A stretch of 44,303 nt of DNA, taken from an uncultured Acidobacteriia bacterium (GTDB lineage: Bacteria > Acidobacteriota > Terriglobia > Bryobacterales > Bryobacteraceae). Of this stretch, positions 1 through 44,303 are shown one piece after another. Both the position numbers and the translations under genes were made by a program. The stretch is from contig CAIYVZ010000027.1 in NCBI GenBank assembly GCA_903929755.1, positions 1-44,303 on the forward strand, given 5' to 3'. The notes beneath the pieces were generated by a model. That model did no database searches and had not been told where the DNA came from. It saw only the letters and a list, made by a program, of their open reading frames with translations. How positions within the stretch are numbered: position 1 is the stretch's first letter; every line of letters begins with the position of its first letter.

Positions 1-127
1 CCCCCATTGGCGTCGCAGGGGCAGAACCGTTTGTCGTTGCTGTCGTGAACATACCGAGTCTTCTCTTTCCCGCCCTGCTCTCTAATTGCGGTTAGTCAAG
101 ATGTCTCAGTCATGTTGGCACAGAGGG
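1..127. mobile_element. possible insertion-sequence edge at window start
   Basis: Homology to the TonB receptor gene stops abruptly near 128, directly after the conserved KSPF peptide, and is replaced by unrelated DNA. On the minus strand that DNA contains an ATG at 52 opening a frame (MFTTATTNGSAPATPMG) that runs off the window. An abrupt junction followed by a new short leader and start codon is what an insertion-sequence end would look like, and the opposite window edge also carries IS66 sequence. No transposase or complete inverted repeat is visible, so this is inference only. Confidence 0.25.
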
Positions 128-958
128 GAACGGTGACTTGGGCGGATGCGTGCCGTTGAAATCATAGTTGGCGGCGTCGAACTTTTCATTCCGAAGGAAC
201 TCAAAAACGGTACCGTGGTAGCCGTTGGTGCCGGGTTTGGAGGATACGTTTATTTGCCCGGCTTCGCGGCCAAATTCTGCGGGATAAATACCGGACTGAA
301 CCTTGAATTCCTGGATGGCATCCACGGAAGGCAACAGGACGTAGAGATTGAAATTGATGTCCGTGTTGGTGATGCCATCGAGGGTGTAGTTGCTCCAGGT
401 TGCGCGTGCGCCAGCCAGCGACATTGTCAGCGTGGAACGGGTACCACCCTGACGGTTGGTGGCCTGCGCGGCAGGCTGGAACCCGACAGTCACACCAGGG
501 CTGAGGGCGACGAGGCTGAAGAAGTTGCGCCCGTTGAGCGGGAGGTCCACAATGCGCTTCTGCTCAATCACGGTGCCGACAGTGGCGTTTTCGGTGGCAA
601 GTAGTTCACCGGAGGCGCTGACTTCGACGGTTTGCGTGGCCTGGCCGACGTTCAGCGTGAAATCAACGCGGGCGGTCTGCTGAACCTAGAGTAGCACGTT
701 CGTTTTGACCATGGTGTCAAAACCGGCGGCCACTGCCTTAACGTCGTAGCTTCCGGGGATCAAGGCCGGAAAACTGTAGACGCCGGAACTGTTGGTCTGG
801 GTGGTGCGGGCGACGTTGGTGTCTTTGTTGGTCGCGGTGATAGTGGCGTTGGGCGCGCTGGCGCCGCTGGGATCTTTTACTTCACCGGTGATTTCGCCGG
901 CAGTTTGTCCCCATACGGCGGGGATCAGCAACGCGGCTAATAATAGGAGTTTCTTCAC
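110..958 (-). pseudogene. TonB-dependent receptor (Oar-like), 5' remnant with in-frame amber stop
   Basis: Encodes the N-terminus of an outer-membrane TonB-dependent receptor. The GTG start at 958 follows a GAGGTAA ribosome site, then a signal peptide (MKKLLLLAALLIPAVWG) and a carboxypeptidase-regulatory-like domain (GEITGEVKDPSG, TDG-like repeats, GVYSFPALIPGSYDV). A TAG codon at 686-688 interrupts the frame where the family usually has a Gln (CAG to TAG is one base). The same frame then continues with VDFTLNVGQ, LPLNGRNFF, LSPGV, the plug-domain TLDGI motif and EFGREAGQINV, and ends at 110 after KSPF. Only about 280 of the usual roughly 1000-1200 residues are present; the beta-barrel is missing. 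The stop plus the truncation make this a dead gene. Family identity is secure; the cause of truncation is inferred. Confidence 0.85.
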
Positions 959-1032
959 TCATTTACCTCAAAACTGAATTTAGACTACAATTAGATGAAT
1001 TTTATCACATTTGGGGCTTCGGAAACGGCCCA

Positions 1033-1050
1033 AGCCGGGGCGTTCCGGCT
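1033..1050 (-). terminator. small hairpin after aldose epimerase gene
   Basis: An inverted repeat AGCCGG / CCGGCT with a 6-base loop lies 3 bases beyond the stop codon of the leftward gene ending at 1053. There is no following T-run, so terminator activity is only possible. Confidence 0.25.
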
Positions 1051-1052
1051 CG

Positions 1053-2084
1053 TTAGATACCGCTCGCTTTTACCCAAAAACTCTCGCGCCAGGCAGCGCC
1101 AGGGGCGAGGACCTGGAGGGCCGGGTATTTGCCGTCGTGGTTGACGTTCGGGCCATTGGTGATGGCGGCCATCGGCTCAAAGCAGATGTACTGCTGGTTC
1201 GCGGGGGAATAGACGACAGCGACGATCCATTTGGGACCGTAGACAACCTCGATCTTCTTGCCGCGGCCCTCGAAGGAAAAGGTTGCCTTGCCGGCGGCGT
1301 CGCGAACGAGATCAGTAAAACCATCGTCAATGGTGCGGGGAGCGCGGAGAGGGGTAGGATCGGGAAGGTCGTTGGGCTTCATTTCGCCGGTGGCGACACG
1401 GTTGGCGTCAGTGATGACGGCGGTCCTGGCGGGGATGTGGGCGGTGGCTTCGTCGCGCGGCACGTCGGGCAGAACGTAGTAGGGGTGGAAGCCCAGCGCA
1501 AGCGGCATGGGCTGGGCGCTCTTGTTAATGACCGTAGTGATGACTTCGAGCTGGCCGCCTGCAAGACGGTAGGTCATCTCATATTCATGGGCGAAGGGCC
1601 AGTTGGCCATCAGGTCGGGGTACTTCCAGAACTCGAAACGGCTCGTCACGTGCGCAGAGTTGGCGTCGGCGGAGACTTCGGTCACCTGCCAGAGATCGGA
1701 CGAGGTCATCATGCCATGAATGGCGATGTTGGTGGGGGGCAGGCGAACCGTGCCGAGCGTGGCGTTGAAGTTGTACTTTTTGCCGTTGGCCCAGAAGCCG
1801 CCGTCGCTCATGCGGTTGGCCCAGGGCGCCAGGAAGGGAATGCCACCGAGGCCGGGGTTTTTCTTGAGCTCGCCAAGATCCGGGGCCGGCATGTGGAGGA
1901 TGTTCTTGCCGTGAACCTTCATCTCATAGGCGCGGTTGCCGATGCCGGGTACGATATTGACTTCCACGCCAGCGGCGGCATCAGTGAGGCGGACGATGTC
2001 TACGCCGTGGTCAGTGGTCTTTTGGGCGGTGTAGTTTTGGGCGAGAGCCATAACGGGGAGGGCGAACAGAACGGACAGTTTCAT
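1053..2084 (-). CDS. secreted aldose 1-epimerase family protein
   Basis: Galactose-mutarotase-like enzyme interconverting alpha and beta anomers of sugars, here probably periplasmic. The chosen ATG (2084) gives a clean signal peptide, MKLSVLFALPVMALAQ; an in-frame ATG at 2102 and TTG at 2108 would add up to 8 polar residues and no clear ribosome site separates them. Family features visible: PWANRM (substrate-binding Asn-Arg), NIAIHG (His), GFHPYY (catalytic His region) and CFEPM near the end (catalytic Glu). About 343 residues is normal for the family. It stands alone, transcribed away from the TPR gene at 2166. Substrate cannot be read from sequence. Confidence 0.85.
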   Translation of the reverse strand: MKLSVLFALPVMALAQNYTAQKTTDHGVDIVRLTDAAAGVEVNIVPGIGNRAYEMKVHGKNILHMPAPDLGELKKNPGLGGIPFLAPWANRMSDGGFWANGKKYNFNATLGTVRLPPTNIAIHGMMTSSDLWQVTEVSADANSAHVTSRFEFWKYPDLMANWPFAHEYEMTYRLAGGQLEVITTVINKSAQPMPLALGFHPYYVLPDVPRDEATAHIPARTAVITDANRVATGEMKPNDLPDPTPLRAPRTIDDGFTDLVRDAAGKATFSFEGRGKKIEVVYGPKWIVAVVYSPANQQYICFEPMAAITNGPNVNHDGKYPALQVLAPGAAWRESFWVKASGI

Positions 2085-2165
2085 TTTATTTTCAATTGCC
2101 ATTGTCAATCAAAGCCGATTCCAACAGTGTATTGCAGGCAACCGTACAATAGAAACGGACTCCGA

Positions 2166-3356
2166 ATGAAGCTTTTCCGTATGGTTGCGCTGGTGCTTAC
2201 CGGAGTTTCTGCCGTCTGTGCCGCCGACCCGAAAGCCGAGGCGCTCGACCTTTTCTATAACATGGATTTCGACGAGGCGCTGGCCGCGTTCGAGAAGATT
2301 CTGGCGGCCTCGCCCAACGATGCCGAATTCCATAACCATGTGGCGCATACGCTGCTTTTTCGGGAGCTTCTGCGGAACGGGGCACTGGAGAGCCAGATGG
2401 TGAGCGGGAATAATTCCTTCATCCGGCGCATGAAGATGGAGCCTCCGGCGGATGTGGAAAAGCGGTTCTTCGCCGAGATCGATAAATCGATTGTGATCAC
2501 CCAGTTGGCGATTTCCCAGAACCCTCGCGACACGAAGGCGATGCAGATTCAGGCCACGGCCTATGCGCTGCGGGCGAACTACGGTTTTTTAGTCCGCAAG
2601 AGCTGGATGGCGTCTCTGGGCGATGCCGGCAGGGCCTACCGGCTGGACGCCCAGGTGGTGCAACTGGATCCTAAGAATATTGATGCGCAACTGCTGGTAG
2701 GCGGGTTCGACTACATTGTCGGCAATCTGACGTGGCATATGAGGCTGGTTGGGGCGGTGGCAGGGTTCCACGGCGATAAAGACCGGGGCCTGCGGACGCT
2801 GGAGCGTGTCGCTCGGGAAGGGGATGATAACAAGAGGGATGCGCAGATTACGCTGTGCGCTCTCTACCGCCGCGAAGGCCAGACGGGGAAGGCGATCCCG
2901 ATGTTGCTGGAGCTGATCGAGTTGTTTCCCCGGAATTATCTGATGCGATTTGAGCTGGCGCAGATGTACGGGGCCTTGGGGGAACGGGCGAAGGCTCTGG
3001 CGGTGCTGGAGGCTATCCGGCAGAAGAAAGAAAAGAATGCTCCGGGGTATGGACGGATCCCGTGGGACAAGATCTACTACGAGACGGGCAATCTGCAGTT
3101 TTGGTTTGACGATTTCGACCATGCATTGGAGAATCTGAAGAAGGTGACATCGTCGCCGGAACAGATGAAAGAACTGGATTTGAATACGGGCGCTTTGGCG
3201 CTGATGCGGCAGGGGCAGGTTCATGATTTGCGGAAGGAGCGCGGAGCGGCCATCGACGCGTACCGGCAGGCGATCCAGTTTGCGCCGGAGGCGGAAGCGG
3301 CGAAGGAATCGCAGCGCTACCTGAATTCCCCTTATAAACCGCCGCCGGGGAGCTAA
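2166..3356 (+). CDS. exported TPR-repeat protein
   Basis: The ATG at 2166 is followed by a signal peptide (MKLFRMVALVLTGVSAVCAA) and about 375 residues of helical repeats typical of tetratricopeptide proteins (for example DFDEALAAFEKILAASPNDAE, EGQTGKAIPMLLELIELFP, GAAIDAYRQAIQFAPEAEAA). The frame is open far upstream, to 1011, but that part is antisense to the epimerase gene and lacks a signal peptide. TPR proteins act as protein-protein scaffolds; no enzymatic motif is seen and no specific role can be given. Only 6 bases separate it from the downstream cation-efflux gene, so the two are probably cotranscribed. Confidence 0.8.
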   Translation: MKLFRMVALVLTGVSAVCAADPKAEALDLFYNMDFDEALAAFEKILAASPNDAEFHNHVAHTLLFRELLRNGALESQMVSGNNSFIRRMKMEPPADVEKRFFAEIDKSIVITQLAISQNPRDTKAMQIQATAYALRANYGFLVRKSWMASLGDAGRAYRLDAQVVQLDPKNIDAQLLVGGFDYIVGNLTWHMRLVGAVAGFHGDKDRGLRTLERVAREGDDNKRDAQITLCALYRREGQTGKAIPMLLELIELFPRNYLMRFELAQMYGALGERAKALAVLEAIRQKKEKNAPGYGRIPWDKIYYETGNLQFWFDDFDHALENLKKVTSSPEQMKELDLNTGALALMRQGQVHDLRKERGAAIDAYRQAIQFAPEAEAAKESQRYLNSPYKPPPGS

Positions 3357-3362
3357 CAGGAA

Positions 3363-4247
3363 TTGCATCACGAACATAATCTGGCAGGAGCGCGGCGTAT
3401 TGCCATCGTCGGGATGTTGGTGACAGCGTCGCTGGCCGTGATGAAGATCGTGGCTGGCTGGAAGGGGCATTCGGCCGCTGTGTTTGCCGATGGTCTGGAA
3501 TCGGCGGCGGATGTCTTCTCTACGGGCCTGGTGTTTACGGGTTTGGTGCTGGCGTCGAGGCCGGCGGACAGTAACCACCCTTACGGGCATGGCCGGGTTG
3601 AGATTCTGACAGGGCTGGTGCTGGGGCTGACGCTGTTTGGTGCGGGCACGTTGATTGCGTGGACGTCCCTGATGAAGTTCGGGGATGTGGAGCATGCGCC
3701 GGAGCCCTGGACGGTTTATCCGTTGCTGATTTCGATTGGGGCTAAGTTCGTGCTGATGGTGGTGAAGTACCGTCACAGTAAGGGCAGCGGCAGTTTTTCC
3801 ATGAAGGCGGATGCGGCGCATGACGGCATCGATATGGTGTCGGGGCTCGTTGCTCTCGGGGCTCTATCGTTTGCACTATGGAAGCCGGCCGCGTTCGGGC
3901 AGGCTGACCACTACGGAGCGTTCGCGGTGGGGCTGATTGTGATGCTCACGGCCGTCAGGGTTGTTCGTGAGGCTTCCATGCATCTGATGGACACGATGCC
4001 TGACGATTTAGCCATGCTGGACGTTCGGAGGGTGGCGATAGGGGTTGAGGGCGTCCGCGGCGTTGAAAAGTGCTACGCGCGCAAGACGGGGTTGCAATAT
4101 CACGTGGACCTGCATCTGGAAGTGGATCCGGAGATTACGGTCCGGGAGTCACATGAGATCGCGAACGAAGTCCGGTACGCGATTCGGAGAAAGCTGGTTT
4201 GGGTAGCGGATGTGCTGGTCCACGTAGAGCCGTGGCCGGGTGGCTAG
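3363..4247 (+). CDS. cation diffusion facilitator (CDF) family transporter
   Basis: Inner-membrane divalent metal/proton antiporter, exporting Zn, Fe, Mn, Co or similar ions. The TTG start at 3363 has AGGA five bases upstream. 294 residues with six predicted membrane segments, then a cytoplasmic C-terminal ferredoxin-like metal-sensing domain (YHVDLHLEVDPEITV). Signature residues: FADGLESAAD (D43, E46, D50) in helix 2, HPYGHGR loop, and H153xxxD157 in DAAHDGID of helix 5, the same spacing as the YiiP transport site. Met-Cys discrimination of the metal is not possible. The stop codon overlaps the convergent stop of the next gene. Confidence 0.9.
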   Translation: MHHEHNLAGARRIAIVGMLVTASLAVMKIVAGWKGHSAAVFADGLESAADVFSTGLVFTGLVLASRPADSNHPYGHGRVEILTGLVLGLTLFGAGTLIAWTSLMKFGDVEHAPEPWTVYPLLISIGAKFVLMVVKYRHSKGSGSFSMKADAAHDGIDMVSGLVALGALSFALWKPAAFGQADHYGAFAVGLIVMLTAVRVVREASMHLMDTMPDDLAMLDVRRVAIGVEGVRGVEKCYARKTGLQYHVDLHLEVDPEITVRESHEIANEVRYAIRRKLVWVADVLVHVEPWPGG

Positions 4248-5125
4248 TCAGACCCGATGTACTTGGTGCTGCCGGGGCCGATGTGGATGTGAGCACCGGT
4301 CGCCATACCCGGAATGGCCATCCGAAAGGCGAAATAGGGGATGCCACGGTTTTCGAGGAACTTCATCAGCCAGGCGCCTTCAGCCAGGTCGGGGTTGACG
4401 GCTACGTCGACACGGCCGCGGTGGTCAAAGCCCAGGGACTTGTGGACTGCGGTTGCGCCATCGGCGCTGATGGGCAGGGGGCGGGCGAACCGGGCGACGA
4501 ACGCCGCTGAGATGCTTTGTAGTTCGGACGGATTGAAGCCGCTTCTGCCGTCGAACCGGGTGTAGAGCTTGCCGATCCACTCCGGGTGAGACTCCACCTG
4601 CACTTCCACGGCGGCGATGCTTCTTTCGAGGCGCAGAGATTCGGCCATTTGCTGGACCAGTTGGGAGCGGGTGACAGCCAGTTGCATTTCGGTCTGGGCT
4701 CGGTCGAAGTCAGCTCCGGAGGCTTCGGCTTCAGCACGGGAGATGACGCCGGACTCCACGAGCTGCCTCATGCGGGTGAGGGATTTCTGGCGGCGCACAA
4801 CCATACGCTGGGAGACGGAGACAAGCTGTTCGGCCTGTTCGGGCAGAAGGTCTTTCCCGTAGAGGTGGGCGCGGAGGATGGCCAGGTCTTCGGCGTCCTG
4901 CAGCTCTTCACGCGCGCGTTCGAGGCGCATATAGGGGAGGCCGCCATGGGCGACCAGCTTGCGGATCTTTTCCAGATCGTCCTGGGCGCGAAGGACGCCG
5001 GGGTCGCTCGGGTCGGCGCGGAGTTCGAGGGCAGGGCTCGGCGGGCTGGTGACAACAGGGTCGTCACCAGAAGCGCAAAGAAGGATGGCTGAAATGGCCG
5101 TCGAAATGGCAAGTCGTCGGAACAC
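4244..5125 (-). CDS. coiled-coil exported protein with peptidase-like C-terminal domain
   Basis: The GTG at 5125 is preferred because it gives a signal peptide (VFRRLAISTAISAILLCASG) and avoids reading into the opposing rsfS leader; the frame is open to 5227. Residues roughly 25-180 are charged heptad-like helix resembling the hairpin of TolC/adaptor proteins (LERAREELQDAEDL, MRQLVESGVISRAEAEASG). The last about 100 residues resemble a zinc D,D-peptidase/Hedgehog-type fold: HKSLGFDHRGRVDV, then GIPYFAF and TGAHIHIGP, giving the H-x6-D-like and HxH spacing of M15-type metal sites. Catalysis is inferred, not shown. Architecture is helical stalk plus possible peptidoglycan-active head. Confidence 0.6.
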   Translation of the reverse strand: MFRRLAISTAISAILLCASGDDPVVTSPPSPALELRADPSDPGVLRAQDDLEKIRKLVAHGGLPYMRLERAREELQDAEDLAILRAHLYGKDLLPEQAEQLVSVSQRMVVRRQKSLTRMRQLVESGVISRAEAEASGADFDRAQTEMQLAVTRSQLVQQMAESLRLERSIAAVEVQVESHPEWIGKLYTRFDGRSGFNPSELQSISAAFVARFARPLPISADGATAVHKSLGFDHRGRVDVAVNPDLAEGAWLMKFLENRGIPYFAFRMAIPGMATGAHIHIGPGSTKYIGSD

Positions 5126-5162
5126 GCTACTTTTATAGTACGATGGTACCTGGAGGCAAGTT

Positions 5163-5648
5163 CTGAGCCAGAAGCAAGATATTATTACAGACCCTGCCCA
5201 CGAAGCACCGCTGGAAGACGTTTCCACCCCCGAAGATACACATTTGGAAGAAGCAGAAGCAGCAGCTGATCAGGATGAAGAAGAGGACGACTCTGAAGAC
5301 ATTCCTGGCTGGCTGGCGGTAGTTCGTGCGGCTGAAGATAAGAAGGCCACCGACATCGTCGTGCTGGACCTGCGTGAAGTGACCACTTTCGCCGATTACT
5401 TTGTAATTTGCACGGGTGGCAACGCCAAGCAGTTGCAGGCGATTACCGACGAAGCGGCGACGCGGATGAAGCGACGGGGCGAGCCGGTGATTTCGATTGA
5501 AGGTTATGACGGTGAGTGGGTTCTGAGCGACTACTCAGATATTCTGCTGCACTGCTTCACCGAGACGTCCCGCGAGTTCTACTCGCTGGCACGTTTGTGG
5601 AAGGAAGCGAAGCAGGTTTCGATCCCTCCCGCTGAAGCTGTTTCCTAA
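5163..5648 (+). CDS. rsfS: ribosomal silencing factor RsfS
   Basis: RsfS (Iojap/YbeB family) binds ribosomal protein uL14 and blocks joining of 30S and 50S subunits in starvation. Core motifs are clear: AVVRAAEDKKATDIVVLDL, TTFADYFVICTG, GEWVLSDYSDILLHCF, REFYSLARLW. The start is unusual. The only strong ribosome site, GGAGG at 5152-5156, is followed six bases on by CTG at 5163; no ATG or GTG is in frame. A CTG start gives about 161 residues with a very acidic N-terminal tail (EDEEEDDSED-like) ahead of the domain. A TTG at 5244 is the alternative but has no ribosome site. First gene of the rsfS-rlmH-accD-folC run. Confidence 0.85.
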   Translation: MSQKQDIITDPAHEAPLEDVSTPEDTHLEEAEAAADQDEEEDDSEDIPGWLAVVRAAEDKKATDIVVLDLREVTTFADYFVICTGGNAKQLQAITDEAATRMKRRGEPVISIEGYDGEWVLSDYSDILLHCFTETSREFYSLARLWKEAKQVSIPPAEAVS

Positions 5649-5657
5649 ACGAAGGCT

Positions 5658-6077
5658 TTGAAGGTCTTCGTCTATTTTATCGGTAAACCGAAAGACGCCC
5701 ATGCGAACGCAATGGCGACCGAGTACGTGAAACGAACTTCGCACTACGCGCCCTGCACCATGACGGAGATCCGTTTGGACAGGTTTGACCTTTGGGCGAA
5801 ACACCCAACGGCGAAGAAAATTTTGATGGATCCGGCGGGCGTGGCGCTGGATTCTAATTCTTTTGCTCAGATTTTCAGTAAGGCTGAAATGCTGGGCCAT
5901 GATCTGGTATTCGCAATTGGCGGGCACGACGGGCATCCGGAAGAGTGGCGGAAGAAGGCTGATATGCTGATTTCGCTCTCGTCGATGACGATGCCGCACG
6001 AGCTTGCGAGAACGGTCCTGGCTGAACAGATCTACCGAGCGTTTACAATTTTGAGAGGGCACCCGTATCCTCGTTAA
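5658..6077 (+). CDS. rlmH: 23S rRNA (pseudouridine1915-N3)-methyltransferase RlmH
   Basis: SPOUT-family enzyme that methylates pseudouridine 1915 in helix 69 of 23S rRNA using S-adenosylmethionine. TTG start at 5658, nine bases after the rsfS stop, with AAGG just upstream. 139 residues. The SAM-knot motif appears as FAIGGHDGHPEE (family GG-x-x-G), followed by the LSLSSMTMPHELAR segment and the terminal EQIYRAFTILRGHPY, the usual RlmH C-terminus. Pairing with rsfS is the standard bacterial arrangement. Confidence 0.92.
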   Translation: MKVFVYFIGKPKDAHANAMATEYVKRTSHYAPCTMTEIRLDRFDLWAKHPTAKKILMDPAGVALDSNSFAQIFSKAEMLGHDLVFAIGGHDGHPEEWRKKADMLISLSSMTMPHELARTVLAEQIYRAFTILRGHPYPR

Positions 6078-6120
6078 TTACAATGGGGCTATCTGTTACG
6101 GCAACTCCCCCCGAGACTGA

Positions 6121-6987
6121 ATGTCCTGGTTCAAACGAAATTCCGATTCCGATAAGCCGTCTGATGACGGTGAGAAAACCGTACGCACCGAAGGCCTGTG
6201 GCTGAAGTGCGATGGGTGCCGACAGATTATCTGGAAAAAAGACCTGGAGCAGACACACAACGTCTGCGGCAAGTGCGGGCATCACTTCCGTATCGACGCC
6301 AGGGCTCGCCTGGCGCTGCTGTTCGATGGCGGCGTTTACGTGGAGCATGACAAAGAACTGTCGTCATCAGATCCTCTAAAGTTTGTTGACCAGAAGGCAT
6401 ACAGCGACCGGCTGAAAGCCACCCAGAAGGCGACCAATCTGAGGGACGCGCTGATTTCCGGGTCGGGCACGCTGGCCGGACGCCCGGTTCGTATCTGCGC
6501 CATGGAGCCGAAGTTCATTGGCGGCAGCATGGGGTCTGTAGTTGGCGAGAAGATTACCAGGGCGATTGAGGCGGGGATGGAGCACCGCGAGCCCGTGATT
6601 GTGGTTTCCGCTTCCGGCGGCGCCCGTATGCAGGAAGGCGCAATCAGCTTGATGCAGATGGCGAAGATTTCGGCGGCTTTGATGAAACTGGATGAGGCGA
6701 AACTGCCGTTTATCAGTGTTCTGACCGATCCGACTACCGGTGGCGTGACGGCCAGTTTCGCCATGCTGGGTGATGTGAACATTGCCGAACCGGGCGCGCT
6801 GATTGGGTTTGCCGGGCCTCGCGTGATTGAACAGACGATCCGGCAGAAGCTGCCGGAAGGCTTCCAGCGGAGTGAGTTTCTGGTGAAGCACGGCATGCTG
6901 GACGCGGTGGTGCCGCGTTCGGAAATGAAGCACTGGATCGCCACGGCGCTGGAATTCTTTGCCGGGCCCGCCGAACGCGCTGCATGA
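6121..6987 (+). CDS. accD: acetyl-CoA carboxylase carboxyltransferase subunit beta
   Basis: Beta half of the carboxyltransferase that makes malonyl-CoA for fatty acid synthesis. The N-terminal zinc ribbon is intact (C30-x2-C33, C49-x2-C52). It is followed by the crotonase-like core: MEPKFIGGSMGSVVGEK, SASGGARMQEG, VLTDPTTGGVTASFAMLGD, GALIGFAGPRVIEQT. 288 residues is the normal length. ATG at 6121. Its last four bases overlap the folC start (ATGA), the accD-folC pairing common in bacteria. Confidence 0.96.
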   Translation: MSWFKRNSDSDKPSDDGEKTVRTEGLWLKCDGCRQIIWKKDLEQTHNVCGKCGHHFRIDARARLALLFDGGVYVEHDKELSSSDPLKFVDQKAYSDRLKATQKATNLRDALISGSGTLAGRPVRICAMEPKFIGGSMGSVVGEKITRAIEAGMEHREPVIVVSASGGARMQEGAISLMQMAKISAALMKLDEAKLPFISVLTDPTTGGVTASFAMLGDVNIAEPGALIGFAGPRVIEQTIRQKLPEGFQRSEFLVKHGMLDAVVPRSEMKHWIATALEFFAGPAERAA

Positions 6988-8246
6988 CTTACGCGGACAC
7001 CGTCCGGTATCTATTCTCGCTGGGGCCTGAGCTCAAGACCATTAAATGGGATCTGGAGCGGATGAACTTGCTGCTGGCCGAGTTGAGCGAGCCGCAGGCC
7101 GGGTTGCGCTATATCCACGTTGCCGGAACGAACGGCAAGGGGTCAGTCTGCGCGATGCTGGATTCCAGTTTGCGCGCAGCCGGGTATCGCACGGGGCTTT
7201 ACACGTCGCCACATTTGGTGGATGCGCGGGAGCGGATCCGCATTGATGGCAAATGGCTGCCGAAACATGCCTGGGTGGCGGCTTTTGAGAAAGTGTACGC
7301 GGCGGCGGAACGGTTGCTGGCCTGCGGCACGGTGGATTCACATCCCAGCTTTTTTGAGACTCTGACGGCGATGGCGTTCGTGGCATTTCAGGATGCCGGG
7401 ACAGACGTTGTGGTGCTGGAAACGGGTCTTGGCGGGCGTCTGGACGCCACCAACGTGGTGGAACCGGAAGTGACGGTGATTACCCCGATTGATTTCGACC
7501 ACGAGGCGTTTTTGGGGTCGAGTCTGAATTTGATTGCCGGGGAAAAGGCAGGCATTCTGAAGGCTGATGCCGCGGCGGTTTTTGCGGCGCAACGGCCCGA
7601 AGTTTTGGCGGTGCTGGAGGCGAAAGCTGCGGAGCTTGGTGTTTCCGTGACGCACAGCAGCGACTGGGTGGTTTCGCATCTGACGGCTTCGCGGTGGGCG
7701 AGTTCGTTTGTGGCGACCGGGCCGGTAGCGATTCCGGTACGCGTGCGACTGGCTGGCGGGCATCAAATTGAGAATGCGCTGACGGCGGTGGCCGCCTTGT
7801 GGGCCTTTGGCGTGGAACCGGATTTTATCGCCCTCGGGATTGCGCGGGCGGAGTGGCCGGGGCGGCTGGAACGTGTGGCGGAGAATCCGGAGATTATTCT
7901 GGACGGCGCGCATAATCCGGCCGGGGCTCGGGCATTGGCTTCGTTTATTCAGCAACAGTTTGCGGGGGAGCCGATCCGGATTGTGTTTGGCGCAATGCGG
8001 GATAAGGCCCACGACGAGGTAGTGGGGACTTTGTTTCCCCTGGCGGCTGAAGTTGTGTTAACCGCTCCGGCTCAGCCGCGGGCTCTGGGCCCGGAAGCGC
8101 TGGCGGAACTCACCGATCATCCGAATGTGAAGACGATGGCGACGGTTGCCGAAGCGCTGGAGTACGTGCAGGCGAACCCGATGACTACATTCGTGACGGG
8201 GTCGTTATTCCTGGTGGGCGAGGCCCGGGCCTTGCTGGTTAGTTAA
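6984..8246 (+). CDS. folC: bifunctional folylpolyglutamate/dihydrofolate synthase
   Basis: Adds glutamate to folates, and glutamate to dihydropteroate, in the cytoplasm. The ATP loop GTNGKGSV starts at residue 48. Also present are TSPHLVDARERIR, SFFETLTAMAF, VLETGLGGRLDATN, TPIDFDHEAFLG and ILDGAHNPAGARAL, the Mur-ligase-type signatures of FolC. 420 residues, full length. ATGA overlap with accD suggests translational coupling. Convergent with the MFS gene; the two stop codons overlap by four bases. Confidence 0.95.
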   Translation: MTYADTVRYLFSLGPELKTIKWDLERMNLLLAELSEPQAGLRYIHVAGTNGKGSVCAMLDSSLRAAGYRTGLYTSPHLVDARERIRIDGKWLPKHAWVAAFEKVYAAAERLLACGTVDSHPSFFETLTAMAFVAFQDAGTDVVVLETGLGGRLDATNVVEPEVTVITPIDFDHEAFLGSSLNLIAGEKAGILKADAAAVFAAQRPEVLAVLEAKAAELGVSVTHSSDWVVSHLTASRWASSFVATGPVAIPVRVRLAGGHQIENALTAVAALWAFGVEPDFIALGIARAEWPGRLERVAENPEIILDGAHNPAGARALASFIQQQFAGEPIRIVFGAMRDKAHDEVVGTLFPLAAEVVLTAPAQPRALGPEALAELTDHPNVKTMATVAEALEYVQANPMTTFVTGSLFLVGEARALLVS

Positions 8247-9475
8247 AGCTCCAGCGGCGCAGTGGGGTCGATTCGGGTGAACAGGAAGGCCGCGATCAGG
8301 ACCATGGAGGCACAGAGCCACACGGGAACGCTGTAGCTTCCCGTTGCGGTGACGATGTAGCCAAAGGCCACGGAGCAGACGAAGCCCCCGAGCTGCCCGG
8401 CGGTGTTCATGGCTCCCGTGACGAGGCCGGCGTTCTTATGGCCGATATCGAGGCAGACGGCCCAGGCCATGGGCAGCATCAGGTCGGCGACTCCGAAACC
8501 CAGTGTGGACAACAGGACAATGGCGATTTTGTCGTGGGTCTGCGTCATGCCGACGAGCAGGGCGGCGGAGGCGGCCAGGCTGATGGCGGCAGGATAGACG
8601 CGGCCCTGGCGGCGTCCGAAACGAAGGACGAGGCGGTCAGAAAGGGCGCCTCCGATGAGGTTACCGAGGGTGCCGCCCAGGAACGGCAGCGCGGCGACAA
8701 TACCCATTTCGCCCTCAGTAAAGTGGGCCGATTTGACGAGGTACGTGGGGAACCAGGCGAAGAAGAACCAGGAACCCCAGGCGTAACACCAATACATGGT
8801 GGCGATCAGGCGCATCTGGCGGCTGGCGAAGAGCTTTCGCCAGGGGATGGCGTGCGAGCGTGGCGGGAGGGGGGCCGGGAGTTCTGCGCGTTCTGCGTCG
8901 GTGATGCCTGGCTGGTCGCGTGGGTCGTCGTGAAACCAAAGCCGCCAGAGCAAAGCCCAGACAGCGCCCACAGCGGCGAGGATGAAGAACGCCATACGCC
9001 AGCCGACGGCCCGTTGCAGGGGGACCACGAGGAGGGGCGAGAGCGCGCCCCCGAAGCGGCTGGCGGCCCAGATGAAGCCCTGGGTACGGGCGTGTTCGCG
9101 GAACGGGAACCAGCGGGCGACGACACCGGAGGCATTGGGGTACGCGCCCGCTTCGCCTGCTCCGAAGAGAAAGCGGATGCCCAGGAGAGGCCAGAAACCG
9201 GTGGCGGCCCCGGTGAGGGCGGTAAAGCCGGACCACCAGAGAACGATACGGGTGAGGACGCTGCGCTGACCGAGGCTGTCGCCCAGCGCGCCGGTAGGAA
9301 TTTCGAAGAGGCCGTAGGCGAGGACGAAGGCACCTAAAATCCAGCCGAACTTGTCGGGCGCTATATGGAGTTCGTCCTGAATGCGCGGGGCGGCGACCGA
9401 GATGCTGATGCGATCGAGGAACGTGATGATCGCAAGCGACAGCAGGAGGGTAAGTGTTACGTGGCGCTTTTTCAC
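8243..9475 (-). CDS. MFS transporter, ACS (anion:cation symporter) type
   Basis: Inner-membrane major facilitator with about 12 hydrophobic segments over 410 residues. The N-terminus (ITFLDRISISVAAPRIQ), the GEAGAYPNASGVVARWFP segment and GWRMAFFILAAVGAVW closely follow the hexuronate/glucarate branch of the ACS family, so an organic anion or sugar acid is a likely substrate (inference). Starts with GTG at 9475, its codon sharing bases with the TAG stop of the upstream M20 peptidase gene (TAGTG), which suggests translational coupling and a functional pair: extracytoplasmic hydrolysis followed by uptake. Confidence 0.85.
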   Translation of the reverse strand: MKKRHVTLTLLLSLAIITFLDRISISVAAPRIQDELHIAPDKFGWILGAFVLAYGLFEIPTGALGDSLGQRSVLTRIVLWWSGFTALTGAATGFWPLLGIRFLFGAGEAGAYPNASGVVARWFPFREHARTQGFIWAASRFGGALSPLLVVPLQRAVGWRMAFFILAAVGAVWALLWRLWFHDDPRDQPGITDAERAELPAPLPPRSHAIPWRKLFASRQMRLIATMYWCYAWGSWFFFAWFPTYLVKSAHFTEGEMGIVAALPFLGGTLGNLIGGALSDRLVLRFGRRQGRVYPAAISLAASAALLVGMTQTHDKIAIVLLSTLGFGVADLMLPMAWAVCLDIGHKNAGLVTGAMNTAGQLGGFVCSVAFGYIVTATGSYSVPVWLCASMVLIAAFLFTRIDPTAPLEL

Positions 9476-10839
9476 TATTTGGTGGCTGCGACTTTCAGGA
9501 CGATTTTTTCCAGCAGGCCGGTGCCGGTTTTCAGGTTCTCAATGGAGATTCGCTCATCGTTGGCGTGGAGGCGAAGTTCACCGTCCTTACGGAAGATGGG
9601 CACGCCATAGACAGCCATGCCTTTGGCGCGAAGGTAAGCGCCGTCGGTGGTGCCGCGCATCAGGAACGGGACGACGAGGGCGTTCGGCGCTGTTTCCTTA
9701 AAGACGGATTCCATGGCTTTATAGAGAGGGCTCGTCAGGGAACTGGGCTCGGTGGCAGGCTGCATGGGCTCTTCGGCGGGTTCCACATCGACGGTAGGGT
9801 CGTTGACGATCTTGCGGAGGCGGGCGTAGACTTCGTCGGTGGATTCAGTGGGGAGGCGACGGCCATCGAGCTGGGCTTCGGCGGCGTTGGGGATCACGTT
9901 GATCTTGAAACCGGCGGCGAGCATGGTGGGCGAAACGGTGAAGCGGAGCATGGCACCGATTTCGGTGTCGCGTTTACGGATGTCATCCGCGGTGGTGGAG
10001 GATGTGGCGGCGTTCTCCAGTTTGGGGAGAAGGGGTTTCAGCCAGGCGTAGTCGGGCAGCGTGGAGATGGAGTTCAGATAAGCGCGGGTGGTGGCGTTGA
10101 GTGCGACGGGTTGGTCGGCTTCGGTGACCTTAACGATGGCGCGGGCGAGATGGAGGACGGGGTTATCGTCGCGGGGCAGGGAACCGTGGCCGGCAACTCC
10201 GTGGGCCGTCAACTTCAGCCGGGTCGGGACCTTCTCGGCAGTCTGGATCTGGAAGACGGGGACTCCGGAGGCGGTGGGCAGGATGTACGCATATTCGTTG
10301 AGGGCGAATTCCGCGTCAATTTTGGCGTACGCATGCTCGACGACCCATTTGGCGCCCAGGGAGTGGGCTTCTTCGTCGGATTCGGAGAGGAGAATGATGT
10401 CACGGTCGAGCGGGACTTTCCGGCGGGCGAGATCGACCATGACGGCGAGTTCGGCGGCGAGGAGGTGCTTGTCGTCCTCAGCTCCCCGGCCGTAGATGTA
10501 GCCGTCTTTTTCGAAGGCGGTAAAGGGTTCCACGGTCCACTGGGCGCGGTCCACCGGGACCACGTCGCTGTGGGCGATGAGGAGGAGGGGACGCTGTTTA
10601 CCACTCCCTTTTAGGCGGGCGATGAAGTTGAGGCGGTCGGGATTGTCGCCGAGCAGTTCGGCGGGAATGCCTTCGCGGTCCGCGACCTGTTTCAGGTATT
10701 TGGCCACGCGGGTTTCGTTGCCCGACGGATTGGAGGTATCCAGCCGGAGGAGGTCTTTCAGATAGGTGTACGAGAGGTCGCCTAAGGATTGTGCAGAGAG
10801 GGAGGACGTCAGCGCGAGGAAGGCGGCAAGGAATCGCAT
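9475..10839 (-). CDS. secreted M20-family metallopeptidase
   Basis: Zinc-dependent amidohydrolase/peptidase of the ArgE/DapE/ACY1 group. Signal peptide MRFLAAFLALTSSLSAQS points to export. Metal and catalytic residues are in place: AHSDVVPV (His-x-Asp), GRGAEDDKH (bridging Asp), SESDEEAHS (Glu-Glu pair), ALNEYAY region and a C-terminal HANDERI (His). A dimerisation/lid domain lies between. 454 residues, normal for the group. It starts five bases after the truncated VOC gene and is coupled to the MFS gene downstream. Substrate (acyl-amino acid or dipeptide) is not determinable. Confidence 0.88.
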   Translation of the reverse strand: MRFLAAFLALTSSLSAQSLGDLSYTYLKDLLRLDTSNPSGNETRVAKYLKQVADREGIPAELLGDNPDRLNFIARLKGSGKQRPLLLIAHSDVVPVDRAQWTVEPFTAFEKDGYIYGRGAEDDKHLLAAELAVMVDLARRKVPLDRDIILLSESDEEAHSLGAKWVVEHAYAKIDAEFALNEYAYILPTASGVPVFQIQTAEKVPTRLKLTAHGVAGHGSLPRDDNPVLHLARAIVKVTEADQPVALNATTRAYLNSISTLPDYAWLKPLLPKLENAATSSTTADDIRKRDTEIGAMLRFTVSPTMLAAGFKINVIPNAAEAQLDGRRLPTESTDEVYARLRKIVNDPTVDVEPAEEPMQPATEPSSLTSPLYKAMESVFKETAPNALVVPFLMRGTTDGAYLRAKGMAVYGVPIFRKDGELRLHANDERISIENLKTGTGLLEKIVLKVAATK

Positions 10840-10844
10840 CCGTA

Positions 10845-11162
10845 TTATGGTGTCACAGTACTTGATTTCAGAGCGGCCGAACTTCTAAGGACCAGGCCCT
10901 TCGCGAGGGCGTCGCAATAGATGGCCAACGCGGCATGGCAGATAAAGCAGATGGACATGCCGCAGCCGAGAGCTCCATTGGGACGCTTGCCTTTCAGATA
11001 CGCCTGGAGCATTATAGATGCTGCGTCCAGGTCGAGCCAGCACCAGCGGAGGCGGCCTTCGGGCCGCCAGCGGTGCCGCACGGTGAAGCCGAGGCCGTCG
11101 CGGTAGCAGGCGAGGGCGCGAGCCATGTTCCCGGTCCAGAAGAAGGGGACGGCTGGCAGCAC
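10845..11162 (-). pseudogene. VOC (glyoxalase/bleomycin-resistance-like) protein lacking its C-terminus
   Basis: From the GTG at 11162 the protein reads VLPAVPFFWTGNMARALACYRDGLGFTV, then RWCWLDLDAASIMLQ and SICFICHAALAIYCDALAKGL, clearly a vicinal-oxygen-chelate fold. Family members continue with a GNxMW...DPDGY...FESPT segment that carries metal and substrate residues. Here that is replaced by RSSAALKSSTVTP and a stop at residue 106. The stop lies five bases before the M20 peptidase start, so the 3' end seems to have been lost where the two genes meet. Probably non-functional, though a short translated product cannot be excluded. Confidence 0.6.
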
Positions 11163-11240
11163 GTTTGGTTGCGAAGTGAAGGCGAGCCTCGGGGCTTGGT
11201 ATGATAAGAGTGTTCTAATTCTAACCTTCACAACCGCTTA

Positions 11241-12485
11241 ATGGACCACTTCTCGGAGCTCAACCTCTGCACCGCGCTGCGGACCAATCTTGCGAAGAAC
11301 AACTTCGTAATCCCGACCCCCGTTCAGGCTCAGTCGATTCCGCCCTTAATGGAAGGTCGCGACGTTGTTGCGACCGCCCAGACCGGCACGGGTAAGACTC
11401 TCGCTTTTGCCATCCCGATCATCGAAGCTCTGATGAATATGCCTCGCAGCAAGTCTGTGAAGGCTCTGATTCTGAGTCCGACTCGCGAACTGGCGATTCA
11501 GATTGAAGAAGCGATTACGGAATTGCTGCCGGGGACGCGGATCAAGACGGCTGTCGTGGTCGGCGGGATGAGCGAGGCCAAACAGCTTCGGGATATTGAG
11601 CAGGGCGCGGAGATTGTGATTGCCACGCCGGGTCGGTTGTGCGATTACATTGACCGGCGGCTTGTCAACCTTTCTGAAACGATGCAGATCGTGCTGGATG
11701 AGGCGGACCGGATGCTGGATATGGGCTTTCTGCCGGCTCTGCAACTGATTCTGGGCAAGCTGCCTTCCAAGCGGCAGACGATGCTGTTTTCGGCCACGAT
11801 TGAGACTTCAGTGGCGCACCTGGTTCACCAGTATGTGCATGACCATGTGCGGGTGGAGATTGGAACTTCCACGCGTCCGGCAGAGCAAGTGGATCTGTAC
11901 TGCTTCGAGATTGAGGAGCGGTCGAAGTTCGATCTGCTGGTGCATTTGCTGAAAAAAGAGCAAGGGTCGGTACTGATCTTTACGCGGACACGCATGGGCG
12001 CGGATCGCCTGGCGAAGTTCCTGGCGTGGGGCAATATTGAGTGCACCGTGATTCACGGGGACCGGACCCAGGCGGAGCGGAACCAGGCGCTGCAGGGCTT
12101 CAAGGACGGTACGTTCCGGGTCCTGGTGGCGACGGATGTGGCGGCGCGCGGGATTCACGTGGATGCGATTGCGCACGTGGTGAATTACGATCTGCCGCAG
12201 GTTCCGGAAGATTTCATTCACCGGGTGGGACGGACGGGGCGCGCGGGTGCCCGCGGGTCGTCGTGGACATTTGCGACGCCGATTGAGCGGTCAGATATTC
12301 GCGGGATCGAGAAGATGCTCAACGTGAAAATTGAGTATCAGGATGTGCCGGCGCTGCCTGCTCCTATCGGGTTGATTCGTGAGGATGGCGTGGTGCAGGC
12401 GAGTATTGCGGTGGCGGCTCCGAAGTCGATTGAGAAGGTCGTGGTGCGCCGGACGCGTAGTTTCTCGCCGGGTCGCAGACGGTAG
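11241..12485 (+). CDS. DEAD-box ATP-dependent RNA helicase
   Basis: RhlE/DeaD-like RNA helicase for RNA folding, ribosome assembly or mRNA decay. All core motifs are present: Q-motif PTPVQAQSIP, motif I AQTGTGKT (46-53), PTRELAIQ, TPGRL, DEAD (153-156), SAT (184-186), and in the second domain TRTRMGADRLA, GDRTQAERN, ATDVAARGIH and HRVGRTGRAGARG. 414 residues with a short basic tail (RRTRSFSPGRRR), typical of RhlE-type proteins. ATG at 11241. Subfamily assignment is not certain. Confidence 0.93.
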   Translation: MDHFSELNLCTALRTNLAKNNFVIPTPVQAQSIPPLMEGRDVVATAQTGTGKTLAFAIPIIEALMNMPRSKSVKALILSPTRELAIQIEEAITELLPGTRIKTAVVVGGMSEAKQLRDIEQGAEIVIATPGRLCDYIDRRLVNLSETMQIVLDEADRMLDMGFLPALQLILGKLPSKRQTMLFSATIETSVAHLVHQYVHDHVRVEIGTSTRPAEQVDLYCFEIEERSKFDLLVHLLKKEQGSVLIFTRTRMGADRLAKFLAWGNIECTVIHGDRTQAERNQALQGFKDGTFRVLVATDVAARGIHVDAIAHVVNYDLPQVPEDFIHRVGRTGRAGARGSSWTFATPIERSDIRGIEKMLNVKIEYQDVPALPAPIGLIREDGVVQASIAVAAPKSIEKVVVRRTRSFSPGRRR

Positions 12486-12508
12486 CTTTCTGTTAGATTA
12501 GAGAAAGT

Positions 12509-12712
12509 ATGACCATCAGTGAAATCGTTGCGGTGGGAGCCGTTGTGCTCAGCATCGGTACGAACGTAGCTTTGTACGTGCACTTGAGTTCGACCATGAA
12601 CTCGCGGTTCGATTCCGTGGACCGGCATTTTGAATCGGTTGAGCGCCGTCTTGAGATGATTCAGGGCGACACGCATCACATGGATGTTCGCCTGACGAAG
12701 CTGGAAAATTAG
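12509..12712 (+). CDS. small membrane-anchored coiled-coil protein
   Basis: 67 residues: one hydrophobic segment (IVAVGAVVLSIGTNVALYVHL, about residues 6-26) followed by a heptad-rich tail (SRFDSVDRHFESVERRLEMIQ). An ATG at 12509 follows AGAGAAAG. The stop overlaps the convergent hpnB stop by four bases. Similar short TM-plus-coiled-coil proteins are widespread but uncharacterised; no function is assigned. Confidence 0.55.
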   Translation: MTISEIVAVGAVVLSIGTNVALYVHLSSTMNSRFDSVDRHFESVERRLEMIQGDTHHMDVRLTKLEN

Positions 12713-13836
12713 CTGTCCTGCACGCGGCCTTTCCAGACTCCACCTTTCCCACTCCAGTAATTCAGCGCTGATTCCACGGTCGCGATCAGGTAGAACACGG
12801 CTATCAGCGGGACGATGAGGGCTGTCCATTTGGGTGCCCCGAAAGTCCTGGCTGCGGGCAGGAACATGATGGCGCTAAGCAGCCAGGCGGCCAGGGTGGG
12901 GAAGCCTACGAGCGGATCCGGCGTGGACAGGAACCAGAGCGGCACCAGATAGGTGAAAAACATGCCTGCCAGCGTGCCAGCCAGGATGAGCGCTGAATGG
13001 TTCAGTTGCGCGAAGGCGGAACGGGCGATCATGGCTCGAATGACGGTGGAGTCGTCGTAGCCTCGGGTGGAATAGATGCCGCCGTCGGAGAGTCCCAGCC
13101 AGATACGGCCTCCAGCTGATTTCACGCGTCTCCCGAGGGCGCAATCATCTATCAGAGCGTCCCGATAGCTTTCGAGGCCTCCGAGCTTTTGGAAGGTGGA
13201 GCGGCGGATCAGCATGCAGCCTCCGGCGGCTGCCGCTGTACCGGGCTTATTCGCTACCCAACTCGGGGGATACAGCTTGAAGAAGAAGTAGACAAAGGCG
13301 GGGATCAGGAGCCTCTCCGCAGTTGACTGGCAGCGGAGATGTGCCATTACAGTAACGAGATCGTAGCCCTGTTCCGCTTGGGTGAGAAGGCGGGCGAGCA
13401 GATCCGGGTAGCGGTAGGCGATGTCGGCATCGGTGAAAAGGATGTATTCGGCGTCTTCGGGGATGGCTGTCATCGCCTGCTGCAAGGCCCAGAGCTTGCC
13501 TTTCCAACCAACTGGCCTCGGCTGGACTGGAATTATCGTGTCGGCTCCGGCCTTCCGGGCTACGGCAGCGGTGGCATCGGAGCTCTCGTCATCGGCAACG
13601 GTAATGTGGAGGCGGAAGGGGCCTTCCTGCAGGCGCAGGGACGCGACGGTTTGGGCCACGACTTCGGCTTCGTCGCGGGCCGGAATGACGACGGCGATGG
13701 TGGTTTGCGCGGTGTATTTCAGGGTGGGGCGGGGCAGGCGTTCGCGCAGAAGCCAGAACATTCCGCGGAATAAAAAGAGGTAAAGCCAGATCGCGAGGGA
13801 CAACCAGGCTATGGCTCGGGGCAGTAACAGGTCCAA
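12709..13836 (-). CDS. hpnB: family 2 glycosyltransferase, hopanoid-associated HpnB type
   Basis: Membrane-anchored GT2 enzyme. After an N-terminal hydrophobic segment come VVIPARDEAE, TVADDESSDAT, GWKGKLWALQQ, FTDADI (metal-binding Asp-x-Asp), AAAAGGCMLIRR and ALIDDCALGRRVK, then three C-terminal membrane helices. The pattern GWxGKLWA...TDADIA...AAGGCMLxRR...LIDDCAL is that of HpnB, a glycosyltransferase found with hopanoid genes; no other hopanoid gene is in the window. TTG start at 13836 has only a weak ribosome site but is needed to keep the first membrane segment. Starts 14 bases from the divergent zwf. Confidence 0.85.
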   Translation of the reverse strand: MDLLLPRAIAWLSLAIWLYLFLFRGMFWLLRERLPRPTLKYTAQTTIAVVIPARDEAEVVAQTVASLRLQEGPFRLHITVADDESSDATAAVARKAGADTIIPVQPRPVGWKGKLWALQQAMTAIPEDAEYILFTDADIAYRYPDLLARLLTQAEQGYDLVTVMAHLRCQSTAERLLIPAFVYFFFKLYPPSWVANKPGTAAAAGGCMLIRRSTFQKLGGLESYRDALIDDCALGRRVKSAGGRIWLGLSDGGIYSTRGYDDSTVIRAMIARSAFAQLNHSALILAGTLAGMFFTYLVPLWFLSTPDPLVGFPTLAAWLLSAIMFLPAARTFGAPKWTALIVPLIAVFYLIATVESALNYWSGKGGVWKGRVQDS

Positions 13837-13850
13837 GGGTCAGGAATAAC

Positions 13851-15428
13851 ATGCCTCGACTCTCCGCTCCATTTGCTACCGTGAACGTAATGTCCCTTGA
13901 AGGTCTGGAAGATCCATTACGCTTTAGCAAGAAAGCTCCGCCCTGCGCCGTTGTGATTTATGGCGCGAATGGGGACTTAACAAAACGCAAGCTGATGCCC
14001 GCGCTGTACCGGCTGGCTTTTGAGGGGCGGCTGGCTCCGGGCTTCGCGGTTGTAGGCGTTTCACGGACCGCGATGTCGAACGAGGAGTTCCGGGCCCGGA
14101 TGCGGGAATCGGTGATGAAATTCCTGGAAGATTCGCCGTTTGACGAACAGCTTTGGATTTCCTTTGAGCAGGGGTTAACTTACGTAGCCGGCGATGTGGG
14201 CGTGCCGGAGTCGTACGGCGTGCTGGCTTCGCATTTGGCATCTGTAACGGCGAACCGGCAGACGGACGGCAACGTTCTGTTCTACCTGTCGACGCAGCCA
14301 AGCCAATATGCGCAGATTGCCGAAGGCCTGGGGTCTGTTGGGTTGAATCGGGCTCCTGCCGGGAATCCGGAGGCGTGGCGTCGGATTGTGATTGAAAAGC
14401 CGTTCGGGCACGATTTGGTGAGTGCCGGAGTTCTGAACAGCCGTTTGCAAGCAGTGTTCAATGAGCGGGATATTTACCGGATCGATCACTATCTGGGCAA
14501 AGAGACCGTGCAGAACATTATGGCGTTCCGCTTCGGCAACGGGATCTTTGAGCCCTTGTGGAACCGGACTTACGTGGACCATGTGCAGATTACCGCAGCG
14601 GAGTCGATCGGGGTAGAAGGGCGCGGCGCGTACTACCAGGAAGCGGGGGCGCTGCGGGATATGATCCAGAACCACTTGCTGCAGGTTTTGGCGACGGTGG
14701 CGATGGAGCCTGCGGCATCCTTTACTTCCGACGCGGTGCGTGACGAACGCGCGAAATTACTGCGGGCGATACGGATTATGCGGCCCGATCAGGTGGCGGA
14801 TAACGCGGTGGCGGGGCAGTACGGGCCGGGCCGGGCGGGCAGCGAGCAGGTTCCGGGCTTCCGACAGGAGAAAGGCGTGGATCCGCATGCTTCTACTGAC
14901 ACGTATGCGGCCGTTACGTTCCTGGTGGATAACTGGCGATGGTCTGGGGTGCCATTCTACATCCGGACCGGCAAGGCGCTTCCCAAGCGCGTTACGGAGA
15001 TTGCGATTCAGTTCCGCACCGCTCCACTCGCCATGTTCCGCAAGGCGACGGCGGGCGCGGAGGCAATTCCGAACGTGCTGATTCTGCGGATTCAGCCGGA
15101 GGAAGGGATTTCACTGCGGTTTGCCTCGAAAAGGCCTGGCTCGGGGATGCAGATCCGGCCGGTTTCGATGGATTTCAATTACGGGTCCAGTTTTGGCGAA
15201 CGGTCGCCCTCGGCCTACGAAACGCTGTTGCTGGATGCGATTACGGGTGACGCGACGCTGTACACGCGTCAGGACATGGTGGATGCCAGCTGGACGGCGG
15301 TGCAGCCGATTCTGGACTACTGGCATATGCAGAAGTTCGATTTTCCGAATTATGCGGCGGGGAGTTGGGGTCCGGCGGCATCGGACGAGATGTTGCGGCG
15401 CTGGGGCCATGAGTGGAGGCGGCCGTAA
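13851..15428 (+). CDS. zwf: glucose-6-phosphate 1-dehydrogenase
   Basis: First enzyme of the oxidative pentose phosphate pathway, converting glucose-6-phosphate to 6-phosphogluconolactone with reduction of NADP. Dinucleotide site VIYGANGDLTKRKLMPALY, substrate/catalytic motif YRIDHYLGKETVQN, and RTGKALPKRVTEIAI are all present. The ATG at 13851 has AGGAA at good spacing; an in-frame ATG at 13890 is an alternative without a clear ribosome site. About 525 residues. TAATG overlap with opcA. The divergent hpnB start lies 14 bases away, so any promoter must be inside hpnB. Confidence 0.95.
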   Translation: MPRLSAPFATVNVMSLEGLEDPLRFSKKAPPCAVVIYGANGDLTKRKLMPALYRLAFEGRLAPGFAVVGVSRTAMSNEEFRARMRESVMKFLEDSPFDEQLWISFEQGLTYVAGDVGVPESYGVLASHLASVTANRQTDGNVLFYLSTQPSQYAQIAEGLGSVGLNRAPAGNPEAWRRIVIEKPFGHDLVSAGVLNSRLQAVFNERDIYRIDHYLGKETVQNIMAFRFGNGIFEPLWNRTYVDHVQITAAESIGVEGRGAYYQEAGALRDMIQNHLLQVLATVAMEPAASFTSDAVRDERAKLLRAIRIMRPDQVADNAVAGQYGPGRAGSEQVPGFRQEKGVDPHASTDTYAAVTFLVDNWRWSGVPFYIRTGKALPKRVTEIAIQFRTAPLAMFRKATAGAEAIPNVLILRIQPEEGISLRFASKRPGSGMQIRPVSMDFNYGSSFGERSPSAYETLLLDAITGDATLYTRQDMVDASWTAVQPILDYWHMQKFDFPNYAAGSWGPAASDEMLRRWGHEWRRP

Positions 15429-16366
15429 TGTCGTGCGAGATTATTAAGCCCGACAGGATTCTGAAGGAACTGGGCGAGCTTTGGAGCGACACGGCGAAGC
15501 CGGAAGTGGAATCAAACGGCGACGGGTTATTACGCGCCTGCGCGATGACGCTGATCAGCTTTGTGGACGACGAGGAAGACCCGATGGCGCTGGGCGAGAC
15601 GCTGGCGCTGTTGATGCGGGAGCACCCGAGCCGGTCCATTGTGGTGCGGTTGCGCGAGGGCGAAGATTTTCTGGAATCGCGGGTTCTGGCGCAGTGCTGG
15701 AAGCCGTTTGGGCACCGGAAGCAGATTTGCTGTGAGCAAGTGGAACTGACGGCGACGATGAACCATTTGCAGGATGTGGCGTCAGTGGTCGGGCCGCTGG
15801 CGGTGCCGGATCTGCCTCGGTTGATTCTGTTACGGTCGGCGAGGGTAGTGCGCGCGGGGGCGCTGCGGAAGATTCTGCCTCTGGGTGACAAGATTATTGT
15901 GGATTCGGCGCGGCCTGGGGCTCCTGGGTTTGGGGAGTTGGGCGCGCTGCTGGATTCGGGGCAAATTGCGGGCGACCTGGCGTGGACGCGAATTACCGAA
16001 CTGCGGGCCCTAATCGCGCATCTGCTGGGCGATACGGTGCCGAAGTCCATCACGATTGAGTATGCGGGCCGGGAAGCGGGGCCGGAGACGCGGTATCTGG
16101 AGGCTTGGCTGGCGGGTGGTTTGCCGGAGACGGCGGTTCGGATCCGGGGTGCCGGCGGGGAAGGGAATGGTTGGCCAGCCGTTATCCGGATCGACGAGAC
16201 GACGGTGATTCGCCCCGGGGATGGTTGCGCGGAGATTGAGATGGGGCACCTGAAGGAGCACGTGAGTCTTGGGACCGGAAAAGATGACGAATTGCTGAAT
16301 GCGGAGCTGAAGATTGTGGTGCATGACCCCGTGTTTGAACGGGCGCTGAACCGGATTACCGCATGA
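15428..16366 (+). CDS. opcA: glucose-6-phosphate dehydrogenase assembly protein OpcA
   Basis: OpcA binds and activates Zwf, and in cyanobacteria mediates redox control of it. The sequence between zwf and pgl, about 312 residues, has the expected layout: N-terminal helical part with RACAMTLISFVDDEED, a central SRSIVVRLREGEDFLESRV, LPRLILLRSARVVRAG and a C-terminal beta-rich region. Identification rests on moderate sequence resemblance plus position. ATG at 15428 shares a base with the zwf stop; ATGA overlap with pgl. Confidence 0.82.
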   Translation: MSCEIIKPDRILKELGELWSDTAKPEVESNGDGLLRACAMTLISFVDDEEDPMALGETLALLMREHPSRSIVVRLREGEDFLESRVLAQCWKPFGHRKQICCEQVELTATMNHLQDVASVVGPLAVPDLPRLILLRSARVVRAGALRKILPLGDKIIVDSARPGAPGFGELGALLDSGQIAGDLAWTRITELRALIAHLLGDTVPKSITIEYAGREAGPETRYLEAWLAGGLPETAVRIRGAGGEGNGWPAVIRIDETTVIRPGDGCAEIEMGHLKEHVSLGTGKDDELLNAELKIVVHDPVFERALNRITA

Positions 16367-17076
16367 GTTCGGCATTGCGTGTATTTGCGGATGCCACGGC
16401 TGCGGCGGAAGCTTGCGGGGCCGAGATTCTGCAGGTTCTGGCGGCGGCTCGGAGCGCTCGCGGGGTGGCTACCCTGGCGGTCTCGGGGGGCAACACGCCC
16501 CGCATCATGTTTGAGTGGATGGCTCAACAGCCTTTCGACTGGGCCGGCGTTGAGTTGTTCTGGGTGGATGAGCGATGCGTCCCGATCGACGATACGCAGA
16601 GTAATTACAGGATGACCCGGCTGGCGTTACTGGATTCTTTGGGGTTACCCGCCGCAAAGGTCCATCGGGTGCGGACGGAGCTGGCTCCTGACGCGGCTGC
16701 TGCAGCTTATGCGGACGAGATTCGGGCGCTGCTGGGGGAGGCTCCGGTGTTTGACGTGATCCAGCGCGGTATGGGGCCCGATTCGCATACAGCGAGCTTG
16801 TTTCCGGGGGAACCGCTGATTGCGGATCGTAACGGGATTGCCGCTTTGGTATGGGTGCAGAAGTTCGGGCAGCATCGCGTGACTTTACTGCCGGGCGTGC
16901 TGGAACGGGCTCGGCTAACGGTGCATTTGGTGACAGGTGCGGACAAATGTGAGGCTTTGCAGGGCGTTTTGCATGGCCCTGTCGATTACACTGCACGGCC
17001 CGCGATGATCTCGTCGCCGGAGATGATTTGGTTTCTGGATGAAGCGTCCGCTGCGGGTGTCAAGCCGCTGGCATGA
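16363..17076 (+). CDS. pgl: 6-phosphogluconolactonase
   Basis: Hydrolyses 6-phosphogluconolactone, the product of Zwf. DevB/SOL-type signatures: LAVSGGNTPRIMFEWMA, ELFWVDERCVPIDDTQSNYRM, GMGPDSHTASLFPGEPL and GADKCEALQGVL. The usual GMGxDGHTAS motif has Ser in place of the second Gly. 237 residues, full length. Overlaps opcA upstream (ATGA) and the LodB-like flavoprotein downstream (ATGA), so four genes form one translationally linked unit. Confidence 0.92.
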   Translation: MSSALRVFADATAAAEACGAEILQVLAAARSARGVATLAVSGGNTPRIMFEWMAQQPFDWAGVELFWVDERCVPIDDTQSNYRMTRLALLDSLGLPAAKVHRVRTELAPDAAAAAYADEIRALLGEAPVFDVIQRGMGPDSHTASLFPGEPLIADRNGIAALVWVQKFGQHRVTLLPGVLERARLTVHLVTGADKCEALQGVLHGPVDYTARPAMISSPEMIWFLDEASAAGVKPLA

Positions 17077-18149
17077 CACTCGACGTCGCGATTATCGGGG
17101 GCGGGCCTGCCGGGGCTGCTGCTGCGATTTCGCTTCGTCAACTGATACCCAATGGGGCAATCGCGATCTTCGACGCGGGAGGCTCGGAGCAGGACGCCTG
17201 GCGTCCAGGGGAAACGCTGGCCCCTGGGGCTGCGTCGATCCTTCAGTCCCTGGGATGCTGGCCCGCTTTCCGCAGTGCCGGATTCCTGGAAAGCCGCGGC
17301 ACCCGTTCCGTGTGGGGTTCGCCGGAACCCTATGAAAACGAGTTCCTGTTTTCGATGCGCGGCAGCGGTTGGCGTCTGGATCGTGCGCGGTTCAACCATT
17401 TGCTTCGCACGTGTGCCGGGACAGCAGGCGCGGAAATCCACTATGAGGCCCCCTTGCGCGGGAGCGAATACGCCGATGGCTTATGGCATCTGCAGCTTTC
17501 GACAAGCGACTGCCGGGCTCGTTTCGTAATCGACGCTACCGGACGTTCCGCCACCTTTGCCGTGCAAGCCGGTGCGCAACGCCTCGCGGACGACAAACTG
17601 GCCGGGGTTTTCGTCCTGTTCGAGTCGGCGGAAACGGGCGATACGCTGATCGAGGCCGTTGAAGCGGGGTGGTGGTATTCGACTACCGTACCCGGAAACA
17701 CAGCCGTGGTCGCCTTCATGACCGACACAGATCTGATTCGCGAGATGCAGCTGAATACGCCCGCCCGCTGGAATGAACTTCTGGCGCACTCGACGCCCAC
17801 GAGAGAACGTCTGCAAAACGCGACGGCAAAGACCGCGCCTGCCATCTTTGCGGCTAATTCTCAGAGCCTGAGTCAGATGGCGGGACCTGGCTGGGTTGCC
17901 GCGGGGGATGCCGCCATGACCTTCGATCCGCTCTCCTCCCAGGGGATTCTGAAAGCCCTCCGATCCGGCAAACTGGCGTCCTTTGTAGCCGCCGACTACC
18001 TGCTGTATGGCAAGGCTTCATCCGCAAAATACGAAGTAATGGCGCGCGGCGAATACGCAGCATATTCGGCCACGAAAGCGGAGTATTACAGTCTGGAGCA
18101 GCGCTGGCCTGCGTCGCCATTTTGGGCGCGGCGACGCTCCAAACCCTGA
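17073..18149 (+). CDS. LodB/GoxB-like FAD-dependent oxidoreductase, quinone-cofactor maturation
   Basis: Flavoprotein of the halogenase/monooxygenase superfamily: N-terminal AIIGGGPAGAAAAISL, then WRPGETLAPGAASIL, WRLDRARFNHLL, FVIDATGRSA, AGWWYSTTVP and GDAAMTFDPLSSQGI. These are the features of LodB/GoxB, which is needed to form the cysteine tryptophylquinone of LodA-type oxidases. A LodA homologue is encoded convergently at 19297-21306, supporting the assignment. 358 residues. Unusually it is the last gene of the zwf-opcA-pgl unit (ATGA overlap with pgl) instead of lying next to its partner. No halogenase WxWxIP motif was seen. Confidence 0.8.
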   Translation: MTLDVAIIGGGPAGAAAAISLRQLIPNGAIAIFDAGGSEQDAWRPGETLAPGAASILQSLGCWPAFRSAGFLESRGTRSVWGSPEPYENEFLFSMRGSGWRLDRARFNHLLRTCAGTAGAEIHYEAPLRGSEYADGLWHLQLSTSDCRARFVIDATGRSATFAVQAGAQRLADDKLAGVFVLFESAETGDTLIEAVEAGWWYSTTVPGNTAVVAFMTDTDLIREMQLNTPARWNELLAHSTPTRERLQNATAKTAPAIFAANSQSLSQMAGPGWVAAGDAAMTFDPLSSQGILKALRSGKLASFVAADYLLYGKASSAKYEVMARGEYAAYSATKAEYYSLEQRWPASPFWARRRSKP

Positions 18150-18159
18150 ACTCCGCTAC

Positions 18160-18873
18160 TCAGCCCTGGCAGATCCACTCCGCCACCTGTTTCGTCGCAT
18201 CAGCCACATCCCAGGCCTTCTTCCGCTCCTCCACCATGCCCGGATTATCGCGAATCTCCGAATCATCCGGATCACCGCAATGGAACGGAGGCTGCGGGTT
18301 GTATTGCATGGCCAACTGGCACTGGCGAGCCACGTCGAGACCTAACACCAGGGACACGATGTACATGGAGACATCGAGACCAGCCGAGATTCCGGCGCTG
18401 GTGATGCGGTTATCGCTTTTAATATAGCGGCGGTAGTCGTTGACCACTTTGACCGGAAACAGCCGCAGGACATCTTTATACGCCCAGTGGGTAGTGGCGT
18501 CGTAACCATTGAGGAGCCCTGCACCCGCCAGCAACAGCGCTCCGGTACAGACCGAGCAAACGAGGTGTGCGTCGGGTGCCCGGGCAATCAGAAAGTCCAG
18601 CACCGGATTGCTGCCCGGATGGCCTTTCAGCAGTACGTCAACGGGCGTGGCGCCGCCGGGAACCATCAGGACATCCAGCTTCGGACAAGTATCAAAGGTG
18701 GTGTGCGGCTTGATGGAAACGCCCTCAAATGAGGTGACGGGAGCCAGTGTCTCCGCCACCAGGAAGCGAGTCATTCCGGCGAACGTGAAGGTCTGGAAAG
18801 GCCCCAGCACGTCCAGCGAATCGAAGCCGTCGTACAGGACGATGCCGACTGTAAGGGCCTTGGCTTTAGGCAA
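18160..18873 (-). CDS. DJ-1/PfpI family protein, isonitrile-hydratase-like
   Basis: Class-I glutamine-amidotransferase-like fold. VGIVLYDGFDSLDVLGP opens the domain, VPGGATP follows, and the nucleophile elbow is VCTGALLLAGAGLL with Cys109; ATTHWAYKD and RITSAGISAGLD complete the GlxA/InhA-type pattern. Known relatives hydrate isonitriles to N-formamides or act as regulator domains; no AraC helix-turn-helix is fused here. The TTG at 18873, preceded by AGGGG, is chosen because it overlaps the upstream stop by eight bases; the frame is open to 18930. 237 residues. Last gene of the leftward oxidase cluster. Confidence 0.82.
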   Translation of the reverse strand: MPKAKALTVGIVLYDGFDSLDVLGPFQTFTFAGMTRFLVAETLAPVTSFEGVSIKPHTTFDTCPKLDVLMVPGGATPVDVLLKGHPGSNPVLDFLIARAPDAHLVCSVCTGALLLAGAGLLNGYDATTHWAYKDVLRLFPVKVVNDYRRYIKSDNRITSAGISAGLDVSMYIVSLVLGLDVARQCQLAMQYNPQPPFHCGDPDDSEIRDNPGMVEERKKAWDVADATKQVAEWICQG

Positions 18874-19300
18874 GGGGCCCCTGCCAGACGGCGATCCAGT
18901 TGGCGACGACGCCGGCAGGTGAAGTTCCACCTGAGCCGCTGGCGTGCGGAATGGTGCGGACGATGGTGCCCGTCATCGCCGGAACCTGATTGACTCCGTT
19001 CGGCCAGGGCTTCATCACGTAGCCGCTGTAATCGTAGATCCACTCCTCGCCGCCTACCAGACCCTTGCCCTGGAATCGAACAGACCAGGGGTCTCCGTAG
19101 TTGATGGATCCATTCAGGGCCAGCGACCACCCGGGCCCGCCGATGGTCCCTTCAAATACTCCCATGGGGGCCTCCCTGATGGTGATGGTGCCGCGGCCAA
19201 ATTCCAGGTCGTTGAAGGCCGTGGAAAGGTCGGGATCGCTTAAGAAACTTCGATAGGTCCAGTTGCCCGTCAGGCTGCCAATATTCGGTGTCTGGCTCAT
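18866..19300 (-). CDS. small protein of the quinone-oxidase cluster, unknown function
   Basis: 144 residues, no signal peptide, no cysteine-rich motif. Gly/Trp-rich alternating strands (GNWTYRSFLSD, GTITIREAPMGVFEGTIGG, WSLALNGSINYGDPWSVRFQG, EEWIYDYSGYV, MTGTIVRTIPH) suggest a small beta-barrel such as an avidin- or calycin-like fold; that is inference from the strand pattern alone. Four-base overlap with the lodA-like gene upstream and eight-base overlap with the PfpI gene downstream indicate joint translation with the oxidase. Confidence 0.7.
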   Translation of the reverse strand: MSQTPNIGSLTGNWTYRSFLSDPDLSTAFNDLEFGRGTITIREAPMGVFEGTIGGPGWSLALNGSINYGDPWSVRFQGKGLVGGEEWIYDYSGYVMKPWPNGVNQVPAMTGTIVRTIPHASGSGGTSPAGVVANWIAVWQGPLA

Positions 19301-21306
19301 GAATTTCCTCCCAGTTGATTTTCGGTAAGTATGAAAGCCGGGTTATCCGGCGTAGAGCCCGGGGCGGGGACCACAAAGCCCAGTTGCCACCAGATGCTGA
19401 CCATGGTGATGTCGCCCTGATTCGAATTGGGCGTGGGGGACCATGCTTTGCCGTTAACCATGTTCGGACGGTGTGCGGGCCACCAGTAAGTGGTCCATGT
19501 ATTGTTGGGAATCTTATCGCCGGTGGAGTCGGGATACACCTGATTCCAGAGCTCGTAATTTACGTCGATGTCCTGGGTTGAACACTCGTTGAAATCCGAT
19601 TGCCAGGGAATGCCGCTGTACTTCGTGATGTCGCCAGGCTCCAGACCTTTCGAAATTAGTGACGGCGTATCGGCGTCGCCAATAATTACTGGTTGGCTGA
19701 GGGAGCCGGGGACCGGGGTGGGAGCCGTATTGATGCGGTAAGCACTCTTATAAATAGCCGGATTGCGAATAATCCAGGAAGTCTCGCCGCCGGGGCAGAA
19801 TGCGCCCCCGAGGCCGTTACCGAGGACCCCGCGGTCGAGCGCGGCTGCTTCCGCTGGACCAGGCGGCGTAATGTTCTCCAATTGCTCGTTGATGAACTTA
19901 CCTTCGGCCCACTGCCGCAGCAGGAACAGCATGGTGTCGGTGAGGCAGAGGAATTTCGACGGGAGGTCGTTGGTGATCGGGTTATCGCCGCACAGCAGGG
20001 GCATGCCAAAGAAGGTCCGGCCTGGTACGCTGCTATCCACATAAAGCCTGTTTTCCTGGCCGGGCTTGCGAAGCACGTGGTAGAGGAACATGCGGCGATT
20101 GGCGCGATTTTTGCGATCCTGCGGGTCCTCGCCGGCAAACGGTGGAATAGAAAGTATGGTGGGGTCGAAGTTACCGCCGGAATTCTTGCTGGTCTCATGG
20201 GGATCCGCACCGTTGATGGGATCGACGTCGCACACGAACTGGAAGACGTTCGGACGCTGTAACACCGGCCAAATATCGCGCCAGAAGTAGGGATAGTATT
20301 CGTTGTTGAACTTTCCGCCGGAATAAATCCGTGGTTCGTAGTTGAAGCTGCGGACCGCCACATCGTAAATGGCTTCGTCCATCGTCACCATGTCCACAAT
20401 CTGCGGGGCATAACGGGGATAGCCGGTGATGACCCACGCGGATTCATTCACGCCGATGGTCATCTGGGTTTTCTGCTGCACCGGAGCCCCATCGATGGTG
20501 GCGACCTGAATAACAAGACTCGCATTGACGGGGCCATCGGAAGTATCGTCGAACCAGCCGTCGTTGTTGGCGTAGGTCTGGATGGAAGGCTCGCCGACTC
20601 CGCTCCTTGCCGAACCGGAGTTGCCGAGACCCCCGAGGACCAGCAGGCGGTTGTGTTTATGCGTATCGGTGGTGCTGATGAGTTGGCCCAGGGTGGTGAT
20701 GGGGTTCGGCGTGATAGCTGCAGGCGGGAACGTCTCCGGCGTACCTGCCGATGTGCCTTTGGCGAACGCGGCTTTGCGCTGCTTCGGATTCTTCCATGCA
20801 ACTGTTCGCGGGCCGGGATCAATGATCAGTTCCTGGCGGTGGGAGGCTCCGGTGATGTCAGCATTTCGGAGGGGATGTGTGGGGCTGTAACCGTGCGCCC
20901 CTTCCAGTTGCTGGAATTCGTACCAACTCGCCTTTTTGTTGGCCAGATAGACAGTCCAGTTGACATCGACAAGGGTTCCGGTGACGAGCTGGCCGGAAGA
21001 TCTTGTGGGGGCAATTTTCGCGGCGGTAACGGTGTCGCCGAGCTTGAGTTCCCGGCCCTGCGGGTTCTCCTCGTCATACACGTAGATGCGAAAACGCGCC
21101 GCCTGCCGGCGAATCTGGTTATTGGCGTCCTTATACTGCGAAACGGGCTGTTCCACGCCCTTCACCAGGATGGGATTGCCATCCATATCGCAATCGATGG
21201 GCGCTGCTCCAGTGGCCTCCGGAGCGATATAGAAAGAGTTGGGGCTATTGCCCAGTCTCGCGATGCCGATCGCGGGATGGATCTTATAAGTAGGTGCTGA
21301 AGTCAT
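19297..21306 (-). CDS. LodA/GoxA-like cysteine tryptophylquinone (CTQ) amino-acid oxidase
   Basis: Oxidises an amino acid to an aldehyde or keto acid with release of ammonia and hydrogen peroxide, using a CTQ cofactor made from its own side chains. N-terminal signature YKIHPAIGIARLGNSP is diagnostic. The cofactor residues are both visible: Cys in GGAFCPGGE and Trp in IPWQSDFNECS, 64 residues apart (residues 504 and 568 from this start), close to the 65 of Marinomonas LodA. The ATG at 21306 follows AAGGTG; an in-frame TTG at 21330 overlaps the tyrosinase stop. 669 residues, normal. Substrate (Lys, Gly or other) cannot be told. Confidence 0.9.
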   Translation of the reverse strand: MTSAPTYKIHPAIGIARLGNSPNSFYIAPEATGAAPIDCDMDGNPILVKGVEQPVSQYKDANNQIRRQAARFRIYVYDEENPQGRELKLGDTVTAAKIAPTRSSGQLVTGTLVDVNWTVYLANKKASWYEFQQLEGAHGYSPTHPLRNADITGASHRQELIIDPGPRTVAWKNPKQRKAAFAKGTSAGTPETFPPAAITPNPITTLGQLISTTDTHKHNRLLVLGGLGNSGSARSGVGEPSIQTYANNDGWFDDTSDGPVNASLVIQVATIDGAPVQQKTQMTIGVNESAWVITGYPRYAPQIVDMVTMDEAIYDVAVRSFNYEPRIYSGGKFNNEYYPYFWRDIWPVLQRPNVFQFVCDVDPINGADPHETSKNSGGNFDPTILSIPPFAGEDPQDRKNRANRRMFLYHVLRKPGQENRLYVDSSVPGRTFFGMPLLCGDNPITNDLPSKFLCLTDTMLFLLRQWAEGKFINEQLENITPPGPAEAAALDRGVLGNGLGGAFCPGGETSWIIRNPAIYKSAYRINTAPTPVPGSLSQPVIIGDADTPSLISKGLEPGDITKYSGIPWQSDFNECSTQDIDVNYELWNQVYPDSTGDKIPNNTWTTYWWPAHRPNMVNGKAWSPTPNSNQGDITMVSIWWQLGFVVPAPGSTPDNPAFILTENQLGGNS

Positions 21307-21322
21307 GGTATGGGTCACCTTT

Positions 21323-23362
21323 TTAGTCAAAGAAACTCAGCGAAACGCCGTCGAGGTGGAGAGCGTCGGTTGCGGCCGAGCCGTCCAGGTTTAGAACTAC
21401 GAGGGTGACATGGAAATCTGTCGCGCCCAGGGCCTTCAGCCGGGCCACCGTAGTGGTGGCATCCACGCGGAATTCGGCTGGGGTCTTGTGAGGGCGATGC
21501 CTGTGATCGAACTTCCGGGGCTGCGTTGCCGCGGGGGTATCGCAGTGGCCTGGCCCGCCAATGCACAGGCCTGTGAACATGTTCAGCATGCCGATGTAGT
21601 TCGGGTTGCCAGCGGTTTTCGTCTTCACGTCGGCATCCGCCTGGTTCAGGAAGATACGAATAAAGAAGCCGGAGCGGGTGACGTACCGAACCCGATGCAG
21701 GCGAACTTCAGCGCGGCGGTGGGTAGCCGCAACCATCTTGTGCACTTTGGCGGGGGCGGAGACGAAGCGCGTAACCGGGCCCTGCGTGGTGGCGGGGAAG
21801 ACGTGCGATGCCTGCGCGTACTGGTAGCCCAGTTTGGCAAGGCTGGCCGTATCCGCAACTGTCATCGACCAGGGGGCAAGCATTGCCGCCGGATCGTCGG
21901 GGCCCGCATTCGGATGCCGGGTTTGCCACTCGTACCAGAGCCGGTCGCAATTGGAGTGGTGCGCCCAAAAAATGGGATCGAAGGCGGTTCGTCCCGCGTT
22001 CACCATGTCGCCGAATTGCGGATTTTTGGTGTTCATCGGCTCGGTGGACTTGCCGAAGTTTGGATTCTGACCACCAGAGAAATTGTGAATCAGATTGTGG
22101 ATGTTTTCGAGGGCACCGAAGTAGTGATTATCCTGCGGCCCGCTGGCGAAGGCGAAGAAATCATCCAGCGCCAGAATACGGTCCACGTCCTCGGGCCTCG
22201 GGTAGGCTTCAAACAGTAAGGCGCTGTCGCCTCCGGGCCAGCGCTGGTAATGCCACAAAGGGTTGATGTCGGAAAGGACATGGATGATGGCGTCATCACT
22301 TTGGGGATCCTTGCCCCACTGGATTCCCGCTTTGACAAAAAGCGCGTTGCCGGAACAGAAGAGCTTGTCTCGCACGGTGGCGAGTTTGGTGAGGACGGCA
22401 GCGGGGACTCCGAGTGCTTTCAATCGGTCAATGCCCGGCTGGTCAATCCAGCACTTGTAGGCGTCGGGGATAACGCCGTTGTCCATGGGGGCTTTGGAGG
22501 CCATGTCCTGCAGGGAGATTTCCAGGTTTTCGCGATCCGCAGCCCAGTCCCAGTAGGGCAGGGTTACGGTGGGGTCAATGTCCTGGAGTTGTTGCTCAAA
22601 GTAGTACAGATAGGCGCGGTGCCAGGTTAGGAACTGCTCCCAGGAATGTTGGCACTGGTTGGCGTGGATACGAGCCCAGTAACCGAAGCTGCGCTCATCC
22701 TGTTCGAATTTATCCAGCGATTTCATCTTCGCCACGGCGGCGCGAAATCGTTTGAGTTCGTCAGGCGTCAGGAAGTTGATATTCTTGCGGATCCTGGCGC
22801 CGCCAAGGTCGTTGTGGAAGGCATTGGCAGGCCCGTCATGCTGCTCGTGAGCAATGTTTCCCGCGGCAAGGCCGGCGAGCCGTTTGTGATGGGAAGTGGA
22901 ATCGCTGGTGTTGGGCGGGGTGTCGGTTTCGGGGCAACCGTCATCAATCCAGGCGGAGATGAAGGCGATGTCTTCCAGGGAAACGGGCGTACCGCCCCAG
23001 GGTAACTGGGGGAATTGGGTTCCGTCAAACGGGGCGTGGCCCTTCAGACCGATAATGAGCCCTGATGCGGCGCCTCTGCCCTCTTGATACCCAGCGGGAG
23101 GCGCAGCCGCCTCGGAGGCGCTTCCGCAGCATGAACCCGTAACCGCGGCCGTCTGTTCACCGGAAGGCGCAGCAATCATGCGGACGCCATAGAGGCAGAC
23201 GTTCAACAGTTGCGCATGGGGCAGGGTCCAGAACCGGTCGTAACCCTGATAGCTGGGGTGGACCGGGCCGGAGGCTGCGTCCAAAATCTGCTTTACATGA
23301 TCGTAACGCGACCACTGGTGAGCCTTGCTTTTGCGTTTTGAGGTATCGTCTGACATATTCAC
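21323..23362 (-). CDS. tyrosinase/polyphenol oxidase with extra N-terminal domain
   Basis: Type-3 copper enzyme oxidising phenols to o-quinones. CuA ligands H233, H239, H248 (HANQC-x-H...WHRAYL) and CuB ligands H422, H426, H468 (HNLIH, FDPIFWAHH) are all present. Cys237-x-His239 matches the thioether Cys-x-His of fungal tyrosinases. About 150 residues precede the catalytic domain, with DRFWTLPHAQLLNVCLYGVRM, RGAASGLI, PFDGTQFPQLPWGG and AFISAWIDDGCP, recalling haem-less cytochrome-c-like modules. A further beta-rich tail of about 180 residues follows. GTG at 23362, or ATG at 23356 with GGAAG. No signal peptide, so cytoplasmic or exported by another route. Confidence 0.9.
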   Translation of the reverse strand: MNMSDDTSKRKSKAHQWSRYDHVKQILDAASGPVHPSYQGYDRFWTLPHAQLLNVCLYGVRMIAAPSGEQTAAVTGSCCGSASEAAAPPAGYQEGRGAASGLIIGLKGHAPFDGTQFPQLPWGGTPVSLEDIAFISAWIDDGCPETDTPPNTSDSTSHHKRLAGLAAGNIAHEQHDGPANAFHNDLGGARIRKNINFLTPDELKRFRAAVAKMKSLDKFEQDERSFGYWARIHANQCQHSWEQFLTWHRAYLYYFEQQLQDIDPTVTLPYWDWAADRENLEISLQDMASKAPMDNGVIPDAYKCWIDQPGIDRLKALGVPAAVLTKLATVRDKLFCSGNALFVKAGIQWGKDPQSDDAIIHVLSDINPLWHYQRWPGGDSALLFEAYPRPEDVDRILALDDFFAFASGPQDNHYFGALENIHNLIHNFSGGQNPNFGKSTEPMNTKNPQFGDMVNAGRTAFDPIFWAHHSNCDRLWYEWQTRHPNAGPDDPAAMLAPWSMTVADTASLAKLGYQYAQASHVFPATTQGPVTRFVSAPAKVHKMVAATHRRAEVRLHRVRYVTRSGFFIRIFLNQADADVKTKTAGNPNYIGMLNMFTGLCIGGPGHCDTPAATQPRKFDHRHRPHKTPAEFRVDATTTVARLKALGATDFHVTLVVLNLDGSAATDALHLDGVSLSFFD

Positions 23363-23694
23363 GCTTCCGGATACAGAGTGTCGTCGGGTTTTCGGCGATC
23401 ACAAACAATTGAGTTACGGGTGCATGTACGGGTGAACCTGCGCGTGGATCCGAGCAGGGTAATGATGGCTGAAGGAAGGAAAAGCACGGCAATTAAAAGG
23501 GGCAGGGACCAGGGTCCGGAGAGGATGGTTCGTGAAGCGACACCAAGCCCGAGAGCCCCAGCCCACGCAGCCAGGCACAGTGGGCACTTGGGGATGATCA
23601 CCGCGAGCACAGCCGCCCCGATGGTGGGTATATGACGCAAAAAAGACGCGGAGGCCACGCTCTTGGTTACACGAGGTTGAGCTGATTCATGCAT
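23359..23694 (-). CDS. small membrane protein with PKCPLC motif, upstream of tyrosinase
   Basis: About 111 residues with two hydrophobic segments (IPTIGAAVLAVIIPKCPLCLAAWAGALGLG and LPLLIAVLFLPSAIITLL). A Cys-x2-Cys lies at the end of the first membrane helix, as in MerC-like and other small metal-handling membrane proteins. GTGA overlap with the tyrosinase gene suggests a role with that copper enzyme, for example copper supply; this is inference. ATG at 23694 chosen; an in-frame TTG at 23721 has a less favourable position. The C-terminal tail holds two further Cys. Confidence 0.65.
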   Translation of the reverse strand: MHESAQPRVTKSVASASFLRHIPTIGAAVLAVIIPKCPLCLAAWAGALGLGVASRTILSGPWSLPLLIAVLFLPSAIITLLGSTRRFTRTCTRNSIVCDRRKPDDTLYPEA

Positions 23695-23751
23695 TGAATA
23701 TTTGCTGCCCGTCGCCGACAATCATGACGACAAGTTTGGACCCACCACGGA

Positions 23752-23780
23752 AATATACAGGACATGTCGCTGCGTGTAAA
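23752..23780 (-). promoter_or_regulatory. promoter of the tyrosinase/LodA-like operon
   Basis: On the minus strand TTTACA (23775-23780) and TATATT (23752-23757) are separated by exactly 17 bases, a good sigma-70-type promoter. It lies about 57 bases upstream of the ATG at 23694. Confidence 0.6.
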
Positions 23781-23814
23781 GTGTTTTCTTTCGAGGCTGT
23801 TGTTGCCGATAGTA

Positions 23815-23828
23815 CAAGAATATTCTTG
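23815..23828. promoter_or_regulatory. perfect 14-bp palindrome, candidate shared operator
   Basis: CAAGAATATTCTTG is a perfect palindrome placed between the two divergent promoters and overlapping the -35 box of the multicopper oxidase gene. A third half-site follows (CTTG CGCA CAAG, to 23836). The position suits a repressor or a copper-responsive regulator; the regulator is not identified and none is encoded nearby. Confidence 0.5.
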
Positions 23829-23854
23829 CGCACAAGATGCCCCTCGGGTATACT
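23826..23854 (+). promoter_or_regulatory. promoter of the multicopper oxidase gene
   Basis: TTGCGC (23826-23831) and TATACT (23849-23854) are 17 bases apart, about 46 bases before the ATG at 23900. The -35 box overlaps the palindrome at 23815-23828. Confidence 0.55.
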
Positions 23855-23899
23855 CGCAGATCAGTAAGGTGGCAGTTCAGTGCCATCAGGGAGCCTTAC

Positions 23900-26062
23900 A
23901 TGAGAGTAACGTCAGTTCAGATCGTGATTGCCGCCGCAGTCCTGGCCGGTTGTAGCCAGCCCACGGCCACCACACCTCCGGCGAAGCTTCCGGCAGGCTA
24001 CCATGCCTTCCAGGCACCGCCCAGGTTTACGGAAACAGGCGGTACCCAGCCCGCTTCTCTGGAGCTGAAAACGGCGGCTCAACCCGGCTGTCAGCCGGAT
24101 GGCGAGGTATCCAGAAATGGAAATATCGTCACGGTTTCTCTGAAAGTGATGCTGGCGAAGTTTGGGATGAATAATCCCGCGAACCCAGGTGGCGCGGATG
24201 ATCAGGTAATCCTGCGCTCCTACGGTGGCTGTAAAGCCGGGCCGGTTATTGAAGTAAGACCCGGCAATACCCTGCGCGTGAATCTGAATAATACGCTCGC
24301 CGCCCAGCCGGATCCCAGCTGCAATATTGCGGGTCCCGGGTGCTTTAATACCGTGAATCTGCACACTCACGGCCTCCACGTATCCCCCGCCGGCAACAGC
24401 GACAATGTGCTGCTGAACATAGCTCCGCAGACAAAGTTTCCGTATGAATACAATATTCCGGAAGATCATCCGTCGGGAACATTCTGGTATCACGCGCATC
24501 GGCATGGATCCACAGCAGCGCAGGTGGCGAGCGGCGAATCCGGCGTATTGCTGATTCGTGGGAACCGCCCGTATACTCCTCCCACACCTGTCAACCCGCA
24601 CCCCATCGCTGACATCGATACGATTCTGCATGACGCCGCCGGTAAGCCCATGAAGGCGCAGTTGTTCCTGCTCCAGCAAATCCCTTACGCCTGTTTCGTT
24701 GACGATCCGAAAGCTCCCTGGCAGCAGATCTATACCACTGCGGGGCTCTATAACGCGAAGAGTCCGGGAACGAATCCGCCCGGTGGCATCTCGCCGGCGA
24801 ATGCTCCGTGGATCTGTCCGCCGAGCACTCCCGCGGCTCCGGTCACGGCGGGTGCGGTAGAGAACTTTGGCTTACAGCTGAACTCAGCCACCATTTGGGA
24901 TACCAATGGGAGATTTACCAGCGTGAACGGTGTGGTTCAGCCCACTGCCATAATTCCCGCCGGTGAGATCCAGCGTTGGCGCTTTATCCATGCCGGGATT
25001 CACGACACGATCAATCTCCAGATTGTACGGTCCGCCGTGCAGACGGGCGAGCAGCTAACGGGCAATCGTCAGCAGCAGCGGGCGGCGGTGAAGAACCTTT
25101 GTCCCACCACGCCGGGGCCTTCCGGCATTGTTGCTCCGGGACTGATCCCGCAGTTCGAGATAGCGGCCGATGGTCTGACCCGCACAAAGATCAGAACGTA
25201 CAGCGGGCCCGCGGTGAGCGGTTCCATCGGTTCCAACTATATGCAACCGGGCTACCGCAGCGACGTGCTGGTGGTGTTCCCTTCCGATGGCTACTACTGC
25301 CTGCTGAATCAGGCCGCACCGGCCAGTGAAAGAGCCAACAACGGCGGGGCAGGGCAAGGCCCCGGCGGTCAGGGGCCCTCACAGCCCCAGTTGCTCGCCT
25401 ACATTAAGGTGGAAGGTGGCCAACCCGTTACGGGTGATCTGGAAACTTACCTGAGGCAGGCACTATATGACGGAAATCCGACGCTTCCGGCGCCCGTTCG
25501 CGATGGCCTGAAGGCTGGCGATACCACGCCGTGGGCTCCGTTCACCGAATTGGCGCCGCCTACCCTCGGCCACGATCAGGTGGCCAGTTTCAAGATTGTC
25601 GCTGGCCCCAAGTTCCAAATCAACGACTTATCCTATGACCCCGGCAGGGTGGATTTCACCCGCCAGGTGAATACGACAGACGACTGGCTGCTGACTTCCA
25701 CTGGCGAGCCCCATATCTTCCACATCCACGTGAATCCGTTCGAGGTGGTGGACGTAATTGATCAATCGACCAATAAGTCCATCTTCGACGCCAACGGAAA
25801 GTGCATTCTGCCGCCAGACAAAGAAGGTCTGGTGAACCAATACTGCAGCATGTACCACACGTTCCGGGACACTGTTTTTGTGGAGAACGGCTTCCAGGTT
25901 CGTGTCCGCACCCATTACGACCGTTACATTGGCGAGTTCGTGATCCACTGCCATATCCTGGACCACGAGGACGGCGGCATGATGCTGAATATCAACATCG
26001 TGCCGGACGCCAGCGCGCCGAATGGCGGGATCGGAATGCCCGGCATGAAACACGGGCACTGA
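23900..26062 (+). CDS. lipoprotein multicopper oxidase (laccase-like)
   Basis: Couples one-electron oxidation of phenols or metal ions to reduction of O2 to water. All four copper motifs are intact: HTHGLH (155-160), WYHAHRHG (197-203), HIFHIH (605-610) and HCHILDHEDGGMM (683-695) with Cys684 as type-1 ligand and Met694 as the axial ligand. The lipobox LAGC ends the signal peptide at Cys18, so it is anchored in a membrane facing the periplasm or outside. The ATG at 23900 has GGGAG seven bases upstream. 720 residues is long for a laccase; a Gln/Gly-rich insert (about 475-500) and a His/Met-containing tail (MPGMKHGH) add to the length. Confidence 0.92.
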   Translation: MRVTSVQIVIAAAVLAGCSQPTATTPPAKLPAGYHAFQAPPRFTETGGTQPASLELKTAAQPGCQPDGEVSRNGNIVTVSLKVMLAKFGMNNPANPGGADDQVILRSYGGCKAGPVIEVRPGNTLRVNLNNTLAAQPDPSCNIAGPGCFNTVNLHTHGLHVSPAGNSDNVLLNIAPQTKFPYEYNIPEDHPSGTFWYHAHRHGSTAAQVASGESGVLLIRGNRPYTPPTPVNPHPIADIDTILHDAAGKPMKAQLFLLQQIPYACFVDDPKAPWQQIYTTAGLYNAKSPGTNPPGGISPANAPWICPPSTPAAPVTAGAVENFGLQLNSATIWDTNGRFTSVNGVVQPTAIIPAGEIQRWRFIHAGIHDTINLQIVRSAVQTGEQLTGNRQQQRAAVKNLCPTTPGPSGIVAPGLIPQFEIAADGLTRTKIRTYSGPAVSGSIGSNYMQPGYRSDVLVVFPSDGYYCLLNQAAPASERANNGGAGQGPGGQGPSQPQLLAYIKVEGGQPVTGDLETYLRQALYDGNPTLPAPVRDGLKAGDTTPWAPFTELAPPTLGHDQVASFKIVAGPKFQINDLSYDPGRVDFTRQVNTTDDWLLTSTGEPHIFHIHVNPFEVVDVIDQSTNKSIFDANGKCILPPDKEGLVNQYCSMYHTFRDTVFVENGFQVRVRTHYDRYIGEFVIHCHILDHEDGGMMLNINIVPDASAPNGGIGMPGMKHGH

Positions 26063-26071
26063 CGCGGTAGC

Positions 26072-27445
26072 TTAGTCGAAAAGCGTGCCGCGCCCGAGGA
26101 GATTCTTCGGGTCGAGGCGCGCTTTTACCGAGCGCATCAGCGCGATTTCATGTTCGCTGAACATGAGCGGAAGCAGGTCCTTCTTCCGCTTGCCTAAACC
26201 ATGTTCCGCTGAAACGGTGCCGCCCATCGCGACGGCCTGGCGGGCGAATTCCATCATCAGAGCCTTCGCACGAACCCACTCTTCCTGGTTGGCAGGCAGA
26301 ATGTTGGCGTGAAGATGCGCGTCGCCGATGTGGCCGAAGATCACGTACTGGCCGGGGAATTCGCGGTCGAGCGCTTCGCGATAGATCTTCAGCATGTCGC
26401 CGTTGCGCTTGATCGGCACCGCGAAATCCGAACCCATCTTGGTGAGGCCCTTGCGACGGATCAGGTCGTTCACCGCTTCCGGTACGGAGTGCCGAAACTT
26501 GCGGAACTTTTCGCGGTCGGCGGCGGAGGTGGCGAACCAGGAGGTATCAAGAGCCTTTGACTTCCCCAGCCTAATCAGCCAGGCGTCTTCCGCATCCTCG
26601 CCATCGTTCACTTCCTGTTCAATCAGGATGGCGGCACGGGCACTTTTCGGGATTTCAGAGTAACGGGGACGGAGCAGATCAAGTGAAGCCGCGTCCAGGT
26701 ACTCCAGCATGCGGAGACCACGAACATCATGCCATTCCTCCACGGCGGCCAGAGCCGCGTCATCAGTGGTATAAAAAACGACTCCCGTGAACAGCTCTTT
26801 CGGCATCCGCATCAGGACGACTTCCGCTTCCACTACCACGCCGAGCGTGCCTTCGGAGCCGATGAACAGATCGATGTAATCCATCCCCGGGCGCAGGAAG
26901 TAACCGGCGGTGTTCTTGGTGGTCTTTGGACCGGGGATTTCTGGCAATTCAATGGGCGGTTTTTCGCCACGGCGGAGGCGGATCTTTTCGCCTGAGGCCA
27001 GGATCACCTGGAGCGCGCGCACATGGCGACGGGTATCGCCATACATGAAACTGCGGGAGCCGCTGGCGTTGGTGGCAACAGTGCCGCCAAGCGAAGCTCC
27101 CCATTCAGTGGGGTCGGGAGCGTAGTATTGGCGCGACGGCGTGGCGGCTGTCAGGAGGTCGCGCAGCAGGACTCCCGCTCCGCACGTGGCAAAGCCGGAG
27201 CCGATATCCACCGTGGTCAGTCTTTCCAGGGAAAGTACCCAGCCGCCCTGGGGGACGCGGCCGCCAGTGACGCCGGTCCCGGCGCCGGATATAGTGACGG
27301 GCTGTAATTCCACGTTGGCCTGGCGCATGACGCCGCAGACTTCATAGGCATCAACAGGCGTGAAAACCTGCTCTGCAGTGCCGGTGTAGCCGGAGGCGTC
27401 AATCAAATACGATGAATCGGGCGGAAGAATAGGAGTTGGGGTCAT
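26072..27445 (-). CDS. FAD-linked oxidase, GlcD/D-lactate dehydrogenase type
   Basis: PCMH-type FAD domain (VTISGAGTGVTGGRVPQGG, FATCGAGVLLRDLL, ASLGGTVATNASGSRSF) followed by the FAD-oxidase C-terminal domain (HIGDAHLHANILP, GGTVSAEHGLGKRKKDLL). This is the glycolate oxidase GlcD/D-2-hydroxyacid dehydrogenase family, oxidising a D-2-hydroxy acid. 457 residues, normal. It lies ten bases after the DUF4159 gene and is the last of the six-gene leftward run. No GlcE or GlcF partner is in the window, so electron acceptor and substrate are open. Confidence 0.88.
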   Translation of the reverse strand: MTPTPILPPDSSYLIDASGYTGTAEQVFTPVDAYEVCGVMRQANVELQPVTISGAGTGVTGGRVPQGGWVLSLERLTTVDIGSGFATCGAGVLLRDLLTAATPSRQYYAPDPTEWGASLGGTVATNASGSRSFMYGDTRRHVRALQVILASGEKIRLRRGEKPPIELPEIPGPKTTKNTAGYFLRPGMDYIDLFIGSEGTLGVVVEAEVVLMRMPKELFTGVVFYTTDDAALAAVEEWHDVRGLRMLEYLDAASLDLLRPRYSEIPKSARAAILIEQEVNDGEDAEDAWLIRLGKSKALDTSWFATSAADREKFRKFRHSVPEAVNDLIRRKGLTKMGSDFAVPIKRNGDMLKIYREALDREFPGQYVIFGHIGDAHLHANILPANQEEWVRAKALMMEFARQAVAMGGTVSAEHGLGKRKKDLLPLMFSEHEIALMRSVKARLDPKNLLGRGTLFD

Positions 27446-27454
27446 TACAAGCGT

Positions 27455-28279
27455 TTAGTGGGTCATCGAATAGATGATGTAGTTGGTGGCGACTTTCATG
27501 CCGAGGGAGGAGTTGCGCTCCGGGTATTGCGGGACGTCTGCCCATTCCCAGGAGTCGCCGAGGTCCATGTTGTGACAGATGGCGACCATGATACGGCCGT
27601 GGTCGTCATAGATGCCGCGCCAGCGTGCCTGGAAACCGTCTTTCTCATAGGTGCGCCCGGAATAGAGAGACTGGGCGCCAGGCACCTGAAAGCGATCCTG
27701 CAGGTTATAGAGAACGTGGAAAATCTGGTCGTCATCGGGGATATCGATGATCTTGCGGTCGGGGAAAACTTTGTTCATCACCCGGATGAAGCCGGCCCAT
27801 TCCTGGGTGCCGTGGAAGTCATCACACATGAAGAACCCGCCGCGGAGCAGGTACTCGCGGAATTTGGTGATCTGGGTGGGAGTCAGGTCCCAGTAGCCGA
27901 GTTCGACGGCGTAAAGCCACGGGTAATTGAAGACATCGTCCACGTCGTCCAGGTCCACAACCTGTTCCACAGAGCGGACATGCAGGCGGGTAAGGCGGCG
28001 GACGGCCATGGCAAGGTGGCGGTCGGAACGGGGGTAATCGATGGTCCAGTTGGACGCGCCTTCTTTCCAGTTGGCGTTGCCGCGGAAGCCATAGGTTTGG
28101 GCGGCCGGGTACATGAGCCGGGCAAAAACCCATTCGGTCTTTTCCTGATAATCAGGAGGCAGCGGGAAGTCTTCGTACTCAATACCAGGGAACTGTTTGA
28201 ACGGTTTCTGCCAGGCGACGGCGCTGCCCAGGGCTACCAGGCAGAAGAGTGCGGCGAAGATGGCAGAGCGTCGGGACAT
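27455..28279 (-). CDS. exported DUF4159 domain protein
   Basis: 274 residues with a signal peptide (MSRRSAIFAALFCLVALGSAVAW). The remainder is DUF4159: FARLMYPAAQTYG, NWTIDYPRSDRHLAMAVRRLT, YPWLYAVELGYWDLTP, LREYL/RGGFFMCDDFHG and GIYDDHGRIMVAICHNMDLGD. The fold is thought to be ThuA/glutamine-amidotransferase-like; no function is established. Six bases separate it from the TlpA-like gene upstream. Confidence 0.88.
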   Translation of the reverse strand: MSRRSAIFAALFCLVALGSAVAWQKPFKQFPGIEYEDFPLPPDYQEKTEWVFARLMYPAAQTYGFRGNANWKEGASNWTIDYPRSDRHLAMAVRRLTRLHVRSVEQVVDLDDVDDVFNYPWLYAVELGYWDLTPTQITKFREYLLRGGFFMCDDFHGTQEWAGFIRVMNKVFPDRKIIDIPDDDQIFHVLYNLQDRFQVPGAQSLYSGRTYEKDGFQARWRGIYDDHGRIMVAICHNMDLGDSWEWADVPQYPERNSSLGMKVATNYIIYSMTH

Positions 28280-28284
28280 GGGGC

Positions 28285-29541
28285 TTAGTGGGCGCTGGCT
28301 TCCTTAATGCGGTCGGCCAGCATTTCTTCAAAGCGCTCGGGGATGAAGCCCGTCATGCGCGAGGAAACGGTGCCGTTGGGGGCCAGAATCAGCACAGTGG
28401 GAATGGACGTGATGTTGAGAAGTCGCCCCAGGCCCGCCTCATAGTAACTGGGGCCATTCCACTTCATTTCTTTCAGGAAGAGGGGGACCACGGCGCGGTC
28501 TTCATCGGAATCGACCGACAGAAAGACGACGTTTGGATCGGTCTCGAACTTTTTCTTCACGTTCTCAATCATGGGGTGCTGAATTCGGCAGGGTGCGCAC
28601 CATGTGGCCCAAAAGTCCATGATGACAGTCTTCCCTTTTAGAGATGCAATGCGGAGAGTTTCGGTGCCTTCGGTGCGGGGAAGAGTGAATTCGGAAAGGT
28701 CAGTTGCTGCGGAGTTCGGGTCTTTCTTGCTCAGTTCAGCGGCGCGGTGGGCTTTCAAGGCAACATTGCGGTCAAAGGCGGCCAGAATGATGTCACCCAG
28801 GCCGGCTTCGGACTTGCTGAGCTTCTTTTGGAGTTCGCCCAGGTGTGTACGGTCAGCCACGCGTTCGGCCTGCGTGGTGCGCGAGTCATCGATAGTAAAG
28901 GCGTCGGCAAAGCATTGCAGGGCTTCGGCGTCTTTGTTCTGGCGCTGCAGCCAGCGCGCTCGTTCTCGCGCGGCCTCCGAGCCGGGATAAGTATCCCACG
29001 CTTTTTGGGCCAGCGCGCTCGCTTCATCGGGCTTCCCCAGATTGCCGGTGGCGCGCGCTTCCAGAACCAAGGTGCGAGCCAACCCCTTGTTTACTTCCTC
29101 CGCCCACTGGCCTTCGCTCATGTGGCCCTGACCGGCTTTGCCTCGCAGAGCTTCCACTTCATGCTGGTAGCGTTTCACCAACGCCAGCGCCTTGGTGGCA
29201 GGTTCGGGCTTATCGGAATCCAGCAAGAGGCGGACCACGCGGTCAATCAGTGGCAGGTCGGACGCTGTCGGTTCGGCCTCCAGAACCTTTTCACCGTAAA
29301 GCACGGTACGAGGGTTGTCGTTGAGTTCAACCGCAGCTTTCGCGATGGCTTTTTCGATGGGAAGACGCTGCTTCGATTCCGGATATTTGGAAAGATGCCG
29401 CTCCAGGGCCTTCACGAAATCGACCTGGCTACCGGCGGTTTCATTCACCGCGCGGTTTAGCTCAGCCTGTTCGATCTCGGCCTGGGGTGTTTGCTGCGCG
29501 CCAAGGGCGACCGCCAGCAGCAGGAGCATGACGAGTTTCAT
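28285..29541 (-). CDS. TlpA-like thioredoxin with helical N-terminal domain
   Basis: Signal peptide ([16 protein letters not shown]), then about 270 residues of charged TPR-like helices, then a thioredoxin domain: VIMDFWATWCAPCRIQHPM with the redox pair Cys315-x2-Cys318 and cis-Pro region SIPTVLIL (Pro381). Proteins of this kind reduce or isomerise disulfides in the periplasm, often for cytochrome c maturation. 418 residues. ATGA overlap with the upstream exported protein gene. Partner proteins are unknown. Confidence 0.88.
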   Translation of the reverse strand: MKLVMLLLLAVALGAQQTPQAEIEQAELNRAVNETAGSQVDFVKALERHLSKYPESKQRLPIEKAIAKAAVELNDNPRTVLYGEKVLEAEPTASDLPLIDRVVRLLLDSDKPEPATKALALVKRYQHEVEALRGKAGQGHMSEGQWAEEVNKGLARTLVLEARATGNLGKPDEASALAQKAWDTYPGSEAARERARWLQRQNKDAEALQCFADAFTIDDSRTTQAERVADRTHLGELQKKLSKSEAGLGDIILAAFDRNVALKAHRAAELSKKDPNSAATDLSEFTLPRTEGTETLRIASLKGKTVIMDFWATWCAPCRIQHPMIENVKKKFETDPNVVFLSVDSDEDRAVVPLFLKEMKWNGPSYYEAGLGRLLNITSIPTVLILAPNGTVSSRMTGFIPERFEEMLADRIKEASAH

Positions 29542-30161
29542 TTCGAGGTCCTGATACTTTGAGCCAGGTCGGCTGCACGGGTTCTGGCCATATGCATGAA
29601 TGATTCGCCCTTTGTGATGCGGTCGAGGAACGGCAGGAACTGCTCTTCGGCCACCAGACGCTTTTGGTTGCGCACGGTTTCGATTCTGAGGATGGAATCG
29701 TTGACGCCGAGCTTGTCGAAACGGACGGCGCGTTCCAGATCAATATAGGCGCGTTCGGTTTCGGAGATGCGTTCGAACCAGTCGAGGAGAGCCTTGGCTT
29801 CCAGATCCTCGGAGTAGTTGAATTTTGCTTCCTTCGGTTCGCCGTCGCCTTCGTAGCGGAAGACTTTGGCTCCCATGAAGGCGACTTTGATGCCAGACTC
29901 CAGGGGCTTCGAGAAATGATTGAGGCGGTCAGCCAGGTCGAACATTACCGTTGTGTCGGCCTCAGTCAGCTTAAAGGTGAGGGGGTTCTCGTCCTTCGCA
30001 TCCTCTTTGTAGACGGCGTCGCCGGTGCGTTCGAGCGAGATCTGGACGAAGGCGGGAACAGAGCCGGGGAACGTCTTGGTGAAGACAAGGCGGGGGGCGT
30101 CTGCCCAGAGAGCGGTGGCGCTCAGGAAGGGAATCACCAGGAATGGAATCCAGTACTTCAT
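29538..30161 (-). CDS. exported protein of unknown function
   Basis: ATG at 30161 overlaps the ruvC stop (ATGA) and gives a signal peptide [20 protein letters not shown]. The mature part (about 187 residues) is mixed alpha/beta and acidic, with FQISLERTG-like and [15 protein letters not shown], and a helical end. No family recognised. Overlap on both sides with ruvC and the thioredoxin gene says it is translated in the operon; with its neighbour it may act in the periplasm. Confidence 0.75.
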
Positions 30162-30652
30162 ACGGCTTCGCGGAGTGCCTTCATTGTCTGATTCGTGGCG
30201 TGGCAAATTGCAATGGCCAGTGCATCGCTGGCATCTTCCGATTTTAGCGGTTCCGGAAGGCGCAAAATCGAAGCCACCATCTGCTGGACCTGCGACTTCT
30301 CAGCGCGGCCATACCCGACCACGGCCATTTTGACTTCGAGCGGGGAGTATTCCGAGAATTCGACGTTTGCTTCAGCGATAACAAGAAGGGCAGCCCCACG
30401 TACGTGGGCCAGTTTTAGAGCGGAACGGGCATTAACGGCGATGAAGACTTCTTCGACCGACGCGAAATCCGGACGATATTCTGTCAGGATTCCGCGTAGT
30501 TCGGTCGCGATATTAAGGATGCGCTTTTCGAGAGGATCCCGCGTAGACGACTTAATACAGCCAGCCACCACGAGTTTGTGCAGACGGCCATCGCTGTCGA
30601 TGACCCCATAGCCGGTGCGTTCGGTACCGCAATCGATTCCAAGCACCCGCAT
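30158..30652 (-). CDS. ruvC: crossover junction endodeoxyribonuclease RuvC
   Basis: Cuts Holliday junctions in recombination repair. ATG at 30652 has a near-perfect GGAGGTGAT site; the frame's earlier start at 30661 lies within it. Catalytic acids are present: Asp7 ([12 protein letters not shown]), Glu67/68 (SVEEVFIA), and Asp140/Asp143 ([14 protein letters not shown]). 164 residues, normal. Located directly after yebC, the usual bacterial order; ruvA and ruvB are not in the window. Confidence 0.95.
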
Positions 30653-30672
30653 ACGGATCACCTCCGGAGGTT

Positions 30673-31419
30673 TCAGGAGAGCTTTTCGAGTTCTTCTTCA
30701 GAGATGTCGAAGTTCGAGTAGACGTTCTGGACGTCGTCATGATCTTCGAGAGCATCCGTGAGGCGCATCATGCCGGCAGCACTCTTGCCTTCCAGTTGCA
30801 TGAGGTTTTTCGGCACCATGGCGACCGCTTCGGCAGACTCGGTAGCAAGACCGGCTTTCTGGAGGGCCTCAACTACGGCGTCGTGGGCGGTCGGATCGGA
30901 CAGAACTTCCCAGTTGTCCCCGGCGTCCTTCAGGTCGTCCGCACCGGCTTCCAGCACGATCGCCATCAGGGCGTCTTCCTCGGCATTTTCCTTGCTGACG
31001 ATGATCTGGCTCTTGCGCTCGAACATCCAGGCAACGCTACCCTGTTCGCCGAGGTTCCCGCCCTGCTTGCCAAACATGTGGCGGATTTCCGCTACGGTGC
31101 GGTTCCGGTTATCGGTGGCGACCATGACGAGAACGGCTGCGCCGCCCGGGCCGTAGCCTTCGAACATGATTTCGTCGATCTGGCCACCTTCCAGTTCGCC
31201 AGTACCGCGCATGATCGCCTTCTTGATATTGTCCGAAGGCATGGAAACGTTCTTGGCGGCAAGAATGGCCGTGCGGAGCCGGGGGTTCCCGTCAGGATCG
31301 CCCCCGGAGCGGGCGGCAATCTGAATTTCTTTGATTAGACGGGTGAAGATCTTACCGCGCTTTGCGTCGGTAGCAGCTTTTTTGTGCTTGATCGTTGCCC
31401 ATTTTGAGTGGCCTGACAT
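30673..31419 (-). CDS. YebC/PmpR family protein (TACO1-like)
   Basis: Starts [28 protein letters not shown], the diagnostic N-terminus. Also contains [44 protein letters not shown] and the Asp-rich C-terminus. Members were described as DNA-binding regulators; some relatives (mitochondrial TACO1 and a bacterial branch) aid translation through polyproline stretches. 248 residues. The ATG at 31419 is preferred over the open frame to 31524. First gene of the leftward six-gene run. Confidence 0.94.
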
Positions 31420-31500
31420 GTTGAGAAGTGGCTCCCGAGAGTGGAGAAGAGGCCCGATTATGCCGTAGCATGCCCGTTCTCCCGATTTTCTAGGATAGCA

Positions 31501-31521
31501 AACGTGAGTTAACTGCACGTT
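31501..31521. promoter_or_regulatory. 21-bp inverted repeat upstream of yebC operon
   Basis: AACGTG and CACGTT arms flank a central AGTTAACT palindrome about 80 bases before yebC. On the minus strand a possible -10 (TATCCT, about 31494-31499) follows at once. Could be an operator; no regulator identified. Confidence 0.3.
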
Positions 31522-31659
31522 CACATTGCCCCCGTGATAGGCTCAGACGTCCCGTGGCGCGATACGCGGGGCCGCTGATAACCTCTGAAGCCGCAAATTG
31601 CGGGGGCCTGCGCCTTGTCGCGGTTGGTTACTACCCTGAAATTAAAGGATTTAGATCGA

Positions 31660-32667
31660 GTGAGCACTCCAGTAATTACGTATAGCGATATTTTGGCTCC
31701 AAACTACGGTGTCTCGGGGATTCGTCAGGACGCCGGCGACGGCCATCCGGTCGTCATCACGGGCGGGTATCAGCCCGGTCCCGGCACGAAGCTTCAGGGG
31801 ATGCTCTACCGCGGTGTCCTGTCGCCGACTGACAGCACGGGCTACATCCGGCTGGTTCCGCAGTTCCCTGGCCAGACCGTGACGACTTCGAATTTCTACG
31901 GGCCGAATACCTCGCTGTTTAACCCCGAGATGGGGGCTGGCAATATCCGGGTTGTGGGGAGCTATAAGTACAGGGGAGGGCCGAAAGGGGACCAGGGCCT
32001 GATGTATCAGGGTGCGCTGGACGGAGCCGGGACCTGGACGCAAATTGTTGTGCCGGATGCCGTTGCCGGCGGACCGGTGGCCAACACGCTCTGCCACAGC
32101 ACCATGGGTGACCTGGTGGTGGGCAACTACGATCTGGCGGGTCAGCCTGCCTCGGGCAATGGCTTTATCTACAATGTGCAGACCCGGACGTATACTCTGC
32201 TGGAGGTGGGCAACCTTGCGACTGCCTACGGTATCTGGCAGAACGGAGGCAGCGGCAGCACTGCTTACACCGTTACCGGCGGCTACGTGGCAGAAGGTGA
32301 TGTGAATACCGGGTTCCTGCTGAACTATGACTCGGCAACTGGCGTTGTTTCCGATGTGACCAGCCTGAGCTTTAACGGTGAACCCGGGATTGTGACTCAT
32401 TTTGAGGGTATTACGGGTGTTCCCGGCGGTTTTTCGGTGGTTGGCATGTATCTGGCAGGCCGGGGCAGCTCTGAGCATTTCGGCGTCTTCATCGCAAGGG
32501 TGCCGCGGAGCAAGGACGGATCTTTTGGGCCTGCAACGTGGCTGGAGATTCACAATCCGGACAGCGGCAGGATGATTACGGGAAATTCGATTCTGGAGAA
32601 CAGCCTGATTGGGTTATACCCGGTGAAGGGTGGCCTGCAGAGCTACGTCGCCACCTTATCCATTTAG
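31660..32667 (+). CDS. repeat protein, probable beta-propeller, unknown function
   Basis: GTG at 31660 follows AAAGGA; the frame is open to 31615. No signal peptide. About 335 residues built of six imperfect repeats of the form (V/I)(V/T)G-x-Y-...-G-x-(L/M/F)(L/Y)-x-Y, for example ITGGYQPGP..GMLYRG, VVGSYKYRG..GLMYQG, VVGNYDLAG..GFIYNV, VTGGYVAEG..GFLLNY, VVGMYLAG..FGVFIAR. This resembles HAF-type or other beta-propeller repeats. No enzymatic motif. Stands alone between the yebC control region and a hairpin. Confidence 0.65.
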   Translation: MSTPVITYSDILAPNYGVSGIRQDAGDGHPVVITGGYQPGPGTKLQGMLYRGVLSPTDSTGYIRLVPQFPGQTVTTSNFYGPNTSLFNPEMGAGNIRVVGSYKYRGGPKGDQGLMYQGALDGAGTWTQIVVPDAVAGGPVANTLCHSTMGDLVVGNYDLAGQPASGNGFIYNVQTRTYTLLEVGNLATAYGIWQNGGSGSTAYTVTGGYVAEGDVNTGFLLNYDSATGVVSDVTSLSFNGEPGIVTHFEGITGVPGGFSVVGMYLAGRGSSEHFGVFIARVPRSKDGSFGPATWLEIHNPDSGRMITGNSILENSLIGLYPVKGGLQSYVATLSI

Positions 32668-32981
32668 GTTGGGCAGCAGGACAGGTAGGGCAGAAAGGAA
32701 AAGGCCGGCAAGACTTGCTGTCTTACCGGCCTCTTCAGAATGGGGGGGCAGCGCGATTCGAGGGAGAACCGCGCTGTTTCGCGTGTGACCGTTTTGCGGG
32801 ATAAGGGGTGTTAGGCCGCTGGCCACATGCGCGATTCGGTTATTAGTAAGTACGTTCGAAAGCGCAGTTTGTTTCGTAAAAATCCGTGATCGGGTTCGCC
32901 ACCATGTTCGCCACAGCGCCCACAGAGCCCACCGAGCGGGTGCGCGACGGGATTTCCGCCGAACCTGATACATTACTAACG
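32668..32981. other. intergenic region with minus-strand hairpin and possible small ORF
   Basis: 314 bases between the repeat protein and the lactonase gene. It holds the terminator-like hairpin at 32701-32735, a second inverted repeat CAGCGCG...CGCGCTG near 32749-32776, and a 20-codon minus-strand frame from ATG 32905 to TAA 32843 (MVANPITDFYETNCAFERTY) whose frame is open further upstream. No plus-strand coding feature is convincing. Confidence 0.4.
32701..32735 (-). terminator. terminator-like hairpin, oriented leftward
   Basis: A 12-base-pair stem with one mismatch (AGGCCGG-C-AAGA / TCTT-A-CCGGCCT) and a 7-base loop. Read on the minus strand the stem is followed by TTTTCCTTTCTG; on the plus strand no T-run follows. 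It may serve both directions but is better formed for a leftward transcript. Confidence 0.55.
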
Positions 32982-34097
32982 ATGACGAGAATCCTTTCCT
33001 TTTTGGCTTTTGCGCCCCTTTTGTCGGCGCAGCTTATGTATGTGGGGACGTACACGAAGCCCCAAAGTACCTCCGAAGGCATCTACGCCTACCGCCTGGA
33101 TGCGAAGACCGCGAAGTTTTCGCCGCTTGGTTTGGTGGCGGCAGGGGTAAATCCGACCTTCCTGGCGGTTCACCCGAACGGTAAGTTCCTCTATGCAATC
33201 AACGAGGTAGATGAATACAAGGGGAAAAAATCGGGTTCCGTCTCGGCCTACTCGATTGATAATGCCACGGGGAAGCTCACCTTGCTGAATCAGGTCCCTT
33301 CCGGCAGCCCCGGACCCTGCCACCTGATTGTGGATGCGACCGGCAAGTCGGTCTTGGTGGCGAACTACTCGGGGGGAAGCTTCTCTTCCTTCGCGGTTCA
33401 GGCGGATGGCAAGCTGAGTGAAGCGGTTTCGTTTATTCAGGAAAATGGTTCCAGCGTGGACAAGCAACGGCAGATGGGGCCGCATGGGCATTCCATCGTG
33501 CTGGCAAAGAACAACAAGATTGCTCTTGGTGCCGACCTGGGCACTGACAAAGTGATGATCTTTAGGTTGGATGCGGCTACAGGCAAGCTTACGCCGAGCG
33601 AACCCGCTTTTGGGACAGTGAAGCCGGGTTCCGGCCCGCGCCACCTCGCAATCGCTCCGGACCAGAAGCATGTTTATGTGCAGAACGAGATGTTTTCATC
33701 GGTTTCCACCATGGAGTTTGATGCGGAGAAGGGTACCTTGAAGGAATTGGCGCAGGCCTCCGCACTTCCGGCTCCGGTGAAGGGCAATTCCGGCGCGGAG
33801 ATCCACATCTCGGCGGATGGCAAGTTTGTCTACTCCTCGAACCGCGGTGACAATTCGATCGCGGTGTTCTCGGTGGATCCGAAGACGGCGTTGCTGAAGC
33901 TGATCCAGAACGAACCGACGGGTGGCAAGACGCCGCGCGCCTTCGAATTCGATCCCTCTGGCAACTTCCTGGTGGCCGGCAATCAGGATACAAATACGTT
34001 CACGCTGCATCGCGTAGACAAGGCGACCGGCAAGCTCTCGCCCGTGGGTGAGCCTGTGGCGCTGGGTGCGCCGGTTACTTTTGCTTTCGTGAAATAG
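32982..34097 (+). CDS. secreted lactonase-family beta-propeller protein
   Basis: Seven-bladed propeller of the YbhE-type 6-phosphogluconolactonase family (Pfam Lactonase). ATG at 32982 gives the signal peptide MTRILSFLAFAPLLSAQ. Family features: VGTYTKPQSTSEGIYAYRLD, LAVHPNGKFLYAINEV, QMGPHGHSIV, GSGPRHLAIAPDQKHVYVQNE, FVYSSNRGDNSIAVF and ARAFEFDPSGNFLVAGNQ. 371 residues. Export makes a role in cytoplasmic pentose phosphate metabolism unlikely, and the window already has a DevB-type pgl. Sugar-lactone hydrolysis is inferred from family. Confidence 0.88.
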   Translation: MTRILSFLAFAPLLSAQLMYVGTYTKPQSTSEGIYAYRLDAKTAKFSPLGLVAAGVNPTFLAVHPNGKFLYAINEVDEYKGKKSGSVSAYSIDNATGKLTLLNQVPSGSPGPCHLIVDATGKSVLVANYSGGSFSSFAVQADGKLSEAVSFIQENGSSVDKQRQMGPHGHSIVLAKNNKIALGADLGTDKVMIFRLDAATGKLTPSEPAFGTVKPGSGPRHLAIAPDQKHVYVQNEMFSSVSTMEFDAEKGTLKELAQASALPAPVKGNSGAEIHISADGKFVYSSNRGDNSIAVFSVDPKTALLKLIQNEPTGGKTPRAFEFDPSGNFLVAGNQDTNTFTLHRVDKATGKLSPVGEPVALGAPVTFAFVK

Positions 34098-34112
34098 CTA
34101 CTGCGCACCGCC

Positions 34113-35018
34113 TCATGATTCCTGCATCCGGGCTACCAGGTGGGCAGGAGTCATGGGGTTGTCACGTGGTTCAGCACCGTGGGCGTCAGAGGTTCCATAG
34201 ATCTCGCCTCCGGCCCAGCCAGCACCCGCTACCAGCGTTGTCCAGCAGTTGGACCAGTGGTCGCGCCCGCCCGTGGGATTGATGTATGGCGAGCGTCCAA
34301 ATTCCGTGGTAGCCACAACCATAGTGGTACCCAGAAGACCACGCTCGGCCAGATCGGACAGCAGGGCGCTCACGGCGGTGTCGAACATCGGACCAGCAAT
34401 ATCACGGTAGGTGGCCAGCGAGCTGAACGGGCTGTAACCGTGCATATCCCAGGAAGGGGCCCCAAATACCGTGTCGAACATGTTCACGGTCACGTGGCGG
34501 ACGCCTGCTTCCACCAGAACTCTTGCCGCCAGGCAGCTTTGGCCAAACAAGTGGTCTCCGTAGCGCCGCCGGTTTCGTTCCGGCTGCAGTCCAACGACTG
34601 TGTCCGGATGGATGAAACAGGCCTCCTCCTGGCCTTGCGGGAGGTTGCCACCGGTCAGGCCTAGCGGCCCCGGCAGGACGACGGCGTGCGGTAGTTTGGG
34701 TTGGGCCAACCGCAGCCCCTCATCGTGCAAAAGCGGGGCGGGGAAGTGCATGGACCGGATCAGGGAAAAACGCTTGGCTTCCCCTGCCAGTTTGGGGAAC
34801 AGTTCCGAGATTTGCATCCCCGGGACGCTCGTATGGATTGCCCGGAAGGGGCTGCGGATGCGGCTGGGCGCTTCGGGCTTGGGGTCGAAGGTGTCGAGTT
34901 GTGAAACGCCTCCCACCATCATCAGCAGAATGCAGCTCCGGGGCGCAGCAGGCGAGGCCTTCGCGCTGTCGAGCGCCAGTGCCAGCGCTGAGCCGCCCAT
35001 GAAATCCCGTCTGCGCAT
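34113..35018 (-). CDS. DUF1501 family protein, shortened
   Basis: Alkaline-phosphatase-fold family (DUF1501) frequent in Acidobacteria and Planctomycetes. Tat-like N-terminus MRRRDFMGGSALALAL; then MMVGGVSQLDTFDPKP, YGDHLFGQSCLAARVLVEAGVRHVTV, SWDMHG, LSDLAERGLLGTTMVVATTEFGRSP and GGRDHWSNCWTTLVAGAGWAGGEIYG. At 301 residues it is well below the usual 430-480: part of the N-terminal half is compressed, and it stops right after PAHLVARMQES, where the family continues for about 40 residues. Function unknown; may be a minimal version or a decaying gene. Two bases after iscX. Confidence 0.8.
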   Translation of the reverse strand: MRRRDFMGGSALALALDSAKASPAAPRSCILLMMVGGVSQLDTFDPKPEAPSRIRSPFRAIHTSVPGMQISELFPKLAGEAKRFSLIRSMHFPAPLLHDEGLRLAQPKLPHAVVLPGPLGLTGGNLPQGQEEACFIHPDTVVGLQPERNRRRYGDHLFGQSCLAARVLVEAGVRHVTVNMFDTVFGAPSWDMHGYSPFSSLATYRDIAGPMFDTAVSALLSDLAERGLLGTTMVVATTEFGRSPYINPTGGRDHWSNCWTTLVAGAGWAGGEIYGTSDAHGAEPRDNPMTPAHLVARMQES

Positions 35019-35020
35019 GG

Positions 35021-35233
35021 TTATTGGTTGTCCTGATACTCCTCGTGCCAGGCCATCTGGATGGCTTCGAGTTTGCCTTCGTTGGATTTCGCGGGGTCGT
35101 CAGCGAAACCCGGGATTTCGAGCACCCAGTTGCGGAGGTCGGTGAAGCGGACGGTGAGCGGGTCAGTATCGGGACGGGCCTCGTACAACGCGATCGCGAT
35201 GTCTTCGGTGGACTCCCAGGTTATAGCGGGCAT
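35021..35233 (-). CDS. iscX: IscX/YfhJ-like Fe-S assembly adaptor
   Basis: About 70 residues: MPAITWESTEDIAIALYEA, then PDTDPLTVRFTDLRNWVLEIPGF, DDPAKSNEGKLEAIQMAW. This matches IscX, a small acidic protein that binds IscS and iron and modulates Fe-S cluster assembly. ATG at 35233 aligns best with the family; an ATG at 35242 directly after the HAD stop is the alternative. No isc or suf gene is nearby, so it is detached from its usual operon and lies between HAD and DUF1501 genes. Confidence 0.85.
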   Translation of the reverse strand: MPAITWESTEDIAIALYEARPDTDPLTVRFTDLRNWVLEIPGFADDPAKSNEGKLEAIQMAWHEEYQDNQ

Positions 35234-35243
35234 GACTGTCATC

Positions 35244-35945
35244 TTACCCCGCGGCACTACCGAAAAGGCGGAGCAGGTCGGCGAAGCTGTGGGCGACAAC
35301 AAGCCGGCCTGCGGGATCGCGGATCTCTTCGCGCTCCAGCGTCCAGGTTCGTTCATGGGGAACGAGGACGGCGCGCAACCCGGCGGCGAGTGACGGGTTC
35401 ACGTCGGACTTCGGGCTGTTGCCGATCATCCACGTTCTATCGGGATGAAAATTGCGCTCGCCGGAGAGCTCCGCATAGGTATCGCGGTTCTTTTCCTTCA
35501 CGACGATGCATTCGCGAAAAAGGGGGCGCAGGCCACTCAGATCGATCTTCCGGTTCTGTTCCGTTGGCTCGCCCTTGGTGCACATCAGAATGTGGTGGCG
35601 CTCCGCGAGGAAGGGCAGCGTCTCGGCCACTCCGGGCATCAGCTCAATCTCCTGGGCGAGGATCTGGTGCGCTATAGCGGTGATTCGCGTCAGGTCGTGT
35701 TCGTCGATGGCGCGCTCGGCGAGGTGGAGGTAGCACTGGCTCAGATTCTTGCCGAAATTAACCGCGCCGTAACCGTGGATTGCGTTGTTGACGATCTCAA
35801 TCTCATCCAGGATGGCGCGGATCTCGTCCGGGTTCAAGGACGAGTGATTCAGGTAGTCGCAGAACTCGGCGAACGCGTTCTCGAAGTAGATATTGTTCTG
35901 CCAGAGCGTATCGTCGGCGTCGAAGATGAGGACCTGGGGTTCCAA
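35244..35945 (-). CDS. HAD-superfamily hydrolase
   Basis: Haloacid-dehalogenase-type phosphatase. Motif I FDADDTLW (nucleophile Asp9, acid/base Asp11), motif II MCTKGE, motif III VVKEKNRDTY, motif IV MIGNSPKSDVNP. A helical cap lies between motifs I and II (C1 type). 233 residues, normal. Substrate unknown. Stop is adjacent to the iscX start, so HAD-iscX-DUF1501 form one leftward unit. Confidence 0.88.
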   Translation of the reverse strand: MEPQVLIFDADDTLWQNNIYFENAFAEFCDYLNHSSLNPDEIRAILDEIEIVNNAIHGYGAVNFGKNLSQCYLHLAERAIDEHDLTRITAIAHQILAQEIELMPGVAETLPFLAERHHILMCTKGEPTEQNRKIDLSGLRPLFRECIVVKEKNRDTYAELSGERNFHPDRTWMIGNSPKSDVNPSLAAGLRAVLVPHERTWTLEREEIRDPAGRLVVAHSFADLLRLFGSAAG

Positions 35946-35984
35946 GAGTTCATTTTCGCAAGGTGGTCCGCTTCCGCCCGAAGT

Positions 35985-36081
35985 TAACCCCGCACGCGCT
36001 GCGAAAACCGCCAGGGGTAGCCTTCCGGATCGGCGGCGCGGGGCGCTCGCAGTGCGCGTCTACGTTGTCCACGTAAAGCAT
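35985..36081 (-). pseudogene. remnant of a VOC/glyoxalase gene with large internal deletion
   Basis: On the minus strand ATG 36081 reads MLYVDNVDAHCER, a typical start of the second half of a VOC protein. After a frame change the next bases read RAADPEGYPWRFSQRVRG and stop at 35985, the typical end of the same family. The roughly 30 residues expected between these pieces, and the first half of the protein, are missing. Dead gene. Confidence 0.65.
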
Positions 36082-36126
36082 GGCACGCGGAGTCGGATAT
36101 CAAAATGAACGAGCACAGGCGGACGG

Positions 36127-36408
36127 TCAAGCCGGGTATTTGTCTTTACACTCTTCGGAGCAAAAGTACACCACCTTGCCCTTGACGATTTTCTTTAACG
36201 ACGTTTCGAGGGCGACATACGTGCCGCAGACAGGGTCCTGGACCAGCGACATATGCTGAGCCCCGGGCGGTGGGGCATTCTGAAAACCAGAAGGGCGGAC
36301 CTTAGGTTCACTAAGGCCCGCCCAAAAGCTAAATACGATCTTCGCCACCCTCTTGATCACCGAAATGATCACCAGGAATACAACCAGTCTGGCGAGTAGC
36401 TGGAACAA
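36127..36408 (-). CDS. membrane-anchored YHS-domain protein
   Basis: 93 residues. An N-terminal membrane helix (LLARLVVFLVIISVIKRVAKIVF) is followed by a linker and a YHS-like metal-binding domain: QDPVCGTYVALETSLKK and VVYFCSEECKDKYP, with Cys residues placed as in TRASH/YHS modules. Likely binds a transition metal at the membrane face. The TTG start at 36408 directly follows the TAG of the TPR gene, so the two are cotranscribed. Confidence 0.8.
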   Translation of the reverse strand: MFQLLARLVVFLVIISVIKRVAKIVFSFWAGLSEPKVRPSGFQNAPPPGAQHMSLVQDPVCGTYVALETSLKKIVKGKVVYFCSEECKDKYPA

Positions 36409-37551
36409 CTATTTTTTCTTGCCCTTTGCTGCCGGAGCATTCGGGTTCACGAAGGTAGTGCTGACGGTGGCACCGAGGGCGCTGATCATTTCCTTCGCCG
36501 CCTGAGCGTACGGGCCGTCGGGCTTGAGTTCCAGGTACTTCTGGAGGGCTTCAACGGTGCCGGGAGGCGGAATCACTTTGCCGGCGGCATCGGTGGTCGC
36601 CTTGCCGGCGAGAGCCACACCATACTGATACTGGGCGTCGGCGTACTTCGGGTCAAGGTCAATCGCCTTCTTGAAGGTGTCGGTGGCGGCGTCATTCTGG
36701 CCGCCGTTCACGAGGAGCGCGCCCAGATTGTAGTAGTACTTGCCGGCACCCGCGGGGTCCAGTTCGGCCGCTTTGGCCAAGTTGGCCTTGGCTTCGTCGA
36801 TTTTCTTGTTCTTGGCCAGGGCCAGAGCGTAATTGTTGTAAAGACCGGCGTCCGGGGAGATTTCGATAGCCTTGGCGAAAGCGCCGAAGCCCTTTTCGTA
36901 GAAAGCAGCGCCTTCAGCCGGGGTGGCCTGCGCCTTGCCGACATAAGCTTCGGCCAGAGTGCTCCAGACGGCGCCCTGTGTGGCGTCCATTTCCTTCGCC
37001 TTCTCCAGTTGCTCCACTGCGACATCCCACTGCTTTGCTTCCACAGCCGTCTTGCCGTTCGTGTAGGCTTCGTTCAACTGCTTGTTCTTGGCAAGCTGAG
37101 CTTCGCGATTCTTGGCAGCTTTGTCGAAAGCTTCTTTTTGCTCTTTCGACATGCCGCGTTCCTGTTCTTTGGTCAGGGAGCCGGTTTCAGCCGCTTTCTG
37201 TAAGGCCTGGGCCTGGTCAGCGGTCTGCTTGAGATCGAAGTTCAGGGTTTTAGGATCGCCCATGCCGGTGCGGAAGCCAGTGGCTTTGTCGCGTTCCTTG
37301 CCATCGACAGTCACGCTGATGGTGTAGGTCCCGAGCGGCAGACCGTAGTGGCCGTAGTGGCCTTTCTTATCGGACTTCACCGTGTACTTGCCTTTGATAT
37401 CGGTACGGTCAAAGGTAACGATGGCACCGGGCAGGGGCTTGCCGGCCTCGTCTTTCACGACACCTTCAACGGCGGATGTCTGCGCCATCGCGGGCAATGA
37501 GAACAGTGCCAGGGCGAAGGCCGAAATTGTCAGGGATTTAAGAAACGACAT
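36409..37551 (-). CDS. exported protein: carboxypeptidase-regulatory-like domain plus TPR repeats
   Basis: Signal peptide MSFLKSLTISAFALALFSLPAMAQ, then a prealbumin-like domain (VEGVVKDEAGKPLPGAIVTF, GTYTISVTVDGKE), a charged linker (GMSKEQKEAFDKAAKNREA) and about five TPR units (AFAKAIEISPDAGLYNNYALAL, AAELDPAGAGKYYYNLG, AIDLDPKYADAQYQYG). 380 residues ending in a Lys-rich tail. ATG has GAGGTAG upstream. Probably a periplasmic or envelope scaffold; this two-domain layout is common in Acidobacteria. Confidence 0.85.
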   Translation of the reverse strand: MSFLKSLTISAFALALFSLPAMAQTSAVEGVVKDEAGKPLPGAIVTFDRTDIKGKYTVKSDKKGHYGHYGLPLGTYTISVTVDGKERDKATGFRTGMGDPKTLNFDLKQTADQAQALQKAAETGSLTKEQERGMSKEQKEAFDKAAKNREAQLAKNKQLNEAYTNGKTAVEAKQWDVAVEQLEKAKEMDATQGAVWSTLAEAYVGKAQATPAEGAAFYEKGFGAFAKAIEISPDAGLYNNYALALAKNKKIDEAKANLAKAAELDPAGAGKYYYNLGALLVNGGQNDAATDTFKKAIDLDPKYADAQYQYGVALAGKATTDAAGKVIPPPGTVEALQKYLELKPDGPYAQAAKEMISALGATVSTTFVNPNAPAAKGKKK

Positions 37552-37774
37552 AATCAGGCTACCTCAACGAAGAGAAAAAGTAAGGGGTCCAGCGTACCGG
37601 AATTGAAACCCCAGCATACTACATTAGACGGTGTATCAGGAGCTAAAGGTAACAGGGTGCAGCGATTACTTCTCAAGTGCGCGCTGAATCAGGGAAATTC
37701 CGCAGACAGGACATTTGTCGCGGGTGAAACGGTATGGCCTCTATTCCGTGCGTCCAGGGGTGCAACGCGACAGG

Positions 37775-38917
37775 CTATAAACTCCCCTCGTATACCCGCG
37801 TCTCCACGCCCTGCAACACGCGCAGGGCTGCCTCGTTATAGAACGGCAGCGTTTGCATAAGGATAATGATGCCAAGCTCTTCCTTCGAATCGATCCGGAA
37901 GAAGGTATTGTGAATCCCCGCCCAGCTCATACTCCCCGGCCGCTGCATTGTCGCCACCTGGAACCCCAGGCCCCAAACATCGTCCCCCGCTCCAAGCGGA
38001 AAAGGGTTCGAAAAGTCCGGCTTCGAGCTTGGCTGCAGGCGGACTTTTACCTCGCCCGTATGGTTGACGCCCATTTCCCTTACCGTTTCCGGCTTCAGTA
38101 AGCGGACACTGCCGAGCTGTCCCCGGTTCAGCATCATCTGCACGAATCGCGAGTAGTCCGCCGCAGTAGACAGCAGCCCCCCGTCTCCACGCGGCGGACC
38201 CGCAATGGTCTCCGGATTCGGGATCTCCGTGATCCCGCCGTCCTTGTGCTGATGCTGCGTCACCACACGCTCGCGCTTCGCCGCCGCAATGCTGTACCCC
38301 GTGTCCGGCATCCCCAGTGGCTGGAAAATCCGGGTCTTCAGAAACACCTCAATACCCAGGCCGGCGATCTTCTCAATCACCTCGCCCAGCACCCGCGGAC
38401 CTGCCCCATAAGTCCACTTCTCCCCCGGCTCATGGACCAGCGGCAACTCCGCGGTGCTCGTCTTACCCGTCAGCTTTTCAATCATCGCCAGCCCGGGGTC
38501 CGACCATGAATATCCAATGCCGGAGGTATGCGTCAGCAACTGCCGGATCGTAATCGCATGTCTCGCCGGACGTGTCTCATAAGTGCCCGCCGCCAAATCC
38601 AGACGGCTGATCACCTGCTTATCCCGGAACGCCGGCAGGTATTTCCCCACCTCGTCGTCCAGCCCCAACCTGCCTTCCTCCACCAGCATCATCACGCCCG
38701 CTGAAGTCAAAGCCTTGGTCATCGACGCGATGCGGAAAATCGCATCCTTCCGCATCTCCACGCCCTGCGCCACGTTCATCTTTCCGAAAGCTTCGTGATA
38801 AATCACGCGGTCGGGAGTCGTCACCAGCACCACCACCCCGGGAACATCGCCGTGGCTCACGGCGTCGCTCAGGAAACTCGACAGAACAATCGTACTGGGC
38901 GGGACCATGATCGCCAT
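37775..38917 (-). CDS. serine hydrolase, class-C beta-lactamase family
   Basis: Penicillin-binding-protein fold esterase/peptidase. Catalytic Ser-x2-Lys is in IASMTKALTS; the second motif is in TSGIGYSW and the third region around VNHTGEVKV. 380 residues without a clear signal peptide; the start is uncertain among ATG 38917, ATG 38908 and TTG-type starts up to 38953, because no ribosome site is seen. Divergent from the carboxylesterase gene. Typical members act as esterases or D-aminopeptidases; antibiotic resistance is not implied. Confidence 0.85.
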   Translation of the reverse strand: MAIMVPPSTIVLSSFLSDAVSHGDVPGVVVLVTTPDRVIYHEAFGKMNVAQGVEMRKDAIFRIASMTKALTSAGVMMLVEEGRLGLDDEVGKYLPAFRDKQVISRLDLAAGTYETRPARHAITIRQLLTHTSGIGYSWSDPGLAMIEKLTGKTSTAELPLVHEPGEKWTYGAGPRVLGEVIEKIAGLGIEVFLKTRIFQPLGMPDTGYSIAAAKRERVVTQHQHKDGGITEIPNPETIAGPPRGDGGLLSTAADYSRFVQMMLNRGQLGSVRLLKPETVREMGVNHTGEVKVRLQPSSKPDFSNPFPLGAGDDVWGLGFQVATMQRPGSMSWAGIHNTFFRIDSKEELGIIILMQTLPFYNEAALRVLQGVETRVYEGSL

Positions 38918-38952
38918 TGTAGCCAAAGGAATTTCTGATAAAGTTATCCCCA

Positions 38953-40569
38953 ATGTCTCCTTTTCTCGGTCGTCGAAGCTTCCTTCTGAATACCTCGGCG
39001 CTGCTCGCCGCCCCGTTCGCCCCCTTCGTCCACGCCGCCGACACTACCGAGCCCCTCGCCGACACCCAATACGGCAAAGTCCGTGGCACTGTCTCTGGCG
39101 ACATCAAGATCTTCAAAGGCATCCCCTACGGCGCCGCCACCGGCGGTAAAAATCGCTTCATGCCTCCCGTGAAGCCGACCTCGTGGACCGGCGTCCGTGA
39201 CGCTCTCGCCTGGGGCCCCACCGCCCCTCAAATGCCTGCTCCCCAAAACGCCGCCGCCACCGGACGCGCCAACCGCCCCGCCGAGAGCGAAGACTGCCTG
39301 GTTATCAACGTCTTCACCCCGTCGCTCGCTCCCTCCTCCAAACGCCCCGTCATGGTCTGGCTCCACGGCGGCGGCTTCTCCACCGGCTCCGGTTCCGGCG
39401 CGAACACCGACGGCACCAACCTCGCCCAAAGCGGCGACGTCGTTGTCGTCAGCCTCAACCACCGCCTCAACGTCCTCGGTTTCACGTACCTCGGCGAACA
39501 GGCTGGCTCCGATTTCGCCCTCTCCGGCGGCATCGGCCTCCTCGACATCGTCCAGGCCCTCCAATGGGTTCGCGACAACATCGCCAACTTCGGCGGCGAC
39601 CCCAACCTGGTCACCATCTTCGGCCAGTCCGGCGGAGGCCGCAAAGTCTCCACCCTCATGTCCATGCCCTCCGCCCAGGGCCTCTTCCACCGCACCATCG
39701 TCGAAAGCGGAGCCGTCCTCCGCCTCAAAACGCCCGACGAAGCCATCCTCTATAGCAATCTCCTCCTCGCCGAACTCGGCCTCCGCAAAGATCAGGTGCG
39801 CGACCTGCAAGCCGTCCCCCTCGACCGCCTCCTCGCCGCCAACGCCGCCGCCCTCAAAAAGACCGACCAGACCGCCCCCGGCTACACCGCCAACACGCCC
39901 ATGATCGACGGCAAGGCCATCCCCATCCACCCCTGGGACCCCGCCGCCCCCGCCATCTCCGCCAAGATCCCGCTCCTCATCGGCTGGGCCCGCACCGAAG
40001 AAACCCTCTACGACCGCCCCACCCCCGAAACCCTCGCGCTCGACGAAGCCGGCCTGAAAGCCCGCGCCGCCAAACGCCTCGGCATCGACCCCACGCCCGT
40101 CATCGACGTCTACCGCAAAGCCCACCCCGAAGCTTCGCCCTGGGATCTCTACATCCTCATCGCCACCGACCATCCCCGCGGCGTCTACTCCCGCGAACTC
40201 GCCCGCCGCAAAGTGGCCCAGGCCTCGGGCGCGGCTTACGTTTACCGTTTCGATTGGGAGACGCCCGAAGGTGGCGGCCACATGCGCTCTCCCCACGCTG
40301 TCGAGGTCCCGTTCGTGTTCCGCAACATCTCCGTCGCTGGCGCGCTCGTCTCGAAGCGGCCCGACGCCTACGCGCTGTCGGAAAAGATCAGCGCCGCCTG
40401 GGTCGCCTTCGCCCGCACCGGCAACCCCAACACGAAGGGCCTGCCCCACTGGCCCGCCTACTCCGCCGCCACCCGCGACACCATGCTCTTCAATAACGAA
40501 CTCCGCGTCGAGCAGGACCCCGACAAAGGCCCGCGCCAGATCATGGAAAAAGTCCTGAAGCTGGCCTGA
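38953..40569 (+). CDS. type-B carboxylesterase/lipase
   Basis: Alpha/beta hydrolase of the carboxylesterase family. Tat-like signal (GRRSFLLNTSALLAAPFAPFVHA). Motifs: GIPYGAATGGKNRF, SEDCLVINVFTP, VMVWLHGGGFSTGSG (oxyanion hole), nucleophile elbow FGQSGGG, acid in WARTEE, and His in RSPHAVEVPFVF. 538 residues, full length. Codon use is strikingly C-ending (GCC, CTC, CCC), unlike the GCG/CTG-rich plus-strand genes earlier in the window. Confidence 0.93.
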   Translation: MSPFLGRRSFLLNTSALLAAPFAPFVHAADTTEPLADTQYGKVRGTVSGDIKIFKGIPYGAATGGKNRFMPPVKPTSWTGVRDALAWGPTAPQMPAPQNAAATGRANRPAESEDCLVINVFTPSLAPSSKRPVMVWLHGGGFSTGSGSGANTDGTNLAQSGDVVVVSLNHRLNVLGFTYLGEQAGSDFALSGGIGLLDIVQALQWVRDNIANFGGDPNLVTIFGQSGGGRKVSTLMSMPSAQGLFHRTIVESGAVLRLKTPDEAILYSNLLLAELGLRKDQVRDLQAVPLDRLLAANAAALKKTDQTAPGYTANTPMIDGKAIPIHPWDPAAPAISAKIPLLIGWARTEETLYDRPTPETLALDEAGLKARAAKRLGIDPTPVIDVYRKAHPEASPWDLYILIATDHPRGVYSRELARRKVAQASGAAYVYRFDWETPEGGGHMRSPHAVEVPFVFRNISVAGALVSKRPDAYALSEKISAAWVAFARTGNPNTKGLPHWPAYSAATRDTMLFNNELRVEQDPDKGPRQIMEKVLKLA

Positions 40570-40759
40570 GCATCCGCGAGGGAGCGTTCCATGGGCCGAT
40601 GCGGCCCGCCAAAGGAAATGAAGCCGCCCTGCGCCTCGGACCTGCCGCCATCTCCGTACCGAACCGCCATGCGTCAGCATGCGGCTGGGCAGTGTCTTGG
40701 GACAGCAATTTCGACCGTCACCTGTCTCTACCACCCGACAGCGTCTTCGAAGGCATGGA

Positions 40760-41448
40760 CCGACAATTCAGGAAACGTGCCTGTATTATTGGAAACTGCC
40801 CGCCGAGCCTCCACCGTCTTTCTGGTCTCATCAAGGGACGCCCCTCGATATCGAATGGGCAGCCTCCCACGTGCCCGCCATTCTGGAAGCCTGGCACCCG
40901 GGCAACGAAGGCGGCAACGCCGTAGCCGACCTCCTCGATAGCGACGCAATCCCGGGTGGAAAGCTGCCCATCAACTGGCCCCGCAACGCCGGTCAAATCC
41001 CCGTTTTCTACGCCCACAATTTGACCCACCAGCCCGACACGACTCCCGGCTTTAGCTCTCGCTACTGGGATCAGCCCAGTTGCCTCTCTACCCCTTCGGC
41101 CACGGCCTCAGCTACACAAAGTTCGCCGTCGGCAATCTCAACGTGAGCCGCACAGAAGCCACGGTCGACGTAACGAACACCGGCGCATTCGCGGGTGACG
41201 AAGTCGTCCAGCTCTACCTCCAGCAGCGCTCGGGAAGGGCCTCCCGCCCGGTTCGCGAACCAAAAGGCTTCGAACGAGTCTCCCTCAAACCAGGCGAAAA
41301 GACGACCGTCCACCTCACCCTCGGCACCGACGCCCTCCGCTACTGGAGCGCCGCCCGCAAGACCTGGCTTCTCGACGCCGCCGAGTTCGATGTGTGGGTC
41401 GGCACCGATTCAGCCGCGTCCCTGCACGGTATATTTATGACGGAGTAA
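40760..41448 (+). pseudogene. GH3 beta-glucosidase C-terminal remnant with frameshifts
   Basis: Three pieces in different frames line up with the C-terminal half of a family 3 glycoside hydrolase. LLETARRASTVFLV, then GTPLDIEWAASHVPAILEAW...NEGGNAVADLL...IPGGKLPINWPRNAGQIPVFY...SRYWD, then after a shift near 41080 PLYPFGHGLSYTKF and a fibronectin-III-like domain (GDEVVQLYL, GFERVSLKPGEKTTV, FDVWVG) to the stop at 41448. The N-terminal catalytic barrel is missing. At least two frameshifts and a large deletion make this a dead gene. Confidence 0.8.
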
Positions 41449-41594
41449 GGCTGCAGAACTTTTCGCGCGCAGTTCGTATTGCGCGCAGCGCCCCACTTTG
41501 GTGTTATGTCTTTGCCGGGAAGGCGTTCTATTCTTTGTCCCGCGCGTAGCCTACGATCCCGCCGCAGCACGGACATCCTCCCCTTTGGAGGGAA

Positions 41595-41609
41595 GGGCGG
41601 TTGCCGCCC
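41595..41609. repeat. short hairpin between two genes
   Basis: GGGCGG TTG CCGCCC, a perfect 6-base stem with 3-base loop, 20 bases beyond the stop of the leftward gene ending at 41629. No T-run in either direction, so it is only a possible terminator. Confidence 0.3.
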
Positions 41610-41628
41610 GTGAATGCAGCGCGCGACC

Positions 41629-44160
41629 TCAGTTGTTTACGGTGAGGTAGAGCCTACTTTGGGTCGTCGCCGGTGTGGGGCCTGCGAGCGTCGCAGTGAC
41701 CATCGCATCGCCGTCCGGCAGCCCGATCGGCACCGTCACATTGAACTGATACAGTCCCGCCGCGATGATACCAGCAAAACTTACGGATGCCACCTGGCCG
41801 CCGATCCGGAAAACAAGTGGTGTGACGATTGGCGCTGCTTGACTCACAACTTGGAGAGCGGGGGGCACTGGCGCGGTGGGGCCAAAGCCGCTTCCGTATA
41901 GAATCACAGTTTCACCGGGTCGGGCCGGAGTCGAACCAGGGTATGCGCCATTGGCAGCTGCTAATGAGTAGTCCGAGTGCTGGGCAACTACATACTTCGC
42001 ATCTGGGCTGAATAAGCCTGGGGAAACAGCAAGGGTAGTCACAACGGTGGAAGCGAATCCCGACTGGGTAGATACAACCAGCGGAATCGGAATGCCTTGC
42101 CGGACCTGCGCGGGCATTTGTACGTTCAACTGCGTCGCACTAACATAGGAAACGGCCGCCAAGTAGCCATCGACTGTGACGCTGACACCTTCGAGTTGGG
42201 TCGGAAGAGCCCCGTTTACGATGTCCTGGTTACCCCATTGGCGTGTAACGGACGCGAGGCTCGAACCATAAATGCTGATCCACGCTCCCGGCGCGATGCT
42301 CGGCAGGAAGGACGCGGCATTAACAACAGAATTGATTTTGGGCGACGCGCCTTGGCCGCGCACGGGGAGCAGCGTTAGCGCAAACACAACAACGTACGGA
42401 TTATTGGGCAAGTCAAGTGTGCTTACGGTCTTCGAACTGTCCACATTGAAGGAATAACTGAAAAGATAAAATGGTTGTTGTTCCTTTCCGCCGTCGCTGG
42501 TTGCTCGATAACTCATCGTCACAGCCACAGATTCTCCAGCGAAGGCAGCACTTGATGACGGCGGCACAAAGGCATCGCTAAGGCTTTGGGTGAACGAGGA
42601 TCTTGATCCGTCGGTGTAGGTCACTGTGAACACTTGCGATTGCTGGTTGCCCCATATCCCGACCGCCAACATGTCAAGGCGGGCAAACTGCCCGGCTGGC
42701 AGCGGCACGGTTTTAGCGACCACCGCGTTTGGCATGTCGGGAGCTCCGAAATTGAAGGAAGTGCCATTCACAGTCTGCGAGGACCCGAGCAGCGACGCCG
42801 AGAAAGCTCTCCCGATGGCCAAGCCGCCATCGGCCGCGAATGTTGTCCCCTCATTGTAAATGCCAGTTAGGTTGTACACGGATTTGAGGTTCACATTCCC
42901 GGTGGTCGTGACCATGACTTGAATCATGACGGTATGGCTCACGCTACCAGACTTTCCGGTCACCATAATGACCGCCGATCCCGGCGCCGCAGTCACATTA
43001 GCCGAAAATGTGAGGAGACTGACTGTGGTGGTAGTCGAAGGACTGAACGACGCGGTCACACCTGTCGGAAGTGCGGCTGTCAAGGTTACTGCGCCCGCAA
43101 ATCCACCCAGAGAAGTAACCGTAATCGTGGAGGTGCCACTGTGGCCTTGAACGATCACCAGGCTTGATGTCGATGCGGCGAGCGAGTAATCCGCGGGAGA
43201 TACCGTACTTACGCAGACGGGCGCGGAAAGAGGCCCGTCTCCGTTAGAGTTCGTATCGAGCGCGGTGTAACAGTGACGAGTGCCGGGTGCGAGCCCATCG
43301 TCCAGAAAGTTGTCCTCAAGGCCGACATATGTTTGAACACCATCTCGAAAGATTCGTACTCCGGTGGAATTGGCGTTTGGCGTCCATGTCAGAGCGATGC
43401 TGGAGGCTGACGCCGCAGTGGCCTTAAAATTCGGCGGTGCCTGTTGCCATGAAGCGTCCGCGTTAAGCAACCAGACACCCTGGGAGGTTGTCGCGTAGAG
43501 GGCGTTTCCTTTGACGGAGACCTGCCAGACGTAGCCGACGGGCAGGTTACGGCCCAGGCGTTGCCACGACTGGCCATAATCCTGACTGAAGAAGAGCCCC
43601 ATATTGGTACCGACGTAAACGCGTTCCGGATGCGCGGGATCGGTGGCCAAATCGTTGATGCCGAGGTTATGGAACAGAGTTCCTGACAAAAGCTGTGCTT
43701 TCTTTCCTCCACCTGTCATGAGATAAATCCCATCGCCGCCTTGGGAAATATAGAACGTCCCAGCTCTTCCTGGCGCGGGCGCCATAATATCCATGTAGTA
43801 TGGAAGGCCGTAGGCTGATGACTTGTTCTCGGTCCAGCTGGCCCCTCCGTCGCTGGATGAAAGGATGCCCCCGTATTCGGAAACATAGAACGTGCCGGGT
43901 ATCACGGAATCAGTGATCATATCCCTGAATGAACCACTCGTGTCACAGCACGGACGCACACCCGCGTCGGTCCAGGTACCACCGCTGTCATGTGACATAA
44001 AGATCTTGTTGGTTAGGAAGAACACAGTTCCTTTTTGTTGCGGATGGAACCGCAGCGCCGGTCGATAAGTGATGTTAGTCGCCGTCGTTCCAGGGAAAAC
44101 ATGTTTCCATGAGCTACCCTCATCGTGAGAAACTGCCAGGTCGTCAAACCGGGCGTACCA
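41629..44160 (-). CDS. secreted multi-domain protein (BNR/Vps10-like, FnIII, Ig-like, TIGR03437), 5' truncated
   Basis: Extracellular protein. From the N-terminal side: BNR/Vps10-type repeats (SHDSGGTWTDAG, SSSDGGASWTE, SQDYGQSWQRLGRN), a fibronectin-III domain (about 190-275 of the GTG-started product), an Ig-like domain with Thr/Ser-rich strands, a central jelly-roll-like segment, and the Solibacter C-terminal domain (INSVVNAASFLPSIAPG, IYGSSLA, VSYVSATQLNVQMP, GETVILYGSGFGP, AGLYQFNVTVP). The only start is a GTG at 44025 in mid-repeat. The frame stays open upstream (WYARFDDLAVSHDEGSSWKHV) to the IS66 junction, so the true start and signal peptide are gone. Confidence 0.8.
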   Translation of the reverse strand, partial: WYARFDDLAVSHDEGSSWKHVFPGTTATNITYRPALRFHPQQKGTVFFLTNKIFMSHDSGGTWTDAGVRPCCDTSGSFRDMITDSVIPGTFYVSEYGGILSSSDGGASWTENKSSAYGLPYYMDIMAPAPGRAGTFYISQGGDGIYLMTGGGKKAQLLSGTLFHNLGINDLATDPAHPERVYVGTNMGLFFSQDYGQSWQRLGRNLPVGYVWQVSVKGNALYATTSQGVWLLNADASWQQAPPNFKATAASASSIALTWTPNANSTGVRIFRDGVQTYVGLEDNFLDDGLAPGTRHCYTALDTNSNGDGPLSAPVCVSTVSPADYSLAASTSSLVIVQGHSGTSTITVTSLGGFAGAVTLTAALPTGVTASFSPSTTTTVSLLTFSANVTAAPGSAVIMVTGKSGSVSHTVMIQVMVTTTGNVNLKSVYNLTGIYNEGTTFAADGGLAIGRAFSASLLGSSQTVNGTSFNFGAPDMPNAVVAKTVPLPAGQFARLDMLAVGIWGNQQSQVFTVTYTDGSRSSFTQSLSDAFVPPSSSAAFAGESVAVTMSYRATSDGGKEQQPFYLFSYSFNVDSSKTVSTLDLPNNPYVVVFALTLLPVRGQGASPKINSVVNAASFLPSIAPGAWISIYGSSLASVTRQWGNQDIVNGALPTQLEGVSVTVDGYLAAVSYVSATQLNVQMPAQVRQGIPIPLVVSTQSGFASTVVTTLAVSPGLFSPDAKYVVAQHSDYSLAAANGAYPGSTPARPGETVILYGSGFGPTAPVPPALQVVSQAAPIVTPLVFRIGGQVASVSFAGIIAAGLYQFNVTVPIGLPDGDAMVTATLAGPTPATTQSRLYLTVNN

Positions 44161-44173
44161 GATTGGTAACAGT

Positions 44174-44303
44174 TCAGGTAGGGCGGGAATTCTTGAGTAG
44201 GGACGTGGGCGGTTGTGCCAGGCGGTGTGAGCGGATGGCGCTGTTGAGGTAGTCGAGAGGGTGACGGTTCTGCATGCGGCAGGTTTGCGTGACGGTCAGC
44301 AGG
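44174..44303 (-). mobile_element. IS66-family transposase, C-terminal fragment
   Basis: The minus-strand frame entering from the window edge reads LLTVTQTCRMQNRHPLDYLNSAIRSH, then RLAQPPTSLL, and stops at 44174. This is the standard end of IS66 TnpC transposases (SVTQT-x-RLQGR...DFL...AI.AHR...PAPSLL). The rest lies outside the window. Coding sequence of the truncated BNR protein begins within about 15 bases of the stop, so the element's right terminal repeat is missing or very short here. Confidence 0.75.

What the first reader, a model, noticed from the sequence alone, without database searches (positions are those of the whole stretch)
17073..26062. One block holding a CTQ oxidase with its maturase, a tyrosinase and a laccase-like oxidase
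Seen: LodA-like (Cys504/Trp568 conserved), LodB-like, tyrosinase with six Cu ligands, small Cys-x2-Cys membrane protein, multicopper oxidase with four Cu motifs, plus a PfpI enzyme and an unknown 144-residue protein. Known: Marinomonas mediterranea makes all three oxidase types (LodA, PpoB, PpoA) but LodA is an antibacterial peroxide source there. Inference: a phenol-to-quinone oxidation system combined with amino-acid oxidation, possibly for melanin or cross-linked polymer formation, or hydrogen peroxide-based antagonism.
Basis: partly seen in the sequence, partly recalled or inferred. Interest (0 to 1): 0.75.

Follow-up and report, generated by a model that had tools for sequence, protein, structure and literature searches.

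The report
Amine-oxidase and tyrosinase gene module
A soil-type bacterium carries, as a 9-kb block absent from a close relative, a known but unexplained gene set that pairs a quinone-cofactor amine or amino-acid oxidase with a copper tyrosinase; the pairing recurs in many unrelated bacteria, so the two enzymes very probably work together.

The parts
17054..26077 (.). block without counterpart in same-genus genome G016, where pgl and glcD are convergent and about 175 bp apart
   Evidence: blastn of the window against L187 stops at 17053 and resumes at 26078; one genome only
17073..18149 (+). LodB-like FAD maturase; its ATG overlaps the stop of pgl (16363-17076); convergent to the lodA run
   Evidence: NF038171 242.6 bits (cut-off 400, not reached), QhpG model 154.5 bits (cut-off 240, not reached); sequence at 17073
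18160..18930 (-). DJ-1/PfpI-family protein, optional member
   Evidence: PF01965 8.4e-20; Cys128 in 17 of 17 rows
18866..19300 (-). 144-aa protein, predicted beta-barrel
   Evidence: A1 alignment of 44 rows; AF2 pLDDT 89.1, pTM 0.82; fold comparisons
19297..21330 (-). LodA-like oxidase; CTQ residues Cys583 and Trp617; Asp579 aligns with LodA 512
21323..23362 (-). tyrosinase with a heme-less cytochrome-c-like N-terminal stretch and conserved C-terminal Cys600/His606/Cys607
   Evidence: PF00264; conservation; model pLDDT 88.1; hhalign to PSCyt1 segments 97.6%
23359..23721 (-). small membrane protein with PKCPLC motif; candidate metal (Cu) carrier, by inference
   Evidence: CxxC in 21 of 21 aligned rows; window protein hits only DUF2162 below cut-off; relative in L051 hits MerC below cut-off, E 0.0019
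23752..23780 (-). sigma-70-like promoter candidate (10 of 12) upstream of the five-gene run; weak
   Evidence: 2 sites found against a shuffle mean of 3.9
23837..26062 (+). multicopper oxidase with a lipobox-like N-terminus (LAGC), divergent from the run
   Evidence: PF07731/PF07732; best PDB hits are laccases, among them Thermus 2xu9; N-terminus

Best explanation
SHOWN: a member of the LodA group ID module, a LodA-like protein with the CTQ residues, a LodB-like maturase and a type-3 copper tyrosinase, here with a small predicted beta-barrel protein, in a 9-kb block that one same-genus genome lacks. INFERRED: tyrosinase and LodA are cytosolic partners acting on the same kind of substrate, a phenol bearing a primary amine (tyramine, dopamine or a related amino acid). 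The tyrosinase oxidises the ring to an o-quinone; LodA, with its CTQ installed by LodB, oxidatively deaminates the amine and releases H2O2; the barrel holds or hands over the reactive aromatic intermediate; the CxxC membrane protein supplies copper; the exported multicopper oxidase, where present, deals with phenols outside. The purpose would be use or detoxification of phenolic amines.
For: One clade: 58 rows (window included), 55 tyr-linked and 3 on truncated contigs, of which L038 does show a tyrosinase fragment. Of 57 clade loci besides the window, 55 have at least 300 bp upstream: 53 have the tyrosinase immediately upstream on the same strand; L068 (PfpI in between) and L071 (LodA split in two ORFs) also have it. 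Of 25 LodA rows outside the clade, 23 have at least 2.5 kb upstream; only L059's second LodA has a tyrosinase on its stretch, 7.3 kb off on the other strand and belonging to the clade LodA there. Mantel lodA-tyr r 0.933 over 52 rows, 0 of 999 permutations. CTQ residues and Cu ligands kept. Small gene directly after lodA in 42 of 57 clade loci. No signal peptides by a crude scan. Precedent for a non-secreted tyrosinase that lowers sensitivity to phenolics: Streptomyces MelD (passages in PMC2855505, and PMC9454253). CanSTYR from 'Ca. Sulfopaludibacter' SbA4, whose genome holds tyr-lodA-lodB (L036), has kcat 19-20 per s and Km 0.6-0.8 mM on tyramine and dopamine, but Km 3.3 mM on tyrosine (PMC10515480 passages).
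Against: No activity is known for any group ID LodA; lysine oxidase was not detected in Saccharophagus degradans (ID) cultures (unpublished, cited in PMC4417212). SbA4 has a second tyrosinase-like gene, so CanSTYR may not be this one. Marinomonas LodA is secreted in stationary phase (PMC2855505 passage), so the lack of a signal peptide does not prove a cytosolic place; the scan also flags 16 of 54 LodB, which shows how crude it is. The Mantel test does not remove the hosts' own kinship. The small gene is not directly after lodA in 15 of 57 clade loci (in L035, L062 and L081 it lies elsewhere in the locus), and is missing from the whole locus in 6 of 31 long loci, among them all 4 Bradyrhizobium loci here, unlike the four Bradyrhizobium of the 2015 survey. 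No call tests the substrate.
Confidence: 0.35

Rival explanations
1. Peroxide-based antagonism: LodA is released, oxidises an amino acid and makes H2O2 against competitors, as LodA/AlpP do; the copper oxidases add toxic quinones.
For: The clade stands beside a LodA equivalog, L098 Nostoc (NF038172 1114 bits; SH-aLRT 83, long branch); LodA Cys448 is kept in 57 of 60 rows; Marinomonas LodA is secreted.
Against: Window LodA is below the equivalog cut-off (348.6 against 600); no signal peptide seen; no lysine oxidase detected for a group ID strain (PMC4417212).
Confidence: 0.2
2. Extracellular melanin or polymer formation by tyrosinase plus multicopper oxidase, with LodA making aldehydes for cross-links.
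For: Full type-3 Cu site with Asn after the first CuB histidine (H422-N423, 61 of 61); multicopper oxidase with export signal.
Against: No export signal seen in 56 tyrosinases and 62 LodA; multicopper oxidase found in 9 of 31 long loci.
Confidence: 0.12
3. The tyrosinase is a co-maturase: it does the first, copper-dependent hydroxylation of LodA Trp617 (or modifies the barrel), instead of acting on a free phenol.
For: Tyrosinase in all checkable clade loci; the first hydroxylation of Trp in LodA is thought autocatalytic and appears copper-dependent, and LodB acts on mono-hydroxy-Trp (PMC7876137 passage).
Against: LodA of other groups have no tyrosinase beside them (23 checkable rows), and LodB is the maturase known for LodA (PMC4417212); a complete phenol-oxidase site is kept.
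Confidence: 0.07
4. Neighbours without shared function, kept together only by transfer as a block.
For: The block is discrete against G016.
Against: The tyr-lodA order recurs in Acidobacteriota, Pseudomonadota, Bacteroidota, Cyanobacteriota, Gemmatimonadota and Vulcanimicrobiota.
Confidence: 0.04

Closest known systems
LodA group ID operons (Campillo-Brocal et al. 2015, PMC4417212; e.g. Bradyrhizobium japonicum USDA6)
   Same: lodA-like + small gene of about 140 aa + lodB + tyrosinase + multicopper oxidase
   Different: here lodB is convergent and overlaps pgl; PfpI follows the small gene; a CxxC membrane protein heads the run
Marinomonas mediterranea LodA/LodB, PpoB1/PpoB2, PpoA (PMC2855505 passages)
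   Same: the same three oxidase classes, regulated together by PpoS; a membrane Cu-transfer protein (PpoB2) in the tyrosinase operon
   Different: separate loci there; PpoB2 is COG5486, the protein here is not shown to be; LodA equivalog score not reached
Quinohemoprotein amine dehydrogenase (QHNDH)
   Same: CTQ; its maturase QhpG is related to LodB by profile; the small barrel resembles part of the alpha subunit in fold
   Different: different CTQ protein and electron acceptor; no sequence match for the barrel
Streptomyces MelD tyrosinase (through passages of PMC2855505 and PMC9454253)
   Same: non-secreted tyrosinase
   Different: no CTQ oxidase partner mentioned in the passages seen

Membership tests
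LodA-like family | LodA_N and LodA_C domains | tested here: met
   PF17990 190 bits, PF18417 140 bits, both over cut-off
LodA-like family | Cys and Trp of CTQ | tested here: met
   Cys583/Trp617 align with LodA 516/581; 60 of 60 rows from tyr-linked loci
LodA group ID | clade of lodA linked to tyrosinase | tested here: met
   window inside the 58-row clade, SH-aLRT 99; the 2015 sequences themselves were not in the tree
LodA group ID | small gene (138-142 aa in the 2015 set) directly after lodA | tested here: met
   144-aa ORF overlapping the end of lodA
LodA group ID | tyrosinase and multicopper oxidase genes alongside | tested here: met
LodA group ID | lodB downstream in the same orientation | tested here: not met
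   lodB is convergent; so is that of the nearest relative L035, the only other case among the clade loci. The 2015 survey also reports opposite orientation in fungi and Actinoplanes
LodA group ID | enzyme activity | not testable with these tools
   no activity is known for the group (PMC4417212)
L-lysine 6-oxidase LodA (equivalog) | NF038172 score of at least 600 | tested here: not met
   348.6 bits
LodB maturase (equivalog) | NF038171 score of at least 400 | tested here: not met
   242.6 bits
Tyrosinase (PF00264) | domain, six His Cu ligands and fold | tested here: met
QHNDH alpha subunit barrel (small protein) | fold | tested here: inconclusive
QHNDH alpha subunit barrel (small protein) | sequence similarity | tested here: not met
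   no QHNDH family among Pfam matches of 44 members up to E 1; profile search of PDB gave one unrelated hit, E 0.77
PpoB2 / COG5486 copper chaperone (membrane protein) | same protein family | tested here: inconclusive
   Pfam gave only a sub-threshold DUF2162 hit; COG was not searched

The most novel reading that the evidence does not exclude
The tyrosinase is not a phenol-pathway enzyme but a dedicated partner of the CTQ enzyme: a copper oxygenase that hydroxylates the CTQ tryptophan (or an aromatic residue of the barrel), with the barrel as a stand-alone counterpart of a QHNDH alpha-subunit domain, giving another assembly route for tryptophylquinone enzymes.
Probability: 0.07. Interest if true: 0.85.

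Novelty: new member of a known kind. Interest (0 to 1): 0.5.

Why it matters
The combination was noted in 2015 and no function was found in the searches made here. The data show that the tyrosinase link belongs to one LodA clade and is present in every member that could be checked, across six phyla, give a predicted fold for the unknown small protein, and narrow the question to testable ones: does the tyrosinase share LodA's substrate, or help build its cofactor? Named strains carry it (Edaphobacter modestus, Bradyrhizobium rifense, Flavobacterium profundi, Aquimarina litoralis).

Tried and rejected
Foldseek of the barrel gave no PDB match at E<=0.001 and none among viral structures; the VIA list is a second look at Foldseek's candidates. 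That the small protein is a tyrosinase caddie like MelC1 was considered; MelC1 is not in the 50 rows shown, which excludes nothing. Sequence searches for the small protein gave nothing credible. Promoter and terminator scans are below the shuffle means. No tRNA, no repeat pair at the two block ends, GC 0.57-0.63 without contrast, no transposase or integrase among the seven genes: how the block moved is unknown.

Results against or limiting the reading. In a phylum sample of 396 genomes the LodA search rings in 9, the tyrosinase search (E<=1e-40, at most 2 candidates scored a genome) in the own genome only, and the small protein in 2. The second, G529, has its small gene 294 bp from a contig end, with no LodA, LodB or tyrosinase on the 15 kb fetched: either the small protein can stand apart or the contig is broken there. 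Of the other 8 LodA genomes one, G403, was looked at: lodA-lodB without tyrosinase in 18 kb. G008 has lpd-, lipB- and sucB-like genes after pgl (names recalled), so the site varies and the empty site rests on G016 alone. My multicopper count (9 of 31) disagrees with the 2015 statement that all operons with the small gene include one; my profile started from the window protein and may miss distant ones. The hhalign match of the tyrosinase N-terminus used four PSCyt1 segments chosen because their proteins had hit.

Rows dropped: L036 from the tree and the Mantel test (same genome as L023, judged by equal contig length and coordinates). Of 94 LodA ORF hits, 12 are not in the tree: L036, short or truncated ones, the first piece of L071, and L033. 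Long-locus counts use 31 of 57 clade loci (at least 8 kb upstream and 6 kb downstream). Small genes without any tyrosinase hit: L069, L080, L105, all on contigs that begin inside lodA.

Papers: PMC4417212 abstract, passages and sections 6, 7, 9; PMC10515480 passages and section 6; PMC7876137, PMC4699246, PMC2855505, PMC3948610, PMC9454253 passages only; all others search listings only.
Full report
Gene content and layout. On the minus strand five ORFs follow each other: membrane protein (23359-23721), tyrosinase (21323-23362, 4-base overlap), LodA-like (19297-21330; overlaps the tyrosinase only if the TTG is the start), 144-aa protein (18866-19300, 4-base overlap), PfpI (18160-18930, overlap depends on its start). 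lodB (17073-18149) is on plus and its ATG overlaps the stop of pgl, the last gene of zwf-opcA-pgl (opcA from Pfam; zwf and pgl recalled from the sequence). The multicopper oxidase (23837-26062) is on plus, divergent. So the block is not one operon.

CTQ residues. In the PDB alignment LodA 516 faces Cys583 and 581 faces Trp617. Cys583, Trp617 and Asp579 stand in 60 of 60 LodA rows from tyr-linked loci (SbA4 twice, L059's second LodA included).

The block. In G016 (same genus) DNA similarity stops at window 17053 and resumes at 26078; there pgl and glcD are convergent and about 175 bp apart. Of 19 genomes of the genus, LodA matches occur in 4: the own genome, G003 (51% over a contig-end fragment), and G004 and G018, whose LodA lie outside the clade. 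The nearest LodA (70%) is in an Acidobacteriales bacterium, L035, which shares the convergent lodB. This fits gain by transfer, but loss in G016 is not excluded; no mobility genes, tRNA or end repeats were found.

Linkage. The capped scan of genome contigs gave 79 loci; 12 stretches from relatives were added. A quick tree of 83 LodA rows puts all 55 tyr-linked rows, with 3 on truncated contigs, in one clade (SH-aLRT 99) beside a LodA equivalog (L098, NF038172 1114 bits, branch support 83 and a long branch). Of 57 clade loci besides the window, 55 have at least 300 bp upstream; 53 have the tyrosinase immediately upstream on the same strand, and L068 and L071 have it too. In the 31 loci with long flanks: tyr 31, lodB 31, small 25, CxxCH protein 18, membrane protein 15, multicopper oxidase 9, PfpI 7. 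Of 25 LodA rows outside the clade, 23 with at least 2.5 kb upstream, none has its own tyrosinase, small, PfpI or multicopper gene; L059's second LodA lies beside a clade locus. Distances co-vary: lodA-tyr 0.933 (52 rows), lodA-small 0.872 (42), lodA-lodB 0.864 (46), tyr-small 0.849 (40), none of 999 permutations reaching them; host kinship was not removed. In 151 genomes, own included, LodA rings in 11 and full-length clade-type tyrosinases in 4, all with the close LodA; the small protein in G000 and G048 only. The phylum sample and its exception G529 are told under Tried and rejected.

The tyrosinase. Cu ligands, Cys237-x-His239 and H422-N423 are conserved in all rows with letters there; Cys600, His606, Cys607 in 61 of 61 suggest a further metal or disulfide site. 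Residues 78-149 align with the second half of PSCyt1 cytochrome-c domains (hhalign 97.6%, one small profile; PSCyt1 named), with Cys-Cys near the place of CxxCH, so heme binding is unlikely.

Compartment. A crude hydrophobicity scan flags 0 of 56 tyrosinases, 0 of 62 LodA and 0 of 44 small proteins, but 17 of 21 multicopper oxidases and 21 of 23 CxxCH proteins; it also flags 16 of 54 LodB, probably for their FAD-binding start. Marinomonas LodA is nevertheless secreted and Marinomonas GoxA has a Tat signal, so this is suggestive only.

Literature. Searches showed the gene combination only in PMC4417212, which calls the clade group ID, reports 10 genomes with the small gene, and leaves the function open. 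PMC7876137 says that the first Trp hydroxylation appears copper-dependent in LodA. CanSTYR kinetics are in PMC10515480.

Verdict. A real and recurrent functional pair, already described in outline; function not known. Best guess: joint oxidation of a phenolic amine (0.35). Antagonism (0.2) and polymer formation (0.12) remain; the co-maturase reading (0.07) is the boldest not excluded.

Noticed in passing
window 16363-18149: lodB starts inside the stop of pgl, so it may be read as the last cistron of zwf-opcA-pgl; in G016 pgl has no such follower.
   Followed up: partly
L070 5946-7565 and 22 other loci: A protein of 510-600 aa with a C-terminal CxxCH sits beside the module in 23 loci, 18 of them Bacteroidota; the one representative scanned has no Pfam match. 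Weaker relatives lie beside four non-clade LodA loci (L097, L102, L104, L113).
   Followed up: partly
LodA of L024, L081-L085, L089-L092, L094, L095, after window residue 405: These LodA (865-944 aa) have an insertion in the middle of the protein, longest unbroken run 70-110 aa.
   Followed up: no
L149 294-710 (G529): A small barrel gene near a contig end without tyrosinase or LodA, next to a 682-aa ORF weakly related to the CxxCH family.
   Followed up: partly
L079 3919-4545: A 209-aa protein with a plastocyanin-like YTCSLHPGE stretch (likeness recalled) recurs in 4 acidobacterial loci of the module.
   Followed up: no
window 12709-13836: HpnB hopene-associated glycosyltransferase, over the NCBIfam cut-off.
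   Followed up: no
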